From assembly GCF_900107645.1 (NCBI RefSeq), contig NZ_FNQN01000005.1, forward strand, positions 112,193-176,192: a stretch of DNA of 64,000 bases, read 5' to 3'. The stretch's first letter is position 1, and the number at the start of each line of letters is the position of its first letter. The position numbers and the translations under genes are program-made. The notes below the pieces were generated by a model. It worked only from the letters and a program-made list of their open reading frames with translations, had not been told where the DNA came from and ran no database searches. Source of the stretch: Desulfuromusa kysingii (GTDB taxonomy: Bacteria > Desulfobacterota > Desulfuromonadia > Desulfuromonadales > Geopsychrobacteraceae). Shown here piece after piece: positions 1 to 64,000 of this stretch.

Positions 1-1
1 A

Positions 2-196
2 CCGGCCTCTAAGTGGAGTCATCTTGGTTATCGTTCGGTGTTCTTTGTTTTTTACTGTTTCTCTGGGGCTATTGCCGCAAACTTCATCCCCGTTGTTCTG
101 GTTGGTCTGTTTCTTTATGGTTTGGATCAGGGGCAGATCCTGATATTTAACGCCAAAGAGAGCCATGAAGGTAAAGGGGCATTGGGTAAATCCTGA
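2..196 (+). CDS. C-terminal fragment of a membrane protein (5' end outside window)
   Basis: An open frame runs from the first bases of the window to a TGA at 194-196, giving the last 64 residues of a protein that starts upstream. The fragment holds one strongly hydrophobic segment (about residues 12-43 of the fragment, aromatic-rich) followed by a polar tail ending in GKGALGKS, which looks like the last membrane helix and cytoplasmic tail of an integral membrane protein. A strong terminator follows 40 bases later, so this is probably the last gene of its operon. The family cannot be named from this piece. Its position before a cytochrome operon makes an electron-transfer subunit possible, but that is only context. 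Confidence 0.6.
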   Translation, partial: PASKWSHLGYRSVFFVFYCFSGAIAANFIPVVLVGLFLYGLDQGQILIFNAKESHEGKGALGKS

Positions 197-235
197 GCAC
201 TAGAGTCTGAAAAAATGTTTTTCTTGCCAAACAAG

Positions 236-264
236 ACGATTCCTGCAAAACAGGAATCGTTTTC
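236..264 (+). terminator. Rho-independent terminator after the first gene
   Basis: Perfect 10-bp inverted repeat: ACGATTCCTG (236-245) and CAGGAATCGT (251-260), with a 5-base loop CAAAA, followed by a short T run. It ends the transcription unit of the partial membrane gene and separates it from the next operon. Confidence 0.8.
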
Positions 265-417
265 TATGAATAAGCTAAAACCCGACTATGAATATTTACA
301 TATGTCGGTAACTATCTGAACTAACGAGATTAAATAAAAATCATCAGGGTTGTAAAAGTTGGTATGCAGGTTGCTCTAAAGAGAGCCGCATGACGAAACG
401 CAATGAGGGAGAAATGG

Positions 418-1062
418 ATGGTTAAAAACAATGGCTTTAAATTGTCGGCCTTTGCCATGGTCTTGATCGTAACGGGGGTATTTAGCCTCAGCTTTGTCGG
501 TTTCGGACTCACGCCATTGAACCGGTATTTTGGTGTATTGATCAGCGCCATTATTGGCTTGTCGAGTGTTCCTGCGGCATTACAATTTATTAGCATGATT
601 AAGAAAATATCAGTTGGACAATTGGCAGCTACGGAACAATCCCCTAGTAAAAAAGGAGTTTGTCAGATGAAAGCTAGGAAAATATTGATTGCAGATAAAG
701 ATCTTGTGAATAGAAAACAGTTGGCCGAACTTTTTGAAAAGTCACATTACGAAGTGGAAACGACAGCATCAGCCGCTTACGCAATTGCCAAGATTGTGCA
801 AAAGAATGAACCCATTGTTATTCTTGGAGATTCTTTTGAAGAAAAAATCGCCTCGTCAGATGTTGTCGCTTTGATGCGCAAGTGTAATAAAAATCTGCAA
901 ATCATCTTGGTCTCGGATGATACTTCGTTGGATGCATTGCGACGCATGCGTGAAGACGGAGTCTTCTATCATGCGCTGAAGCCACACAACCAGGAGGATA
1001 ATGAAGAATTACGTTCAGCAGTGGAATGTGCCCTGGAAGCCTTTCATCCAGCGATGAGCTGA
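418..1062 (+). CDS. Membrane-tethered response-regulator receiver protein
   Basis: The protein has 214 residues. Two hydrophobic helices near the N-terminus (about residues 8-28 and 35-57) are followed by a CheY-like receiver domain (about 89-205). The receiver keeps an acidic start (IADKD), a likely phospho-acceptor Asp after the third strand (VILGD), a Ser in ILVSDD and the conserved Lys in ALKP, so it may still be phosphorylated. There is no output domain. The start at 418 is preferred over an in-frame ATG at 403 because GGGAG (407-411) sits six bases before it. A second in-frame ATG at 667 has its own strong ribosome site, so a soluble 131-residue receiver may also be made. It is the first gene of the cytochrome operon. 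The function is probably regulatory, but no partner kinase is adjacent. Confidence 0.65.
   Translation: MVKNNGFKLSAFAMVLIVTGVFSLSFVGFGLTPLNRYFGVLISAIIGLSSVPAALQFISMIKKISVGQLAATEQSPSKKGVCQMKARKILIADKDLVNRKQLAELFEKSHYEVETTASAAYAIAKIVQKNEPIVILGDSFEEKIASSDVVALMRKCNKNLQIILVSDDTSLDALRRMREDGVFYHALKPHNQEDNEELRSAVECALEAFHPAMS
652..669 (+). promoter_or_regulatory. Internal ribosome-binding site and alternative start
   Basis: AAAAAAGGAG (650-659 region) lies about seven bases before an in-frame ATG at 667 inside the receiver gene. Initiation here would yield the receiver domain alone, without the two membrane helices. The site is as good as the one at the upstream start. Confidence 0.5.
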
Positions 1063-1102
1063 TAAAGAGGTATGACGGAATAACCATTTAAAGGAGATGA
1101 TT

Positions 1103-1348
1103 ATGAAAAGAATAGTTCAAAACGGTTTATTGGCAACAGCCTTTTTGCTGACAGCAATGCCAGCTGTCGCTGCAACAGGAACAAGAACAGATAACAGTAT
1201 GACACTGGTCTATCTTTTCCTTGGTGTCTGTGGACTGATTATCTTTCTACAGATGATCCCTGTTTTTGCTTTGGGTTTTGGGATGATTAAGGGTATTTTT
1301 GGTGGTAAAGGATCTGAGGGAAAGTCGGTTGCTGTCAAGCAACGCTGA
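1103..1348 (+). CDS. Small membrane protein of the cytochrome operon
   Basis: 81 residues: an N-terminal signal-like hydrophobic stretch ending in AVAA (about residues 1-24), a short polar stretch, one membrane helix (about 35-62) and a basic tail. The ATG at 1103 is preferred to the one at 1097, because AAGGAG (1091-1096) abuts the latter but is six bases from the former. It sits between the receiver gene and the multiheme cytochrome gene in the same direction with short gaps, so it may be a small subunit or assembly factor of the cytochrome complex. I recognise no family. Confidence 0.6.
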   Translation: MKRIVQNGLLATAFLLTAMPAVAATGTRTDNSMTLVYLFLGVCGLIIFLQMIPVFALGFGMIKGIFGGKGSEGKSVAVKQR

Positions 1349-1386
1349 GCTGAAAGCTAATTTTAACCCAGAATAAAGGTAAGAAT

Positions 1387-2433
1387 ATGAAAAGGTATAA
1401 TGTGCTTAACAGCCTGTGGTTAGGTTTACTGCTAGTGATCCTTGCTTTGCCACTTTCAGTGGCAGCAATGGAGATGGAAGACTGCCTTGGCTGCCATAGT
1501 GATGTTGATGAGGTTGGGGATGATTTATTTATTGATGAAGACAAGTTTCTGCCGACAGAACATGCAGAGATGGGATGTGTGACCTGCCATGAATCGGTGA
1601 CGGATGAGCATCCTGACGATGGTGAGTCAGTATCCAGTGCGGACTGTCTTGACTGTCACGAAGAGCTTGGTAGTGAATATATGGCAACTGCACATGCAGA
1701 AAACGCCAGCTGCAGTGATTGCCATAATCCCCATCAGGTGCATGGGATCGAAGCTGTTTCTGGTCCTGATATGAATCAACAATGTAGCCAATGTCATGAA
1801 GACGTCGATGTCATGGATAGTCATTCACAATGGTTGCCGCAAGCAAGCCTGCATATCTCTAAGCTCCCCTGTATCACTTGCCACACCTCAGCCGAAGCCT
1901 ATGAGATTGTTTTGAACATTACCCAGAAAAAGAAGAAGAGCGAAGGGGGAAAAGGGTACCGTTTCTCGACCTATGACGATTTAAAACAGTATAGCAACGA
2001 CAAAGAGATTCAACAGCTCATTGATATTGACGGTGATAATCATATCTCTCTAGCTGAATTACGCACCTTCAACAAAAACCCCGAATACACTGATCTCCAC
2101 TTGAGCGGCACGATGGTTCCAAGTGAGGTCTCCCACGACCTGAGCACACTGGACAATCGTTATGATTGTACTTTCTGCCACGCTTCAGGTCCCGGTAGCA
2201 TGCAAACGAGCTTCGTCGCTTTTCCGACGGAGGATGGTAGATATCAGCGTATGTCCGTTGCAGAAGGGGCGATGCTTGACACCCTGTACGGCACACCGAA
2301 CTTTTATATGACCGGGCCGACACGTAGCGCTGCAATGAATATCATTGGCCTGATCATCATCTGTGGTGGTTTTGTCATGCCGATTGGCCATGGAACATTA
2401 CGTTTCTTGACTCGTAACAACCGAAAACATTAA
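1387..2433 (+). CDS. Membrane-anchored seven-heme cytochrome c with an EF-hand loop
   Basis: The 348-residue protein has a signal peptide (1-27) and seven CXXCH heme c sites, at residues 33, 64, 87, 109, 133, 162 and 261, with many spare His residues as distal ligands. Between hemes six and seven is a textbook EF-hand calcium loop (residues 213-224, DIDGDNHISLAE, acids at positions 1, 3, 5 and 12). A C-terminal membrane helix (about 317-335) anchors the periplasmic domain. The b-type cytochrome gene starts 12 bases downstream, so the pair probably forms a quinol:cytochrome c electron-transfer module passing electrons to periplasmic carriers. Family knowledge supports the electron-transfer role; the specific donor and acceptor are inferred only as quinone pool and periplasm. 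Confidence 0.85.
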   Translation: MKRYNVLNSLWLGLLLVILALPLSVAAMEMEDCLGCHSDVDEVGDDLFIDEDKFLPTEHAEMGCVTCHESVTDEHPDDGESVSSADCLDCHEELGSEYMATAHAENASCSDCHNPHQVHGIEAVSGPDMNQQCSQCHEDVDVMDSHSQWLPQASLHISKLPCITCHTSAEAYEIVLNITQKKKKSEGGKGYRFSTYDDLKQYSNDKEIQQLIDIDGDNHISLAELRTFNKNPEYTDLHLSGTMVPSEVSHDLSTLDNRYDCTFCHASGPGSMQTSFVAFPTEDGRYQRMSVAEGAMLDTLYGTPNFYMTGPTRSAAMNIIGLIIICGGFVMPIGHGTLRFLTRNNRKH

Positions 2434-2444
2434 GGGGATTAATC

Positions 2445-3125
2445 ATGGCTGAAGAACATCAACATCAAATATACCTACAACCGATACCTGTCCGGATTTG
2501 GCATTGGATTAATGCCTTTGGGATCGTGACCCTGGCTGTCTCAGGTGCACAAATTCGCTTTCCAGAATATATCACCCTGCTTGGTAGCTATAAGTCAGCG
2601 ATATATCTTCACAATACCGCAGGTTTCGTGGTGGCGATCTCATTTTCTTTGTGGTTCTTTTATTATACCTTTGTCACTCGGACGATGGCTAACCTGTATG
2701 TTCCTAAAGTTGAAGATCTGAAGACCGGGCTCGTGAAGCAGGCAAAGTTTTATTTTCTTACTTACTTTCTGGGCTGGGACAATCCTCATCATCCCACTCC
2801 AGACAGCAAGTTTAATCCGATGCAGAAGTCTGCCTATCTCGCGATTATGTTTGTGATGATGCCACTGGTCAGTTTGTCGGGAATTTTCTTGACGAATGTT
2901 GATCCATTGCGTGGATTGATTGTCATGATCGGAGGTTTGAAGCTGCTTGCGGGATTACACTTTTTGCTGGCCTGTTGCCTTATTGCTTTTATCCCGACAC
3001 ATATTTACTTGGCAACTATGGGGCGCACACCCACTGACCATATCAAAACCATGTGGACGGGCTGGGAAGAAGAGGAAGAGCATGACGAAAAGCCTGAGAC
3101 CGGTGGCGTAACATCAGGTCACTAA
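2445..3125 (+). CDS. Cytochrome b561-type membrane subunit
   Basis: 226 residues with four to five membrane helices. The N-terminus carries the PxRxWHWxNA signature of b-type cytochromes from the NiFe-hydrogenase/formate dehydrogenase group, and His residues in helices (around H20, H56, H172 and H186) can bind two b hemes. The C-terminal tail is very acidic (EEEEEHDEK). It lies 12 bases behind the multiheme cytochrome gene and would move electrons between the quinone pool and that cytochrome. A strong terminator follows, so it is the last gene of the operon. Confidence 0.8.
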   Translation: MAEEHQHQIYLQPIPVRIWHWINAFGIVTLAVSGAQIRFPEYITLLGSYKSAIYLHNTAGFVVAISFSLWFFYYTFVTRTMANLYVPKVEDLKTGLVKQAKFYFLTYFLGWDNPHHPTPDSKFNPMQKSAYLAIMFVMMPLVSLSGIFLTNVDPLRGLIVMIGGLKLLAGLHFLLACCLIAFIPTHIYLATMGRTPTDHIKTMWTGWEEEEEHDEKPETGGVTSGH

Positions 3126-3160
3126 CATAGTCAGAACTTAGTATTGTCGCTCTTAGCATC

Positions 3161-3198
3161 AAAGCGAACGGACAATTATCGTGTCCGTTCGCTTTTTT
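3161..3198 (+). terminator. Terminator of the cytochrome operon
   Basis: Perfect 14-bp inverted repeat (3161-3174 and 3182-3195) with a 7-base loop, followed by TTT. It ends the + strand operon that starts near 418. Confidence 0.85.
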
Positions 3199-3246
3199 AA
3201 TTTATAACGCGAAACTTGGCTAATTTTATTGGGGGGGGGTAAATGA

Positions 3247-3621
3247 TTAATCCGATAGCCACTGCTTTGCGCTCTGTGGATCCGTAAAAAACTTGACAGC
3301 TATGGTTGATGTTTGATCCATCCGGTTGAGCAAGTCGTTCACCAATGCTGCACCTTTAAGATCAATAATGAAAGCACATTTTGTTTCAGCCAATTGGTCG
3401 GCATGAAATTCAAGGATGGAAAAGATCATTTTGATTTGCTTGAGGGTTAGCACTTTTAGGTCAAGATATCGATGGTCGATAATCAGTGCAGTTCCTTGAG
3501 TCCAATTCGGTGAAGCAAATAAATCTTTTAACAGATTATAAAAATCCTCCACAACATCAAAACCACCGGTTTTGATCAAAATATAATCGGGCCGTTGTGA
3601 AAAATCGAAATCGTATTTCAT
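3247..3621 (-). CDS. STAS-like (SpoIIAA-like) domain protein
   Basis: 124 residues, no signal or membrane segment. The alternating strand/helix pattern and the phrases ALIIDHRYLD and CAFIIDLKGAALVNDLL resemble the SpoIIAA-like/STAS fold found as small single-domain proteins in this bacterial group. No catalytic motif is visible. It is a single-gene unit downstream of the livK terminator, facing the end of the cytochrome operon. The fold assignment is by eye, and the role is unknown. Confidence 0.45.
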   Translation of the reverse strand: MKYDFDFSQRPDYILIKTGGFDVVEDFYNLLKDLFASPNWTQGTALIIDHRYLDLKVLTLKQIKMIFSILEFHADQLAETKCAFIIDLKGAALVNDLLNRMDQTSTIAVKFFTDPQSAKQWLSD

Positions 3622-3642
3622 GGCGATCTTGCAGAGAATAAA

Positions 3643-3676
3643 AAAGAGCCTTCGCCTATGGCAGAGAAGGCTCTTT
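3643..3676 (-). terminator. Terminator of livK
   Basis: Inverted repeat AAAGAGCCTTC (3643-3653) / GAAGGCTCTTT (3666-3676). Read on the - strand it is followed by a run of T, just after the stop of the binding-protein gene at 3703. Confidence 0.8.
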
Positions 3677-3702
3677 AATTGTTAAGGATCGAATAAATTT
3701 TA

Positions 3703-4854
3703 CTATTCAGCGAGAACGAATTTACCATTTTTGACTTGAACCATCACCATTGAATCGACATCAAGCCCATTATGGTCATCACTGCTGATGTTATAGATGC
3801 CCGACACACCGATATAATTTGTCGTGGTTTCGATCTCATTGCGTAATGTTTCGGGATCGGTTCCGACCTTTTTGATCGCGTTGGAAACAATCATAATCGC
3901 GTCCCAAGCATATCCCGAGTGGGTATTGATGGGGAATTGTTTGTCATAACCTTTTTCTTTATAAAGTCGGATGAATTCCTGGATGACTGGTTTTTGCGGG
4001 TCAGAGTCTGGTAATTCATCAGCCACCATGAGTTTGGTTGCCGGCATCCGATCGCCCTCGCTTGCAGTACCAGCTAATTCAATATACTTAGGATCTGGTA
4101 AACCATGACATTGGAATAGCGGGATATCGATCCCCAGTTGAACTTTGTTTTTCGCGAGAATGGAACCGGCCGGACCAATTGTCCAGGCTAATAGCGCTTG
4201 GGGATGACTATTTTTAACCTTTGTCAGCTGCACTGTCATATCGGTGTCACGGGTCCCAAAGGATTCACGTGCAACGATTTCAATCCCATATTTCGGGGCT
4301 AGTTTGTCCATCCAGCCTGAACCGTCTTTCCCAAAACCGTCGGCTGCTGCGAGTAAAGCAACCTTTGTCAAACCTTTGCTTTTAAGGTAGATAAACAGCC
4401 GCTCTACAGCGATACTGGATCGTTGTGGGGATTTAAACACCCACTTGGTTGGACCGAACTTCCCTCCCATAATGACCGGATCACCACCAACGGTCATAAA
4501 TATAGGTGTCCGACCTTTATCGACAACTTGTTTCACATTCATGCCGGTATCTGTGAGGGTGGGACCAATAATCGCAGCGACCTTATCCTTATAGATATAT
4601 TTCTTGGCAATGGAAGCCGTTTTCGCAGGATCAGCCTCGGTGTCAGCAATTTTTAACTCCAACATTTTGCCGTGAATCCCCCCCGCAGTGTTGATCTTGT
4701 CAACAACCATCTCAGCGACAAGTTTTGTCGGTGTGCCAATGAAGGCACCACGACCGGAGAGGTCAAAGAAAGCACCAAGCTTGATGTTGTCAGCAGCCAT
4801 TGCAGACGAGGCGAGAAGTGCAAGACCTAGCAGCAGTCCCATTACTTTGTTCAT
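3703..4854 (-). CDS. livK: Branched-chain/aromatic amino acid ABC transporter substrate-binding protein (LivK type)
   Basis: 383 residues with a signal peptide ending SSAMA-A (about 21), then a periplasmic-binding-protein type I fold of the LivJ/LivK family (IKLGAFFDLSGRGAFIG, followed by INTAGGIHGKMLEL). The start has AGGAG ten bases upstream. It is not next to the other liv genes but shares a TrpR-type operator with their promoter region, so I infer that it supplies the LivHMGF transporter with aromatic rather than branched-chain amino acids. A terminator follows directly, so it is monocistronic, as expected for an abundant binding protein. Ligand choice is an inference from context. Confidence 0.8.
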   Translation of the reverse strand: MNKVMGLLLGLALLASSAMAADNIKLGAFFDLSGRGAFIGTPTKLVAEMVVDKINTAGGIHGKMLELKIADTEADPAKTASIAKKYIYKDKVAAIIGPTLTDTGMNVKQVVDKGRTPIFMTVGGDPVIMGGKFGPTKWVFKSPQRSSIAVERLFIYLKSKGLTKVALLAAADGFGKDGSGWMDKLAPKYGIEIVARESFGTRDTDMTVQLTKVKNSHPQALLAWTIGPAGSILAKNKVQLGIDIPLFQCHGLPDPKYIELAGTASEGDRMPATKLMVADELPDSDPQKPVIQEFIRLYKEKGYDKQFPINTHSGYAWDAIMIVSNAIKKVGTDPETLRNEIETTTNYIGVSGIYNISSDDHNGLDVDSMVMVQVKNGKFVLAE

Positions 4855-4923
4855 TTATTTATTCTCCTTTTCAACCAACGGTGAAGATCAGCTCAGATCT
4901 TGAGTCCTGTGACTTGTATCTAT

Positions 4924-4952
4924 GTACTAGTACGATAGTACGCGGAAGTCAA
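4924..4952 (-). promoter_or_regulatory. TrpR-type operator and -35 element upstream of livK
   Basis: GTACTAGTACGATAGTAC (4924-4941) matches the E. coli TrpR operator pattern at 14 of 18 positions and its reverse complement differs by one base from the site at 19023-19040. On the - strand a TTGACT (4947-4952) lies just upstream, so the operator covers the promoter of livK, about 70-90 bases before its start codon. Confidence 0.75.
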
Positions 4953-5066
4953 GATAGAGGATTTAAGCGATTGAGTCAATCTTTTGTGCTTATAAATTGT
5001 GTTAAAACAGGAGCTGTTGAGGATTGCGGGGCAGTTGAGGGGCAATTTAAACTTGGTTTCGTATTA

Positions 5067-5103
5067 TCAACTCCGCGCCAAAACCTGATTGGCGCGGAGT
5101 TGA
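5067..5103 (-). terminator. Long hairpin downstream of gltD
   Basis: Perfect 15-bp inverted repeat (5067-5081 and 5089-5103, loop of 7) starting about 40 bases after the gltD stop. It lacks a clear T run on either strand, so it may protect the 3' end of the message or terminate with help, rather than being a classic intrinsic terminator. Confidence 0.55.
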
Positions 5104-5141
5104 TGAGGAACAAAAAGGTGGGATAAAAAGATAGCAGTTGC

Positions 5142-6620
5142 TTAATAGTCGAAAAATTCCAACCGGACCTTTGGTAACTGACTTTCTGTTCCGGTCAGAT
5201 ACTCATCCACGCATCGGGCGATCTCACGACCTTCACTGATGGCCCATACGACCAGACTCTGTCCTCGGCGGCAGTCGCCAGCAGCAAAGACACCGTCAAC
5301 TGTGCTCATGCGTGTTTTTGGGTCGGTTACGACATTGGAACGTTGATCGGTTTTGCAACCGGCCTGTTTTATCAGTTCTGAGCGTGGACCCAGAAAGCCC
5401 ATAGCCAAGAGGACCAGATCGCACTTCCAAATCTGTTCGCTCCCCGGTATCTTCTCGGGGCGTCCGTCTTTCCATTTCACTTTGACAGTCTCCAGCCCAG
5501 TGACGTTTTTGTCCCTGCCAATAAAGCGGGTGGTCATAATCTCATAGTATACGTCGCCGCCCAAAACGTGCATCTCTTCAACCGAGGTGCTGACGCGCAT
5601 AATGCGTGACCATTGCGGCCAGGGATTGTTTGGGCTGCGTTCTGCCGGAGGGTGTTCCAGCAGCTCAAAGTTGAAGACACTGGTTGCCCCTTGTCGCATA
5701 GAGGTGCCGATACAGTCTGAACCGGTATCACCACCACCGATAACGATCACCTTTTTCCCTTTCGCGTTGATCAATCTCTGCCGCGGATGAAGTGCGGCGA
5801 TATTATGATCTCCCCAACAGGCACGGTTCTGTTGCGGTAAAAATTCCATGGCAAAGTGGATACCTTTTAATTCCCGTCCTTCAACAGGGAGATCCCGTGG
5901 CTCTTCAGCCCCTGTCGCCAAAACGACAGCATCAAATGAACTTTTGATCTCATCAAAGGTGGCATCCTTGCCAACCTCGCAGGAATAACGGAACTCAATC
6001 CCTTCCGCCACCAACAGATCAATCCGCCGTTGTACTCTTTGTTTCCACAACTTATAGTGGGGAATGCCATACATCAGCAAACCACCGGCGCGGTCAGATT
6101 TTTCGATGACTGTTACTTTGTGACCTGCTCGATTGAGCTGCTGGGCACAGGCGAGACCGGCAGGGCCGCCACCGATGATGGCGACACTTTTGCCGGTGCG
6201 TTGCTCTGGTGGTTGAGGACGGATCCAGCCTTCCTCAAAACCTTTATCAACGATTGAGACCTCATGCAGTTTAATGGTGACTGGGGGCTCATTGATTCCG
6301 AGCACGCAGGACGTTTCACAGGGCGCGGGACAGACCCGGCCGGTAAATTCCGGAAAGTTATTGGTCGCGTGTAGAGCGGTCAACGCTTGCTTCCATTGAC
6401 CACGATAAACCAGATCGTTCCATTCTGGGATCAGGTTTCCTAGTGGGCATCCAGTCATACAGAAAGGGACACCACAATCCATACAACGGGCAGCCTGAGT
6501 TTTGACTTTCTCTTCGCTGGGATAATTATAGTGTTCGTCAAAATTTTGTAGTCGGGAATTAACCGGTTGCAGGGTTTTATCACGACGGCCATGTTTTATA
6601 AATCCACGTGGATCACCCAT
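5142..6620 (-). CDS. gltD: Glutamate synthase, small (beta) subunit
   Basis: 492 residues. It passes electrons from NAD(P)H through FAD and iron-sulfur centres to the large subunit, for the synthesis of glutamate from glutamine and 2-oxoglutarate. An N-terminal cysteine cluster (CMDCGVPFC, then CPLGN and CPAPCETSC) binds 4Fe-4S centres. GGGPAGLACA (about residue 150) is the FAD dinucleotide fold, and GGGDTGSDC (about 298) is the pyridine nucleotide fold. AAGDCRRGQSLVVWAI near the C-terminus is the second FAD contact. The gene overlaps the end of gltB by 8 bases, which implies translational coupling. Confidence 0.95.
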   Translation of the reverse strand: MGDPRGFIKHGRRDKTLQPVNSRLQNFDEHYNYPSEEKVKTQAARCMDCGVPFCMTGCPLGNLIPEWNDLVYRGQWKQALTALHATNNFPEFTGRVCPAPCETSCVLGINEPPVTIKLHEVSIVDKGFEEGWIRPQPPEQRTGKSVAIIGGGPAGLACAQQLNRAGHKVTVIEKSDRAGGLLMYGIPHYKLWKQRVQRRIDLLVAEGIEFRYSCEVGKDATFDEIKSSFDAVVLATGAEEPRDLPVEGRELKGIHFAMEFLPQQNRACWGDHNIAALHPRQRLINAKGKKVIVIGGGDTGSDCIGTSMRQGATSVFNFELLEHPPAERSPNNPWPQWSRIMRVSTSVEEMHVLGGDVYYEIMTTRFIGRDKNVTGLETVKVKWKDGRPEKIPGSEQIWKCDLVLLAMGFLGPRSELIKQAGCKTDQRSNVVTDPKTRMSTVDGVFAAGDCRRGQSLVVWAISEGREIARCVDEYLTGTESQLPKVRLEFFDY

Positions 6621-9600
6621 GAATGGACTCCTTCTCTTTCTCAGCCTGAGCTGCCCTTTCGGTCAGCACACGGCGGTATTCGCGGGGGAAAACCCGGACA
6701 AAACGGGAGAGGTAGTTATCCCAGTCTGCAAGGATATCAGCCGCTCGCGGTGAACCGGTCAATCTGTGGTGCTTGTCGACGGTCTGCCGCAACCATTTGG
6801 CATCCTCATCTTCGATAGCCATCTGTTCGAGATCAATCATCGCCGGATTACAGCGGCGACGGAAGCGATTATCGTCATCGAGGACGTAAGCAAATCCACC
6901 TGACATCCCTGCAGCAAAATTGCGCCCCGTGCGCCCCAGACAGACGACGCGACCTCCGGTCATGTATTCACAGCCATGGTCACCTGTCCCTTCGACCACA
7001 GCAGTGGCGCCCGAGTTACGGACGCAAAAGCGCTCGCCAGCTTTGCCGGCAAAATAGGCTTCACCTCCAGTCGCTCCGTAGAGGACAGTATTGCCTATAA
7101 TTGAATTATCCTGCCAGACGAAGGATACTTTTGGATCCGGACGGATACTGATTTGTCCACCGGCCATCCCTTTACCAACGTAGTCATTGGCTTCACCGAC
7201 CAGGCGCAGATCAATGCCGGGAGCGAGGAAGGCACCAAAACTCTGTCCGGCGATCCCTGTCAGTTGAATATTGATGGTTCCGGCAGGCAGACCCTCGCGA
7301 CCGTGTAACAAAGCGATCTGACCCGAAAGCATCGTCGCAAAGGTACGGTCAGAGTTGCGAATAGGTAATTGAATATTCACTACTTCCTGCCGCTCTAGGG
7401 CCGGTTTAGCGAGGGTGATCAGTTGATTATCCAATTGCTTTTCGAGGCCATGTTCTTGCCCTTGGATCCGTCGCGTTGCAACCCCTTCACTTACTTGGGG
7501 CTTGGTTAGAATTCGCGAAAAGTCGAGACCTTGATTCTTCCAATGTTTGATGGCGTCATCCATTTCAAGGTACTGGGTTTGACCGATGAGTTCATCAAGA
7601 CTACGTACACCGAGCTCTGCCAGCAGTTCGCGCACCTCTTCAGCGAGGAAGGTAAAATAGTTGATGACATGTTCGGGTTTCCCATTGAACTTGGCACGCA
7701 TCGCCTTGTCCTGAGTGGCGACGCCGACAGGACAGGTGTTGAGGTGGCATTTACGCATCATGACGCAGCCAATAGTCACCAAAGCGACAGTTGCAAAGGC
7801 ATACTCTTCAGCGCCTAGCAAGGCTGCGATAATAACGTCACGCCCAGTACGTAGCTGACCGTCAGTTTGAACAGTGATCCGTCCACGTAAATCATTGAGT
7901 ACCAACGTTTGTTGTGTCTCCGCCAAGCCGATTTCCCAAGGAACCCCAGCGTGTTTAATGGAGGAGGTTGGCGAGGCTCCGGTGCCACCATCGTAACCAG
8001 AAACGATGACCCGTTCTGCGTGGCCTTTGCTGACCCCTGCAGCAACAGTCCCGACACCGACTTCACTTACCAGTTTAACCGTAATGTCAGCTTTGGGATT
8101 ACAGTTCTTTAGATCAAAAATCAATTGGGCGAGATCTTCGATGGAGTAGATATCATGATGTGGTGGCGGCGAAATCAAAGTCACCCCTGGAACGCTGAAA
8201 CGGAGTTCGCCAATATATTCACTCACCTTGTGCCCGGGGAGTTGTCCTCCTTCGCCGGGCTTTGCGCCTTGAGCAATCTTGATCTGTAATTCGTCCGCGT
8301 TGACCAGATAGTGTGGAGTAACCCCAAAGCGTCCAGAAGCCACCTGTTTGATCGCGCTGCGGCGGAGGTCACCGTTGGCGTCTGGAGTAAAACGACGTGG
8401 ATCTTCACCCCCTTCACCAGTGTTGGATTTACCCCCAAGGTGGTTCATGGCAATAGCGAGGGTTTCGTGAGCTTCGGGTGAAATTGAACCGAGGCTCATG
8501 GCTCCGGTACAAAAACGTTTGACGATCTCACTGACAGGCTCAACTTCATCAAGTGGAATCGGTTCGTTTTGAGGTCTGAACTTGAATAACCCCCGCAGGG
8601 TGCAGAGACGCTCACTTTGATTGTCAACCTGAGCAGAAAAGCGCTTATAGTCCTCGCGACTACCGGATCGTACCGCATGTTGCAGCAAGGCGATAACTTC
8701 CGGGTTCATCAGATGAACTTCTCCTTCACGCCGCCAGGAATATTCACCTCCACGGTCAAGGTTGCGATTGCGATCGACTCGAGTGGCATAAGCCAGTTGG
8801 TGACGCATCAGACTTTCGGTAGCAACTTCCAGCAAGCTCGCTCCACCGATACGACTGGCGGTACCAGGGAAGTATTTGGCAGTGAATTCCTGATCCAGAC
8901 CAACAATCTCAAAGACCTGCGCACTACAGTAACTCTGCAAGGTGCTGATCCCCATTTTTGAAAAGACCTTGAGTAAGCCTTTTCCGATCGCTTTGATATA
9001 ATTTTTACTGTAATGGTGGAGGATATCGGTCTCTTCGTCGGCATGATCGTTACCATCCTGACCGGGCAGCATCCCCTGAGTGACCATGTCTTGTAATGTT
9101 TCGAAAGCGAGGTATGGGTTAATGGCGGTTGCACCGTAACCGAGCAACAGAGCGAAGTGGTGAACGTCGCGGGCTTCACCGGTTTCAACGACCAGAGAAC
9201 ACTGGCTACGCTTAGCGACCCGGATCAGGTGGTGATTGATTCCAGATAAAGCTAACAATGCAGGAATCGGGGCTTTGTCAGCACATACACCACGATCAGA
9301 AAGAACCAAAATGGTCCGGCCAGCGTCAACAGCCTCCTCCGCTTCGATAAACAAAGCCTGCAGACGTTGTTCCAAAGCTTCCGGACCTTGAGTCGCATCA
9401 AAAAGGGTGCTCAAGGTCGTCCCGCGGAATCCTTGAATATCACTGTGTCGGAGCTGTTCCAGCACGTCGTTGGTGACGATCGGGTGATCCAATTCCAGCA
9501 TTTCGCAATGTTCAGGACCAGGCATAAGAATGTTGCGCGCCGGTCCCAGATACTGGGTCAGACTCATAACAATCTCTTCACGCAGAGGATCAATCGGTGG

Positions 9601-11178
9601 ATTGGTGATCTGCGCAAAAAGTTGCTTGAAGTACCAGTAGAGCAACTTACTGTTCTTTGACAACACGGCAACCGGAGTATCGGTTCCCATAGAACCAACG
9701 GGCTCCTGACCATTCTTTGCCATCGGTGCTAAAACGACTCGCATCTCTTCCAGGGTATAGCCAAAGCTCCCTTGTGTGCGGCGGAGTTCGCTGAGGCTGG
9801 GGACCCGTTTTGTTGCCGGAGCTGGAAGGTCATCTAATCTGATCAAATGTTCACGAACCCACGAAGCATAAGGGTGCTCTGCTGCGAGGTCACCTTTAAT
9901 TTCATGATCTTCTTTAAATTGACCGGTTTCAATATCGACCAGGATCATCTTGCCGGGTGCCAGTCTCTCTTTACGCAGAATCTTCTCTGCAGGGACATCC
10001 AGAACTCCAGCTTCCGAAGCGTAGATAATCTCGTCGTCACTGGTAATCCAGTAACGGGCAGGGCGCAGACCGTTACGGTCGAGGATTGCGACAATCTGTT
10101 TGCCATCGCAGGCGACAATGTTCGCTGGGCCGTCCCAGGGTTCCATCATCGTTGCGTGGTATTCAAAGAAACCCTTAACGTCGGGGCGCAGGTGGGCTTT
10201 GGAGACCCAGGCTTCGGGCACCAGCATCGCCAGCGAGTGGGCCAGACTACGACCTGTGACCACCAGCAGTTCCAGAGCGTTATCAAGACAAGCGGTATCA
10301 GAACTCCCCTCAATGATGACAGGGTCAAGATCAGTGACTCCGTCAGCCAGATCGAGATGAGCGAATAACGCGGTCCGAGCACGCATCCGGTTAATGTTGC
10401 CACGCAGGGTATTGATCTCACCATTGTGGGCGATATAGCGAAACGGCTGAGCCAGATCCCAGGTGGGGAACGTATTGGTGCTATAACGTTGGTGGACAAA
10501 AGCCAAGGCACTGACGAGACGTTCATCATCCAATTCGGGGTAAAAGGTATTTAGTTGCTCAGAAAGGAGCATCCCTTTGTAGAGGATGGTACGGCTGGAG
10601 AGGGAGCAGACATAGAACATCTCAGCGCCAGCAAGTTTGTTGTTGCGAATGTGATTTTCAGCCCGTTTACGGGCCAGATAGAGCATCAGGTCGAAACGTT
10701 CGGCTTCGACTTCACCGCGACCGACAAAAACCTGCATTACCCGTGGTTCAAGAGCACGGGCATTGCGGCCGATGCCGCTACTATCGGTCTGAATCTCACG
10801 CCAGCCAAGGACGTTGCAACCGACGCGAACCAGTTCACGATCCAACGCGGCAATGCAAGCTTCACGAGAAACTGAATCGATAGGCAGGAAGATCATTCCG
10901 GCGCCATAATCACCCGCTACGGGGAGTTCAAAATCGCAGACTTCATGATAGTAGGTGTCTGGTATCTGAATCATCAGGCCAGCGCCATCACCATCCAATG
11001 GGTCCGCTCCTACTGCGCCTCGATGGGTCAGGTTGTAAAGAATCTCGATACCACGTTTAACGATACTATGACTCTTTTTACCCTTGATGTTGGCAATAAA
11101 ACCGACACCACAGTTATCATGCTCGTTAGCTGGATCGTACAGGCCCTGTGCGGGCGGCATACCGATATGATTTGTCAT
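6613..11178 (-). CDS. gltB: Glutamate synthase, large (alpha) subunit
   Basis: 1521 residues from the chosen start. It carries the class II glutamine amidotransferase domain whose catalytic Cys lies in HDNCGVGF, the central and FMN-binding synthase domains, the 3Fe-4S cysteines in CVMMRKCHLNTCPVG, and the C-terminal beta-helix repeats (GxTGGEAYFAGKAGERF). The ATG at 11178 (MTNHIGMPPAQGLYDP) is preferred to an ATG 96 bases upstream because AGGA precedes it and family members begin close to the amidotransferase domain. Ammonia released from glutamine is channelled to the synthase site. gltBD lies between livK and the paaK end of the aromatic operon in the same direction, so glutamate for transamination may be the link, although a separate promoter is likely. 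Confidence 0.95.
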   Translation of the reverse strand: MTNHIGMPPAQGLYDPANEHDNCGVGFIANIKGKKSHSIVKRGIEILYNLTHRGAVGADPLDGDGAGLMIQIPDTYYHEVCDFELPVAGDYGAGMIFLPIDSVSREACIAALDRELVRVGCNVLGWREIQTDSSGIGRNARALEPRVMQVFVGRGEVEAERFDLMLYLARKRAENHIRNNKLAGAEMFYVCSLSSRTILYKGMLLSEQLNTFYPELDDERLVSALAFVHQRYSTNTFPTWDLAQPFRYIAHNGEINTLRGNINRMRARTALFAHLDLADGVTDLDPVIIEGSSDTACLDNALELLVVTGRSLAHSLAMLVPEAWVSKAHLRPDVKGFFEYHATMMEPWDGPANIVACDGKQIVAILDRNGLRPARYWITSDDEIIYASEAGVLDVPAEKILRKERLAPGKMILVDIETGQFKEDHEIKGDLAAEHPYASWVREHLIRLDDLPAPATKRVPSLSELRRTQGSFGYTLEEMRVVLAPMAKNGQEPVGSMGTDTPVAVLSKNSKLLYWYFKQLFAQITNPPIDPLREEIVMSLTQYLGPARNILMPGPEHCEMLELDHPIVTNDVLEQLRHSDIQGFRGTTLSTLFDATQGPEALEQRLQALFIEAEEAVDAGRTILVLSDRGVCADKAPIPALLALSGINHHLIRVAKRSQCSLVVETGEARDVHHFALLLGYGATAINPYLAFETLQDMVTQGMLPGQDGNDHADEETDILHHYSKNYIKAIGKGLLKVFSKMGISTLQSYCSAQVFEIVGLDQEFTAKYFPGTASRIGGASLLEVATESLMRHQLAYATRVDRNRNLDRGGEYSWRREGEVHLMNPEVIALLQHAVRSGSREDYKRFSAQVDNQSERLCTLRGLFKFRPQNEPIPLDEVEPVSEIVKRFCTGAMSLGSISPEAHETLAIAMNHLGGKSNTGEGGEDPRRFTPDANGDLRRSAIKQVASGRFGVTPHYLVNADELQIKIAQGAKPGEGGQLPGHKVSEYIGELRFSVPGVTLISPPPHHDIYSIEDLAQLIFDLKNCNPKADITVKLVSEVGVGTVAAGVSKGHAERVIVSGYDGGTGASPTSSIKHAGVPWEIGLAETQQTLVLNDLRGRITVQTDGQLRTGRDVIIAALLGAEEYAFATVALVTIGCVMMRKCHLNTCPVGVATQDKAMRAKFNGKPEHVINYFTFLAEEVRELLAELGVRSLDELIGQTQYLEMDDAIKHWKNQGLDFSRILTKPQVSEGVATRRIQGQEHGLEKQLDNQLITLAKPALERQEVVNIQLPIRNSDRTFATMLSGQIALLHGREGLPAGTINIQLTGIAGQSFGAFLAPGIDLRLVGEANDYVGKGMAGGQISIRPDPKVSFVWQDNSIIGNTVLYGATGGEAYFAGKAGERFCVRNSGATAVVEGTGDHGCEYMTGGRVVCLGRTGRNFAAGMSGGFAYVLDDDNRFRRRCNPAMIDLEQMAIEDEDAKWLRQTVDKHHRLTGSPRAADILADWDNYLSRFVRVFPREYRRVLTERAAQAEKEKESIHG

Positions 11179-11511
11179 CGTTGGTCCTAAATCTATGAGG
11201 TAACTGGGGCAGAGGATATTTTTGGAACCACTGCCGGGTAAGTTTTGACGAAACGGCGAAGCCGATGCGGTCAAATATCTTGCAGCAAATAGCCGTGGGC
11301 GTTAGAAAAACGTCCGAGCCTAAGAATTCAATCAGTTTCTTGGGATGTCTTTGTCAGACTGAACTGTGAATATGACAAGAAAGCGCGACATAAATCAGAA
11401 AGATAGCCAAAGACATTACCACTTACTGTGTTTAAAATCCAACGAAAAATATATGCAAAACAGCATAATCCTTTTTGTCATCGACCTTTATAGCAATAAA
11501 CCCGCGGTAAA
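11179..11511. other. 333-base gap between gltB and livF-paaK
   Basis: No gene, RNA or convincing terminator was seen here. The gap should contain the gltB promoter on the - strand, but no good sigma70 or sigma54 pair stands out. A short TGTCTTTG/CAAAGACA inverted repeat (about 11346 and 11421), separated by more than 60 bases, is probably chance. Confidence 0.4.
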
Positions 11512-13599
11512 CTAAACAATTTCATCCTCAATACGGTTGTCAAAAACCCGCTGACTTTTCTTTTCTGACCGAGGGAGGCTGGCATAATCAACCAGTTCCA
11601 GATCAATGGAAACCAGCAACTGTTTTTTAACCTGATGGGTCACTTCGTGGCTGAGTTCCGGGCTGCGTTTGGGATCGACATTTTCGGCGCGTTCGACAAC
11701 CAAACGGAGGTGGTCGCGTTCGGCAGTATCACGGGTTAAATGGATTTGGAATTCGGAGCCGATTCCCGGAACGGATGATAAGATGGTATCAATGCTGCTG
11801 GGGTAGATATTGACACCACGGAACTTGATGGTGTCATCACTGCGTCCTTTGATCCGAGAATGACGCGGCAAAATACTGCCACAGTCGCAACGGCCGGGAA
11901 TGATCCGAGTGATGTCTCGGGTCCGGTAACGGATCAGCGGAGCTCCTTCCTTGCACAGCGATGTGACAACCATCTCTCCCCACTCCCCATCCGGTAGTGG
12001 CAATAAGGTTTCTGGGTCGAGAATTTCAACCAGATAATAATCGCCCCAGTAATGAATGCAGTCATGCTCGCTGCATTCAACGCCGGCTCCGGGGCCGTAG
12101 AGTTCAGTGAGCCCAGTGATATCAAACAATTCTGCCCCACCGAATAGCTCGGATATTTTTTGTCGCATCGAACGGCTGGACCGTTCTGAACCATAAATGA
12201 TCTTTTTAACGGCAATTCGATCGGCAACGCCACGTTTGTGGATCTCTTCTGCCATCAATAACGCCATGGATGCTGTGGAACAAAAAACAGTTGATTGAAA
12301 ATCGAGTAAAAATTGAATCTGCATGTCAATATTACCGGGACCAACAGGGACGGCCAGAGCGCCGATCTTCTCACAACCCAGTTGGAAGCCCATGCCCGCA
12401 GTCCAGACGCCATAGCCGACCGCAATCTGCACCCGGTCCAGAGGTGTGACCCCGGCCATCTGATAACAACGGGCGAAAAAATCGGTCCAATCATCGAGGT
12501 CTTTCTGGGTGTAGCAGAGAACTTTTCGTTTTCCGGTTGTCCCTGATGAGGCGTGGACGCGGACGACTTGTTCGAAAGGGACAGAGCGCAGTGGGAACGG
12601 GTAGCCATCACGCAGGTCTTCAGCGGTGGTAAACGGGAGTTTTTGTAAATCCTCCAGAGATTGGATTGTCTCCGGAGTGATGTTGAGTTGATCGAATTTT
12701 TTCCGGTATTCAGCCGAACCTTCGTAGGCGTGGCGCACTGTCCACTGAAGTCCTGCGAGCTGATGGGTTTTGAGTTCGGCCTCATTGGTAAACGCGGGCA
12801 TAAAGTTCTGTAGCTGCATGTTGGTCTTCTCCAGGCGAATATTGGTCAGTCCAGCAGCACCTAAACGGCTGGCGGCTGGGTTTGCTTTACTGGCAGTTCC
12901 GAGAAACGTTGAACGGAGCACAGGATCGTTTAATAAATCTCGACTTTTCCCCTGCTCAACGATTTTCCCGTTGGCCATCAGGTAGGCATTGTCCGAAGCT
13001 GAAAGTGCCCGTGCGGCATTTTGTTCAACCAGCAGGATCGTGGTCCCGGAACGGGAAAGTTGCTGGACAATGGCAAAGATTTCATCGGTAATTTTGGGTG
13101 CCAGTCCGAGGCTGGGTTCATCCAATAGCAATAAGCTTGGTTTTGCCATCAAGGCCCGTCCCATTGCGAGCATCTGTTGTTCGCCCCCTGACAGGGTGCC
13201 GGCCAATTGTTGCTGCCGCTCATGGAGTTTAGGAAAACGGGCAAAAACGTCATCGATCCGCAGGGTGGTCTCGGATTTTGGGAGTTTTAGCGGGATGGCT
13301 CCAAGTTGGAGATTTTCTAACACCGATAAATGACTGAAAACCTCACGTCCTTCGGGAGAGAGAGCCAAGCCACGACGCACCATCTGTGCCGGGCTGGAAC
13401 TGGTGACTTTTTTTCCGTTGAGGCTGATCTCACCGGCTGAGGGCTTAATCAGCCCCATAAGGCATTTCAGCAAGGTGCTTTTGCCTGCTCCGTTGGCCCC
13501 CACCAAGGCCACTGTTTCACCCTGGTTGATCTGCAGATCGATTCCAAACAGAGCCTGAGCTGCGCCATAGTGAGCGGTGAGATTATTGATTTTCAGCAT
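11512..13599 (-). CDS. LivF ABC ATPase fused to phenylacetate-CoA ligase (PaaK)
   Basis: One uninterrupted frame of 695 residues. Residues 1-236 are a complete LivF-type ATPase: GANGAGKST (Walker A), LSGGEQQ (signature) and LLLLDEPSLGLAP (Walker B). A linker of about 24 residues leads to a complete AMP-forming phenylacetate-CoA ligase, with HASSGTTGKRK (phosphate loop), ITGLTELYGPG and RYRTRDITRII. The PaaK part begins at an internal ATG (12819) preceded by GGAG, and from there is 435 residues, the normal length for that enzyme. The fusion would tie the aromatic amino acid importer to aryl-acetate activation. The ATG at 13599 is chosen because LivF proteins begin like MLKINNL; a GTG 48 bases upstream is possible. 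It lies downstream of livG with a repeat-containing gap. Confidence 0.9.
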   Translation of the reverse strand: MLKINNLTAHYGAAQALFGIDLQINQGETVALVGANGAGKSTLLKCLMGLIKPSAGEISLNGKKVTSSSPAQMVRRGLALSPEGREVFSHLSVLENLQLGAIPLKLPKSETTLRIDDVFARFPKLHERQQQLAGTLSGGEQQMLAMGRALMAKPSLLLLDEPSLGLAPKITDEIFAIVQQLSRSGTTILLVEQNAARALSASDNAYLMANGKIVEQGKSRDLLNDPVLRSTFLGTASKANPAASRLGAAGLTNIRLEKTNMQLQNFMPAFTNEAELKTHQLAGLQWTVRHAYEGSAEYRKKFDQLNITPETIQSLEDLQKLPFTTAEDLRDGYPFPLRSVPFEQVVRVHASSGTTGKRKVLCYTQKDLDDWTDFFARCYQMAGVTPLDRVQIAVGYGVWTAGMGFQLGCEKIGALAVPVGPGNIDMQIQFLLDFQSTVFCSTASMALLMAEEIHKRGVADRIAVKKIIYGSERSSRSMRQKISELFGGAELFDITGLTELYGPGAGVECSEHDCIHYWGDYYLVEILDPETLLPLPDGEWGEMVVTSLCKEGAPLIRYRTRDITRIIPGRCDCGSILPRHSRIKGRSDDTIKFRGVNIYPSSIDTILSSVPGIGSEFQIHLTRDTAERDHLRLVVERAENVDPKRSPELSHEVTHQVKKQLLVSIDLELVDYASLPRSEKKSQRVFDNRIEDEIV
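12819..12835 (-). promoter_or_regulatory. paaK: Nested ribosome site and start for free PaaK
   Basis: On the - strand GGAG lies about ten bases before an in-frame ATG at 12819 (protein MQLQNFMPAF). This is exactly where a stand-alone PaaK would begin, so the message may give both the fusion and the free ligase (11512-12819). Confidence 0.5.
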
Positions 13600-13649
13600 A
13601 ATTAAACCATTAAAGTAACAAGTTATAAAAAGCCACACGCGGATCACAT

Positions 13650-13757
13650 CTTTAACGCAGAAGGGGCAAGAAGCTTTCTTTCAGAGTTAAATTACAGCGA
13701 TGAGATTCTAGGATTTCTCAGCGATCTCAGCATTTCTTTGCGTCCCTCCACTAAAAA
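13650..13757. repeat. Dispersed intergenic repeat, copy 1
   Basis: It starts with TTTAACGCAG and ends with a region rich in TCTCAGCGATCTCAGC, roughly the inverted counterpart. It resembles copies at 17951-18060 and 30347-30500, and fills the gap between livG and livF-paaK. Confidence 0.5.
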
Positions 13758-13758
13758 A

Positions 13759-14523
13759 TTAAGCCGTAGCGCCCATTCGACCCAGATATGCCTCCAGCAC
13801 TAACGGATTGCAGCGGACCTCATCTGGAGTCCCTGTGGCGATACATTTACCACTGTCCAGCACCACAACCTGATCAGCGATCTCCATGACCAGATCCATA
13901 TCATGTTCGACCAGAAGCATGGTATGCCCAGCGCTTCTCAACAAGCGTAACTGCTCAGCAACAGTGGCTGTTTCTTCGGCGTTGAGACCTGCGACCGGTT
14001 CATCGAGCAAGATCAATTGTGGTTTTCCTACCGTAGCCCGAGCTAATTCAACGCGCTTTTTATCACCATAGGCTAATACTTCGGCAGGCCAGTTGGCTTT
14101 GTCGGCCAAGCCGAAGCGGTCCAGAGCTTCCAGTGCCCGTAATTTCAAACTTCTTTCCCGATGGCGCAAATAGGGGAGCCGCAACATAGCCATGAGCATC
14201 GAATCGCCCCCTTCACTGGTCAAACCAGTTAAAATATTTTCTAGAACGGTCAAACGGGGGAAAATTTTTAAATTCTGAAAGGTTCGAGATATCCCCAGTC
14301 TGCTGATTTTGTATGCTGGAAGCGAAGCGATCTGCTGTTGTTGAAAAAAAATCTGCCCCGAACTTGGTTCGATAACCCCGGTCATACAGTTAATCAAGGT
14401 ACTTTTTCCGGCACCATTTGGCCCGATCAGAGCCGTCAGTTGTCCTTTGGGAACGGTGAAAGTCACCTCACTCAGGGCCGGCAGACCGCCAAAGTTTTTA
14501 CTGACGTTCTCAAGACGCAACAT
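13759..14523 (-). CDS. livG: ABC transporter ATPase LivG
   Basis: 254 residues, the usual LivG length. GPNGAGKST (Walker A, about residue 33), LAYGDKKRVELARA (the LivG form of the signature) and LILLDEPVAGLN (Walker B) are intact. It pairs with the LivF domain to drive the LivHM permease. It overlaps the end of livM by 14 bases, so translation is coupled. Part of the - strand operon livH-iorA-iorB-livM-livG-livF/paaK. Confidence 0.93.
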   Translation of the reverse strand: MLRLENVSKNFGGLPALSEVTFTVPKGQLTALIGPNGAGKSTLINCMTGVIEPSSGQIFFQQQQIASLPAYKISRLGISRTFQNLKIFPRLTVLENILTGLTSEGGDSMLMAMLRLPYLRHRERSLKLRALEALDRFGLADKANWPAEVLAYGDKKRVELARATVGKPQLILLDEPVAGLNAEETATVAEQLRLLRSAGHTMLLVEHDMDLVMEIADQVVVLDSGKCIATGTPDEVRCNPLVLEAYLGRMGATA

Positions 14524-15508
14524 TTTTACGCCTCCGCAGTGCGAGCTTGATTTTGATGGTGTCGATCAAGCCAGTGACCAACCCTTGAGGCAGGAACATC
14601 AGCACGAGAACCAGAATGCCGCCATGAACAAAATCTTTGTAGGTCTCAAACATATCAACCCACTCTGGAAGCAGGGTAATCAGGGCCGCGCCAAACAAAG
14701 ATCCCCAGATTGATCCCATGCCACCAACGACGACCATGATGACCATATCTGTCGAGGTGAAAATACCAAAGGAGTCAGGACTGACAAAAGAATAGCAGTG
14801 GGCAAAGAGACTGCCGGCAAGTGACGCCAGCACTGCCGAGAGGATAAATACTTTAATTTTTGCGTTGCGGGTATTGACCCCCAGAGCTTGTGCTGCAACT
14901 TCGTCTCCGGCCACTGCTGAGAGACCGCGACCGACGCCACTGCGGACCAGATTCAGGCAGAGCATCAGACTGACCATGACAAAACTCCAAAGCAGGTAAT
15001 GGAGCCGGAATTCATCATCAAACTGAACGTCGCCAATCGAGAGATAAGGGATGCCGGAAAAACCACTGGGACCACCAGTCACTTCATCCCACTGCAGCAG
15101 GACCGTGTACATGACGAAGTTTAACCCCAGAGTCGCCATAGCCAGATAATGACCCGAAAGACGCAAGATCGGGACAGCGATTAACAGTGCGACCAACGCT
15201 ACCAAGATGGCGACGATCACCATGGCAAGCCAGGGAGGCATTCCAAGGGTGACAGTTGCAATGGCTGAACCATAGGCTCCCATACCGAAAAAGGCGGCAT
15301 GACCAAGAGAGATCTGTCCGGCGTAACCGATGAAAAGGTTCAGCCCGAGCACCACCAGAGCATTGATGGCGATTAGATTCGTCAGTCCGAGGGTGTAGGG
15401 ATTGTCTTCAATCAGTGGGAAGAGCAACAGTGCTAATGAGAGCCCGGTGACAGAGAGACCAGTGCGGTGGAGGTAAATAAAATAGAGGAATTTTTGTTTG
15501 CTGGTCAT
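14510..15508 (-). CDS. livM: ABC transporter permease LivM
   Basis: 332 residues, eight to ten membrane helices. It carries the family phrases GLNLFIGYAGQISLGHAAFFGMGAY near the N-terminus, and VVGGMGSIWGSLFGAALI and LFLPQGL near the C-terminus. It forms the inner-membrane channel with LivH. Located between iorB and livG, it shows that transport and oxidation genes are mixed within one operon. Confidence 0.93.
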   Translation of the reverse strand: MTSKQKFLYFIYLHRTGLSVTGLSLALLLFPLIEDNPYTLGLTNLIAINALVVLGLNLFIGYAGQISLGHAAFFGMGAYGSAIATVTLGMPPWLAMVIVAILVALVALLIAVPILRLSGHYLAMATLGLNFVMYTVLLQWDEVTGGPSGFSGIPYLSIGDVQFDDEFRLHYLLWSFVMVSLMLCLNLVRSGVGRGLSAVAGDEVAAQALGVNTRNAKIKVFILSAVLASLAGSLFAHCYSFVSPDSFGIFTSTDMVIMVVVGGMGSIWGSLFGAALITLLPEWVDMFETYKDFVHGGILVLVLMFLPQGLVTGLIDTIKIKLALRRRKNVAS

Positions 15509-15597
15509 AGAATTCTATTTACCATAAAAGCTCTGAATTATAGGGAGCAGATCGCCCTCTAAAGCAGTTCTCAGCATTACAGTGTCTCCGTGGATCT

Positions 15598-16104
15598 TCA
15601 TTTGTTACTGTCCAAGCCTTTGTGGAAGGCGGCTAAATTTTGTTCTACAAACCTTGCCGGAGCCAACTGTTTGATTGCGGTTTCACAGTCTTCGATGCCG
15701 CAAAACAACACTTGCTTCTGTACGGCCAAGCCTAACAACACGAGGTTCAAGAGGACGGCATTACCAAGATCACGGGCGATTTTTGCAGCGTCAATCCGGA
15801 TCCCTTCACCGGTATTTTCAGCATTGAGCAACAGTTTTCCATCGGCTTTAAGTAATGATTGATGAACCGGAAGATTAGCTTCCCAGAGGAGCAGCCCCAA
15901 GTCGGCCTGACCAGTGCGTACCAGCGGACTGGCAAAATTGCCAACCTTGATGGTCGAGAGGACGGTGCCACCCCGTTGAGCCATGCCGTGGGTTTCCGAG
16001 GTCAACACGGGAATCCCTGTGTTGACGGCAACCTGTGCAATCACTCGGGTCAAAAACAGCACACCCTGTCCGCCGATGCCACTGACGATAATCTGCTGTT
16101 TCAT
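15598..16104 (-). CDS. iorB: Indolepyruvate:ferredoxin oxidoreductase, beta subunit
   Basis: 168 residues of the gamma-type domain of 2-oxoacid:ferredoxin oxidoreductases. GIGGQGVLFLTRVIA near the N-terminus and SETHGMAQRGGTV are hallmarks. The start at 16104 overlaps the iorA stop as ATGA and has a perfect AGGAGG seven bases upstream; a longer in-frame extension has no such support. With IorA it oxidatively decarboxylates aryl-pyruvates (indolepyruvate, phenylpyruvate, hydroxyphenylpyruvate) to aryl-acetyl-CoA and reduced ferredoxin. Somewhat shorter than many IorB proteins but with the core complete. Confidence 0.92.
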   Translation of the reverse strand: MKQQIIVSGIGGQGVLFLTRVIAQVAVNTGIPVLTSETHGMAQRGGTVLSTIKVGNFASPLVRTGQADLGLLLWEANLPVHQSLLKADGKLLLNAENTGEGIRIDAAKIARDLGNAVLLNLVLLGLAVQKQVLFCGIEDCETAIKQLAPARFVEQNLAAFHKGLDSNK

Positions 16105-17927
16105 GATTTTTCCTCCTTGATGATGGCCGCAACTGGGCAAACCGGGATACAGGTGCCGCAACCGATGCAGCGATCCTGATCAACCACAGCGATATTCCGG
16201 GTTCTATCCATGGATAGAGCCGGACATTCGAAAGCACTGGTACATTTTTCACAGCCGATACAGTTGTCCTGAATGGTGACGGTAAAGGATTTCTGGGCTT
16301 TACGAGTTGCCGGATCCATGATACAGCCATGGCGGGCAATCAAAACCGCAACGCCCCCCTCAGGGGAGCGAATATAGCTATCAGCTTGTTTCAACAACGC
16401 TTCAAAGCGTTCATGATCATAGGGGTTGCAGGTTTCCAGAAATTCAACCCCACTGGCTTTGACCAGAGGTTCAATAGCAATGGCTTTGGTGGGTTTATTC
16501 CCGGCCGCGACCCCCATGTGGGGAACGGGCTGGCCACCTGTCATTGCCGCAGTGGCGTTGTCGAGGATGACAACAATCATCCGGGTTTGCTGGATAACGG
16601 CATTAATCAGCGCTGGAATTCCGGCGTGAAAAAAGGTTGAATCACCGATGGTGACAACGATGGTCGGAAATTGTCCATCATCCTGCTGATAGGCTTGGTA
16701 GAAACCTGCCCCCTGACTGATGCAAGCCCCCATGCAATGGACGGTGTGGACGGCGCCCAGATTCATCCCCAGGGTGTAGCAACCGATATCGGAAGGGAAG
16801 ATCCCTTTGGGAAAACATTTCTTGATGGTGTAAAAGGCCGTTCGATGGGAACAGCCCGGACAGAGAGAGGGGCGTTGTCCACGTCGAGCTGCCGGTTTCT
16901 CTGCGGGTGGCGCAAGCTGAAGGAAATCAGCTAGCGCTTGATGGATCACATCGGGTGTCAGCTCTCCCTCACGGGGGACTCCCCCTGTTTGCTTGCCAAC
17001 GGCTCCGGGGTGGGCGAGTTGTAGCTCAATGACCGGATAGGTTTCTTCCAGAATCAGCACTCGATCGTACTTTTTCTGCATCAGCTTACAGAAATCGGGG
17101 TTTAACGGGTAGGGCATCAACACCTGGTAAAGATCGATAGTATGATCTAACCCGAGTTCTTCGAGCAGGTCGACCAGATTACTGTAAGCAATCCCTGATG
17201 CTATAAAAGCTGTCCGGGGTTGGCTTTCGTTACCAGAGAGCAGTCGTGGCTGCCAGGCAGGTTCGAGCGCAATTTCTTCCAGATGACGGTTCAGGTTTCG
17301 ATGCAGCTGCGGTAGAAAAGCAGGTGTTGCAGCCCACCGGGTCGGATTGGGCTCAAAGTCGGCTTGTCGCTTCAATTCTATCGGTTTTTCCAGGGAAACA
17401 TTCTGCCGCGAATGGCAGATTCTGGTTGTCGGTCGTAAGACAATGTTGGTTTCATATTTCTCCGACAATTCAAAAGCCGGTTGAATCATCGCTTTAGCTT
17501 CAGCGGGACTAGAGGGGTCAAGTACTGGTACCCGCGCCTGTAAGCAGAAGAGTCGCGTGTCTTGCTCATTTTGTGAACTGTGGGGGCCGGGATCATCGGC
17601 GACAATCGTTAGCATTCCCCCTTTGATTCCGATATAAGCGGTACGCATAAAAGGATCGGCCGCCACGTTCAGGCCCACTTGTTTCATTACTGCGACAGAA
17701 CGTTTGCCAGTGTAACTGGCTGCCAGAGCGACCTCAAAAGCAATTTTTTCGTTCACAGACCATTCGATATGGAGGGGTTCGACCGCTTGTTCCTGTCGAT
17801 CAATCACCGCTTGAAGAATCTCTGTCGAGGGGGTGCCGGGATAGGCGGCGGCGACCTGGCAACCCGCTTCAATCAGTCCCTGACCGATCGCTTCGTTGCC
17901 CATGAGAAGTTCAATTTGATTTTTCAT
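16101..17927 (-). CDS. iorA: Indolepyruvate:ferredoxin oxidoreductase, alpha subunit
   Basis: 608 residues. The N-terminal pyrimidine-binding domain (GNEAIGQGLIEAGCQVAAAYPGTPSTE is the family opening) is followed by the thiamine diphosphate domain with GDSTFFHAGIPALINA. Two C-terminal 4Fe-4S ferredoxin clusters have motifs CIGCEKC and CIGCGTCIPVCP. It performs the thiamine-dependent oxidation of aryl-pyruvates and hands electrons to ferredoxin. It lies between livH and iorB. A repeat-containing gap of 138 bases separates it from livH, and it overlaps iorB by four bases. Confidence 0.95.
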   Translation of the reverse strand: MKNQIELLMGNEAIGQGLIEAGCQVAAAYPGTPSTEILQAVIDRQEQAVEPLHIEWSVNEKIAFEVALAASYTGKRSVAVMKQVGLNVAADPFMRTAYIGIKGGMLTIVADDPGPHSSQNEQDTRLFCLQARVPVLDPSSPAEAKAMIQPAFELSEKYETNIVLRPTTRICHSRQNVSLEKPIELKRQADFEPNPTRWAATPAFLPQLHRNLNRHLEEIALEPAWQPRLLSGNESQPRTAFIASGIAYSNLVDLLEELGLDHTIDLYQVLMPYPLNPDFCKLMQKKYDRVLILEETYPVIELQLAHPGAVGKQTGGVPREGELTPDVIHQALADFLQLAPPAEKPAARRGQRPSLCPGCSHRTAFYTIKKCFPKGIFPSDIGCYTLGMNLGAVHTVHCMGACISQGAGFYQAYQQDDGQFPTIVVTIGDSTFFHAGIPALINAVIQQTRMIVVILDNATAAMTGGQPVPHMGVAAGNKPTKAIAIEPLVKASGVEFLETCNPYDHERFEALLKQADSYIRSPEGGVAVLIARHGCIMDPATRKAQKSFTVTIQDNCIGCEKCTSAFECPALSMDRTRNIAVVDQDRCIGCGTCIPVCPVAAIIKEEKS

Positions 17928-17950
17928 TTATTCTAACCTTAAATTGAAAA

Positions 17951-18060
17951 AACTTTAACGCAGAGTTGGAGAGAACGCTGAGACCGCAGAGAAGAGCTAG
18001 AGTCTTTTTCGGTTTAAACCTCAAAGCAAAGCTTTCTCTCCGATCTCTCCGTTAATATTT
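17951..18060. repeat. Dispersed intergenic repeat, copy 2
   Basis: Left part ACTTTAACGCAGAG...GAGAGAACG with further GCAGAG units, right part CTTTCTCTCCGATCTCTCC...TTAA, so the two ends are roughly inverted. It lies between iorA and livH and runs to within six bases of the livH stop. Confidence 0.55.
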
Positions 18061-18065
18061 TAGTT

Positions 18066-18926
18066 TTACTTTCCTAACAACCCTTTAGGGCGCACAAACA
18101 ACACCAGCAACAACACCACAAAAGCGACCACATCTTTATAGGCGCTGGAAATATATCCAGCAGAAAGTGATTCCAACAATCCCAGCCCGAGACCACCGAG
18201 AATGGCCCCCGGAAACGACCCAAAACCACCGAGAATAGCGGCGGCAAAACCTTTAAGCCCGAGTAAGACACCGACATCGTAGCTCAATGTGGTGATCGGG
18301 GTGACCAAAACCCCGGCGAGGCCACCGAGAGCACCAGCGATGGCATAGCTGGTCAACCTCACTCGACCTGCGGGGATGCCGACAACTGCCGCCGCGGTGG
18401 GATTAGAAGCAACAGCCCGCATCGATAGACCCAAAGAGGTCCGATAAAAAAACCACGTTAACAAGCCGATTGCGAGGACAGTTAAAAAGAGGATCCAGAG
18501 GGCTTGAGGGAGAACACTGGCACCGAAGATTTGCACCGGAACATCGGGGGTGAGGGGCGGCAAGGCCATGCGGTTTTTCCCCCAGACCAATTTTATGATC
18601 CCCCGCAAAATGATTGACAGGCCAACGGTGAGAAAGATCAACACCAGATGATTGTCCGAGCGTGCCGGTCGAAGACCAAAACGTTCCACCAACATTGCCA
18701 CCAGAGCGACCCCTGAAACCGAGAGCAGCAGACCGGGAATCATCGGTAATCCGGCGGTCAATAAGGCCGAAAACATCAGCATCCCACCCAGAGAAACAAA
18801 GTCAACCTGGACAAAATTGACGATGCCCATGGTGTTGTTGACAACACAAAAACCGAGGGCAATCAGGGCATAGATGGCCCCAATCGTGATGCCGGAAAAA
18901 AGATATTGTAGGAAATCCTGAGACAT
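18066..18926 (-). CDS. livH: ABC transporter permease LivH
   Basis: 286 residues with about eight membrane helices. The opening GITIGAIYALIALGFCVVNNTMGIVNFVQ and later AILGGFGSFPGAILGG are LivH hallmarks. It is the first gene of the - strand aromatic operon and is divergent from trpR across a 114-base gap holding the TrpR operator. The message would have a leader of roughly 95 bases if a TACAAT inside the operator is its -10. Confidence 0.93.
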   Translation of the reverse strand: MSQDFLQYLFSGITIGAIYALIALGFCVVNNTMGIVNFVQVDFVSLGGMLMFSALLTAGLPMIPGLLLSVSGVALVAMLVERFGLRPARSDNHLVLIFLTVGLSIILRGIIKLVWGKNRMALPPLTPDVPVQIFGASVLPQALWILFLTVLAIGLLTWFFYRTSLGLSMRAVASNPTAAAVVGIPAGRVRLTSYAIAGALGGLAGVLVTPITTLSYDVGVLLGLKGFAAAILGGFGSFPGAILGGLGLGLLESLSAGYISSAYKDVVAFVVLLLVLFVRPKGLLGK

Positions 18927-19004
18927 AAAAATTGCACACTCCAGTGTCCATATCAGACTCGGTAAGTACGAATAAACAGAGGGGAGTGTGTCGCAAGAAA
19001 AGAG

Positions 19005-19032
19005 TTGACATCTAAACCCTGTGTACTATTGT
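19005..19032 (+). promoter_or_regulatory. Promoter of trpR
   Basis: TTGACA (19005-19010), 16-base spacer, TATTGT (19027-19032). Transcription would begin at about 19039-19041, at or next to the trpR start codon, which implies a leaderless message. The -10 lies inside the TrpR operator. Confidence 0.6.
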
Positions 19033-19040
19033 ACTAGTAC
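19023..19040 (+). promoter_or_regulatory. TrpR-type operator in the livH/trpR divergent gap
   Basis: GTACTATTGTACTAGTAC ends directly before the trpR ATG. Its reverse complement matches the livK site at 17 of 18 positions, and it fits the E. coli TrpR box (GTACTAGTTAACTAGTAC). It covers the trpR -10 and a possible TACAAT -10 for livH on the other strand, so bound repressor would block both directions. Confidence 0.8.
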
Positions 19041-19286
19041 ATGAGCGCGAACATAAAACACATAGATTATTTAGTCAATCATTTGCTGGCTCAAAACTCG
19101 CCCGAGGCGATGGAGAAGGTATTACGTGACCTTTTGACGGCTAATGAATTGATTGATGTCGCCAACCGTCTGCAGATTATTGAACTGTTGGAGCAGGGGT
19201 TGCCACAACGGCAGATCGCGGACAAGTTGGGTGTCGGTATTGCTACCGTTACGCGTGGCTCAAATGCGTTAAAGCGCAGCAGTTAG
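19041..19286 (+). CDS. trpR: Trp repressor family regulator
   Basis: 81 residues. The C-terminal helix-turn-helix has the exact TrpR recognition sequence GIATVTRGSNALK (E. coli GIATITRGSNSLK). Residues that bind the L-Trp corepressor in E. coli appear conserved: T33 (Thr44), R43 (Arg54), R72 and G73 (Arg84, Gly85). It is shorter than E. coli TrpR (108), lacking the N-terminal arm and the last helix. No ribosome site precedes the ATG, in keeping with a leaderless message. The operator next to its start predicts autorepression. I infer that it represses livK and the livH operon when tryptophan is high, or controls them in another Trp-dependent way. Confidence 0.88.
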   Translation: MSANIKHIDYLVNHLLAQNSPEAMEKVLRDLLTANELIDVANRLQIIELLEQGLPQRQIADKLGVGIATVTRGSNALKRSS

Positions 19287-19315
19287 TGGGGTGGGAATTG
19301 CCTGCTATTGACAGT

Positions 19316-20110
19316 TTAAACCAACAACATCCGGTCAGAGACAAACTCTTCACCACGAACCTTGTAAAATTGTTCCAGCAGGTCTTCCACGGACATCGCT
19401 GCTTTTTCACTCCCTGAAACATCCAGAATAATTCTTCCCCCGTGAAACATGATCAACCGATTTCCCAGTTGGAGTGCCTGACGCATATTGTGGGTGACCA
19501 TCAAGGTGGTTAAGTCCTGATCTTCAATCAGTTTTTGGGTCAGTTCCAGAACTTGTTGTGCGGTCTTTGGATCAAGGGCGGCAGTGTGTTCATCAAGCAA
19601 GAGGATTTTGGGTTTGACTAAGGTTGCCATCAACAGGGTGAGAGCTTGGCGTTGTCCGCCAGAGAGTAAACCAACGCTGTCCTTCAAGCGGTTTTCCAGT
19701 TCCAGATTCAATTGAGCTAGTTGCTTGCGGAAAAGCTCCCGATCACTTCTTTGCACTCCACGTCTGAGACCATGAGGTTTCCCGCGCCGGTTTGCCAGGG
19801 CTAAATTCTGTTCAATGGAGAGTGGGCCGCAGGTTCCGAGCAATGGATCTTGAAAGACCCGGCTGATGAGTGATGCCCGTTGGTATTCAGGCCAGCGTGA
19901 GACCTCCTGTTCGTTAATCAGGATGTGTCCACTATCAATGGGGTAACTGCCAGAGAGGCAATTTAACAGGGTACTTTTCCCGGCCCCGTTGGAGCCAATG
20001 ACGGTAATAAAGTCCCCCTTTTTAACCCGAAGGTTGATGCCTGAAAGGGCGAGAACCTCATTGATGCTGCCACGGTGAAAAGTTTTAACCAGATCAGTTA
20101 CATGAATCAT
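19316..20110 (-). CDS. ABC transporter ATPase, TrpZ-like
   Basis: 264 residues with GSNGAGKST (Walker A), LSGGQRQA (signature) and ILLLDEHTAALDP (Walker B with His after Glu, usual for this subfamily). It overlaps the permease gene by four bases (ATGA). With the next two genes it forms a complete transporter of the type predicted to carry tryptophan in other bacteria (TrpXYZ). It faces trpR end to end across 29 bases. Substrate is inferred from family and from the neighbouring trpR. Confidence 0.85.
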   Translation of the reverse strand: MIHVTDLVKTFHRGSINEVLALSGINLRVKKGDFITVIGSNGAGKSTLLNCLSGSYPIDSGHILINEQEVSRWPEYQRASLISRVFQDPLLGTCGPLSIEQNLALANRRGKPHGLRRGVQRSDRELFRKQLAQLNLELENRLKDSVGLLSGGQRQALTLLMATLVKPKILLLDEHTAALDPKTAQQVLELTQKLIEDQDLTTLMVTHNMRQALQLGNRLIMFHGGRIILDVSGSEKAAMSVEDLLEQFYKVRGEEFVSDRMLLV

Positions 20111-20994
20111 CGACTGAAAACCTTCCCGCGCAATTTTGGCAAGGTTAGCGCTGCAACCACGAGCAAAGCGGTTAATAAGTTGAGGTCACTGGGGGTCAAT
20201 GAAAACGAGCCCAATTTTAGGCTCAATGCCAAGGCAATCGTCAGTCGATAAAGGACTGATCCGAGCAGAGCCGCAAGCAGGGCCCTGCCAATGGAGCGGC
20301 AACCGAACAACGTTTCACCGACAATCACTGAGGCTAACCCTGCCACAATGGTGCCAACGCCCATATTAACGTCGGCAGCGCCTTGGCTTTGACAGAGAAG
20401 AGCACCACTGACTGCGGCCAGTCCATTAGAGAGGCCGACGGTGAGGATAATGACCCGGTCGGTATTGACCCCTTGACTGGTGATCATCTGCGGATTGACC
20501 CCGGTCGCCTGCATCGCCAAACCAAAGGCTGTATGCAAGAGCCATAAAAGGAACAGTAACGCCAAGGAAGAGAGGAGACCGAAAAGCAGTGGCGCTGCAT
20601 TAAACATCCCGATTCCGGCATTGGTGAGTGGTTCTAATATGGTACTTTTACCGAGCAGAGTAATATTGGGCCGCCCCATAATGCGCAAATTGACAGAGTA
20701 AAGGGCGATCATGGTGAGGATTGATGCCAGCAGGTGGAGGATGCCAAATTTGGTATTGAGAACCCCAGTGACAACTCCAGCAAGAAAACCGGCAAGCAGG
20801 GCAAAAAGCAAAGATAAAAAGGGATCATATCCGGCGGTTATGGCGACAGCAGAAACCGCCGCTCCCAGAGGTAGACTGCCATCCACAGTCAGATCCGGAA
20901 AATCGAGAACCCGGAATGTCAGATAAACACCGAGAACCAGAAATCCATAAGCGAAGCCTTGTTCGAGGGCTCCCATGAAAGCAAAGTATGTCAT
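20107..20994 (-). CDS. ABC transporter permease, TrpY-like
   Basis: 295 residues with eight to nine membrane helices, of the branched-chain-permease-like family. It has the opening GALEQGFAYGFLVLGVYLTFRVLDFPDLTVDGS, typical of the permeases paired with PF04392 binding proteins. It is coupled to the ATPase by a four-base overlap and lies 153 bases behind the binding-protein gene. Confidence 0.85.
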   Translation of the reverse strand: MTYFAFMGALEQGFAYGFLVLGVYLTFRVLDFPDLTVDGSLPLGAAVSAVAITAGYDPFLSLLFALLAGFLAGVVTGVLNTKFGILHLLASILTMIALYSVNLRIMGRPNITLLGKSTILEPLTNAGIGMFNAAPLLFGLLSSLALLFLLWLLHTAFGLAMQATGVNPQMITSQGVNTDRVIILTVGLSNGLAAVSGALLCQSQGAADVNMGVGTIVAGLASVIVGETLFGCRSIGRALLAALLGSVLYRLTIALALSLKLGSFSLTPSDLNLLTALLVVAALTLPKLRGKVFSR

Positions 20995-21147
20995 ATGTTA
21001 TCTAGGGGACTGCGTTAAAAGGCTGAGCTGCCCCCTTTTTCACCTTCCTAAAACGATCAACTTTTGTGTGAGCGACCCCTTATGCTCGCTCGCATTTTCA
21101 ACCCCCTCAAAAGAGGCAGTGTGAATGTGGCTCTTATGTTGTGATGA

Positions 21148-22095
21148 TTACTCAATAATTTTGTCAGCTTTTTGCAACAATGCAGCTGGAATTTCAAGCC
21201 CCATTTTTGCTGCGGAACCGGGATTCAGGTGAATCCGGAACTCACGGAGTGTTTCGACTGGCATATCAGCAGGATTTGCCCCTTTGAGGGCTCGGCTGAC
21301 CATTTCTCCAGTTTGACGTCCCATTTTATAATAGTCGACGGCCAAGGCGGCAACCGCTCCCCGGGTCACGGAGTCAGTATCGGCAGCGAAGATGGGTAGC
21401 TTGGCCAGATAGCCGACCTGGGTAATTGCTTCAATTGCTGAAACGACAGTGTTATCCGTGGGAATATAGACGGCCTCGACTTTGCCAATCAGGCTCTTTG
21501 CTGCTTGGGAAACCCCGGCAGAGTTGCTAACGGTGGCCTCTTCGACAACAATCCCCTTTTTCTTGGCTTCTTCTTTGAGGACCCGAACAAGGGTGACAGA
21601 GTTCACTTCCCCGGAGTTATAAATGACCCCCATGGTTTTTAGTTCCGGGAGAAATTCAAGCATCAGCTCAAGTTGCCGATTGATCGGGCTCATGTCGGTG
21701 GTCCCGGTCACGTTTCCCCCTGGGCGCTCTAATGATTGGACCAGCCCTGCGCCAACAGGATCGGTAACAGCCGCAAAAATAATAGGGATATTTTTAATGA
21801 CCTGAGCACAGGCCTGAGCCGTAGGAGTCGCGATGCCAACTGCGACGTCAGGCTGTTCACCGAGGATCTGTTTGGCTATCAGGTTCGCGGTGGCGATATT
21901 GCCCTGGGCGATGTGATCATGGTAATCGACACTCAACCCTTGTGCCGCTAACTCATCCTTGACCCCTTGGCGCAAAGAATCGAGTGCGGGGTGTTCAACA
22001 ATTTGATTGAAAGAGACGGTATAGTCGGCCGCCAGGCTTGGAAATGCTGGTAACAACAGTAGTAGACAAAAGCATTGAGCGATAAAACGTTTCAT
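21148..22095 (-). CDS. ABC transporter substrate-binding protein, TrpX-like (PF04392 family)
   Basis: 315 residues with a signal peptide (cleavage after SLA, about 22), then a type I periplasmic-binding fold. NQIVEHPALDSLRQGVKDEL, VGIATPTAQA and VTDPVGAGLVQSLERPGGNVTGT are typical of the TrpX family. It is the first gene of the transporter operon. No TrpR-type operator was found in the 288 bases upstream, so control by the nearby TrpR is not shown for this operon. Confidence 0.85.
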   Translation of the reverse strand: MKRFIAQCFCLLLLLPAFPSLAADYTVSFNQIVEHPALDSLRQGVKDELAAQGLSVDYHDHIAQGNIATANLIAKQILGEQPDVAVGIATPTAQACAQVIKNIPIIFAAVTDPVGAGLVQSLERPGGNVTGTTDMSPINRQLELMLEFLPELKTMGVIYNSGEVNSVTLVRVLKEEAKKKGIVVEEATVSNSAGVSQAAKSLIGKVEAVYIPTDNTVVSAIEAITQVGYLAKLPIFAADTDSVTRGAVAALAVDYYKMGRQTGEMVSRALKGANPADMPVETLREFRIHLNPGSAAKMGLEIPAALLQKADKIIE

Positions 22096-22383
22096 ATCCT
22101 GTCTCCATTGCAGGTTCGATTTTATAGATGTTGAGATAAATAGGTCTTCTAAACTTCAAGAGGCGACAATCTAACTCTTCAGAGTCTCCGCGGTCAAGAA
22201 TTGGCAAAGTAAACCTCTTATCGGCTTGGTAAGATATTCTCTCTGTCAGGTTGGCTTGTTGCCAGCGTTGAATCTTTATTGACATTTTTTATCCGCAAGG
22301 TGTAACGACATGCTGAAGAGTGCAAATGCGCTGAAAATGGTTATCGGTTAGAATGGATCGACCTACGAATTCGAGGATTAGCT

Positions 22384-23313
22384 ATGGCATCTGGTTCTAA
22401 AAAAGTTATTTATGCTGCCCTTGCGGGTAATTCACTGATTGCGATCACAAAATTTATTGCTGCCTCTATCACTGGAAGTTCGGCGATGCTGTCTGAAGCT
22501 ATCCATTCTCTGGTTGATACAGGCAATCAGGTTCTGCTTCTCTACGGTATGAAGAGGGCGGCAAAACCTGCAGATAAGCGGTTCCCTTTTGGCCACGGTA
22601 AGGAAATTTATTTTTGGAGCTTTGTTGTCGCGATTCTGATTTTTGCGTTAGGCGGTGGAATCTCTGTTTATGAGGGGATTCATCATCTCCTCTATCCGCA
22701 GCCGGCATCAAGCCCATTTATCAACTATCTTGTCCTCGCGCTGGCAATGATTTTTGAGGGGGTTGCGTGGTTTTTCGCGCTACGCGAATTCAGAAAGAGT
22801 AAAGGCAGAAATGACTATATAGATGCAATTAATCAGACCAAGGATCCTTCTGTTATTGTCGTTCTTTTCGAAGATTCTGCAGCGATGTTGGGCCTGTTTG
22901 TTGCTTTTATTGGTGTCACCTTGTCCCATCTGACCGGCAATGTCTATTACGATGGTACGGCGTCCATTTTAATTGGTCTCATTCTGATAGGAACCGCAAT
23001 CTGGTTGGCTCGCGAAACCAAAAGCCTGTTGATCGGAGAAAGTGCTGATCCCCTCATTGTGCAGGCAATTCAACAGATGGTAGAAGATAACGCGATTGTT
23101 GAGGGGATTAATGAAGTTTTGACCATGCATATGGGGCCGGATTTTATTCTTGTCGCCTTAGGTGCTGATTTTGTCGATAGCGCTTCCGCGACTGAGATTG
23201 AAGAGCAGGTGGAGATATTGAATCGGCAAATAAAAGCCAAATTTCCACGAGTCAAGCGGGTATTCATCGAAGCAGAAAAACTGGTGACAAAAAAACGGAC
23301 CGTCACTTTGTAA
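22384..23313 (+). CDS. Cation diffusion facilitator family metal transporter
   Basis: 309 residues: six membrane helices (residues 1-210) and a cytoplasmic C-terminal domain. The metal-site motifs are recognisable: SEAIHSLVDTGNQ in helix 2 and FPFGHGKEIYFW after it. The family exports Zn, Fe, Mn or Co by proton antiport; the substrate cannot be told here. GAGG precedes the ATG. It is followed after 31 bases by a flavoprotein gene. Confidence 0.88.
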   Translation: MASGSKKVIYAALAGNSLIAITKFIAASITGSSAMLSEAIHSLVDTGNQVLLLYGMKRAAKPADKRFPFGHGKEIYFWSFVVAILIFALGGGISVYEGIHHLLYPQPASSPFINYLVLALAMIFEGVAWFFALREFRKSKGRNDYIDAINQTKDPSVIVVLFEDSAAMLGLFVAFIGVTLSHLTGNVYYDGTASILIGLILIGTAIWLARETKSLLIGESADPLIVQAIQQMVEDNAIVEGINEVLTMHMGPDFILVALGADFVDSASATEIEEQVEILNRQIKAKFPRVKRVFIEAEKLVTKKRTVTL

Positions 23314-23344
23314 CCATATTTTTAAAATTGATAGGGAGAAAGTT

Positions 23345-23944
23345 ATGTATGCACTGGCAGTTAATGGTAGCCCCAGGGAAGGTGGCAATACCGAAATGCT
23401 TTTAAAGGAGGTCCTCAGCTCACTTGCAGAGTGCGACTGGGAGACCGAGCTTGTGAAGGTTGGTGGTACTGCAATCCGTGGCTGTACCGCCTGCTACAAA
23501 TGTTTCGAAAATAAAAATAATCGCTGTGTTATTGGCAACGATGGTTTCAACGAGATCTACGCTAAATTGCTGCAAGCTGATGCTATGATCCTCGGTTCAC
23601 CAACCTATTTTGCTGCGGTTTCTGCTGATTTGAAAGCGCTTCTGGAGCGGGCGGGTCTTGTGGCTATCGCTAACGGTAACGCGTTTTCCGGGAAGATCGG
23701 TGCGGCAGTGGTTGCAGTCCGAAGAGGCGGAGCCACTCATGCTTTTGACAGCATCAATCACATGTATCAGATGTCACGGATGATTGTCCCCGGATCAACC
23801 TATTGGAACATGGGTGTTGGCCGTGAAAAAGGAGAAGTGACTGATGATGCAGAAGGGATGAAAAATATGCGTCATCTTGGTGAGGTGATCAATTGGCTTG
23901 GACGGTCAATCAAAACCAGCACCTTGGAATACCCTGCGGGTTGA
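23345..23944 (+). CDS. Flavodoxin-fold NAD(P)H-dependent FMN reductase / iron-sulfur flavoprotein type
   Basis: 199 residues. The FMN phosphate loop NGSPREGGNTEMLL is at the N-terminus, followed by CTACYKCFENKNNRC, a cysteine group as in iron-sulfur flavoproteins, and GSPTYFAAVSADLKAL. It probably reduces FMN or a small electron acceptor in the cytoplasm. AGGGAG six bases before the start fits a good ribosome site. It is in tandem with the CDF gene and may be co-transcribed. Confidence 0.85.
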   Translation: MYALAVNGSPREGGNTEMLLKEVLSSLAECDWETELVKVGGTAIRGCTACYKCFENKNNRCVIGNDGFNEIYAKLLQADAMILGSPTYFAAVSADLKALLERAGLVAIANGNAFSGKIGAAVVAVRRGGATHAFDSINHMYQMSRMIVPGSTYWNMGVGREKGEVTDDAEGMKNMRHLGEVINWLGRSIKTSTLEYPAG

Positions 23945-23981
23945 GCTGTCGGGGCGCCTCTGCAGTTGTCGCCAAAGCTGC

Positions 23982-25430
23982 CTAGGATACAATGGTTTTG
24001 TAGCCTAAACCATCTTCAGCGGGGACAAAGTCCAGATAATTGTGGATGCTTTCCAGGCTATCGTCCTGATAGTGGGACACATAAAGGAGCTGACTGAGGT
24101 GCTCCCTGGCAATCAGCTCAAGGGCATTCTTAATCAGTCTCCTGCCGAGATAATCAAGCCCCTGATAAGGTTCATCCAGAATTAACAGCGTTGGTTGTTT
24201 GACGAGTGCTCTCGCAATCAGTAACAAACGCTGCTGCCCGTACTCTAGCTTGCGGAAAGAGGTGTCGGCGAACTGGCTCATATGCAAAATTGCTAACCAT
24301 TCGTGGGCAATGTTCTGCTGCCGCTTGGTTGGTTTTTGGTAAAGACCTATGGAATCGTAAAATCCGGAGATAATGACTTTCAACGCGCTGCAATCCACCC
24401 GATATTGGAGGTGCAGCGCAGAAGAGACCATACCGATATGTTGCTTGATCTCCCAGATCGTTTCACCCGATCCTCTTTGTTTGCCGAAAATTTGGATGTC
24501 GTTGCTGTAACACTGAGGGTGATCGCCAAATATCATTCCTAACAAAGTGCTTTTACCGCACCCGTTAGGTCCTCTGACTTGCCAGTGCTCGCCCTGGTTG
24601 ATGCGCCAGGTAACGTCGGAAAAGATAACTTTATCGGTGTAAGCGACCCGACCGTTTGTCAATGCAAAAAGGGGATCAGAAAATTCAGATGTGTGGCGAT
24701 GTTGACGTATCAGCGCCATGATTTGCTCCCCCTGCTCCTTGGACTGAGCCTTTATCTGGGTCACGACGGGGTGGACATCCCAGGTTGCTTTGTCCATCAG
24801 GCTATCCAGTTTTCCCCGACTGAATAAGGCTATTTTTTCGATCCACTCTGGCATCTCTGTTTCGCGGGAGACAATAATCAGCATTTGTATGGAGCGGGAT
24901 AACCGGGTGAGATATTGCGCCAAAGATTTCCTGTGGGCGACATCCAGCCCTGCATAAGGTTTATCCAGCAATAAGAGGTCAGGTTGTGTCGCCAACGCTC
25001 TGGCCAGTATCAAACGCCTGCTTTCTCCGCTGGAGAGGGCTCTGAAACCACGGTCTTGCAGATGGGATAGGTCCAGCTCTGAAAGCAACCGCGAAGTGAT
25101 TTCTGCGTTGTGACACTGTTGATAAATAAGAGTGTAAACAGTGCTCCCCATATCGATGTGGTCGAGAAAATCGGAATCATCATTGGCGATTTCCTGTTCC
25201 AATAAGCGTTGTTGTTCCGCTAGTGATACCTGAGCAATATGACCTGGCCCCTTTAAAATGTGACCTGAACAGCAGCAGGACTCTTCACAAAGCAGATCAC
25301 CGAGCAGTGAGCCGATGTCGCCCTCGGTGCTGAATACCCCCCAAGACTGCTGTTCCTCAATGGTCCAATTGTCGATAGTGAGGGTGAAACTGGTTGATTG
25401 TGCTTGGAGTTGTGTAAATTTAATCTTCAT
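23982..25430 (-). CDS. Tandem ABC ATPase, ModF-like, with a degenerate first site
   Basis: 482 residues with two ATPase halves. The second half is intact (GPNGCGKSTLLG, YGQQRLLLIARALV, LLILDEPYQGLD) and carries the ModF phrases GDHPQCYSNDIQIFG and RGSGETIWEIKQHIG. The first half keeps the signature (LSSGESRRL) but its Walker A position reads STEGDIGSLLGD without Lys, and its Walker B reads LLLLDKPYAGLD with Lys for the catalytic Glu. No membrane domain is present. ModF has been linked to molybdate/photorepair, but its exact job is uncertain. Single gene, convergent with the flavoprotein gene. Confidence 0.85.
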   Translation of the reverse strand: MKIKFTQLQAQSTSFTLTIDNWTIEEQQSWGVFSTEGDIGSLLGDLLCEESCCCSGHILKGPGHIAQVSLAEQQRLLEQEIANDDSDFLDHIDMGSTVYTLIYQQCHNAEITSRLLSELDLSHLQDRGFRALSSGESRRLILARALATQPDLLLLDKPYAGLDVAHRKSLAQYLTRLSRSIQMLIIVSRETEMPEWIEKIALFSRGKLDSLMDKATWDVHPVVTQIKAQSKEQGEQIMALIRQHRHTSEFSDPLFALTNGRVAYTDKVIFSDVTWRINQGEHWQVRGPNGCGKSTLLGMIFGDHPQCYSNDIQIFGKQRGSGETIWEIKQHIGMVSSALHLQYRVDCSALKVIISGFYDSIGLYQKPTKRQQNIAHEWLAILHMSQFADTSFRKLEYGQQRLLLIARALVKQPTLLILDEPYQGLDYLGRRLIKNALELIAREHLSQLLYVSHYQDDSLESIHNYLDFVPAEDGLGYKTIVS

Positions 25431-25577
25431 TTAGTCTCAATAAGTCTGTGTGGACAGAGCTTTTGCGGGTTCTGTCTGGCGATGCAGGCGAAGCCAGGTT
25501 TCAGCGTCCTTGTCGCAATTGGCTGATATCTGCTAAAGTGACCCTTTTTGTCCCTTTGCAGAAACCGGAGTCTTGCT

Positions 25578-26342
25578 ATGTTAAAAGTATTGTTCACTTA
25601 CTTGCTCATGTTGTTCGCTGTTCCCGCGATGGCGACCGCTGCTGAGGTCAAACTAAGTGATGTTGTCGCGGCATTGGAGACACCATTTAAGGCGGAAACG
25701 AAACGATCAGAGCAGATTTACGATTTTAGTGCAAATTTTTTTCAGGAGTCTCTGATTGCCTCTATTGGTCGAACCCAGCGGGGGGAGGGGACGGTCCGCT
25801 TTAAGTTTGAAACCGCAAGCGTGCAGGAAGCTCCGTTGGCAAAGTTTTTCTGGGAATATCGTCAGCCCAGTGTTCAGGAAATTATCTCAGATGGCCTGAC
25901 CATGTGGGTGTATATGCCGGAAAATCGTCAGGTTATTGAAAGTGATCTCAGCCAGATCAATGCGCAACAAGGAGAAAATCCAGTCACCTTTTTAAGTGGT
26001 TTGGGGAACTTGTCGCGCGATTTTTCTATTCATTGGGGTTCCTCTGAAACCACGGCAACAGGCGATTATCAGTTGTTGCTAAAGCCGCTTAAAGAGTCAC
26101 CCTTGATCCAACAAATTGAAGTTGTGGTGAGTGAAAAAGCGGTTAACAGTTGGCTGAAACAACATAAAACCGGGGATATCTTTCCCCTGTTGTCGACTCT
26201 GGTCACGGACGCTAGTGGCAATCGTACCGCGATTGAGTTTCGGGACGTACGGGTCAATCAGAACCTTGCCAAGGGGTTATTTTCTTTTCAACGTCCTGAA
26301 GGGGTTGAGTTGATCGATCCGGCCGAACAGATGAATTTTTAA
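25578..26342 (+). CDS. lolA: Outer-membrane lipoprotein carrier protein LolA
   Basis: 254 residues: signal peptide (about 1-20, cleavage at AMA-TA), then a LolA beta-barrel with YDFSANFFQES, GTVRFKFETAS and a W-Y-Y-P-E-N-R-Q region (MWVYMPENRQV) typical of the family. It ferries lipoproteins from the LolCDE complex to the outer membrane, in the periplasm. The start at 25578 follows GGAG by seven bases; a TTG 30 bases upstream in frame is unlikely because it would extend the signal peptide with polar residues. Divergent from the ModF-like gene. Confidence 0.88.
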   Translation: MLKVLFTYLLMLFAVPAMATAAEVKLSDVVAALETPFKAETKRSEQIYDFSANFFQESLIASIGRTQRGEGTVRFKFETASVQEAPLAKFFWEYRQPSVQEIISDGLTMWVYMPENRQVIESDLSQINAQQGENPVTFLSGLGNLSRDFSIHWGSSETTATGDYQLLLKPLKESPLIQQIEVVVSEKAVNSWLKQHKTGDIFPLLSTLVTDASGNRTAIEFRDVRVNQNLAKGLFSFQRPEGVELIDPAEQMNF

Positions 26343-26455
26343 AACCGTTCCTTAGCCATTAACGCGGAACGATTTTGTGCCCAGTATAAATTGTGCTATA
26401 AGTCTTCGATTCTTTGGGTTTTATAGAGAAATTGGAGACGAAAAGGAGATGGATT

Positions 26456-26941
26456 ATGCCGAGTTTTGATATTGTTTCTAAGGTTGACCTGCAAGAAGTT
26501 GATAATGCTGTTAATCAGGCGATAAAAGAGATCTCGCAGCGTTATGATTTTAAGGGGACCAGCAATGAAATTACTCTGGAGAAAGATCACCTGGATATTC
26601 TGGCTGCTGACGACTACAAACTTCAGGCTATCAAAGATATCTTAATTGCTAAATTGGTGCGCCGCAAAGTTTCACCCAAATGTTTCCAATATGGCAAAGA
26701 AGAGGTCGCAGCTGCGGGGGCGGTGCGGGTTAAGGCTTCTATCCAGCAAGGGATCAGCAAAGATAAAGGGAAAGAGGTCGTCAAATTGATTAAAGAAACA
26801 AAGTTGAAGGTTCAGGCCCAGATTATGGAAGACCAGGTGCGAGTGACAGGTAAAAAAATTGATGACCTGCAAGAAGTTATGCAGATGTTAAAAGGGAAAG
26901 ATCTGGATATTGAGCTCCAGTTTGAAAATATGAGAGCGTGA
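26456..26941 (+). CDS. yajQ: YajQ family nucleotide-binding protein
   Basis: 161 residues, full length for the family. It starts [21 protein letters not shown] and contains RYDFKGT and [12 protein letters not shown]. YajQ proteins are cytoplasmic RNA- or cyclic-di-GMP-binding factors with two ferredoxin-like domains. AAGGAG lies eight bases before the ATG. It sits between lolA and rimO. Confidence 0.95.
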
Positions 26942-26980
26942 CAGCATCGGTAAAATACCAGCAATCAGGATATTAAATAC

Positions 26981-28321
26981 GTGGATAAATTAAAAGTCAG
27001 TCTCGTCAGCCTTGGCTGCCCCAAAAATCTGGTGGACTCAGAGGTTATGCTCGGTCATTTGCCTTTAGATCGGTATGAAATCGTCCTTGATGAGAGCCAA
27101 GCGGACATTATTATTGTCAACACTTGCGCATTTATAAATGACGCCAAAGAGGAGTCGGTCGATACGATCCTTGAAGTCAGTGACTATAAAGAACAGGGTC
27201 ATTGCAAGCTACTGGTGGTTGCAGGTTGTTTGCCGCAACGTTATCAAGGGGTTTTAAAAGATCAGTTGCCAGAAGTTGATCTGTTCATCGGCACTTCTGA
27301 AGGGCCCCGGATCGTTGAATTGATCGAACAGCAGCTCCAGAACCAGACTCCCGCAGAGAAGGTCGGATCGCCTGATTATTTGTATGACCACCAGACTCCA
27401 AGGGTGAATTCATCTCCAACTTACAGTAGTTATGTCAAGATAGCTGAGGGTTGTTCTAACCACTGTTCCTACTGCATCATCCCGCAATTACGTGGAAAAT
27501 TGCGTTCACGCAGTATTGGATCGGTGGTCGCGGAGACGGAGACCTTGGCCGCTCAGGGGGTGACCGAGATCATTCTCATTGCTCAGGATATTACCGATTA
27601 TGGCGCTGATCGAAACGATGGCGCGACGCTGGAAAAACTCCTTAAAGAGTTGGTCAAGATTGACAAGCTTGTGTGGATTCGCCTCCTTTATGCGTACCCC
27701 GATGGGGTTACCGATGAGTTAATTGAGTTGATTGCCACAGAAGAAAAGATTTGTAACTATCTAGACTTGCCGCTGCAACATATTGATGATCATCTGTTGA
27801 CCAGAATGAATCGTCACCTTGATGAGGGGCAAACCCGTGAGTTGGTGCAGAAACTACGGAATCGAATTCCGGACTTGACCCTGCGGACCTCATTTATTGT
27901 TGGCTTCCCCGGTGAAACCAACGAGCAGTTCAATAAGCTCTTAAAATTTGTCGAAGAAGGCCATTTTGAGCGGGTTGGGGTGTTCCGTTATTCTCGTGAA
28001 GAGGGAACCGTGGCGGCAAAACTCCCTGACCAAATCCCCGCACGCACGAAAACCAGCCGTTTAAACAAGCTGATGAAAGCCCAGGCGCGGGTCTCTTTTA
28101 ATAAAAACCGCGCTTTGGTCGGGTGTACAGAACAGGTTCTGGTTGAAGGCTTCAGCGACGAGACCGACCTGTTGTTAAAGGGGCGCAGTGCAAGACAGGC
28201 TCCCGATATTGATGGCCAATATCTGATTACCTCAGGGATTGCCGATGTTGGTGAATATGTGCAACTGCAGATTACCGATTCATCTGAATATGACCTCATC
28301 GGTGAGATTGTTGAACATTAA
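26981..28321 (+). CDS. rimO: Ribosomal protein S12 methylthiotransferase RimO
   Basis: 446 residues beginning with GTG. The N-terminal UPF0004 domain ([16 protein letters not shown], three Cys for one 4Fe-4S centre) is followed by the radical-SAM motif CSNHCSYC, with [11 protein letters not shown] after it, and a C-terminal TRAM domain. It adds a methylthio group to Asp of ribosomal protein S12. SLGCPKN and IPQLRGK distinguish it from MiaB. Confidence 0.95.
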
Positions 28322-28353
28322 GTGATCAACACCAACAAGGCTATCATTTCCTT

Positions 28354-28749
28354 ATGAAAATTTTTTCCTGGACAAAACACCTGACCTCTTTTGATCGTAG
28401 GCTGTTGGTCATTGTTGCTGTTTTGGTTGCCCTTTCATTCTCAATACTGCTGCGTCAGAGTTCTGGCGCTCGTGTGGTGGTTAGCATCGATGATCGGACC
28501 GTATTTGTCGCTCCATTGGCTAAAGACCAAAAGGTTGAACTCGTCGGCCCCCTCGGAAAAACTGTCTTACAAGTTGAGAATGGCGCAGCGCGAATTATCA
28601 GTTCCCCTTGTCCACATAAGGTCTGTATGCGGATGGGGGATGCTCGCCACTCGGGGGATCTGCTCGCCTGTGTCCCCAATAAAATTGTGGTGAGCATTGA
28701 AGGTGACAGCATTGGGGAGGATGCGGAGTATGACTTCATCCAGCGGTGA
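28354..28749 (+). CDS. NusG domain II-containing membrane-anchored protein
   Basis: 131 residues: one N-terminal membrane helix (about 16-33) and a small beta-rich NusG-II domain with SSPCPHKVCMRMG, the usual Cys pair. Such proteins are commonly encoded directly before a Gx transporter gene, as here, with the next start overlapping this stop. The function of the family is not established. Confidence 0.8.
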   Translation: MKIFSWTKHLTSFDRRLLVIVAVLVALSFSILLRQSSGARVVVSIDDRTVFVAPLAKDQKVELVGPLGKTVLQVENGAARIISSPCPHKVCMRMGDARHSGDLLACVPNKIVVSIEGDSIGEDAEYDFIQR

Positions 28750-29320
28750 TTCTGAAGATCTGGAGCAAGTCCGACGCCGGGTTTTTCTAGCCTTGTTTGT
28801 GGCCTTGGCTGTTGCTCTTCATGCCGTGGAGTTCCTGCTCCCCAATCCGCTCCCCTGGTTTCGGATTGGGTTGGCAAATATCCTTGCTCTGACTGCGTTG
28901 TTCAGTTATGGCATCCAGGCCCTCTGGATTGTTAGTCTTTCACGGATTTTTATCGGAAGCTTGCTGCTGGGTAGCTTGTTTTCTCCCGGATTCTTACTCT
29001 CTCTTGGGGGGGGGCTTTTTGCCAATAGTATCATGAGCCTCAGCTATAAACTCTGGCAGAATAGAATTGGACCCATAGGTGTCTCAGTTCTTGGCGCTTT
29101 AGGACATGTCACCGGGCAGCTGGTGATTGCCTGGTTGGTGGTGATCCGCCACCCTTCGATCTGGATGTTGCTGCCGTTCTTTCTGCTCATTGCCCTGATC
29201 AGTGGTATTATTAATGGGCTCGCTGCCGATTATTTGCTAACTTCACTCTATAAACACCCTGCTTTTTTAAAGTTGAGAGCTTCTAAGGCTGGAGCAGAGG
29301 AAACATATTCAGAAGCATAA
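28730..29320 (+). CDS. Gx transporter family protein (heptaprenyl diphosphate synthase component I type)
   Basis: 196 residues with five to six membrane helices. Motifs ALHAVEFLLPNPLPWFRIGLAN and GGGLFANSIMSLSYKL are those of the PF07456 family, which resembles the substrate-binding subunits of ECF transporters. The ATG at 28730 is preferred because GGGGAGG lies nine bases upstream. It overlaps the preceding gene by 20 bases. The substrate is unknown, and the old name as a prenyl synthase component is doubtful. Confidence 0.82.
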   Translation: MTSSSGDSEDLEQVRRRVFLALFVALAVALHAVEFLLPNPLPWFRIGLANILALTALFSYGIQALWIVSLSRIFIGSLLLGSLFSPGFLLSLGGGLFANSIMSLSYKLWQNRIGPIGVSVLGALGHVTGQLVIAWLVVIRHPSIWMLLPFFLLIALISGIINGLAADYLLTSLYKHPAFLKLRASKAGAEETYSEA

Positions 29321-29342
29321 ACATCGAGCCCCTGGAGGAAGC

Positions 29343-30338
29343 ATGAAAGTTATCTTGCCAGTTGCGGGAAAAGGGACACGCCTGCGGCCACACACCCATA
29401 CAAAAGCGAAATCATTGGTTAATGTTGCCGGTAAAACTGTCCTTGCACATATCATCGAACGGCTGCAAAACATCAACGTCGAGGAATACATCTTCATTAT
29501 TGATGATAATGGTCAGCAGGTCAGTGACTTTATGGCACAGAACTTTCCGGCGTTAAAATGCAGCTACTATATTCAGCATGATCGTCTGGGTCCAGCGCAT
29601 GCGGTCGCTCTGGGTGCCCCTTCAGTGAAGCCCGGCGATGATTTGCTGGTGGTATTTAATGACACAATTTTTGTCACTGATCTGACAGAGATTAATGCTC
29701 TTTGCAGCAATGCCGATGGTTTGATCTATTCGAAAGAGGTCGAAGATTATCAACGTTTTGGTGTCAATGTTCTGGAGGGAGAGACCATCGTTGATATGGT
29801 GGAAAAACCCGATACTCCGATTTCACGTCTGGCTCAGGTGGGTTTATACTATCTGAAAGATGGGGCGGGTTTTATTGCGGCCATCGAGGCAACCATCGCT
29901 GCTGGTGAAACTGTCAAAGGGGAATATTACCTCCCTGCGGTGTTTATGCGGATGATCGCAGAGGGTTTCAAATTCAAGGCCCCGGAGATTGACGCTTGGC
30001 TCGACTGTGGCAAGCCGGAGACTTTACTTGAGACCAACCGGTTTCTGCTTGCAGGCCGGCACCATATTCACGGTGATGTTGAGGATAGTGTTTTGATTGA
30101 ACCGGTCCATGTGGAAGAGGGAGCCAGGATCAAAAATTCCATCATCGGACCCAATGTTTCGATTGCTGCCGGAAGTGTTATTGAAAATAGTGTCATCAGT
30201 GAATCAATTGTCAACACGAATAATATTGTCGAGTATATGATTCTGGATCACTCCCTGTTGGGAGATTCGGTCAACTTGATTGGTTCACCGCGCCGAATGA
30301 ACATAGGCGATCATTCGCATATTGTTATGGATCAGTAG
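29343..30338 (+). CDS. Sugar-phosphate nucleotidyltransferase
   Basis: 331 residues. The N-terminal nucleotidyltransferase domain opens with ILPVAGKGTRLRPHTHTKAKSL, the pyrophosphorylase signature with Lys contacts. It is followed by VVFNDTIF at the metal site, and a left-handed beta-helix at the C-terminus (residues about 240-331, hexapeptide repeats IKNSIIGPNVSIAAGSVIENSVI). It makes an NDP-sugar, probably dTDP- or UDP-glucose-like. GGAGG precedes the ATG. The sugar cannot be fixed from sequence. Confidence 0.88.
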   Translation: MKVILPVAGKGTRLRPHTHTKAKSLVNVAGKTVLAHIIERLQNINVEEYIFIIDDNGQQVSDFMAQNFPALKCSYYIQHDRLGPAHAVALGAPSVKPGDDLLVVFNDTIFVTDLTEINALCSNADGLIYSKEVEDYQRFGVNVLEGETIVDMVEKPDTPISRLAQVGLYYLKDGAGFIAAIEATIAAGETVKGEYYLPAVFMRMIAEGFKFKAPEIDAWLDCGKPETLLETNRFLLAGRHHIHGDVEDSVLIEPVHVEEGARIKNSIIGPNVSIAAGSVIENSVISESIVNTNNIVEYMILDHSLLGDSVNLIGSPRRMNIGDHSHIVMDQ

Positions 30339-30346
30339 GGGGAAAA

Positions 30347-30500
30347 TGTTAACGCAGGGCACAAGAGAACGCAGAGTGGATCTAGAATAGCCACTAAGGC
30401 ACCAAGAACACCCAGGAAGAAATCAATCAGAAGTTCAAAAAAATGCCAGTTTTTCTGACGGTGATTCTCTTGGCGAGTTCGCTGCTTTGGCGGCAAGCTC
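30347..30500. repeat. Dispersed intergenic repeat, copy 3
   Basis: Begins TTAACGCAGGGCACAAGAGA, contains ACGCAGAG and CCACTAAGGCACCAAGAACA, and ends with TCTCTTGGCGAGTTCGCTGC. This is the same repeat style as the copies at 13650 and 17951. It sits between the nucleotidyltransferase and DUF445 genes. Confidence 0.5.
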
Positions 30501-30559
30501 GTTGTATAAGACAGGATAAGTTTTTCGATTGAAGTGGTTTTAAGGATAAAATTAACCCT

Positions 30560-32152
30560 ATGGAATATCAACAGTATCTCCCTTATGTCATCCCCCCGCT
30601 ACTTGGCGCCTTAATTGGCTATGTCACTAACTATATTGCCATTCGGATGTTGTTCCGGCCTCTGCGTGCCTGGCGTATTCTGGGGGTCAGGCTGCCACTC
30701 ACTCCGGGGATTATCCCGGCTAAGCGGGGTGAGCTTGCCGTCAAAATGGGCGAAATGGTTGGAGCTCATCTGCTCACGGCAGATGATGTCGGACGGGCCT
30801 TTGCCAAAGACTCTATTCAACGGGAACTGCGGTTAACGGTGACTGAGAAGCTGGGTTCATTCCTGGATCGAGAACTCGGGACGGTGGAATCGTTGATCCC
30901 GAAACATTTCCGCCCCAGATTTAGAGAGATAACCAGCCTCATTCAGGTGAAACTCGCTAAGCTCATCTTCGAGTATTTTCAGAGTGAACAGTTTGAACAG
31001 ACGCTGAGGGAGTATCTGCAAGAACAGTCGAATCAATTTTTAGCACGAGATCTCGCCAGCTTTTTAACCCCGGAACACTATCAGGCGGCGCAGAATCATG
31101 TTTCAGCTAAATACAGCGCTTTTTTTCGTTCACCGAAAACGGCCTCTATGGTTGGCGGCTATGTTGACCGCAAAACCGGACAGTTGCTGGCAACAGATCT
31201 CCCTTTGCGCAAGTTGCTTCCGGATGATCTGGTTGAGTTGGTCCTCGCACAGCTGGAGAAAGAGCTCCCGCCATTGGCCGAAAAATTTGGTGGCATGCTC
31301 TATGACCCAACCTTCCGTGCTCGACTGGTGAATAAAGGGAAACTGGCGATCGATTCCTTCCTTGATTCCCTTGGCGGATTAGCCGGACTTCTCAGCGGCT
31401 TTATGGATCTAAATAAAATTTATGACAAGATCCCTGAATTTTTGGATAAGGCCGGCGATGAAATCGCTGATTGGTTAAAAGAAGAACGAACCCAACAACA
31501 ATTGGCTAAACTGCTGCGCGAGCGCGCTGATGGTTTGCTGGATCGTTCTTTAGCCAGCTATGTCGAAAAGATGCCCTATGAAAAGATTGAGGGGGTGCGT
31601 CAGTTTATTAAAGATCAAGTTGTCGGCACGGTTCAGTCCAACAAGACGGTCGACACCGCTATCATCTTGACCGAAAGTGCCGTTGATCGACTCAAGGACA
31701 AACCCTTTTCCGAACTTCTCAACCAGGTGTTGCCAGAAAACGGGCTGGACTTTAGCCGTGAACGGATCGCTGATAAATTGCTGGAATTGATCCGATCCCC
31801 TCAAGCGCGGGAAACCTTAGAGAGGGTGCTGGTTGAGCAGAGTAATCACTGGCTTTATCAGCAACCGTTGGGGTTATTGTCTGCCCGATTGCCTGGCGAT
31901 TTGCGTTTGGAGCTGGAAGCCGGGATCTGCCAGTTGGTTGAAGAGATGTTGAAAAAGGAGGCCCCTCGGCTTGTCGACACTCTCAACATCCGCAGAATGG
32001 TTGAAGAAAAAGTAAACAGTCTAGATTTGTTACAGGTGGAAGATCTGCTCATGGGGGTGATGAAAGAACAGTTTAAATATATTAACCTCTTTGGTGCCCT
32101 GCTGGGTTTTCTGATTGGATTTGTCAATATTCTGGCGTTTCAACTGATGTAG
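30560..32152 (+). CDS. DUF445 family membrane protein
   Basis: 530 residues. The N-terminal helix region PPLLGALIGYVTNYIAIRMLFRPLR and the C-terminal helix FGALLGFLIGFVNILAFQL bracket a long amphipathic helical domain with repeated stretches, the DUF445 (YheB/YjiN) pattern. It is a likely membrane protein of unknown role. No strong ribosome site is seen. A DUF815 ATPase gene follows in the same direction. Confidence 0.85.
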   Translation: MEYQQYLPYVIPPLLGALIGYVTNYIAIRMLFRPLRAWRILGVRLPLTPGIIPAKRGELAVKMGEMVGAHLLTADDVGRAFAKDSIQRELRLTVTEKLGSFLDRELGTVESLIPKHFRPRFREITSLIQVKLAKLIFEYFQSEQFEQTLREYLQEQSNQFLARDLASFLTPEHYQAAQNHVSAKYSAFFRSPKTASMVGGYVDRKTGQLLATDLPLRKLLPDDLVELVLAQLEKELPPLAEKFGGMLYDPTFRARLVNKGKLAIDSFLDSLGGLAGLLSGFMDLNKIYDKIPEFLDKAGDEIADWLKEERTQQQLAKLLRERADGLLDRSLASYVEKMPYEKIEGVRQFIKDQVVGTVQSNKTVDTAIILTESAVDRLKDKPFSELLNQVLPENGLDFSRERIADKLLELIRSPQARETLERVLVEQSNHWLYQQPLGLLSARLPGDLRLELEAGICQLVEEMLKKEAPRLVDTLNIRRMVEEKVNSLDLLQVEDLLMGVMKEQFKYINLFGALLGFLIGFVNILAFQLM

Positions 32153-32184
32153 TGCCAAGAATCATTTACCTCAAGGAGTGAACT

Positions 32185-33069
32185 GTGTTGCGTGATGAAG
32201 ATCTGAAGGCTCAGTTGCACAGGGTGTTGGCTGCGGCTGAACAGCTGCTACCCAAGGTCGTTGACACGCTAGACTGGAACCAGAGCTGGGCTGCTAATTG
32301 GCGGAGCTATTCTTTTGCCGGCTATCTCGAAGCGATCAACGATCTGGACCCCGTCAATCTGGATGACTTGCTTGGAATCGACAAACAGAAGAAAATTCTG
32401 GAAGACAATACCCGGCAGTTTGTGCGGGGCTTTCCTGCCAACAATGCCCTGCTTTGGGGAACCCGGGGGACAGGTAAGTCAACTCTGGTGCGTGCGTTGC
32501 TAAATGAGTATGGCGATCAAGGGCTGCGGGTGATTCAGGTTGATAAGGATGATCTGGTTAATCTTGCCGATATTTTTGCTGCCATAAAAGGTGAGACTTA
32601 TCGATTTATTATTCTTTGCGATGACCTCTCATTTGAACCTGGGGAGTCGAGCTACAAGGTTCTCAAGAGCGCCTTGGATGGGGCCGTTTATGCCGCTCCA
32701 GAGAACGTGCGATTTTACGTTACTTCAAATCGGCGTCATTTACTCCCGGAGTATGAAACTGATAACCTTGGGTTTAAGATGGTCAATAATGAACTGCACG
32801 CAGGAGAAGGGGTCGAAGAGAAGACTTCCTTGTCGGATCGTTTTGGCCTCTGGGTGCCCTTTCATCTTTTCAGTCAGGAACAGTATCTGGAATTAGTCGG
32901 GCAGTTGGTGAAAAAGCATGCGCTTGAATACCAGCTTGACCTGATGCTGGACGATGAATTATATGCGGCTGCGTTGAAATGGTCCCATGAGAAGAGTAAG
33001 CGCTGCGGCCGAACCGCGCTGCAATTTTCCCGGTATTGGGTCGGACAACAGCTTTTAAAACAGAGGTGA
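32185..33069 (+). CDS. DUF815 AAA-type ATPase
   Basis: 294 residues starting with GTG, six bases after [21 protein letters not shown] is Walker [12 protein letters not shown] is Walker B, and [12 protein letters not shown] is the sensor 1 region; all are characteristic of the DUF815 family. It binds and probably hydrolyses ATP; partners are unknown. The msrA start overlaps its stop. Confidence 0.9.
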
Positions 33070-33539
33070 TGATGGCGAGAGCGACGTTTGCAGGAGGATG
33101 CTTCTGGGGGGTGGAGGAAGCGTTTCGGGTTTTAGATGGGGTGATTGAAACCACAGTTGGCTACATGGGTGGGACCACAGAAGAGCCCACCTATGAGATG
33201 GTCTGCACTGGTGCGACAGGTCATGCCGAGGTGGTGGATATCAAGTTTGATCCTGAGGTTATCAGTTATTCCCAACTGGTTGAATATTTCTGGACCCGGC
33301 ATGACCCAACCAGCTTAAACTTTCAGGGGGTGGATAGGGGGACGCAATACCGGAGTGCCATTTTTTTTCACAGCAGTGAACAGCGCGAACAGGCGGAGGC
33401 GTCAAAGCGAATTCTAGATGCGTCCGGGAAATACAAGTTGCCGGTGGTGACCGAAGTGACGCAGGCTGGTCAATTCTGGCGAGCAGAAGAATATCACCAG
33501 CAATATATCAAGAAACAAAAACCGGACTTTATGTTGTAG
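33069..33539 (+). CDS. msrA: Peptide methionine sulfoxide reductase MsrA
   Basis: 156 residues. GGCFWG contains the catalytic Cys, and [24 protein letters not shown] and the YHQQYI tail complete the family pattern. It reduces methionine-S-sulfoxide in proteins using thioredoxin. The ATG at 33069 (or 33072) overlaps the DUF815 stop, so the two are translationally coupled. Confidence 0.95.
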
Positions 33540-33557
33540 AGACTTGGAGATAATCCG

Positions 33558-34361
33558 ATTTTCCGTCACCCATTCACACACATCCGTTTTTCTCATCTGT
33601 TACAGATTGCTGCCTTTTTGTTGCTGTTAGGCGGATCTTATCTGGGGCTGATGCAGGGGGCAGAAAACCTCGGTTATAACTGGCAGTGGAGTCGAGTCAG
33701 CCGTTGTCTTGTCGCTCGCACTGCTGATGGTTGGCAATTTGGGCCGTTGCTACAAGGTTTATGGCTGACCTTGGAAATCACCCTTCTCAGTCTCTGTCTG
33801 TCGATGACAATCGGTCTGGTTTCGGCCTTGATGCGTCTTTCGGCGAGTCCTATGGCTCGAGGCCTGGCCCTGGTATACCTTGAGTTGATTCGTAATACTC
33901 CACTGTTGATTCAAATTTTTATCATCTATTTTGTTTTTGCCCCGATCCTCGACCTAGGTCGCATGTCTTCAGCGATATTAGCGCTCAGTTTATTCGAAGG
34001 GGCTTACGCTTCAGAGATTATTCGTGCAGGAATCCAGGCGATCCCCGTTGGTCAATGGGAAGCCTCCGCTTCGCTGGGATTGAATAAAGCCCAGAGTTAC
34101 CGTTGGATTATTCTTCCTCAGGCTTTGCGGCAGATGATTCCACCTTTGACCAGTCAGGGGATCTCGCTGGTCAAGGACTCAGCTCTGGTTTCGACGATTG
34201 CTATCTACGATCTCACCATGCAAGGACAGCAGATTATCGCAGAAACCTTTTTGACCTTTGAAATCTGGTTTGTGGTTGCAGCAATCTATCTGCTGGTCAC
34301 CATGGCCCTGTCAATTCTGGTAAAATACTTAGAACACCATTTTTCAGGATATACAAACTAA
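33558..34361 (+). CDS. Polar amino acid ABC transporter permease
   Basis: About 247-267 residues, depending on the start. It has five membrane helices and the HisM/GltK-type EAA loop (EASASLGLNKAQSYRWIILPQALRQ), plus LIRNTPLLIQIFI. No ATG or GTG is available at the N-terminus. A TTG at 33618 lies inside the first helix without a ribosome site, whereas an ATT at 33558 has GGAG eight bases upstream and gives a normal polar N-terminus, so a rare ATT start is proposed. It is the first gene of a permease-binding protein-permease operon. Confidence 0.85.
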   Translation: MFRHPFTHIRFSHLLQIAAFLLLLGGSYLGLMQGAENLGYNWQWSRVSRCLVARTADGWQFGPLLQGLWLTLEITLLSLCLSMTIGLVSALMRLSASPMARGLALVYLELIRNTPLLIQIFIIYFVFAPILDLGRMSSAILALSLFEGAYASEIIRAGIQAIPVGQWEASASLGLNKAQSYRWIILPQALRQMIPPLTSQGISLVKDSALVSTIAIYDLTMQGQQIIAETFLTFEIWFVVAAIYLLVTMALSILVKYLEHHFSGYTN

Positions 34362-34383
34362 ACCAATTGCACAGGAGAATTTT

Positions 34384-35208
34384 ATGAAAATACGGATAAC
34401 GTTAGCCTTATTCTTGATCTTGACGGTTCTGTCCGCACCGTTGTGGGGAGCAACTATTCGTCAGGATCTGGTGCGGGCAGGGACCCTTGAACAGGTCATT
34501 TCCAAGAATAAATTGCGGATTGGATTTTCGACCTTTGTCCCCTGGGCCATGAAAGATAAACAAGGGGGATATACTGGATTTGAAATTGATGTGGCTAAGC
34601 AGTTAGCAGCGGATATGGGGGTTGAAGCCGTTTTTATCCCGACCAAGTGGTCGGGGATCATCCCCGCACTGCTGACCGGCAAGTTTGATATTATTATTGG
34701 TGGAATGGGGATCACACCAGCAAGAAATCTGAAAGTCAACTTTAGTGACCCTTATGAGTATTCGGGGATGTCCATTGTCGCAAATAATAAACTTGCGGCA
34801 GGATATTCCGACTTTGATGCATTTAATAAACCTGATGTCACCATTGTTGCCCGCATCGGGACGACGGCAGCAACGGTAGCAAAAAAATATCTACCCAAAG
34901 CCCAAATCCGCTTGTTTGATGATGAAGGACAGGCGTTGCAAGAAGTGCTAAACCAACGTGCAGCGGCAATGGTTTCGTCACAACCTTTTCCAGAATTTCA
35001 AGCGTTGAAATATTCTGGGAAGCTCTTTTTACCTTTGGCTGGAAAGACCTTTACCAAGGAGCCTATCGGCTTTGCCATTCAGAAGGGTGATGTCGACTTC
35101 CTCAACTTTTTGAATAATTGGGTTCGGGTTAAAAATGCAGATGGCTGGCTGCAAGAGCGCTATGACTTCTGGTTTACAACCCAAGACTGGAAAAATCAGC
35201 TAGAATAG
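34384..35208 (+). CDS. Polar amino acid ABC transporter substrate-binding protein
   Basis: 274 residues with a signal peptide (about 1-22), then a bacterial extracellular solute-binding family 3 domain (GFEIDVAKQLAADMGVEAVF, FDIIIGGMGITPARNLKVNFSDPY). It captures an amino acid in the periplasm for the flanking permeases. AGGAG precedes the ATG. The particular amino acid is not decided by sequence. Confidence 0.9.
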   Translation: MKIRITLALFLILTVLSAPLWGATIRQDLVRAGTLEQVISKNKLRIGFSTFVPWAMKDKQGGYTGFEIDVAKQLAADMGVEAVFIPTKWSGIIPALLTGKFDIIIGGMGITPARNLKVNFSDPYEYSGMSIVANNKLAAGYSDFDAFNKPDVTIVARIGTTAATVAKKYLPKAQIRLFDDEGQALQEVLNQRAAAMVSSQPFPEFQALKYSGKLFLPLAGKTFTKEPIGFAIQKGDVDFLNFLNNWVRVKNADGWLQERYDFWFTTQDWKNQLE

Positions 35209-35257
35209 TCCCTTTTTTGCCGAAACGTCGAGATAACCGTTTTCAGGAGTTTAACTT

Positions 35258-36145
35258 TTGCTGCCAAATCATCGGCCCCGCTGGGGGCAACTCGATACAG
35301 TTTTATTATTGCTCTTGCTTTGTGCTCTAGGTTATCTCGGCATGCGGATTCATACGGGGCTGGAATACCGCTGGAACTGGCAGGTTATTCCGCAATATTT
35401 AGTGCGATATGACCCTGTTGATGGCTGGGTGCCGAATCTTTTGATCCTCGGACTGTTCACGACCATTCGGTTGAGTTTCTGGAGTTTGCTCCTGGCCCTG
35501 CCCATCGGTGTGATTGCTGGATTGATGCGCACCAGTAACCATCTGTTTAATCGACTGGTGGGCGGGACCTATGTCACCTTGTTGCGGAATTTGCCGCCGC
35601 TGGTGCTGATTTTTATCTTCTATTTTTTTATCAGTGATCAGATCCTTCCGTTTCTGAATTTAGGTGAGTGGGTCTTAGCCGCGCCCCATTGGCTACAGCA
35701 GGTCGCAACGCTATTGTTGGCACCGTCAGATCAATTGGAAGCATTTATCGCAGCGATCATAACCTTGGCACTCTTTGAGGCGGCCTATATTGGTGAAATT
35801 GTCCGTGCTGGGATCAATGGTGTGGAAACAGGACAATGGGAGGCCGGTAGAGCTTTGGGAATGCGGCGCTGGCAAGTGCTGCAGAGTGTGGTCATGCCGC
35901 AGGCTTTCCAGCGGATGATTCCACCCTTAGCTGGACAGGCTATATCGACCATCAAGGATTCGGCGATTGTCTCGGTGATCTCGATTCAGGAACTGACATT
36001 TCAAGGGATGGAGTTGATGGCTGCGACATATCTAACATTTGAAGTCTGGATTACCGTGACCGTTCTGTATTTACTGCTGACATATAGCTGCTCCTGGTTG
36101 GCGGGAAAGCTGGAATTACGCCTCCAACGGACATCACCTTCTTAA
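35258..36145 (+). CDS. Polar amino acid ABC transporter permease (second)
   Basis: 295 residues starting with TTG, after AGGAG. It has five to six helices, LRNLPPLVLIFIFYFFI, and the EAA loop EAGRALGMRRWQVLQSVVMPQAFQ. It forms a heteromeric channel with the permease encoded upstream. No ATPase gene is in the cluster; a shared or distant ATPase is needed for activity. Confidence 0.9.
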   Translation: MLPNHRPRWGQLDTVLLLLLLCALGYLGMRIHTGLEYRWNWQVIPQYLVRYDPVDGWVPNLLILGLFTTIRLSFWSLLLALPIGVIAGLMRTSNHLFNRLVGGTYVTLLRNLPPLVLIFIFYFFISDQILPFLNLGEWVLAAPHWLQQVATLLLAPSDQLEAFIAAIITLALFEAAYIGEIVRAGINGVETGQWEAGRALGMRRWQVLQSVVMPQAFQRMIPPLAGQAISTIKDSAIVSVISIQELTFQGMELMAATYLTFEVWITVTVLYLLLTYSCSWLAGKLELRLQRTSPS

Positions 36146-36163
36146 GATGACGGAGTGAAACTT

Positions 36164-36631
36164 ATGAATCGATGGAAATACGTGCTTCTCCTGCTGCTCA
36201 CGTTTGTTGTTGCTGGCTGTGCCTCCTTGTTTCCCCGCTTTGAGGCGCCCAGTGTCACTGTTTCCAGTTTTCAGGTAGTGCCGGGTGATAGCATTGTCCC
36301 AACCTTTGAGATTGGCTTGCATGTCATCAATCCAAACCGTAATGCACTTAAATTACAGGGGCTTTCCTATAATGTAGAACTGGAAGGCTATCGTGTCCTC
36401 AGTGGTGTTTCCAACCAATTGCCAGAGATTGAAGCCTATGGAGAAGGGGATGTCCTGCTGCTTGCTAAACCTGATCTGTTTAGTACGATCAGTCTATTTA
36501 CCGACTTGATGAACCGCCCTCGGGATAAGTACCACTTCAACCTTGATGCAATCCTCGATGTCGGAGGTTTGATGCCTAAGATTCGGGTCAATAAAAAGGG
36601 GGAGGTCGCCTTAGCAGGAGGGAACCATTAG
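36164..36631 (+). CDS. LEA14/WHy-domain lipoprotein
   Basis: 155 residues. A lipoprotein signal with lipobox VVAGC (Cys about 19) is followed by a small beta-sandwich domain (FEIGLHVINPNRNALKLQGLSYNVELEGY), typical of LEA14-like proteins. It is probably anchored in the outer or inner membrane. GGAG precedes the ATG at 36164 by about ten bases; a GTG nine bases upstream is less likely. It is the last gene of the operon. Confidence 0.85.
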   Translation: MNRWKYVLLLLLTFVVAGCASLFPRFEAPSVTVSSFQVVPGDSIVPTFEIGLHVINPNRNALKLQGLSYNVELEGYRVLSGVSNQLPEIEAYGEGDVLLLAKPDLFSTISLFTDLMNRPRDKYHFNLDAILDVGGLMPKIRVNKKGEVALAGGNH

Positions 36632-36634
36632 AAT

Positions 36635-36676
36635 CCATCTCCGTGGACAGGTTCCAAGCATATCCATCGGAGATGG
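36635..36676 (+). terminator. Terminator after the LEA14-type gene
   Basis: CCATCTCCG (36635-36643) pairs with CGGAGATGG (36668-36676), followed by GTTTGATTT. Stem of 9 bp with a 24-base loop. It ends the amino acid transporter operon. Confidence 0.6.
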
Positions 36677-36695
36677 GTTTGATTTGTAAAGAAAC

Positions 36696-36713
36696 CCATC
36701 TATTAATAGATGG
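36696..36713 (-). terminator. Palindrome at the end of the UgpC-type gene
   Basis: Perfect 18-base palindrome CCATCTATTAATAGATGG overlapping the stop codon of the - strand ATPase gene, followed on that strand by GTTTCTTT. It is a plausible terminator of that gene. Confidence 0.45.
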
Positions 36714-37806
36714 ATTTTTCAGACTCGGCGTCAAAAATATGGAGATGAGTTAGATCAAGGGTTAACTCCAGTTCTTCTCCCGCAGTGAAAATGTGTCGCC
36801 CATCGGCTCTGGCAATCAGATCAGCGCCATCAACGTCCATGTGGATATTGGTTTCATTTCCCAAGGGTTCAACGATCTTGACGATGCCGTTAGCAGAACA
36901 GGTTGGACCTTTTCTCTCCTGTTTATCGGCAATAGTCACGTGGATATCTTCGGTACGCAATCCCATGATCACCTTTTGTCCATCGGTGAATTGAGTATTT
37001 TCTCTTGCCGGAATGGGAATTTCCAAGTGCTCACCGAGCTTTAATTTCTGCTTGTCACCGCTGTTGATAATCACTGCGGAGAGGAGATTCATTGGCGGTG
37101 AACCGATAAATCCAGCAACAAAAGCATTGGCGGGGTGTTGAAAGATTTCAATCGGACTGCCAACTTGTTCGATGTAGCCATCTCGCATGACAACAATACG
37201 ATCTGCCAGAGTCATGGCTTCGACCTGATCATGGGTCACATAGATGATGGTGTTCTGGACATTGTGATGGAGGAGCTTGATTTCCAACCGCATCTGGGTA
37301 CGCAGTTTGGCGTCCAGATTCGACAGTGGTTCATCAAACAGGTAAACCGCAGGGCGACGGACGATGGCACGCCCCATGGCGACCCGCTGCCGTTGTCCAC
37401 CGGAGAGTTCATGGGGTTTACGAAAGAGGTAATCTTCCAGTTCTAGAATATCTGCAGCTTCGCGAACCCTTTTTTCAATCTCATCTTTTGGCATTTTTCT
37501 CAATTTCAGTCCAAAAGACATGTTCTTATAAACATTCATGTGTGGATAGAGGGCGTAGTTCTGGAAAACCATGGCTGCATCGCGATCTTTAGGTGCAACA
37601 TCGTTGACCACCCTATCACCGATCTCGATAGTTCCAGCAGTAATATCTTCAAGGCCGGCTATCATTCTGAGGGCTGTCGATTTGCCACAGCCAGAGGGGC
37701 CAACGAGGACGACAAACTCTTTATGGGCGACATTCAGATTAATTCCATGCACCACTTCCAGTTTGCCATAATTTTTGAAAACATCTTTTAAGATTACATT
37801 GGCCAT
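36703..37806 (-). CDS. ugpC: ABC transporter ATPase, UgpC/MalK type
   Basis: 367 residues. [14 protein letters not shown] (Walker A), [14 protein letters not shown] (signature) and [15 protein letters not shown] (Walker B) are followed by the C-terminal TOBE/regulatory domain (from about residue 235), as in MalK and UgpC. It drives the UgpAE permease. The start is set at 37806, since GGAG precedes it; an ATG 15 bases upstream is part of that ribosome site. It is divergent from ugpB. Confidence 0.85.
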
Positions 37807-38083
37807 GAACACAAACTCCATTCGGCTAGAAACGTTTATCCATCCTCATCAAATTACAACAAATGTCAGGTATCTTTCAATCAGATAACGCAGGATAAAT
37901 TATTGCTCGAATATAATCTATGAGATATTTTTCTTCTAGTGATTGACGAAACCGATTTAATCGTCTTTACTTGAAAGAGTAGGTGAAATTATTAGTGAAA
38001 TATCTATCTTGTATCGCTAAACTGTTGCTCGCAAAACATCGTGTTGAGCCTGTCAACATCCTAACCGAATTGAGGAGGTAACA

Positions 38084-39409
38084 ATGTCAAAAATGAAATG
38101 CTTTTGGCTCATTATGGCAGTAACCATGATGATCAGTTTTGCCGGATCAGCTTTTGCTAAGCCAATCGAAATCAACTGGTGGCACGCTATGCGAGGCGCT
38201 CGTGGTGAAACGGTACAAAAAATCGTTGATGGTTTTAACAGTTCACAATCCGAGTACAAAGTTATTCCCACTTACAAAGGCGAATATGACGAAGTCGTGA
38301 ATGCTGGTGTCGCGGCGGTCAGGGCCGGAAAGCAACCGCATATTCTCCAATCTTTTGAAGTCGGCACGCAGACGATGATGCTCTCAGGTGCTATTTATCC
38401 CGTCTATCAATTGATGGCAGACAAGGGTTATAAAATTGATTGGAGCCGATACCTCCAACCGGTCCTCTCATACTACATGAATGCAGACGGCAATCTGATG
38501 TCAATGCCGTTTAACTCCTCGACACCGGTCATGTACTACAATGTCGAGTTGTTCAAGAAAGCCGGGATTCCCATGCTCTCCAAGGATGAGCCTATTACTT
38601 GGGATGAAATGGGTGAGATTACCGCTAAGTTGGTTAAATCAGGCGTTGAAGGGGGGATGGTTACCGCTTGGCAATCCTGGACACAGGTTGAAAACTACAG
38701 TGCTATTCAGAACCTTCCCTTTGCCAGTAAGGCCAATGGCTATGAAGGTCTGGATACTGAACTGCAGATCAATAATGATAAAGTCATCAACCACATTGCC
38801 CGGCTGAAAAGCTGGATGAGTGACAATCGTTTCTATTATGGTGGGCAAAAATATCAGGGTCCGAAGTCTGAATTTATTGCTCAAAATGCAGGGATTTATA
38901 TTGACTCGATCAGTGGTATCGCTAAACTTCAGGCTGCTGCCACGTTCGACTGGGATGTTGCCCCGTTGCCAGTAGAGTCCTGGAACAAAAAACCACAAAA
39001 CAGTATTATCGGTGGGGCTTCTTTGTGGGTTTTTAAGGGGCTTCCAGCGAAAGATTATGCCGGTGTTGCTGCATTCATGAATTATCTTTCGGGCAACGGT
39101 CCGCAGATTCTCTGGCACAAGGAGACTGGGTATTTCCCAATTACTCTAGGTGCTTATGAGCAACTTAAAGAAGAGGGCTACTACAAAGAGAATCCGTTCC
39201 AAGAGGTCGGAATCAAGCAGTTGACACGGCAGATCCCGAACAAGAATTCCCGCGGGTTGCGTCTTGGTTATTTTATCCAGATCCGTAATATCGTCAATGA
39301 AGAGCTTGAATTGGTATGGAATGATTCCAAAACACCTCAGCAAGCTATGGACAGTGCTGTTGCCAGAAGTAACATTAAGTTACGTGAGTTCGAAAGAACC
39401 TACAAGTAA
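38084..39409 (+). CDS. ugpB: sn-Glycerol-3-phosphate-type ABC transporter substrate-binding protein UgpB
   Basis: 441 residues with a signal peptide (cleavage about 26, AFA-KP), then INWWHAMRGARGETVQKIVDGFN and MPFNSSTPVMYYN, strong UgpB hallmarks. It binds glycerol-3-phosphate or glycerophosphodiesters in the periplasm. GAGGAGG precedes the ATG. It is followed by a hairpin and then the permease genes. Confidence 0.9.
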   Translation: MSKMKCFWLIMAVTMMISFAGSAFAKPIEINWWHAMRGARGETVQKIVDGFNSSQSEYKVIPTYKGEYDEVVNAGVAAVRAGKQPHILQSFEVGTQTMMLSGAIYPVYQLMADKGYKIDWSRYLQPVLSYYMNADGNLMSMPFNSSTPVMYYNVELFKKAGIPMLSKDEPITWDEMGEITAKLVKSGVEGGMVTAWQSWTQVENYSAIQNLPFASKANGYEGLDTELQINNDKVINHIARLKSWMSDNRFYYGGQKYQGPKSEFIAQNAGIYIDSISGIAKLQAAATFDWDVAPLPVESWNKKPQNSIIGGASLWVFKGLPAKDYAGVAAFMNYLSGNGPQILWHKETGYFPITLGAYEQLKEEGYYKENPFQEVGIKQLTRQIPNKNSRGLRLGYFIQIRNIVNEELELVWNDSKTPQQAMDSAVARSNIKLREFERTYK

Positions 39410-39443
39410 CGGCTATTTTAATTATTTTTTGCATTGATGCTGC

Positions 39444-39472
39444 CGGGGCATCTTCTTATTGAGGATGCCCCG
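39444..39472 (+). terminator. Hairpin between ugpB and ugpA
   Basis: CGGGGCATC (39444-39452) pairs with GATGCCCCG (39464-39472), 11-base loop, no T run. It probably stabilises the ugpB message or lowers read-through into the permease genes, giving excess binding protein. Confidence 0.6.
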
Positions 39473-39495
39473 CTATTAGTGATACTATCCCAACT

Positions 39496-40389
39496 ATGAT
39501 AAAAAAACGCTCATATTTTAAGTCGCGATCACTTCCTTATCTGCTGATCCTGCCTCAGGTATTGATTACATTAACCTTCTTCTACTGGCCTGCAGTGCAA
39601 GGGGTGGTTTCCTCTTTTCAACTGAGTGATCCCTTCGGGCTTTACACCAAATTTGTCTGGTTTGATAACTTTATTGCCCTGTTTAAAGACCCTCTCTATT
39701 TGAAATCAATTGCAACGACACTTTTTTTTAGTGGCTCCGTTGCATTTGTTTCCATCACTTTCGGTCTGTTCCTGGCAACGATGGCCAATCGGGTGCTGAA
39801 GGTCACGACCCTGACCCGCACGCTTTTGATCTGGCCTTACGCGATCGCTCCAGCAATTTCGGGGATCTTGTGGCTGTTTCTGCTGCACCCCTCCTACGGG
39901 GTAGTGGCTATATTTATTGAAGACTTTCTAGGGATTGACTGGAATCCTCTGTTGCAAAGTTCTCATGCTATGCTGATGATTGTTATGGCCAGTGCCTGGA
40001 AAAATGTCAGCTATAATTTTGTCTTTTTTCTTGCCGGCCTACAGGCTATCCCTCACTCGCTGATTGAGGCTGCCGCTATGGATGGAGCCAGCCCGTTTCG
40101 GCGGTTCTGGACCATCACCTTTCCGCTGCTTTCACCGACCATGTTTTTTGTCACCGTCATGACGATTATTTTTTCATTTTTTGAGTCATTTGGAATTATC
40201 CATGCGGTCACTCAGGGTGGTCCTGGTGGATCTACCAATATCTTGGTTTATAAGGTTTATCAAGATGGTTTCATCGGTTTAAACCTTGGTTCATCTTCTG
40301 CTCAATCGGTTGTGTTGATGAGTTTAATTATTCTGATCACTTTTCTGCAGTTTAAATATGTCGAACGTAAAGTTCAGTACACAGGCTAA
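39496..40389 (+). CDS. ugpA: ABC transporter permease UgpA
   Basis: 297 residues with six membrane helices. The EAA loop is IEAAAMDGASPFRRFWTITFPLLSP, and the opening LPYLLILPQVLITLTFFYWPAVQ is typical of UgpA. It forms the channel with UgpE. It has no strong ribosome site. Five bases separate it from ugpE. Confidence 0.9.
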   Translation: MIKKRSYFKSRSLPYLLILPQVLITLTFFYWPAVQGVVSSFQLSDPFGLYTKFVWFDNFIALFKDPLYLKSIATTLFFSGSVAFVSITFGLFLATMANRVLKVTTLTRTLLIWPYAIAPAISGILWLFLLHPSYGVVAIFIEDFLGIDWNPLLQSSHAMLMIVMASAWKNVSYNFVFFLAGLQAIPHSLIEAAAMDGASPFRRFWTITFPLLSPTMFFVTVMTIIFSFFESFGIIHAVTQGGPGGSTNILVYKVYQDGFIGLNLGSSSAQSVVLMSLIILITFLQFKYVERKVQYTG

Positions 40390-40394
40390 CGCTT

Positions 40395-41318
40395 ATGATG
40401 GTAGAAAAGACCCCCAAACTTGATCTGTTCACCTATGGCGCATTAATCCTTGGGATTATCGCTGTCGGGTTTCCGATTCTGTATGCAATTATCGCTGCGA
40501 CTCTGTCCCTTGAGGAGGTCTCGCGCGTCCCCATGTCAATGATACCAGGGGACCAATTATTCAACAATCTGCACCAAGCCTGGACGCAAGGAGATTTAGG
40601 GACACAGCTATATAACTCTTTTATTATGGCGAGTGGAATTACCCTCGGCAAGATTATTGTCTCCTTATTTGGTGCTTTCTCAATTGTTTATTTCGATTAC
40701 CGTCTCCGGAGTGTCGCCTTTGCTGCGGTGTTTTGCACTCTCATGCTCCCGGTTGAAGTCCGTATTCTGCCAACCTACGAAATGGCCGCAAACTTGTTTG
40801 GTCCTCTACAAGGGATTTGGGATGCTCTTGGATTGAACAGTATTGTCAGTTGGTTCGCCGGTCATGATATTGAAGTGAATTTGGATTTCAGCTTGTTGGA
40901 CAGTTATGCTGGTCTGATTCTGCCGCTGACAGCTTCGGCGACCTGTACTTTTCTGTTCCGACAGTTTTTTCTCACCATCCCGGAAGAACTTTGTGAAGCG
41001 GCTAAAATGGATGGCGCCTCACCCATGACCTTTTTTTGGAGAATTCTCCTTCCCCTCTCCAAGACCAATATCGCAGCACTCGTGGTTATTGAGTTTGTCT
41101 ATGGCTGGAACCAATACCTCTGGCCACTTTTGATTACCACAGACCCAAAGATGACGACCGCTGTTATTGGTCTTAAAAGCCTGCTTCCTTCGCCTGAAGA
41201 TCCGCCTGATTGGCATATTGCCATGGCCGGAGCGCTGATTGTTATGTTACCACCAGTTCTGGTTGTGATCTTTATGCAACGCTGGTTTGTCAAAGGTCTG
41301 GTTGAGCGGGAGAAGTAA
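40395..41318 (+). CDS. ugpE: ABC transporter permease UgpE
   Basis: 307 residues with six helices. The EAA loop CEAAKMDGASPMTFFWRILLPLSK is followed by VYGWNQYLWPL, which is typical of UgpE. It partners UgpA. The next gene begins three bases after the stop, in the same operon. Confidence 0.9.
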   Translation: MMVEKTPKLDLFTYGALILGIIAVGFPILYAIIAATLSLEEVSRVPMSMIPGDQLFNNLHQAWTQGDLGTQLYNSFIMASGITLGKIIVSLFGAFSIVYFDYRLRSVAFAAVFCTLMLPVEVRILPTYEMAANLFGPLQGIWDALGLNSIVSWFAGHDIEVNLDFSLLDSYAGLILPLTASATCTFLFRQFFLTIPEELCEAAKMDGASPMTFFWRILLPLSKTNIAALVVIEFVYGWNQYLWPLLITTDPKMTTAVIGLKSLLPSPEDPPDWHIAMAGALIVMLPPVLVVIFMQRWFVKGLVEREK

Positions 41319-41321
41319 CCG

Positions 41322-42656
41322 ATGTGCAAAGATCCTCACAACCATCCGCGCATTGTTGATCTGCAGGACTATCTTTCCGGTTGCACCTGTGAACAGGAGC
41401 ATCCGGCCCCAGAAGTGACCCTCTATCGTGGTGCGGACGCCTGTCAGGTCCTGGCCCGAGATTGCCGAGCTATCTATCAGGATCAGCCGGTTTTACTCCT
41501 TTTCGATCCAGATACTTATGCTGTCGCTGGTGCTGAACTGCAGCAATGTCTCATTGCTGAAAATGTTAACCTGACAACCTATCAATTCGATTCTCACCCT
41601 GTTGCAACAGATACATTGATTGCAACTGTCAGTGCTTTGATTCATGCGAGTGTCCTGATTATTTCTGTGGGTTCGGGGACGGTCAATGATCTGGGAAAAT
41701 ATTCGTCCAGCGAAGCTAAAATTGATTTCTGGAGCGTACCAACAGCCCCATCAATGAATGGCTATACCTCTGGTATTGCCGCAATCAAGGTCAAGGGGGT
41801 AAAGAGAACCCTCCCTGCGACTCCGCCCCAAAGACTATATGTTCTTCCTGAGGTTATCCAACAGGCACCATTAAAGCTGCGTCAAGCAGGTTTTTGTGAT
41901 GTTCTGGCAAAAGTCGTCTCCGATATTGACTGGCAGTGTGAATCGCTTTTGTTCAGTGGCGGCTATTGTGGCCTGCCAGCGACAATGATGGCAGGGGTCG
42001 AAAAGAGTTACTCCGAGCATCCTGAGGAAATCGGTCGTGGTGATGAGTCAGCCGTTATGGGATTGTTTAACGGTTTGCTGTTATCCGGGGTGGCTATGAG
42101 TTTGGCAGGATCAAGTGCCCCTGCTTCTGGAGGGGAGCACTTGGTGTCTCACTTCTGGGATATGCGCGAAGCTATCACTGGCAGAGAGCCGGAACTGCAT
42201 GGTTTGCAGGTTGGTGCCGGGATTATCCTGTCGACGGCCTGCTATCAACGACTCAGACAATTAGATTCGGCAGCATTGCAGCCGCAAGCAGATCGGATTT
42301 TTGCTGCAACAGCGGCACAGATCCCAGTTATTTGGGGTCCTTACGCTGCGGAGGTTGATAAGCAGTTTCAAAACAAACGGGAATTACTTAAACAGTTTGA
42401 TCATCTCCTGCCGCAAAAGTGGGAGGAGTTACAATCCCTTTTTCAACAAGTCCCATCACCAGAGTATTTTGCTGCGCTGTTTGCTCGAACCGGTGCCCCA
42501 TTTAATCTGGACGCCTTCCGTCTGACAGAGGAGGAGTTCACCCTCGCGGCACTCAACGGCCGGGCAATCCGCGAACGGATTACCGTTCTCGACTTGGCCG
42601 CTAACGCTGGAGTCCTGGAAGCCGCCACTGAGGATGCTCTCCAACTCTTGCGCTGA
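41322..42656 (+). CDS. sn-Glycerol-1-phosphate dehydrogenase (AraM/EgsA type)
   Basis: 444 residues. The dinucleotide-binding part has SVGSGTVNDLGKYSS, and SVPTAPSMNGYTSGIAAI is the family's nucleotide and phosphate region. Metal ligands fit the Asp in GFCDVLAK, the His in GGEHLVSHFWDM and the His in LHGLQVGAG. It interconverts dihydroxyacetone phosphate and glycerol-1-phosphate with NAD(P)H. N-terminal Cys-rich stretch CTCEQEH is an extra. It is three bases behind ugpE, which ties it to the imported glycerol-phosphate. Confidence 0.85.
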   Translation: MCKDPHNHPRIVDLQDYLSGCTCEQEHPAPEVTLYRGADACQVLARDCRAIYQDQPVLLLFDPDTYAVAGAELQQCLIAENVNLTTYQFDSHPVATDTLIATVSALIHASVLIISVGSGTVNDLGKYSSSEAKIDFWSVPTAPSMNGYTSGIAAIKVKGVKRTLPATPPQRLYVLPEVIQQAPLKLRQAGFCDVLAKVVSDIDWQCESLLFSGGYCGLPATMMAGVEKSYSEHPEEIGRGDESAVMGLFNGLLLSGVAMSLAGSSAPASGGEHLVSHFWDMREAITGREPELHGLQVGAGIILSTACYQRLRQLDSAALQPQADRIFAATAAQIPVIWGPYAAEVDKQFQNKRELLKQFDHLLPQKWEELQSLFQQVPSPEYFAALFARTGAPFNLDAFRLTEEEFTLAALNGRAIRERITVLDLAANAGVLEAATEDALQLLR

Positions 42657-42667
42657 CAGGTTTCCTG

Positions 42668-43288
42668 ATGAAGAATATTTTGCCCATGTTGCTGCTGATC
42701 ATCGTTCTGCTAGCCTTGGGCATATCGTTCTATAAGCCCTATGACCAGCTCACCTGGCTTCTCGAAACCGCCCCAGTTATGATCGGCATTGTCTTGATTC
42801 TGCTGACTTGGCGCCACTTTCCATTAACACCTCTCCTCTGTTGTCTTCTCAGTTTTCATGCTCTGATTTTAATTTTGGGAGGGCACTACAGTTACGCTAA
42901 GGTACCGCTCGGATTCTGGTTGGAAGATCTCTTTGATTTTAGCCGTAATAACTACGACCGCATTGGTCATATCGCCCAAGGGTTTGTCCCTGCGATCCTC
43001 GCTCGCGAGATTTTGCTCCGTCGCTCACCTCTTGTTCCGGGGAAATGGCTCTTTTTTCTAGTGACCAGTGTGTGTTTAGCGTTCAGTGCCTTCTACGAGC
43101 TGTTGGAATGGTGGACGGCGTTGCTCTCAGGAGATGCGGCAACCGCTTTTCTGGGGACTCAGGGCGATATCTGGGATACCCAATGGGACATGTTTTTCGC
43201 CTTCAGCGGAGCAATGGCGGCACAACTGTTATTGTCCCGCTGGCACAACCGGCAACTCAAAGAACTTGCCCTGAAAATTAAAGGATAA
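42668..43288 (+). CDS. DUF2238 (YjdF-like) membrane protein
   Basis: 206 residues with five to six helices and the family motifs HYSYAKVPLGFWLED, NNYDRIGHIAQGFVPAI, FYELLEWWTAL and GTQGDIWDTQWDMFFA. It is an integral membrane protein of unknown function. It follows the glycerol-1-phosphate dehydrogenase gene by 11 bases, so probably in the same operon, but any link to glycerol-phosphate is not shown. Confidence 0.88.
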   Translation: MKNILPMLLLIIVLLALGISFYKPYDQLTWLLETAPVMIGIVLILLTWRHFPLTPLLCCLLSFHALILILGGHYSYAKVPLGFWLEDLFDFSRNNYDRIGHIAQGFVPAILAREILLRRSPLVPGKWLFFLVTSVCLAFSAFYELLEWWTALLSGDAATAFLGTQGDIWDTQWDMFFAFSGAMAAQLLLSRWHNRQLKELALKIKG

Positions 43289-43339
43289 TTTTCGCACTGA
43301 AAGCGGAGGCTGATAACCGGGAATAACTCCCTGAGAAAG

Positions 43340-45454
43340 TTATCCTCGGCTGTTGGCGTTTTCCAGCAAAGAAAAATCGATTCGTCTGCGCCAGAGTTCA
43401 ACCTTTGCGACTTTCACTTTAACGGGCATGCCCACTCGGAACTCGTTACGGCGATGCTCACCAACCAGTGTCATAGTGGTCGAATCAAAATGGTAATAAT
43501 CATCTTGTAAAGTACGCAGATGCACCAGCCCTTCGACATAGATACCATCTAACTCAACAAAAAATCCAAACTCCGTCACCGATGAAATGGTCCCGCTAAA
43601 CTCTTCGCCTAAGCGTTTGCTGATCACCTGACAACAGCGGAGATTGACCAGATCCCGTTCTGCCTGCATTGCCCGGCGCTCTTTGGTCGAACAATCAAGA
43701 CCAAGTTTCGTCAGTTGACTCATGGTGAGGGAGGCGGATTGAGGTTGTTCGGACAGTGCCAGTTTCAGAATTCGGTGCACAACAAGATCAGGATAACGGC
43801 GAATCGGCGAAGTAAAATGGCAATAACAATCGGTTGCAAGGCCGAAGTGGCCACTGTTGACAGGAGAGTAGCAGGCTTGTTGTAAGCTGCGTAGCAGTTG
43901 CTGACTGATGAGTCGTGCTTCCGGTTTATCGGCAATATCGATGAGTAGCTGTTGCAGGGATGTTTGCAGTTTTTTTCCCAACACCAGCCCCACTCCACAT
44001 TGAGCAGCGAGTTGTTGCAACTCTTGTAATTTCAACAGGTCGGGTTCTTCGTGGATACGGTAAAGGAAGTTCCACCCTTTCTCAGTTAAATAGTCAGCGA
44101 CGGCTTCATTGGCAGCCAACATGAACTCTTCTATCAGTCGATGGGCCATGGTCCGCTCAGTTTTGACCAGATCGATGGGGGCACCATCGCTATCCAATAC
44201 GACTTCGACCTCAGGCAAATCCAGATCAAGACTGCCCCTTAATTGTCGCTTTTGACCAAGAGCTGTTGCCAGCTCGACCATCTGCTGCAATTGTGGGATC
44301 AGATCGATATCCAAATCAGATTGAGCAGGGTTCTGCAGACAGACTGAGACTTGAGTGTAGGTTAAACGCGCGTGACTACGTATGACCGCTGGGTAAAAGT
44401 TGGATTCAAGACGGGTGCCATCTGCTGAGAACAGGAGTTCAGCGGTCATCACCAGCCGCTCTTCATCTGGATTGAGAGAACAAATACCATTGCTCAGAGC
44501 GGCAGGAAGCATGGGCAGACAAAACCCTGGGAAGTAGACGCTGGTGCCGCGTTCAATGGCATCAATATCGAGAGGAGATTGTGGTGTGACATAGTGAGAA
44601 ACATCAGCAATGGCAACCCAAAGCTTCCAAGATCCATCTGCTTGAGTTTGTAGCGCAACGGCGTCATCGAAGTCCTTAGCTGTCTCACCATCAATGGTGA
44701 CCAGCGGCAGATGGCGTAAATCAACCCGCTCAACAATCTCTTCCGGAGTGATGCTCGTGGTTGCGATTTCGGCTTGGGCTAAAGCTGCGTCGGAAAAGCG
44801 GTGAGGCAGATCATGGCTGCGGATGACAGTTTCGATATCGACCTGCGGGTTATTTGCAGCTCCAATAACCTCGACAATCTCTCCTCTGGCTGGAATATCA
44901 CCATGGGCATATTGGCTGATCTCAACTTCGACAATCTCGCCAGGATTAACATTGTTGCTCCTACTGACGAGAATTTGCCCCCCCAACTTCTTGTTCAACG
45001 GCCAGACCTCAGCCCCTTTGCCACGTTGCTGGTAAAAACCGATCATGCGTTTGTGCGCCCGTTGCACAACCTTAAGGACCTTCGCATAGTGACGTCGGTC
45101 ACGCGGTGAAACATGGCAACTGACCTGAACTCGATCACCCTCCATGGCACTGCCAACGTAACGCGCAGGTATAAACAGATCTTCTTTTTGCTCCTCATCG
45201 AGACGTAAAAAGCCATAACCTTTGTCAGCCAGGGAAAAGAGCCCTTCAAGGGTCCGTTGCTGTTGAGGGAGTAAACGATAGCCGCCGCGACGTTCTTGCA
45301 AGGTGCCATTGCTGTTTAATCGTTCCAGCGCCTTGCTCAACAGCTTTCGTTCTCTGCCGTGCAGGTCTAATCGCTCAGCGAGCTCGCGGCGTGTCAAGGA
45401 TCTTTTTTTTCGACGAGAAAGAAGGCCAATAATTTTATCTTCTAAAGTTTGCAT
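43340..45454 (-). CDS. rnr: Ribonuclease R
   Basis: 704 residues. N-terminal winged helix (about 1-65), two cold-shock RNA-binding domains, the RNB catalytic domain (IDGETAKDFDDAVAL carries metal-binding Asp residues) and a C-terminal S1 domain (GTISSVTEFGFFVELDGIYVEG). It degrades structured RNA 3' to 5'. The basic tail of E. coli RNase R is missing, as in many relatives. No clear ribosome site precedes the ATG at 45454. Confidence 0.92.
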   Translation of the reverse strand: MQTLEDKIIGLLSRRKKRSLTRRELAERLDLHGRERKLLSKALERLNSNGTLQERRGGYRLLPQQQRTLEGLFSLADKGYGFLRLDEEQKEDLFIPARYVGSAMEGDRVQVSCHVSPRDRRHYAKVLKVVQRAHKRMIGFYQQRGKGAEVWPLNKKLGGQILVSRSNNVNPGEIVEVEISQYAHGDIPARGEIVEVIGAANNPQVDIETVIRSHDLPHRFSDAALAQAEIATTSITPEEIVERVDLRHLPLVTIDGETAKDFDDAVALQTQADGSWKLWVAIADVSHYVTPQSPLDIDAIERGTSVYFPGFCLPMLPAALSNGICSLNPDEERLVMTAELLFSADGTRLESNFYPAVIRSHARLTYTQVSVCLQNPAQSDLDIDLIPQLQQMVELATALGQKRQLRGSLDLDLPEVEVVLDSDGAPIDLVKTERTMAHRLIEEFMLAANEAVADYLTEKGWNFLYRIHEEPDLLKLQELQQLAAQCGVGLVLGKKLQTSLQQLLIDIADKPEARLISQQLLRSLQQACYSPVNSGHFGLATDCYCHFTSPIRRYPDLVVHRILKLALSEQPQSASLTMSQLTKLGLDCSTKERRAMQAERDLVNLRCCQVISKRLGEEFSGTISSVTEFGFFVELDGIYVEGLVHLRTLQDDYYHFDSTTMTLVGEHRRNEFRVGMPVKVKVAKVELWRRRIDFSLLENANSRG

Positions 45455-45484
45455 AGATCATATTCTATATGAAACGAAGAGAGA

Positions 45485-45652
45485 ATGATCAAAAAAGGTA
45501 GCAGTTCGGCAGCGGATCGGCAAAAAAGAATGAAAAGATACCGAAGAGAAGTTATGTCGAAACAAGGGAGACAGTTTGAGGAGGCAAAAGTGCTGGATAA
45601 ATTCTTGATTTCACAGATCAGCGGTGCTAAAACTGACTCTCTGATTTCATAA
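45485..45652 (+). CDS. Possible 55-residue basic small protein (doubtful)
   Basis: An ATG at 45485 opens a frame of 55 codons ending at TAA 45650-45652, between rnr and tRNA-Pro. The product is rich in Lys/Arg in the first 30 residues ([19 protein letters not shown]) with no known motif. A weak AGAGAG lies near the start. The tRNA promoter lies inside this frame, which argues against it. Could be chance. Confidence 0.2.
45605..45633 (+). promoter_or_regulatory. Promoter of tRNA-Pro
   Basis: TTGATT (45605-45610), exact 17-base spacer, TAAAAC (45628-45633); the transcript would start about 20 bases before the tRNA. Confidence 0.5.
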
Positions 45653-45663
45653 AAAAACAACGT

Positions 45664-45740
45664 CGGGGCGTAGCGCAGCTTGGTAGCGCACCTGCTTCGG
45701 GAGCAGGGGGTCGGAAGTTCAAATCTTCTCGCCCCGACCA
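45664..45740 (+). tRNA. tRNA-Pro (anticodon CGG)
   Basis: 77 bases with all arms: acceptor CGGGGCG/CGCCCCG, D arm GCGC/GCGC, anticodon arm CCTGC-TTCGGGA-GCAGG with CGG at 34-36, T arm GGAAG-TTCAAAT-CTTCT, discriminator A and an encoded CCA end. It reads the Pro codon CCG. Confidence 0.97.
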
Positions 45741-45748
45741 ACTTTAAG

Positions 45749-45781
45749 AGCACTTAGGGGATACTCTCTAGGTGCTTTTTT
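45749..45781 (+). terminator. Terminator of tRNA-Pro
   Basis: AGCACTTAG (45749-45757) pairs with CTAGGTGCT (45768-45776, one G-T pair), followed by six T. It ends nine bases after the encoded CCA. Confidence 0.85.
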
Positions 45782-45799
45782 AATGTAGAATCGAATCCT

Positions 45800-46564
45800 A
45801 TGGAAATAGAACTTTGGCAGTATTTTTCGGTCTTTTTGTTGATTGGTTTTGCTGGCTTTATTGACTCTATTGCGGGTGGTGGTGGGTTGATTGCGGTGCC
45901 GACCTACTTGGCCTTGGGGGTTCCCACTGAGTTGATTCTGGGGACCAACAAGTGTGTCAGTTCCTCTGGAACAACCTTTGCTGTGTACCGTTATATTAAA
46001 AGCGGTTCAATCCTCTGGCAAACGGTTATTTATGCGATTGTTGCTGCCTTAGTTGGATCTGCTATAGGGGCCTCTCTCTCGGTTTACCTCTCCCGCAGCG
46101 TTATCTTTACCTTGTTGTTAGTCGTCATTCCTCTGCTGTTATATCTCCAAGCCCAGCACATGGGATCACTAAAGATAAAGGGAGAACTAACACGCCAACA
46201 GATTGCAATCCGCTCGTCTTTGGCAGGTTTTTTCATCGGTGGTTATGATGGCCTTTTTGGCCCTGGAACCGGAACTTTCTTATTGTTAGCCTTTATGCTC
46301 TTTTTGCATATGAGTACGAAAGAGGCCAGCGCCAATGCCAGAATCGTCAATTATGCTTCTAATATTTCTGCCTTTATCTATTTTCTTTATCAAGGACGAA
46401 TTTTCTGGCCGATAGCTTTGGTCGCAATTGCTGGTGCTATCTGTGGTAACTGGCTGGGAAGTGGACTGGTTATCAATAAAGCGGATAAGGTCGTGGTGCC
46501 AGTCTTCCGCTTTGTGCTGATGTTGTTGATGCTCAAATGTGGTTACGATCTGTTTTTAGCATAG
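45800..46564 (+). CDS. TSUP family (TauE/SafE) permease
   Basis: 254 residues, seven to eight helices, with the N-terminal signature IGFAGFIDSIAGGGGLIAVPTYLALG and its second copy FFIGGYDGLFGPGTGTFLLL, as in the YfcA-like group. The family moves organic sulfur compounds or other anions across the inner membrane; the substrate is unknown. It is convergent with the ABC permease gene, 16 bases apart. Confidence 0.88.
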   Translation: MEIELWQYFSVFLLIGFAGFIDSIAGGGGLIAVPTYLALGVPTELILGTNKCVSSSGTTFAVYRYIKSGSILWQTVIYAIVAALVGSAIGASLSVYLSRSVIFTLLLVVIPLLLYLQAQHMGSLKIKGELTRQQIAIRSSLAGFFIGGYDGLFGPGTGTFLLLAFMLFLHMSTKEASANARIVNYASNISAFIYFLYQGRIFWPIALVAIAGAICGNWLGSGLVINKADKVVVPVFRFVLMLLMLKCGYDLFLA

Positions 46565-46580
46565 ATCCACTCTTTCCTTA

Positions 46581-48263
46581 TTAATTCATGACTTCCATCT
46601 TACTCAGCTTTTTGCCAAGTACTGCGGCGATAATAACCAATATCGAAGAAATAAAAATCATAATGATTCCAAGAGCCGATAACGGCCCCCATAAGCCATC
46701 TTCTGCAAAGTTGAGAATCTGAACGGCAAGAACTTCGGTCCCTGGACGGGAGAGGACAACAGAGAGTGTTAGTTCGCGCAAGAACATACTCGCCATCAGA
46801 ATCCAACCGGAGACGATACCGGGAATCAAAAGAGGAATGACAATTCGGCGCATGGTGTAGAAGGGGGTCGCTCCACAGACCCGGGAGGATTCTTCTAAAT
46901 GACTGTGAATCTGGACGAACGCACTGGAAATTGGTCTGATCCCATAAGGTAGATAGGTGGCAATATAACCGATTAGCAAAGCTGTGATCGTCCCATAGAT
47001 AGGGGTGCGGACGAAAAACCACATGAACCCGACGCCGATGACAATACCGGGGAAGGAAAACGAAAGAAAGCTGAGCGATTCGAGAATTCCCGACGCTGTA
47101 GAGCGGACCTTGACGATCACATAGGAGACGAAGATGGATAAGGTCGTGCCAATGGTGGCGCCAACCACGCCGAGGAATAGACTGTTTTTCAGCGAGAGCA
47201 ATGAGATTGGATCGCTAAGGACCTCAGTCCAATTATCCCACGACATCATTGCAAAGGCTTTGGCACTTGGCACCATTGAATACGGGAGCATGGAGGTATA
47301 AAAAAGGACCATGACCGGCAACAAGATCAGGATAAAGGAAAGAAAACCGACAACGATAAACAGGGGGTATTTGCCCTTTTTCAGCTTAATCATCGTCGGT
47401 TTAAAGCCCCGACTGGAAATAGTGACGAACTTTCCACTCTCGGATGTCAGGTAACGATAAACGTAGATTAACGTGATTGATGCAGCTAATGCACTCATGC
47501 CAATCGCTGCGGCCTTACCGAAATCAGCGGCAAAACCGGTCGCAATATTGCGGTAGATGTGAGTTGACAGGACATAGATGCGACCGGGCATGCCGATGAC
47601 TGATGGCACCGCAAAAGAAGCGAGGCTTCTGACGATCACCAGAATGGCAGAGGCGAGAATCGCTGGTCGGAGTACCGGGAGAGTCACCTTCATCAACGTC
47701 CGCAGGTTGGACGCCCCGCAGACCTTGGAAGATTCTTCCAGTGAAACATCAAATGCACTCATTGCCGGGGCAATGATCAGGTAGGCAATCGGCAGGTCCA
47801 ACAACCCTTCTACAAGGATCATTCCTGGCAAGGTATAGATATCAAAGAGGGCCTCTTTGAGGCCAAACAGATCCATCAGCAGTCGGTTCAAGGTGCCGTT
47901 ACTGGGATTGAGTAATAATACCCAACTGACCGAAAAGAGGATGTGCGGAATCATCATTGGCACAATGGCGATGACTTTGAAGATGAATTTAAATGGCAGG
48001 TCTGTTCGGGTGTTGACATAGGCCAGAAACAGCGCTAGCAGGGTAGCGACCAGTGCAGATCCACCAGTGAAAAGGACAGTATTCCAGAGGATGGCGGCAA
48101 AATCTGGATCGGTATAAGCCTCAACATATTTAATGGTCGTAAACTGGCCGAACGAGACAAAGTCTGCTGAGAAGCTACCCAGTAACAGCATGATGACCGG
48201 GCAGAGGGTCAGGAAACCAACGATGACAATCAGGGTGGTGGTCAGAGTCGGTTTTTTAAACAT
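46581..48263 (-). CDS. ABC transporter permease, ferric-iron type (fused two-channel)
   Basis: 560 residues with about twelve helices arranged as two copies, each with an EAA loop: LEESSKVCGASNLRTLMKVTLPVL and LEESSRVCGATPFYTMRRIVIPLL. This is the FbpB/PotBC-fusion layout. The ATG at 48263 has AGGTG five bases upstream; a 40-residue longer frame with polar sequence is rejected. Operon order on the - strand is binding protein, ATPase, permease. Confidence 0.85.
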   Translation of the reverse strand: MFKKPTLTTTLIVIVGFLTLCPVIMLLLGSFSADFVSFGQFTTIKYVEAYTDPDFAAILWNTVLFTGGSALVATLLALFLAYVNTRTDLPFKFIFKVIAIVPMMIPHILFSVSWVLLLNPSNGTLNRLLMDLFGLKEALFDIYTLPGMILVEGLLDLPIAYLIIAPAMSAFDVSLEESSKVCGASNLRTLMKVTLPVLRPAILASAILVIVRSLASFAVPSVIGMPGRIYVLSTHIYRNIATGFAADFGKAAAIGMSALAASITLIYVYRYLTSESGKFVTISSRGFKPTMIKLKKGKYPLFIVVGFLSFILILLPVMVLFYTSMLPYSMVPSAKAFAMMSWDNWTEVLSDPISLLSLKNSLFLGVVGATIGTTLSIFVSYVIVKVRSTASGILESLSFLSFSFPGIVIGVGFMWFFVRTPIYGTITALLIGYIATYLPYGIRPISSAFVQIHSHLEESSRVCGATPFYTMRRIVIPLLIPGIVSGWILMASMFLRELTLSVVLSRPGTEVLAVQILNFAEDGLWGPLSALGIIMIFISSILVIIAAVLGKKLSKMEVMN

Positions 48264-48300
48264 AGAATCACCTATCAAAAACGAACACAGGCTGCGTTGC

Positions 48301-49389
48301 CTATGCCGAAAGAAGGAAACAATGATCGGGGTCAAAAGAGATGGATATTTTGTCCCCTTCAACAATGTTTGCCGTGGGCTCAATGGTGGTGGTCAGCAGG
48401 GTATCTCCGATCCGGATTTCCCCTTCGTAGGCTTCACCAATAAAGATCAGTGATTCCATCTGCCCACTGAAAATGTTTTGACCTTGCTTGCCCTGTTCCG
48501 GGGCGAGGCGGATAAATTCAGGGCGGACACAGAGCATGGCACTCTGACCTACGGAGATTCCCTGGCTGTTGAGCGCAAGAATAGAACCGATTTCAGAGGC
48601 AATGATCGCGTGCTCTCCTTCTTGTTTTTCGATTTTGCCTTTGATCAAGTTTGCCCGGCCGATGAAGTCAGCGACAAATTTGTCATCTGAATTAAAATAG
48701 ATTTTTTTGGGATCGCCGATTTCGATGATTTTTCCTGCACGCATAACAGCGATCAGATCAGACAGCGCCAAAGCCTCAATCCGGTCATGGGTGACATAAA
48801 TCGCGGTAATTTTCAATTCTGTGAGAAAACTGCGCAGCTCTTTACGTGTCTCTTCGCGAAGTTTAGCATCCAGATTACTTAATGGTTCATCAAAGAGGAT
48901 CACTTTTGGTTCGGCGACCAATGCCCGAGCTAAGGCAACGCGTTGCTGTTGCCCGCCGCTCAGTTTTGTTGCCGGACGATTTTCAAAACCGTCCAATTGA
49001 ACGAACTTGAGGGCCTTTACGACCTGTTGGCGAATTTTGTCTTTAGGGGTTCGGTTGGTTTGTAGGGGATAAGCAACATTGTCAAAAACATTCATGTGGG
49101 GCCAGATCGCATAGGTTTGAAAAACCATTCCGAGGCCTCTGTTTTCAGGGGGAATAAAAAGACCTTTATCTTTTGAGAAGACGAGGTCATCACCGATGTA
49201 AATGTCACCATCATCCGGTGTTTCCAGCCCGACAATACAGCGAAGCAAGGTTGTTTTTCCGCAACCGCTTGGGCCCAGGAGAGTGAAAATTTTGTTGGCT
49301 GGAATGGTTAGGTCGACATGATCAAGAGCTTTGATCTGTTTCCCTTCAGAATAGTAAGTCCGTGTCAGATCTTTAATTCGGATTTCCAT
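48301..49389 (-). CDS. ABC transporter ATPase, ferric-iron/polyamine type
   Basis: 362 residues. GPSGCGKTTLLRCI (Walker A), LSGGQQQRVALARAL (signature) and [18 protein letters not shown] (Walker B) are followed by a C-terminal TOBE domain (from about 250). It is most like FbpC/PotA ATPases. It sits between the binding protein and permease genes, separated from the former by a strong hairpin. Confidence 0.88.
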   Translation of the reverse strand: MEIRIKDLTRTYYSEGKQIKALDHVDLTIPANKIFTLLGPSGCGKTTLLRCIVGLETPDDGDIYIGDDLVFSKDKGLFIPPENRGLGMVFQTYAIWPHMNVFDNVAYPLQTNRTPKDKIRQQVVKALKFVQLDGFENRPATKLSGGQQQRVALARALVAEPKVILFDEPLSNLDAKLREETRKELRSFLTELKITAIYVTHDRIEALALSDLIAVMRAGKIIEIGDPKKIYFNSDDKFVADFIGRANLIKGKIEKQEGEHAIIASEIGSILALNSQGISVGQSAMLCVRPEFIRLAPEQGKQGQNIFSGQMESLIFIGEAYEGEIRIGDTLLTTTIEPTANIVEGDKISISFDPDHCFLLSA

Positions 49390-49428
49390 AAGACCTCGAA
49401 GTCATGGCTGTAGCCAGTGGTCACAATT

Positions 49429-49455
49429 GGGGCAGCCCAATGCCGTGGCTGCCCC
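49429..49455 (-). terminator. Hairpin between the binding-protein and ATPase genes
   Basis: GGGGCAGCC (49429-49437) and GGCTGCCCC (49447-49455) form a perfect 9-bp stem with a 9-base loop, just after the binding-protein stop and without a strong T run on the - strand. Like the hairpin after ugpB, it would raise binding protein over transporter. Confidence 0.65.
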
Positions 49456-49474
49456 GATTTTGAAAAATTAGAAA

Positions 49475-50452
49475 CTATTTTTCGTAGAAGATCTTGCGGA
49501 ACTCTTTGCCCCAACTACGAATTTCATCATCAGAAAGAGATCTGATAGGCAGCACTTTTACGGTGCTGATTCCATCAATAGGTGGAAAAACCCCAGGCGC
49601 AAGAACATATTCACCAACTTGGCTGGCCAGCAACTGCATGGCATTTTTGCTCAACCAATAATCAACAAATTCTTGTGCTGCTTTTGGATCGGAGGCGTTA
49701 GCAGCGACAGCAATCCCACGTGGAGTTCCCAACAACGTATCAACTTTGGCCCAGGCAAGAGGGGCAGGTGCTTTTGATATGATATATTTAGGCATGGAAA
49801 TCCCCAGCACTTTCTCGCCGCTTTCTATCGGAGCCGGAGTCGGGCCAAAAGATTTGACAAACATCGGCTTATTGGCAGCAAGGCCTTTCAGGAACTTCAT
49901 CCAGCCCGCATCATCGCCGAAAATTTTCGCTTCTTTCATGCCGACCAGCCAGGAAATGGTTGTTGCGTGTGAAGCGGGGTCAGGCATAACCATTTTATTG
50001 TACCATTTCGGATCGGTCAGATCTTCGTAGCGGGTGGGAACATCTTCTGGTTTGACCAGATCCTTATTATAAATAGGGGCAACATATTCAATGCCAAACT
50101 GGATGATGGAGTCATCTTCTTGTGCCCATGTCGGGTATCCTGCTGCTGCCGCTGATTTATAAGGTGCAAGAACCCCTTTTTCTTTTAAGATTTGCATAAT
50201 TGGGAGGGGGCTCTGTAAGACATCGGCACGCAACTTACCCGCTGAAAATTCAGTTAAGACTGTTGCCAGATACTTGGAGGTTGAGATCCGTGTATAAATT
50301 GCCCCAGGAGTATGACTGCTATTGAAGTCATCAATAATTGGCTCAATTGCTGTGATATTAGCGTAAAAGTTGATTTTTTCGGCAGCTAGGGCAGCACCAA
50401 AAGATCCGCAGATAAGAACAAGACTCAACAGTAGAACCAACATTTTTTTCAT
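49475..50452 (-). CDS. ABC transporter substrate-binding protein, family 1 (ferric-iron/phosphonate type)
   Basis: 325 residues with a signal peptide (cleavage about 24, ALA-AE), then an extracellular solute-binding fold (KINFYANITAIEPIIDDFN, SKYLATVLTEFSAGKLRADVL, VGMKEAKIFGDDAGWMKFLKGL). It looks like the FbpA/PhnS group, but no clear pair of adjacent Tyr iron ligands is visible, so iron is uncertain. The ATG at 50452 follows GGAG by eight to nine bases. It is the first gene of the transporter operon. Confidence 0.82.
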   Translation of the reverse strand: MKKMLVLLLSLVLICGSFGAALAAEKINFYANITAIEPIIDDFNSSHTPGAIYTRISTSKYLATVLTEFSAGKLRADVLQSPLPIMQILKEKGVLAPYKSAAAAGYPTWAQEDDSIIQFGIEYVAPIYNKDLVKPEDVPTRYEDLTDPKWYNKMVMPDPASHATTISWLVGMKEAKIFGDDAGWMKFLKGLAANKPMFVKSFGPTPAPIESGEKVLGISMPKYIISKAPAPLAWAKVDTLLGTPRGIAVAANASDPKAAQEFVDYWLSKNAMQLLASQVGEYVLAPGVFPPIDGISTVKVLPIRSLSDDEIRSWGKEFRKIFYEK

Positions 50453-50765
50453 AAAAATTACTCCTTTCAAAAAATCCTGTAGTGAAGAAGATGATTTCGG
50501 AAAAAGTTTATTCTTTGTCGTGTATTACATGCATTTGTTAAATCGTATTCCCTATAAATATCAGTCTAGCAGATAAAAGCTTGGGTTAAAGGGGGGAGGT
50601 TGGATTGTGTCGATTTTAGGTGGATGGGGGCCGGTTATATTGACGCTGTTGCCATGGCGGAAACTTAATTTTTGGGATCAGAAATTATTTTTAAGTAAGA
50701 GTTTCATCTGGCTGTAAGATCGTCCGTCTCTGTTGCCACCCTGATAGCATTGGTGGTGACCTGTT
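50453..50765. other. 313-base gap between cheA and the ABC binding-protein gene
   Basis: It holds the - strand promoter region of the binding-protein gene and the 3' end of the chemosensory cluster. A weak hairpin (GCCACC 50735-50740 with GGTGGT 50752-50757) follows cheA on the - strand without a T run. No gene or convincing promoter was identified. Confidence 0.4.
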
Positions 50766-52598
50766 TTACCCCCTGCGTCGCTCAAACAGGGATTGTAAAT
50801 CAAGGAGAAAGATGATCTGCCCATCTCCCAGAATTGTCCCGCCACTGCAACCACGAATTTGATCAAACGGGGCCGGTAAGCGCTGCACATAGACCTCCTG
50901 CTGACCTACCAACTGATCGACCACCAGCCCTATTTTTCGCCCAAGGACTTCAGTAATAACCAGAGGGATCGGGTCGAGGGCCACGTTCTTAGAATACTTC
51001 AAGATTTTTCGCAGTGATATCAGTGGCAAACGCTCGTCGTGGTAATTTATCATCAGCTGCTTACCACTGCTTTGAACCTCTTCAGGTGCAATCTCAGCGG
51101 TTTGTATGACCCGCGAGATGGGCATGGCCATTTTAGCCCCGTTGCATTCGACAATAAGCACGCGGATAATTGCCAGAGAGAGCGGAACCTTAAGGGTGAT
51201 CCGCGCCCCTTCTCCCGGAGCAGAATCGATTAGTAAAATCCCCCCAATATGCTCGACTGCCGTTTTAACCACGTCCATACCGACACCCCGCCCGGATGTC
51301 TGGCTGACTTCCTGAGCTGTGGAAAAACCGGGACGACAGAGCAATTGAAACAGGTCGTAATCACGGATAGTTTGCGCCTGACTTGGGTTCAGAAAGCCCT
51401 TATCTAACGCTTTTTGCCGGATTTTTTCCGGATCGATCCCGCGACCGTCATCTGCAACCTGAATCAGAATCTGGTCCCTTTCCCGCCAAGCTTTAATTGA
51501 GACGGTTCCACGTGACTCAATGCCGTGATCGACGGCATTGCGAACCATATGGACGAGTGGATCTGTCAATTCCTCAACAATGGCACGATCCAACTCTATC
51601 TCGGCCCCTTCTACCTTTAATTGAATCTCTTTAGCCAGACTGCGGGAGAGGTCATGGACCGTTCGTGATAAGCGCCCTGTCAAGCCTTCCAGAGAGACCA
51701 TCCGTACTTTCAAAACCTGATGATGGAGATTTTTTACCAGCCGTTTTAACTGGCCGACGCCATCATCCAACTCTTGCCAGTTTTTTTCTTTGAGGGCATT
51801 TTGCAGCTGATAGCGGTTGGTAATCAGTTCACCGGTGAGATTAATGAAGTGGTCAAGGAGTTCAGTGCTGATCCGTACCGTTTTATCTGCAGGGCTTTTT
51901 GACAATGATTTCACCGGTTTGTTGATTTTACCGGGGAAGGTAATCTCTTGCAGTTCGCTATATCTAAGCAGTTGTTGCTTGATTTGCTCTTGAGGGGTAT
52001 CGCTGAGTAAGCGGACGAATAATTGATCAGGGACGTTTCCCTGCAGAAGCTCATCTGTGGATGGGGTGGATTCGATAATTGTTCCGAATTTAGACAAAGT
52101 TTTTAACAGCACCAGAAACCGGGGTCCCGGAGCTGCGACTGTCGCTTTGAGTTGCAGCTGCACAAGCAGCCCTTCTCCCTCTGATGACAGAGGATCTTTT
52201 CGCTGGGGACTGTCCAGAGTTGTGCTGGTGCCTGTTTCTTTGGGACTGGTCGCGATGAAGCTGGCGACACATCGCTCCTCATGATTATTGCGGATGTCAT
52301 CCAGCAATAACTTGAAGAGGTCTGTTGCCTCCAATAACCAGTCAATCTCGACGCCGCTAATCCGTCCCAGTTTGCGGCAGATATCGAGGCGATTTTCGAG
52401 GTGATGGGACAGCTTTGTGGTTTCCGCATGTTCCATGGTGGCTGCCATCCCCTTGATGGAATGGGCTTCACGAAACAGTGCATCAATACCATCCTGATCC
52501 TGTGGGTCCAGATCAAGTTGCATCAGAATATCGACCATTGACTCCAGATGTTCGGCAGCCTCGGCCAGAAACATATCTCTAAATTTGTCTATTTCCAT
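50766..52598 (-). CDS. cheA: Chemotaxis-type histidine kinase CheA
   Basis: 610 residues. The Hpt domain has the phosphorylation site REAHSIKGMAATM (His about 48). A CheY-binding-like P2 region follows (about 145-235), then the dimerisation domain, the ATPase domain (VHMVRNAVDHGIES; DDGRGIDPEKIRQKA) and the CheW-like C-terminal domain. It phosphorylates CheY on signal from the receptor through CheW. Last gene of the - strand cluster. The start is ATG at 52598; the codon before it is TTG. Confidence 0.92.
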   Translation of the reverse strand: MEIDKFRDMFLAEAAEHLESMVDILMQLDLDPQDQDGIDALFREAHSIKGMAATMEHAETTKLSHHLENRLDICRKLGRISGVEIDWLLEATDLFKLLLDDIRNNHEERCVASFIATSPKETGTSTTLDSPQRKDPLSSEGEGLLVQLQLKATVAAPGPRFLVLLKTLSKFGTIIESTPSTDELLQGNVPDQLFVRLLSDTPQEQIKQQLLRYSELQEITFPGKINKPVKSLSKSPADKTVRISTELLDHFINLTGELITNRYQLQNALKEKNWQELDDGVGQLKRLVKNLHHQVLKVRMVSLEGLTGRLSRTVHDLSRSLAKEIQLKVEGAEIELDRAIVEELTDPLVHMVRNAVDHGIESRGTVSIKAWRERDQILIQVADDGRGIDPEKIRQKALDKGFLNPSQAQTIRDYDLFQLLCRPGFSTAQEVSQTSGRGVGMDVVKTAVEHIGGILLIDSAPGEGARITLKVPLSLAIIRVLIVECNGAKMAMPISRVIQTAEIAPEEVQSSGKQLMINYHDERLPLISLRKILKYSKNVALDPIPLVITEVLGRKIGLVVDQLVGQQEVYVQRLPAPFDQIRGCSGGTILGDGQIIFLLDLQSLFERRRG

Positions 52599-52647
52599 CA
52601 ATGGAAACCCATTCTGTCAGTTCATTCACAGTTATCATTATTTTATT

Positions 52648-53016
52648 TCAGGACTCACTTATGACGCGTTCAACCACCTCAAGAACCTGGGCACTTTGAA
52701 ATGGTTTGACAATAAAGTCTTTGGCCCCGGAATTTATGGCATCTAAAATTAAACTTTTCTGTCCCAGAGCGCTACAGACGACGATAGCTGCATCAGGGGC
52801 ATCGCGCAGAATAGCTTGCAGGGCCTCGATTCCACCCATTTCAGGCATGACCAGATCCATTGTCACCAGATCCGGTTGTTGTTCGTGGTAAGCTGTAATG
52901 GCCTGCTCCCCGGTCTCTGCTTCGGCGATCACCTGCCACCCTGCGGTGGTAAAAATATCTCGTAACATGGTCCGCATAAACAGTGCGTCATCGACAATCA
53001 GAACTCGCTTTGACAA
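52648..53016 (-). CDS. cheY: Response regulator CheY
   Basis: 122 residues, a single receiver domain with the acid pair in LIVDDALFM, phospho-acceptor Asp in VTMDLVMPEMGG, Ser in IVVCSALGQ and Lys in IVKPF. It relays CheA signals to the output (motor or other). It lies between cheW and cheA, two bases after cheW. Confidence 0.95.
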   Translation of the reverse strand: MSKRVLIVDDALFMRTMLRDIFTTAGWQVIAEAETGEQAITAYHEQQPDLVTMDLVMPEMGGIEALQAILRDAPDAAIVVCSALGQKSLILDAINSGAKDFIVKPFQSAQVLEVVERVISES

Positions 53017-53018
53017 TG

Positions 53019-53450
53019 TTAATTCCCCCTCTGTTCACAAAGAGATTGAAGTTCATTTTGCAGCTGGTCAAGGGCAAACAAGCTGATCATCTCTCCGTCC
53101 CAATTGATGACGTCATCAATATAATTTCGCTCAATTCTGTTCTGCATCTGATTGGTTTGATTGATTTCCAGATTGATGACCGTCCGGACTTGGTCGACTC
53201 CCAGAGCCACAGGCCCACGTTTGTTAATCAGAACAATGAGCCGCGGGCCTATCTTGCCGACAGGGAAGTCCAACAATAGGGATAGATTGACCACTGGGAC
53301 AATTCGCCCATGAAAAGCGATGGCCCCTGCAATAATGGCTGGGGCTCCGGGGAAGGGGTGAACGATCTGGTTTTCAACCACTTCCTGAACTTCAATCAGA
53401 GGTAACGCATAGGTCTCGTAACCCACCTTGAAGGGGAGGAGCTGTTTCAT
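53019..53450 (-). CDS. cheW: Coupling protein CheW
   Basis: 143 residues: the two-beta-barrel CheW fold with [35 protein letters not shown] and [13 protein letters not shown]. It links receptors to CheA. Its start overlaps the mcp stop by four bases. Confidence 0.95.
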
Positions 53451-54730
53451 TTTGCGTCATCCTCTAAACTGATCCCGAGGTTAAAGCGACTGACTGAGGT
53501 CAAGAGTTCATCTGCAAGGTGAGAGAGACGTTGTGAGGCAAAGGTCATTTCTTCCATGGATGCGGTTTGCTCCTCCGTCGCAGCTGAGACTTCTTCAGTC
53601 GAGGCGGCATTATCTTCTGTGACCCGGGCAATCTCTTCGATCGCTGCCACAATCGCGTGAGCCCCCGTCGTCTGTTTTTCTGTCAGGTCACGAATTTTGA
53701 CCGATTTGAGCTGGGCTGCTTCGGCCTTGGCGATAATTTCTTTAAAGGCACTATTGGTAATATCAACGGCTGCGCGCCCTGAGTCGATAGATTTGACACT
53801 TTCAGCCATAGATTGTTGTACTTTGAGGCTTTGTTCGCGCGTTTTTTCAATCATCCGCGTGATTTCCCCAGCCGAGACGCTGGTGCTATCGGCGAGCTTA
53901 CTCACCTCTTCAGCGACCACAGCAAAGCCATGACCATATTCTCCGGCCCGGGCAGCTTCAATCGTTGCGTTTAAGGCCAGCAGGTTAGTTTTTTGGGCGA
54001 TTCCAGTAATAACATCGATGATGGTGCCTATTTTTTGGACCTGCTCACTGAAGGCGACAAACATCTCGCCATTTTCTTGAATTTGACTGAGAACCTGTTT
54101 GAGTTTTTCCAGCGCTGTCGCTGTCATCTCTTCACCCTGACAGGCTGACAGGGTTGTTTCTTCTGATGATAAGGACAGACTGTTTGCCGATGATGCAACC
54201 AAATCAATCTGTTCAGCCATCTCCCGGATAACTTTGGAGGCACGCTCAACCATTTCAGCTTGGGTCTCTGCTCCCCGACTGATCTGTTCAATTGATCCTG
54301 CCACTTCATGAGCTGTTGCTGTCATTTGTTCAGCCGTTGTTGCCTGAGACAAAGAGAGCTCGTTGACATTGACAGAGCTGGTTCTGATTTGTCCGACTAA
54401 ATTACGCAAACTGCCGACCACCAGATTTAACGAGTTAGCAAGATCTTCGGTTTCGTCAGAAAAAAAACCTTTGCGTAAACGCACCTGGCGGCTGAGGTCG
54501 CCATCGCTTAACCGCTCTGCGGAATCTGATAGAACTTTAAAATTTGCGGTAAATGCTTTGGAAAAAATCCAGCCAAAAATAAGGCCGACAAGCAAAGCGC
54601 CAACGATGGTTATCCATTGGTGGGTCCATTCCGGGACTTGCATTTGTGGAACAAGGAGATTGAGCAGAACCACAGAAGCAACCACAACAATGAACCCAAC
54701 AACAAACTTGTAACTGATCTCAACGCGCAT
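53447..54730 (-). CDS. Methyl-accepting chemotaxis protein without a periplasmic sensor domain
   Basis: 427 residues. Two membrane helices (about 8-28 and 37-57) are separated by only about ten residues, so no periplasmic ligand domain exists. A HAMP-like region (about 58-115) and a full cytoplasmic signalling hairpin (tip [34 protein letters not shown]) follow. No CheR-binding pentapeptide at the C-terminus. Signal must come from the membrane, the HAMP or another protein. It is fourth from last in the cluster. Confidence 0.92.
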
Positions 54731-54782
54731 TTTTTTCTCCTTCAGTGTGACCTGACGATTCTAACCGTCTTATTGTGAAGTT

Positions 54783-55700
54783 TTAGTTTTCCGATACTCG
54801 TTGGTAAATCCGTTCGGCCGGATCAATGCAAACAAAAAGTTTACGGCAGTCTGGTGCCAAAGTTTCAGCCCTTCCCAAGACGAGGTATCCTTTGGGCAAT
54901 AACGCCGCTGCAAGAATTCCCAGTACTTTCTGCTGCTGCTCTCGTGAGAAGTAAATCAACAGGTTGCGACATAAAATCAGTGTGGCACGGTAAAAGGGTT
55001 TATCTGTAATTATGTCATGACGAAAAAACTGAACCTGCTCACGAATGGAATCACTCAGCTGGTATTGATCGCCACTATTGATAAAATAATCTGCAAGCAT
55101 TTCACTGGGAACACTGCTGATTCGATCGGCAGGAAAAGAACCCCGCTTGGCGCGAAGCAATGCTTTCGGGCTCAGATCTGTGCCTATAATTGAAAGTTCA
55201 TCCCCTTTTTTCCGCCACTTTTGACACAGCAGAGCCAGAGAGTAGGGCTCTTCACCATTGGCACAACCGACGCTCCAGATTCTCAGTTTGCTCCCATTGT
55301 GACGAGATATCTCAAGAAGTTCGGGGAGAATTTGTTTGTCCAGTGCGCGGAACACACTCTCGTTACGAAAAAACTGTGAAACGTGAATGCTTAGTGCCGC
55401 AAGCAGCTGTTGTTGTTCGAGAGTGTCCTGTTGCAGCAACTGCGTGTAAGTCTCTGGATTATGATAACCAATCGTCCGTATTCGGGCTGCTATCCGTCGT
55501 TTGATGCACAGGTCTTTGTACCCACCTAAATTGAAGTTCTGTTGCTGTTGTAAAATATCCGCAATCTGTTGATAGATCGTATCATCAAGTTGATTTCCTA
55601 TAAAAGGTGGTGAATTCTGACCAAGTGGTTCCGTATGGAGTTCGTTTGCAGTGGTGTCGATCCCCTTGGGTCGATTCTCCTGATCAGCTAAAATGGTCAA
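54783..55700 (-). CDS. cheR: Chemotaxis methyltransferase CheR
   Basis: 305 residues. An N-terminal extension of about 45 residues precedes the CheR domains; the SAM-binding GCANGEEPYSLALL and RNLLIYFSREQQQKVL are clear. It methylates receptor Glu residues. The start overlaps the thiL end by 17 bases. No cheB follows in the cluster. Confidence 0.92.
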   Translation of the reverse strand: MTILADQENRPKGIDTTANELHTEPLGQNSPPFIGNQLDDTIYQQIADILQQQQNFNLGGYKDLCIKRRIAARIRTIGYHNPETYTQLLQQDTLEQQQLLAALSIHVSQFFRNESVFRALDKQILPELLEISRHNGSKLRIWSVGCANGEEPYSLALLCQKWRKKGDELSIIGTDLSPKALLRAKRGSFPADRISSVPSEMLADYFINSGDQYQLSDSIREQVQFFRHDIITDKPFYRATLILCRNLLIYFSREQQQKVLGILAAALLPKGYLVLGRAETLAPDCRKLFVCIDPAERIYQRVSEN

Positions 55701-56664
55701 ATCCCCCTCGTCGACAATGGTAAGGTTCGCCGTTGGTTTGTCGAATATGCAAGCCCGGTTGTTGACTGATGCTACCGATGCGGGTCACGGCAAGGGGCAA
55801 ATTTATGTGCTGATCAAGATCCTTCAATGGTGAAGTAAAAACCAGCTCATAATCTTCTCCCCCAGCCAAGGCAAAATCGATGAGCGCTGAATCGTCATCT
55901 AAAAGGCGCTTAAATGCTGCAGAGAGAGGGATAGCGTCCAAATTAAGCTCCGCCCCTACGTTGGAGGCGGCGAGGATATGTCCCAGATCAGCGATGAGTC
56001 CATCTGAAACATCAAGCATCGCGGTTGCTAAATGCCGCTTTGATAGCTCTTGACCTAAAGCTACCCGGGGGGTTGGGGTATGGAAACGTTGCTTTAAGTA
56101 CGCGTCAGGTTGTCGCCCGTGTTGCAGCTGATGCAGGGCAAGAGCGCTATCACCAAGGGAACCTGAAACATAAATCGCATCACCATAGCTGGCCCCTTGC
56201 CGACAGATGGCATCCCCTGTTGGCACCTCTCCTTGCACTGTCACTGAAATCATCAGCGGACCTGGGGAGCCACAGCTGTCGCCACCAGTCAGAACTGCAC
56301 CGTAGGTTTTGATCTCTGCCAAAAACCCGGAGAGAAATTCTTTTATCTCGGTATCGTCAATGGTTTTTGGCCGACCAATCCCCAAGAATACCGATTGTGG
56401 TGTTCCGCCCATGGCCGCAATGTCACTGATGTTAACCGCAGCAGACTTGCGGCCCAGATCAAACATATTGCTCCACTCGCGTTTGAAATGGATATCTTCA
56501 ATCAGCAAGTCGATACTGGTCAGCAGATCCCGATCAGGTTGTTGCGGTTGAATTGAACAGTCATCCCCAATCCCTAGAGCGAGGTGCGCCCCGTTCCCTG
56601 CTTGTTGTTGAATCCAGCGAATCAGTTCAAATTCTTCCAGTCGTTTTTGCTTCGTCAGCGGCAT
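55684..56664 (-). CDS. thiL: Thiamine-monophosphate kinase
   Basis: 326 residues. The N-terminal LGIGDDCSIQ and SIDLLIEDIHF, middle KSAAVNISDIAAMGG and LDVSDGLIADLGHI are the family motifs for ATP, Mg and substrate. It phosphorylates thiamine phosphate to the diphosphate, the cofactor needed among others by IorA. It overlaps cheR, so the chemosensory genes may be read from its promoter. It is the first gene of the - strand run. Confidence 0.93.
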   Translation of the reverse strand: MPLTKQKRLEEFELIRWIQQQAGNGAHLALGIGDDCSIQPQQPDRDLLTSIDLLIEDIHFKREWSNMFDLGRKSAAVNISDIAAMGGTPQSVFLGIGRPKTIDDTEIKEFLSGFLAEIKTYGAVLTGGDSCGSPGPLMISVTVQGEVPTGDAICRQGASYGDAIYVSGSLGDSALALHQLQHGRQPDAYLKQRFHTPTPRVALGQELSKRHLATAMLDVSDGLIADLGHILAASNVGAELNLDAIPLSAAFKRLLDDDSALIDFALAGGEDYELVFTSPLKDLDQHINLPLAVTRIGSISQQPGLHIRQTNGEPYHCRRGGFDHFS

Positions 56665-56816
56665 AAATTTACCCTTTGTTAATTTTTCTTTGCTAATTAT
56701 TATTTTTCTTTCACCTTATGTCAAGGAAAGCCTCCTTGCTGATAGAAAAAGAGCCTCCAGCGATGACTGAAGACCCTTTTTGCTGCCCTCCCGGACTGTA
56801 CAATGGTAGCAGGCGA

Positions 56817-58400
56817 TTATTTAATCTTTGGACCTGCGTGAGTAAAATCAAAATCATGATTGTCGGTGATATATTTTTGAAAGTTTTCAACAAACATTTC
56901 CGCCAATTGTCTAGCTGTTCTATCAAAGCTGTCTTTGTCTTGCCAAGCATTGCGTGGATTCAGAAGATTGGTGTCAACCCCGGTTAGTTTTTTGGGGATA
57001 TCCAACCCAAAAAAGGCTGTTTGTTCAAATTCACAGTGTTTGATGCTGCCATCAAGGATAGCATTGACGCAGGCGCGAGTGCCTTTGATGCTCATCCGCT
57101 TGCCGACACCATAGCTACCACCAACCCAACCAGTATTCACCAAATAAGCACCAACGTTGTGTTCATCGATTTTTTTCCCTAAAAGCTGGGCGTAAACGGT
57201 CGGGTGAAGAGGGAGAAATGCCTCTCCGAAACAGGCAGAAAAGGTTGCCTGAGGTTCGGTAATACCGCGCTCGGTTCCAGCAACCTTGGCTGTATAGCCA
57301 GAGAGGAAGTAATACATGGCTTGTGCTCTGCTCAGTTTTGACACCGGGGGGAGGACACCAAAAGCGTCACAGGTGAGAAAAATGATATTTTGGGGGTGGC
57401 CTGCCATAAGTTTTGGTTCATGGTTTGCAATGTGCTCAATCGGATAAGAGACCCGAGTATTTTCAGTTTTAGAACTATCCGCGTAATCGATAACCCCGTC
57501 TTTGTCATATACGACATTCTCCAGCAAGGCGTTGCGCTTGATGGCGTTGAAAATCTCCGGTTCGCTTTCAGCTGATAAGTCGATCGTTTTTGCATAACAG
57601 CCACCTTCAAAGTTGAAGATGCCAGCATCATCCCAGCCATGCTCATCGTCACCAATCAACTTGCGAGCTGCATCGGTTGACAGGGTCGTTTTTCCGGTGC
57701 CAGAGAGACCAAAAAAGAGGTAGACATCACCATCTTTACCAACATTGGCGCTGCAATGCATGGAGAGAATTTTTTCCAGTGGCAACCAGTAATTCATCAT
57801 TGTAAAGATGCCCTTTTTCATCTCTCCGCCATACCAGGTCCCACCGATAATGGCGATGTTTTTTTCAATGTTAAAGATAACAAAAACTTCAGAGTTCAAG
57901 CCATGCTTCTTCCAGTTCTTGTTCGAGATGCCGGCGGCATTGTAAACAGTAAAATCAGGAGCGAAACCTTCCAATTGGGTAACGCTCGGGCGGATAAACA
58001 TGTTCTTGATAAAGTGAGATTGCCAGGCGATTTCGGTAATAAACCTGATCTTGCGGGTTGTTTCCGGGTTCGCACCACTAAAACCATCTGTAACATAAAT
58101 ATCTTTGCCCGACAGATAATCAACAACGTCAGCGTAAAGTTCATCAAAAATAACTTCAGAAACGGGCTGGTTGATATTGCCCCAGGCAATGTTTCTTTGG
58201 GATGGATCTTGCTGAACGAAATATTTATCCTTGGGTGAGCGACCGGTAAATTTACCGGTATCGACCATCATGGTGCCGTTTGCTGAGAGGGCTCCTTCCT
58301 GGTTTTTGATTTCGTGTGCAAACAATTGATCATAGTCAAGATTGTAGTAAATTTGACCGACATTTTTCAGTCCCAATTCTGTTGCCGTGATCTCTTTCAT
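56817..58400 (-). CDS. pckA: Phosphoenolpyruvate carboxykinase (ATP)
   Basis: 527 residues. [26 protein letters not shown] carries the kinase phosphate loop and metal-binding Asp, and [15 protein letters not shown] and [14 protein letters not shown] are other hallmarks. It converts oxaloacetate and ATP to PEP, or the reverse. The ATG at 58400 ([11 protein letters not shown]) is preferred to one eight codons upstream, which has no ribosome site. Single gene. Confidence 0.95.
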
Positions 58401-58607
58401 CTCGGTTATCTTCTTTCTCTGCATTTAATAAGTGTTTTAAATGATAATTTACACGATAAAAAAGGGGCGAAACAGGTTACCACTGTTTTTAAGCGTAATT
58501 ACCTTTATGAGATAAATTGTATCTTAATAGTAAACAATAAACAATGGGTGTGGATGACCGGCAATCTCTAGACTTTTATGCAAGGGTAAAATTGTGGCTT
58601 GGTGGAT

Positions 58608-60764
58608 TTAAACAAGCTGTTGCTTAAGTCGTTGTAATGCTGTTTGCGCCTCGATGAAGCGGTATTCTTGGATCAGGTTTCTTAGCATCTGGACTTGTCT
58701 GTTCAGGGGGGCAGGCCATTGCCTGTCTGCTAATGATAGAGCTATTTTTTGGCATGAGATGGCTTGCAGTTGATGAAGAGGTTCTTCAAGCTGATGGATG
58801 ATGGTTACAAGTTCGGATATATCCCCCAATGGTAACGCTGAAGAGATCTCTTCTTGGGGTAAATTCTCCGAGGTAACAGGATGATCAATGGTCGTCGTTA
58901 CGGACTTTTGAAAGGTTAAGCAAAAACTGAACCGACTCCCATGGCCAAGGGTGCTTTCAAGTGTCAACTCGCCACCTAATTGCTGACAGATCTTCTGTAC
59001 GATGGTCAGGCCGAGACCGGTCCCACCATAAGCGCGGGTCTTAGAGCCGTCGCCTTGGTAAAAGGGTTGAAATATCTTCTCTTTTTGCGTGTCTGCGATG
59101 CCAATTCCCTTATCGGTTACAGCGAATTCGAGCGTAGCAGTGTTGTTGTTTTGCTCAAGTAGCTGTAGAGATAAGACGACGTCATGGCCAGAGTTAAACT
59201 TTAATGCATTCTCTATGAGTTGATTCAGGGCCCACTCAATTTGTTTGGGGGAGCCTTCCAAACTGTGTGGAAGTTGACTGGATAGATTGACATGCAGTGC
59301 GACGTCATTGTTTTTAGCTTTTCGAGAAAAATTATCTACCACTCGGCGCAATAATTTTTCAGGATTAAATTCTTCAACTGCCAATGCAGCGACTGACTGT
59401 GATTCCATGTTGGCAATCAGTAAAATATCATCGATCAGGGACAACAAATCTTTCGATGAGAGATTGATTTTATCGATATAGTTCTGCTGTTGCTGATTTA
59501 ATGACGTTTCACTCAATAACCGACCCAATCCCATGATCGTGTTCATCGGCGTCCGGATCTCATGACTCATGTTGTTAAGAAACTCTGTTTTTGAGCGTGA
59601 TGATTCTTCGGCAACCAGACGAGCCTGCTGCGTTTTTACCTCTTTCTTTTGGGTTTTGAGCAGTTCCTGTTGAAGTTGGGTTGTGACCAGTTTCAGGGCG
59701 TAATACATCAAGACTTCAATGACGATAAAGAGTAGAGCACCATAGAAAATCAGAAAGGCAACATGGTCATGAAAGGCAGCAATTTTGTCACTGACCTCTT
59801 GCCAGACGACCACCAATCCCGCGTCTGCAACGGTAGAATCCTGCTCTCCATGAAAATCACGCAGTGGAAAAGAGATAACGTTGTAGGAACTCTCACCATC
59901 CTGAAGAAGATGTTGCCCAGAAGAGAGAATCGTTTCCGAAAAAGATTTGTGAGTTAAGTACTTTTCGATAGCGGGCGAGGTGGTTCCTTCGACGCGATAG
60001 CCTTTTATAAAGGGGCGCTGTTTGAGGAGTTTATCCAAAAATTCGGGCCAGAGGTTTGTCTCAAGGTGTTCCTTGGTAAGGAGCACGGCTACCTCTTGCG
60101 ACGGACGGGCACTGTGAAAACGGGAAAGGGTCGTGGCAAAAGAAGTTTCAGCTTCTAGGGCGCCCAGATGGATTCGTTCGTGGCTGATGCTGTCTGTCGC
60201 ATACATGGGGGCAACACCACGAATGCCAGACACAATCCGACCGGTTTCAAATCCGGTGATATCTTTTTGTTCTGCATTGGCGGCGACAACGGTGAAGCGG
60301 ATATTATCCATGCGATCGCCATATCTTTCGTTATGGTAGACGCGTAAAAAGCTTAAAGAACCCGGTTCAAAATGGAAGTGGAGTTGCCGGAAACCAAACT
60401 TGTCGGCCAAAATTTGTTGACTGCCTTGGACATATTCTAGCAGGGATTGTCTGACCTGATTGGCCAGTTCATCTCCTGTACTACCTCCCGAAAGTGCAAC
60501 GGCTTTCTTGCCCAGGAGGAATAACTGTTGCACTTTCTGATCCTGGGCAATAAATGTTGCGATCTGCAACATGTTGATTTCGGTTGCTTGCTGTTCGCCC
60601 CTGAATGCATCTTCTGCCTCACTTGCTGCGGTCTTAAATTCATCCAGGAGGCGCTGATGATCCATCAGCGAATAGAACCAGACATAAGTTGTCATTGCAG
60701 ACAGTAGAACTAGACTGAGGAGTAGAAATATTTTTAGACGGACATTCATGTGATATATACTCAT
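58608..60764 (-). CDS. Sensor histidine kinase with a dCache-type periplasmic domain
   Basis: 718 residues. One N-terminal helix (about 9-30), a periplasmic double-Cache domain of the dCache_3 type (GDRMDNIRFTVVAAN, GFETGRIVSGIRGVAPMY), a second helix (about 333-357), HisKA with His401 (MSHEIRTPMN) and HATPase (ALNQLIENALKF, GTGLGLTIVQKI). A tail of about 100 residues follows, which may be an Hpt-like or docking segment. It sits last in the - strand cluster, 34 bases behind the HD-GYP gene. Confidence 0.88.
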   Translation of the reverse strand: MSIYHMNVRLKIFLLLSLVLLSAMTTYVWFYSLMDHQRLLDEFKTAASEAEDAFRGEQQATEINMLQIATFIAQDQKVQQLFLLGKKAVALSGGSTGDELANQVRQSLLEYVQGSQQILADKFGFRQLHFHFEPGSLSFLRVYHNERYGDRMDNIRFTVVAANAEQKDITGFETGRIVSGIRGVAPMYATDSISHERIHLGALEAETSFATTLSRFHSARPSQEVAVLLTKEHLETNLWPEFLDKLLKQRPFIKGYRVEGTTSPAIEKYLTHKSFSETILSSGQHLLQDGESSYNVISFPLRDFHGEQDSTVADAGLVVVWQEVSDKIAAFHDHVAFLIFYGALLFIVIEVLMYYALKLVTTQLQQELLKTQKKEVKTQQARLVAEESSRSKTEFLNNMSHEIRTPMNTIMGLGRLLSETSLNQQQQNYIDKINLSSKDLLSLIDDILLIANMESQSVAALAVEEFNPEKLLRRVVDNFSRKAKNNDVALHVNLSSQLPHSLEGSPKQIEWALNQLIENALKFNSGHDVVLSLQLLEQNNNTATLEFAVTDKGIGIADTQKEKIFQPFYQGDGSKTRAYGGTGLGLTIVQKICQQLGGELTLESTLGHGSRFSFCLTFQKSVTTTIDHPVTSENLPQEEISSALPLGDISELVTIIHQLEEPLHQLQAISCQKIALSLADRQWPAPLNRQVQMLRNLIQEYRFIEAQTALQRLKQQLV

Positions 60765-60798
60765 TTGATCGGTTTCATTTGCAAGTTACCGTGCAGTT

Positions 60799-61866
60799 TT
60801 AATCGTCAAACTTCAGTGCAATCGCATGAAACTGATGATGAATTTTTTGAAAACAGGATAAAATTTGTGGGTCAAAATGGTCTGGATGGGTATAGCCATC
60901 TCCCTCCAAAATAGTTTTAACCGCCACTTCATGACTAAAAGCTTCTTTGTAAGGACGTTTGCTGATCAGCGCGTCATACACATCTGCGATCGTCATCAAG
61001 CGAGCGCCAAGGGGTATTTCGTTCCCTCTGCGGCCATGGGGGTAGCCTGAGCCATCCCATTTCTCATGATGAAATTCTGCGATTTCTGCTGCCGTATGTA
61101 ACAGTTCATTGTCGCCATGGATGGTTTCAGTTCTCTGGATCGCTTCACTGCCAAAGAGGGTATGTTTTTCCATGATAGTGAACTCTTCGGCGGTTAAACG
61201 GCCTGGTTTTAACAGGATTGCATCGGGAATGGCGACCTTGCCGATGTCATGTAATGGGGCTGCCTGGTAGAGAACCTCTAGCATCTGTTTGCTGATCGTT
61301 TGGGTCCCTGTGCTTCTGATCTCTTCGGCAAGTGCGCGGATATAGGACTTGGTCCGCTGAATATGGCTGCCGGTTTCTGGATCTCGGTACTCCGCCATGA
61401 TCGCCATACTGGCAATGGTGGCTTCTTGTGCATGGGCCAGCTGTTCTGTTCTGAGAGAAACTTGCTCTTCCAGATAATCCCGATAACCTTTCAGTTCCAG
61501 CTGAATTCTCACCCGTGCTTTGACGATTGCAGGATCAAACGGCTTGGTGATGTAGTCTTCGGCGCCAAGGGAAAGACCCTTGGCCTGCTCGGAATTCTCT
61601 GCCAGAGCGGTGAGAAAGATGATGCCGATCCCACGGGTTCTGCTCGAGCTCTTCAAACGGGTACAGACTTCATAGCCATCCATCCCTGGCATCATGATGT
61701 CCAGCAGGACCAGATCGGGTAGGGGGTTTTGTTGCAGCGATTGCAGTGCCGTTTCGCCATCAACGGCAACACGCAGATCATATTCTTCGCCCAGAACTGC
61801 TATCAGCGTATCAATGTTTGAACAGGTATCATCAACGATCAGGATCTGGTGTTTTCGCTCACCCAC
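60799..61866 (-). CDS. Response regulator with HD-GYP phosphodiesterase domain
   Basis: 355 residues starting with GTG directly after the stop of the hybrid kinase gene (GGAGAG ribosome site). N-terminal receiver (VDDTCSN, LLDIMMPGMDG, TKPFDP), then HD-GYP with HDIGKVAIPDAILLKPGRL and HHEKWDGSGYPHG. It probably degrades cyclic di-GMP when phosphorylated, likely by one of the flanking kinases. Confidence 0.93.
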   Translation of the reverse strand: MGERKHQILIVDDTCSNIDTLIAVLGEEYDLRVAVDGETALQSLQQNPLPDLVLLDIMMPGMDGYEVCTRLKSSSRTRGIGIIFLTALAENSEQAKGLSLGAEDYITKPFDPAIVKARVRIQLELKGYRDYLEEQVSLRTEQLAHAQEATIASMAIMAEYRDPETGSHIQRTKSYIRALAEEIRSTGTQTISKQMLEVLYQAAPLHDIGKVAIPDAILLKPGRLTAEEFTIMEKHTLFGSEAIQRTETIHGDNELLHTAAEIAEFHHEKWDGSGYPHGRRGNEIPLGARLMTIADVYDALISKRPYKEAFSHEVAVKTILEGDGYTHPDHFDPQILSCFQKIHHQFHAIALKFDD

Positions 61867-64000
61867 TTAATTCTCTCCTCTATCTAAAAGGTTTTGTACC
61901 AACTCAGCCGCCAATTTAAATTGATAACGACTAATCAGATCCTCGAGTTGGAACAACGAATCATGGTACTCTTCCGGCCAAGTGTTCTCTTGCATCTTAA
62001 TCAGTAAAGGGGTGACCCCATGCGCTTGTAGCTGAGTTAATGGCGAGAGCATTTGCTCTAAAAGTGCATGCAGCTCGATTTTTGCGTCAGATGATTCATG
62101 CTTGTCTGTAGCCGGTTGTCTTAATGTCGGTAGCTCTTGTAATAAATGTAAGAATTTTCTGTGTTCTGCAAGCATGGGTTCTAGCGCTGAGAGGGGCTGT
62201 TTCTTTCTCAACTGTTCTTCGAGTTCTCCCGCGAGTTGGTAAAGGTGGGTGGCTCCCAGGCTTCCAGCAACTCCTTTTAGGGAATGGACCCGAAGGAGTG
62301 ATTCTTTATGGCGTTTTTGTCTCAGCTCTCGTTCTAGCTCTTGCTCTGTTGTTGCATATTGCTTCACATATTTGCTTAACAGATCAAGGTAGAGTTGTTG
62401 GTTGCCTACGACGCGATGGATTCCAGCTATGACGTCAATCCCTGGAAGGGCCGCCTGCAGATCCGGAAATTCGGACGAGAGTTGTTGTTTCGATCCGGGC
62501 AGCGTTGCCGGGGCCTCTCCCGGGAGCCAACGGAGCAGTTCCGCATATAACGTGTCAAGCTCGATGGGTTTGGTAATGTGACTGTTCATCCCGGCTGCCA
62601 GACTTTCGGCATGGTGTTCATCCAAAGAGTGGGCCGTCATGGCAATGATCGGCAAGTCATGGGTTTCTTTCGTGTCCAACGCTCTGATCGCCCGTGTTGC
62701 GCTTAATCCATCGAGTTCTGGCATTTGTATGTCCATCAGTACCAGGTCAAAGTCTTCGCTTTTCACTTTATTGACCGCTTCAAGACCATTTTTCGCTTCA
62801 CAGACGGTGAGTCCAACATTTTCCAGTAAAGCACGGCCTAATTCACGACCCATTTCATTGTCATCAACCAGAAGCACTTTCATTTGTTGCCAGGCAGCAG
62901 GTCGTTCCGGTGCGAAGAGACGTGATTTTGGAGGTGGTTCTCTTTCGCTAACTATTGCCTTGAGCAAATCAGAGGGGCTCGCCGGGATGGAGAGAACCTC
63001 AGTCAAGTCCAGAGAGGCCAGTTGTCTAGAGATGTCGGCAATATCGGCAGGGTTGGCCATCAGGATTTTTTTCACAGTGGGAGCGTTGACTGTTGTCAAA
63101 TATTTGGAAAATTCGAGCCCTGACATGTCCTCAAGATACATGCCGATCAGGAGATACAGGTACGGAGTGCTTTGTTCTTTGGCATTGTTCAATTGTATCA
63201 ACGCATCACTGGATGAGGCGACAGCATCGACCTTGAATTGCATCGCTTCAAGCATCGGTGGGAGAATTTTGTTGCAGTCAGGGCAGGAATTGGCAACCAA
63301 TATGGAGGTTCCCTGAAGTTCGCTCCTAGGTTGCAGGTATGCTTGTTCCTGGTTGGCTGTCGGGTCAATCTTGAAAGGGAGCTCAAAGTAAAAAGTACTC
63401 CCTTGTCCCGGCGTGCTCTCTACGCAGATCTCTCCGCCCATTAACTGACAGAGTTGTTGACATAAGGCCAAACCGAGGCCGCTACCACCCTGTTCACGAG
63501 TTGTAGAGTTGTCAACCTGGACGAATGGCTGAAAAATTGTCTTCATCTGCTCTGTTGTTATACCTATCCCTGTATCTGTAACGCTGAAAGCTAACCTGAC
63601 GAAGTTTTCTGCTGTTTCGACCAAGTCGATCTTCAGGGTGGCGCTCCCCTGAGGGGTGAACTTCAGAGCATTACTGAGCAGGTTGTTGAGAATCTGGGTG
63701 ACGCGCAGCGTATCTCCAATGAGGACCGGAGGAATCTCGCGACAGACGTCAACATGTATTTCAACCTTGCGTTTATCTTGTCTAAAGGCTAGCAGCTGGG
63801 CAATACCATAGAATAACTCCTCGGTTTGAAACGGGAGCTCTTTAAGTTTCAGTTGTTTGCCTTCAGAGATTTGTGAAAGGTCGAGAATTCCTGATATCAA
63901 TTCGAGCAATTGTTGGGCAGAAAAGCCGATTTTTTCCAGGTAATTTCTTTGTGTGCTGGAATTCTCCATCCCTTGCAGAAGCTTGTTCATACCAATAATG
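61867..64000 (-). CDS. Hybrid histidine kinase, 3' part (5' end outside window)
   Basis: At least 710 residues remain; the gene runs past base 64000, where the codons before the first Met read I-I-G, fitting HisKA text (IIGMNKLL), so the phospho-His is just outside. HATPase (DTGIGITTEQMKTIFQPF, GSGLGLALCQQL), a first receiver-like domain with no catalytic residues, an intact receiver (VLLVDDNEMGRELG, DLVLMDIQMPELDG) and a C-terminal Hpt domain (HSLKGVAGSLG) follow. It may feed the HD-GYP regulator downstream. Confidence 0.92.
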   Translation of the reverse strand, partial: IIGMNKLLQGMENSSTQRNYLEKIGFSAQQLLELISGILDLSQISEGKQLKLKELPFQTEELFYGIAQLLAFRQDKRKVEIHVDVCREIPPVLIGDTLRVTQILNNLLSNALKFTPQGSATLKIDLVETAENFVRLAFSVTDTGIGITTEQMKTIFQPFVQVDNSTTREQGGSGLGLALCQQLCQLMGGEICVESTPGQGSTFYFELPFKIDPTANQEQAYLQPRSELQGTSILVANSCPDCNKILPPMLEAMQFKVDAVASSSDALIQLNNAKEQSTPYLYLLIGMYLEDMSGLEFSKYLTTVNAPTVKKILMANPADIADISRQLASLDLTEVLSIPASPSDLLKAIVSEREPPPKSRLFAPERPAAWQQMKVLLVDDNEMGRELGRALLENVGLTVCEAKNGLEAVNKVKSEDFDLVLMDIQMPELDGLSATRAIRALDTKETHDLPIIAMTAHSLDEHHAESLAAGMNSHITKPIELDTLYAELLRWLPGEAPATLPGSKQQLSSEFPDLQAALPGIDVIAGIHRVVGNQQLYLDLLSKYVKQYATTEQELERELRQKRHKESLLRVHSLKGVAGSLGATHLYQLAGELEEQLRKKQPLSALEPMLAEHRKFLHLLQELPTLRQPATDKHESSDAKIELHALLEQMLSPLTQLQAHGVTPLLIKMQENTWPEEYHDSLFQLEDLISRYQFKLAAELVQNLLDRGEN

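Follow-up and report, generated by a model that had tools for sequence, protein, structure and literature searches.

Vectorial acylation is usually argued from a loose association between a transporter and a ligase. Some bacterial genes, among them cheA, mcrB and infB, yield a long and a short form because translation can also begin at an in-frame start inside the gene. In Bacteroides, an indolepyruvate oxidoreductase (IOR) is reported to be encoded next to an AMP-forming arylacetate-CoA ligase, and a biosynthetic role has been proposed for it (PMC13285125). The proposal is that this pair serves the synthesis of aromatic amino acids, as in methanogens (PMC13285125; the methanogen work is cited in PMC4162585). 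Each part of the locus described below is known. No description of a LivF-PaaK fusion, of its hyperconserved linker or of a selected internal start was found in the open-licence papers searched, nor one of any ABC importer ATPase joined covalently to a CoA ligase.

The window, that is the whole 64,000-nucleotide stretch of Desulfuromusa kysingii DNA that was analysed, encodes a livF::paaK fusion gene on its minus strand. The frame is uninterrupted over 695 codons, from an ATG at 13599 to a TAA stop at 11514–11512, and upstream of 13599 it stays open to a GTG at 13647. Its product begins with a LivF-type ATPase and ends with a PaaK-type AMP-forming CoA ligase, both complete, and 25 linker residues connect the two (Table 1). 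A single unbroken frame with two complete domains, as given in the original prediction, was borne out by the length of the open reading frame, by profile matches over both domains and by intact motifs. The predicted masses, 76.6 kDa for the fusion and 49.1 kDa for the ligase from the internal ATG, come close to the products of about 76 and 48 kDa that had been anticipated.

Table 1. Features of the livF::paaK locus, with positions in the window.
Feature	Position	Strand	Remarks
livF::paaK fusion gene	11512..13599	(-)	695 aa, 76.6 kDa predicted
LivF-type ABC ATPase domain, residues 1-235	12895..13599	(-)	NF008626 1.5e-73, PF00005; motifs intact
Linker, residues 236-260	12820..12894	(-)	missing from unfused neighbour pairs examined
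Linker core SRLGAAGLTNIRLEK, residues 244-258	12826..12870	(-)	near-invariant, 53 sequences, mean entropy ~0.2 bit
Internal Shine-Dalgarno (SD) core GGAG	12829..12832	(-)	9 nt before internal ATG; SD-like in 51/53
Internal ATG (Met261), predicted start of free CoA ligase	12817..12819	(-)	ATG in 53/53
PaaK-type AMP-forming CoA ligase, domain and predicted separate product	11512..12819	(-)	435 aa, 49.1 kDa; full-profile TIGR02155
livG, partner ATPase	13759..14523	(-)	NF008449, PF12399
livM, permease	14510..15508	(-)	PF02653, NF008450
iorB, indolepyruvate oxidoreductase beta-like	15598..16104	(-)	NF004916, PF01558
iorA, indolepyruvate ferredoxin oxidoreductase alpha-like	16101..17927	(-)	TIGR03336 630 bits, cut-off 651
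livH, permease	18066..18926	(-)	PF02653, NF008011
livK-type substrate-binding protein of same system	3703..4854	(-)	PF13458, ORF, synteny

The Walker A, LSGGEQQ signature and Walker B motifs of the ATPase domain are all intact, and the domain is encoded together with LivG, LivH, LivM and a LivK-type binding protein. It scores 247 bits against an NCBIfam equivalog cut-off for LivF of 441, which is not reached. The domain is accordingly described here as a LivF homologue rather than as part of a branched-chain amino acid transporter. In the ligase, residues 274–689 match the PaaK profile TIGR02155 over nearly its full length (5e-121, profile positions 6–422 of 422). AMP-binding and AMP-binding_C_2 domains are present, the motifs SSGTTGK and GRSDD are intact, and the closest solved structure is 4r1l, a phenylacetate-CoA ligase. 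Since its score of 406 bits lies below the equivalog cut-off of 646, the protein is classed as a distinct subfamily of PaaK-type ligases with phenylacetate as a putative substrate; of the phenylacetate-CoA ligase first proposed, the enzyme type stood, whereas the named substrate was not established. Other apparent long PaaK frames (G260, G199, G419, G201 and L040) were inspected as possible second LivF fusions and none was found: the ligase was either separate and of normal length, or accompanied by an extra frame without a recognised domain.

The fusion is found well beyond this genome. A search of the order Desulfuromonadales gave a close match in 56 of 136 genomes, four of which have a standalone ligase only (G046, G039, G119 and G112). 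A fusion without internal stop is present in 52 of the 136, some of them cut by contig ends, and single-contig assemblies are represented (including G055, G088 and G089). The best full-length matches in the 60 relatives searched are all single frames without stops. Elsewhere in the phylum, a sample of 395 genomes yielded the fusion in 12, which belong to three additional families, at 65–73% identity, and a record named Desulforhopalus (L031) carries it at 83%. Dozens of assemblies made independently show the same architecture, so that a sequencing or assembly fault hiding a stop or frameshift between separate genes has a negligible probability. The original prediction had named two observations that would speak against a fusion, namely relatives in which the genes are always separate and a stop hidden in the linker. 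Most close relatives with the locus have the fusion, dozens of them free of stops, and because stop-free fusions recur in this way resequencing is unnecessary for accepting it. Taken together, the comparisons argue that the livF::paaK fusion is old and conserved.

Unfused livF-paaK neighbours also occur; an example is G188, where a stop codon closes livF and paaK begins with a GGAG and ATG of its own. Since such pairs exist, the fusion would most likely have arisen from adjacent genes that lost the intervening stop. In a tree of the ligase domain all fused sequences cluster together, along with a number of standalone ligases. Support at the base of this group is low (0.185), and one origin for all fusions is no more than plausible. 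One of the standalone ligases, that of G046, is nested in a fused subclade (surrounding support 0.745 and 0.827) and lacks a neighbouring livF. It retains CTGGAGAAGnnnnnnATG as well as what is probably a remnant of the linker: the upstream DNA, in which CGACTGGAGAAGCCGCACATG is preserved, resembles the linkers of fused genes (1 of 500 shuffles was as good). The start of this gene appears to be the former internal start. This standalone ligase (locus L140, near position 6862) keeps the internal SD and likely reflects a gene split that made use of the internal start. The operon of the Desulforhopalus record (L031; the strain is Desulforhopalus sp. IMCC35007) matches that of the window throughout, at 68–89% identity per gene, and the tree places its ligase within the window's own family. 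This pattern suggests horizontal transfer.

The linker was studied in 53 fusions, made up of the 52 from the search of the order together with Desulforhopalus or contigs of the same group. Its core, with the consensus SRLGAxGLTNIRLEK (residues 244–258), is near-invariant, and the flanking residues on both sides are variable. The dN/dS ratio is 0.017 in the core, compared with 0.131 in LivF, 0.074 in the PaaK ligase and 0.04 in a conserved ligase stretch, while synonymous change in the linker is ample (pS 0.53). This combination argues that the linker is translated and functionally relevant, under strong selection at the protein level, and that read-through matters. By amino-acid entropy alone the core ranks 53rd of 678 windows, level with the enzyme core. 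The region is predicted to be flexible, with a pLDDT below 50 over residues 234–263; as the alignment contained only three fused sequences, this low value is weak evidence of flexibility. The simplest reading of the core would be a short docking motif.

A near-invariant core in a region predicted to be flexible would also suit a processing site at which one chain is cut by a protease into separate LivF and PaaK. We consider this very unlikely, as separate genes would serve equally and the internal start would then be redundant. The synteny scans covered the window's own operon genes only and have no bearing on a linked protease. The synonymous sites of linker codons 251–252 (window 12844–12849, CTG or TTG followed by ACC) are unusually constrained, Leu251 being G-ending and ACC being used in 50 of 53 sequences each. 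The resulting CTGACC places a TGA in the +1 frame. A role of this TGA as a frameshift stop was considered and looks doubtful; it fails in three sequences, and a slippery site is not evident.

The internal start first noted as an ATG at 12819 with its own GGAG was found as described: the ATG occupies 12819–12817 and the GGAG 12832–12829, with a 9-nt spacer. The Met261 codon is invariably ATG in the 53 fusions, and positions 260 and 262 on either side of it are variable (1.75 and 2.75 bits). An SD-like tetramer precedes this ATG in 51 of 53 sequences, compared with 35 of 801 (4.4%) other in-frame ATGs. Furthermore, Glu257, inside the SD, is encoded by GAG in all 53, against a mean GAG use of 0.47 and a next highest value of 0.75 among 23 conserved Glu columns. 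Leu256 is G-ending in 51 of 53 with both CTG and TTG used, a share that none of the 54 conserved Leu columns exceeds. To control for shared ancestry, the remaining columns of the same genes served as the comparison. These patterns show that the internal SD and ATG are under nucleotide-level selection in the order. Because of this selection on the nested start, the two products from one gene that had been put forward as possible are now likely.

It could be argued that only the fusion is made, and that amino-acid constraint on LEK and Met has preserved the internal SD and ATG as a relic of the start that paaK once had. Such a relic would be expected where standalone orthologues begin near the same place, and their start codons do align within a few codons of the internal ATG. 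Moreover, the fusion of G416 is retained without any ATG at that site. Amino-acid constraint, however, cannot account for GAG in every sequence or for the G-ending Leu codons, and Met261 is surrounded by residues that vary freely. Where the SD has been lost, Glu257 has become Val (L168, L170 and L173, outside the order, where GAG has changed to GTG and the SD reads GGTG); because Val replaces it, Glu257 itself is not essential. A mere relic is thus unlikely.

Nucleotide-level selection on the internal start, the reading that we prefer, applies to the order. Outside it the signal weakens: besides the change to GGTG, the ATG is replaced by TTG in three sequences and is absent in G416. With the SD weakened or lost, or the ATG missing, the free ligase form would not be required everywhere. 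The long form would then be what is made generally, and the short form appears to be kept up chiefly within the order. The fusion of G416 (10883–12965 of locus L188) is the most divergent, at 65%, and has the linker SRLGVTGFTNVHLEP; as it lacks an internal ATG at that place, it is probably an obligate fusion.

As for the long form in the window, it is possibly made weakly, because no clear SD precedes the LivF start codon at 13599. The 159-bp spacer between livG and livF (13600–13758) is single copy in the genome, which ruled it out as a repeated element. There are relatives that differ from the window in that livF overlaps the end of livG, with ATGGAGG upstream.

The conserved operon in relatives reads livH-iorA-iorB-livM-livG-livF::paaK-livK. 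This setting, with iorAB between livH and livM and with livK downstream, goes beyond the original prediction, as does the hyperconserved linker. The start codon of iorB overlaps the stop of the adjacent iorA, the genes sharing four bases. IorA scores just below its profile cut-off (630 versus 651 bits) and IorB scores 191 against 227. The glutamate synthase genes gltB and gltD (5142–11274) separate livF::paaK from livK (3703–4854) in the window; in most relatives livK comes after the fusion, inside the fetched flank. In a few family f7 genomes the liv genes and the fusion have no iorAB next to them, and in G039 and G119 iorA-iorB-paaK occurs without liv. Just upstream of livH (19316–22095) lies a second ABC system resembling the TrpXYZ type, with a binding protein (PF04392), a permease and an ATPase, and its place beside livH is kept in three relatives (L146, L147 and L149).

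We favour a reading in which a Liv-type system imports aryl acids or similar compounds and acts together with IorAB, one ligase being tethered to the importer and another made free from the internal start (probability about 0.65). The fusion, the operon and the selection on linker and internal start come from sequence and its evolution; from here on, the presence of two proteins in the cell, the substrate, channelling and direction are what we infer, and the coupling of import to CoA activation is deduced from the fusion and the operon. LivF of a LivKHMGF-type ABC importer would be joined through the flexible, conserved linker to the PaaK-type CoA ligase in one gene, and the 76.6-kDa product would place one ligase per transporter at the cytoplasmic exit. 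An acid would enter through the LivK-type protein and the transporter, and the imported arylacetate-like compound would be converted on site to its CoA thioester by the tethered ligase and so be trapped, a case of vectorial acylation. From the same mRNA, the internal ribosome site and the ATG at 12819 would give a free 49.1-kDa ligase, which could lift the level of ligase above that of the transporter, pair with the tethered copy, or both. The CoA ester would be a substrate or product of the co-encoded IorAB, linking it to a 2-oxo acid. The substrate is left putative because ligase and IorA both score below their NCBIfam equivalog cut-offs, and Liv-type transporters carry many substrates.

Most plausibly, IorAB would work towards reductive carboxylation to arylpyruvates, so that aryl acids are salvaged to make aromatic amino acids. 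The operon might instead be catabolic: Liv would import aromatic or other amino acids, IorAB would form acyl-CoA by oxidising the 2-oxo acids, and released acids would be left to the ligase. Only the direction differs in this reading, which agrees equally with the fusion and with two products. Amino acids are the typical Liv cargo, peptide fermenters use IOR oxidatively, and a Bacteroides IOR has been reported in phenylacetate formation (PMC13285125). AMP-forming ligases, on the other hand, favour CoA-ester synthesis (PMC13285125), and a ligase fused to an importer better fits the uptake of free acids. The catabolic direction is possible and, in our view, rather doubtful.

A more far-reaching version of the coupling to import can tentatively be put forward. 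The motor of the importer would itself be a CoA ligase, so that import and thioesterification are physically coupled. The selected internal start would determine how much of the ligase is tethered and how much is free, tethered and free subunits perhaps forming mixed dimers, and the linker core would dock LivM, LivG or IorAB to form one importer-ligase-oxidoreductase channelling complex. Evolution has kept both the weld between ABC importer ATPase and CoA ligase and the separate start. Coupling and stoichiometry become testable by point mutations in the SD, the ATG and the linker core. The locus also provides a lead to function for an undescribed linker motif, and for those Liv-type transporters of other anaerobes whose genes adjoin PaaK and IOR genes.

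Compared with known systems, the analogy to the peroxisomal ABC transporter Comatose, discussed in connection with vectorial acylation (PMC6642094), is one of mechanism only. Comatose ties, and the fusion would tie, an ABC transporter functionally to acyl-CoA chemistry at a membrane, whereas Comatose is a eukaryotic full-length transporter with a thioesterase activity of its own and no ligase is fused to it as to the bacterial importer ATPase. Genes of the cheA, mcrB and infB type share the two in-frame products, here predicted, of which the shorter is the C-terminal part. In the window, by contrast, the shorter product makes up an entire enzyme, from a different family than the N-terminal domain, and the internal start lies where standalone relatives begin. 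The Bacteroides pair (PMC13285125) likewise combines an indolepyruvate-type oxidoreductase with an AMP-forming ligase; the operon described here adds a dedicated ABC importer, covalently joined to the ligase. PaaK-type arylacetate- or phenylacetate-CoA ligases (TIGR02155; PDB 4r1l, 2y27 and 2y4o) share the full-length match and the intact adenylation motifs, but the ligase in the window is joined to an ABC ATPase. With the LivKHMGF branched-chain amino acid importer the locus has in common the fold and motifs of LivF, and LivG, LivH, LivM and a LivK-type protein in the operon. It differs in that iorAB sits between livH and livM, and in that LivF bears a whole CoA ligase at its C-terminus.
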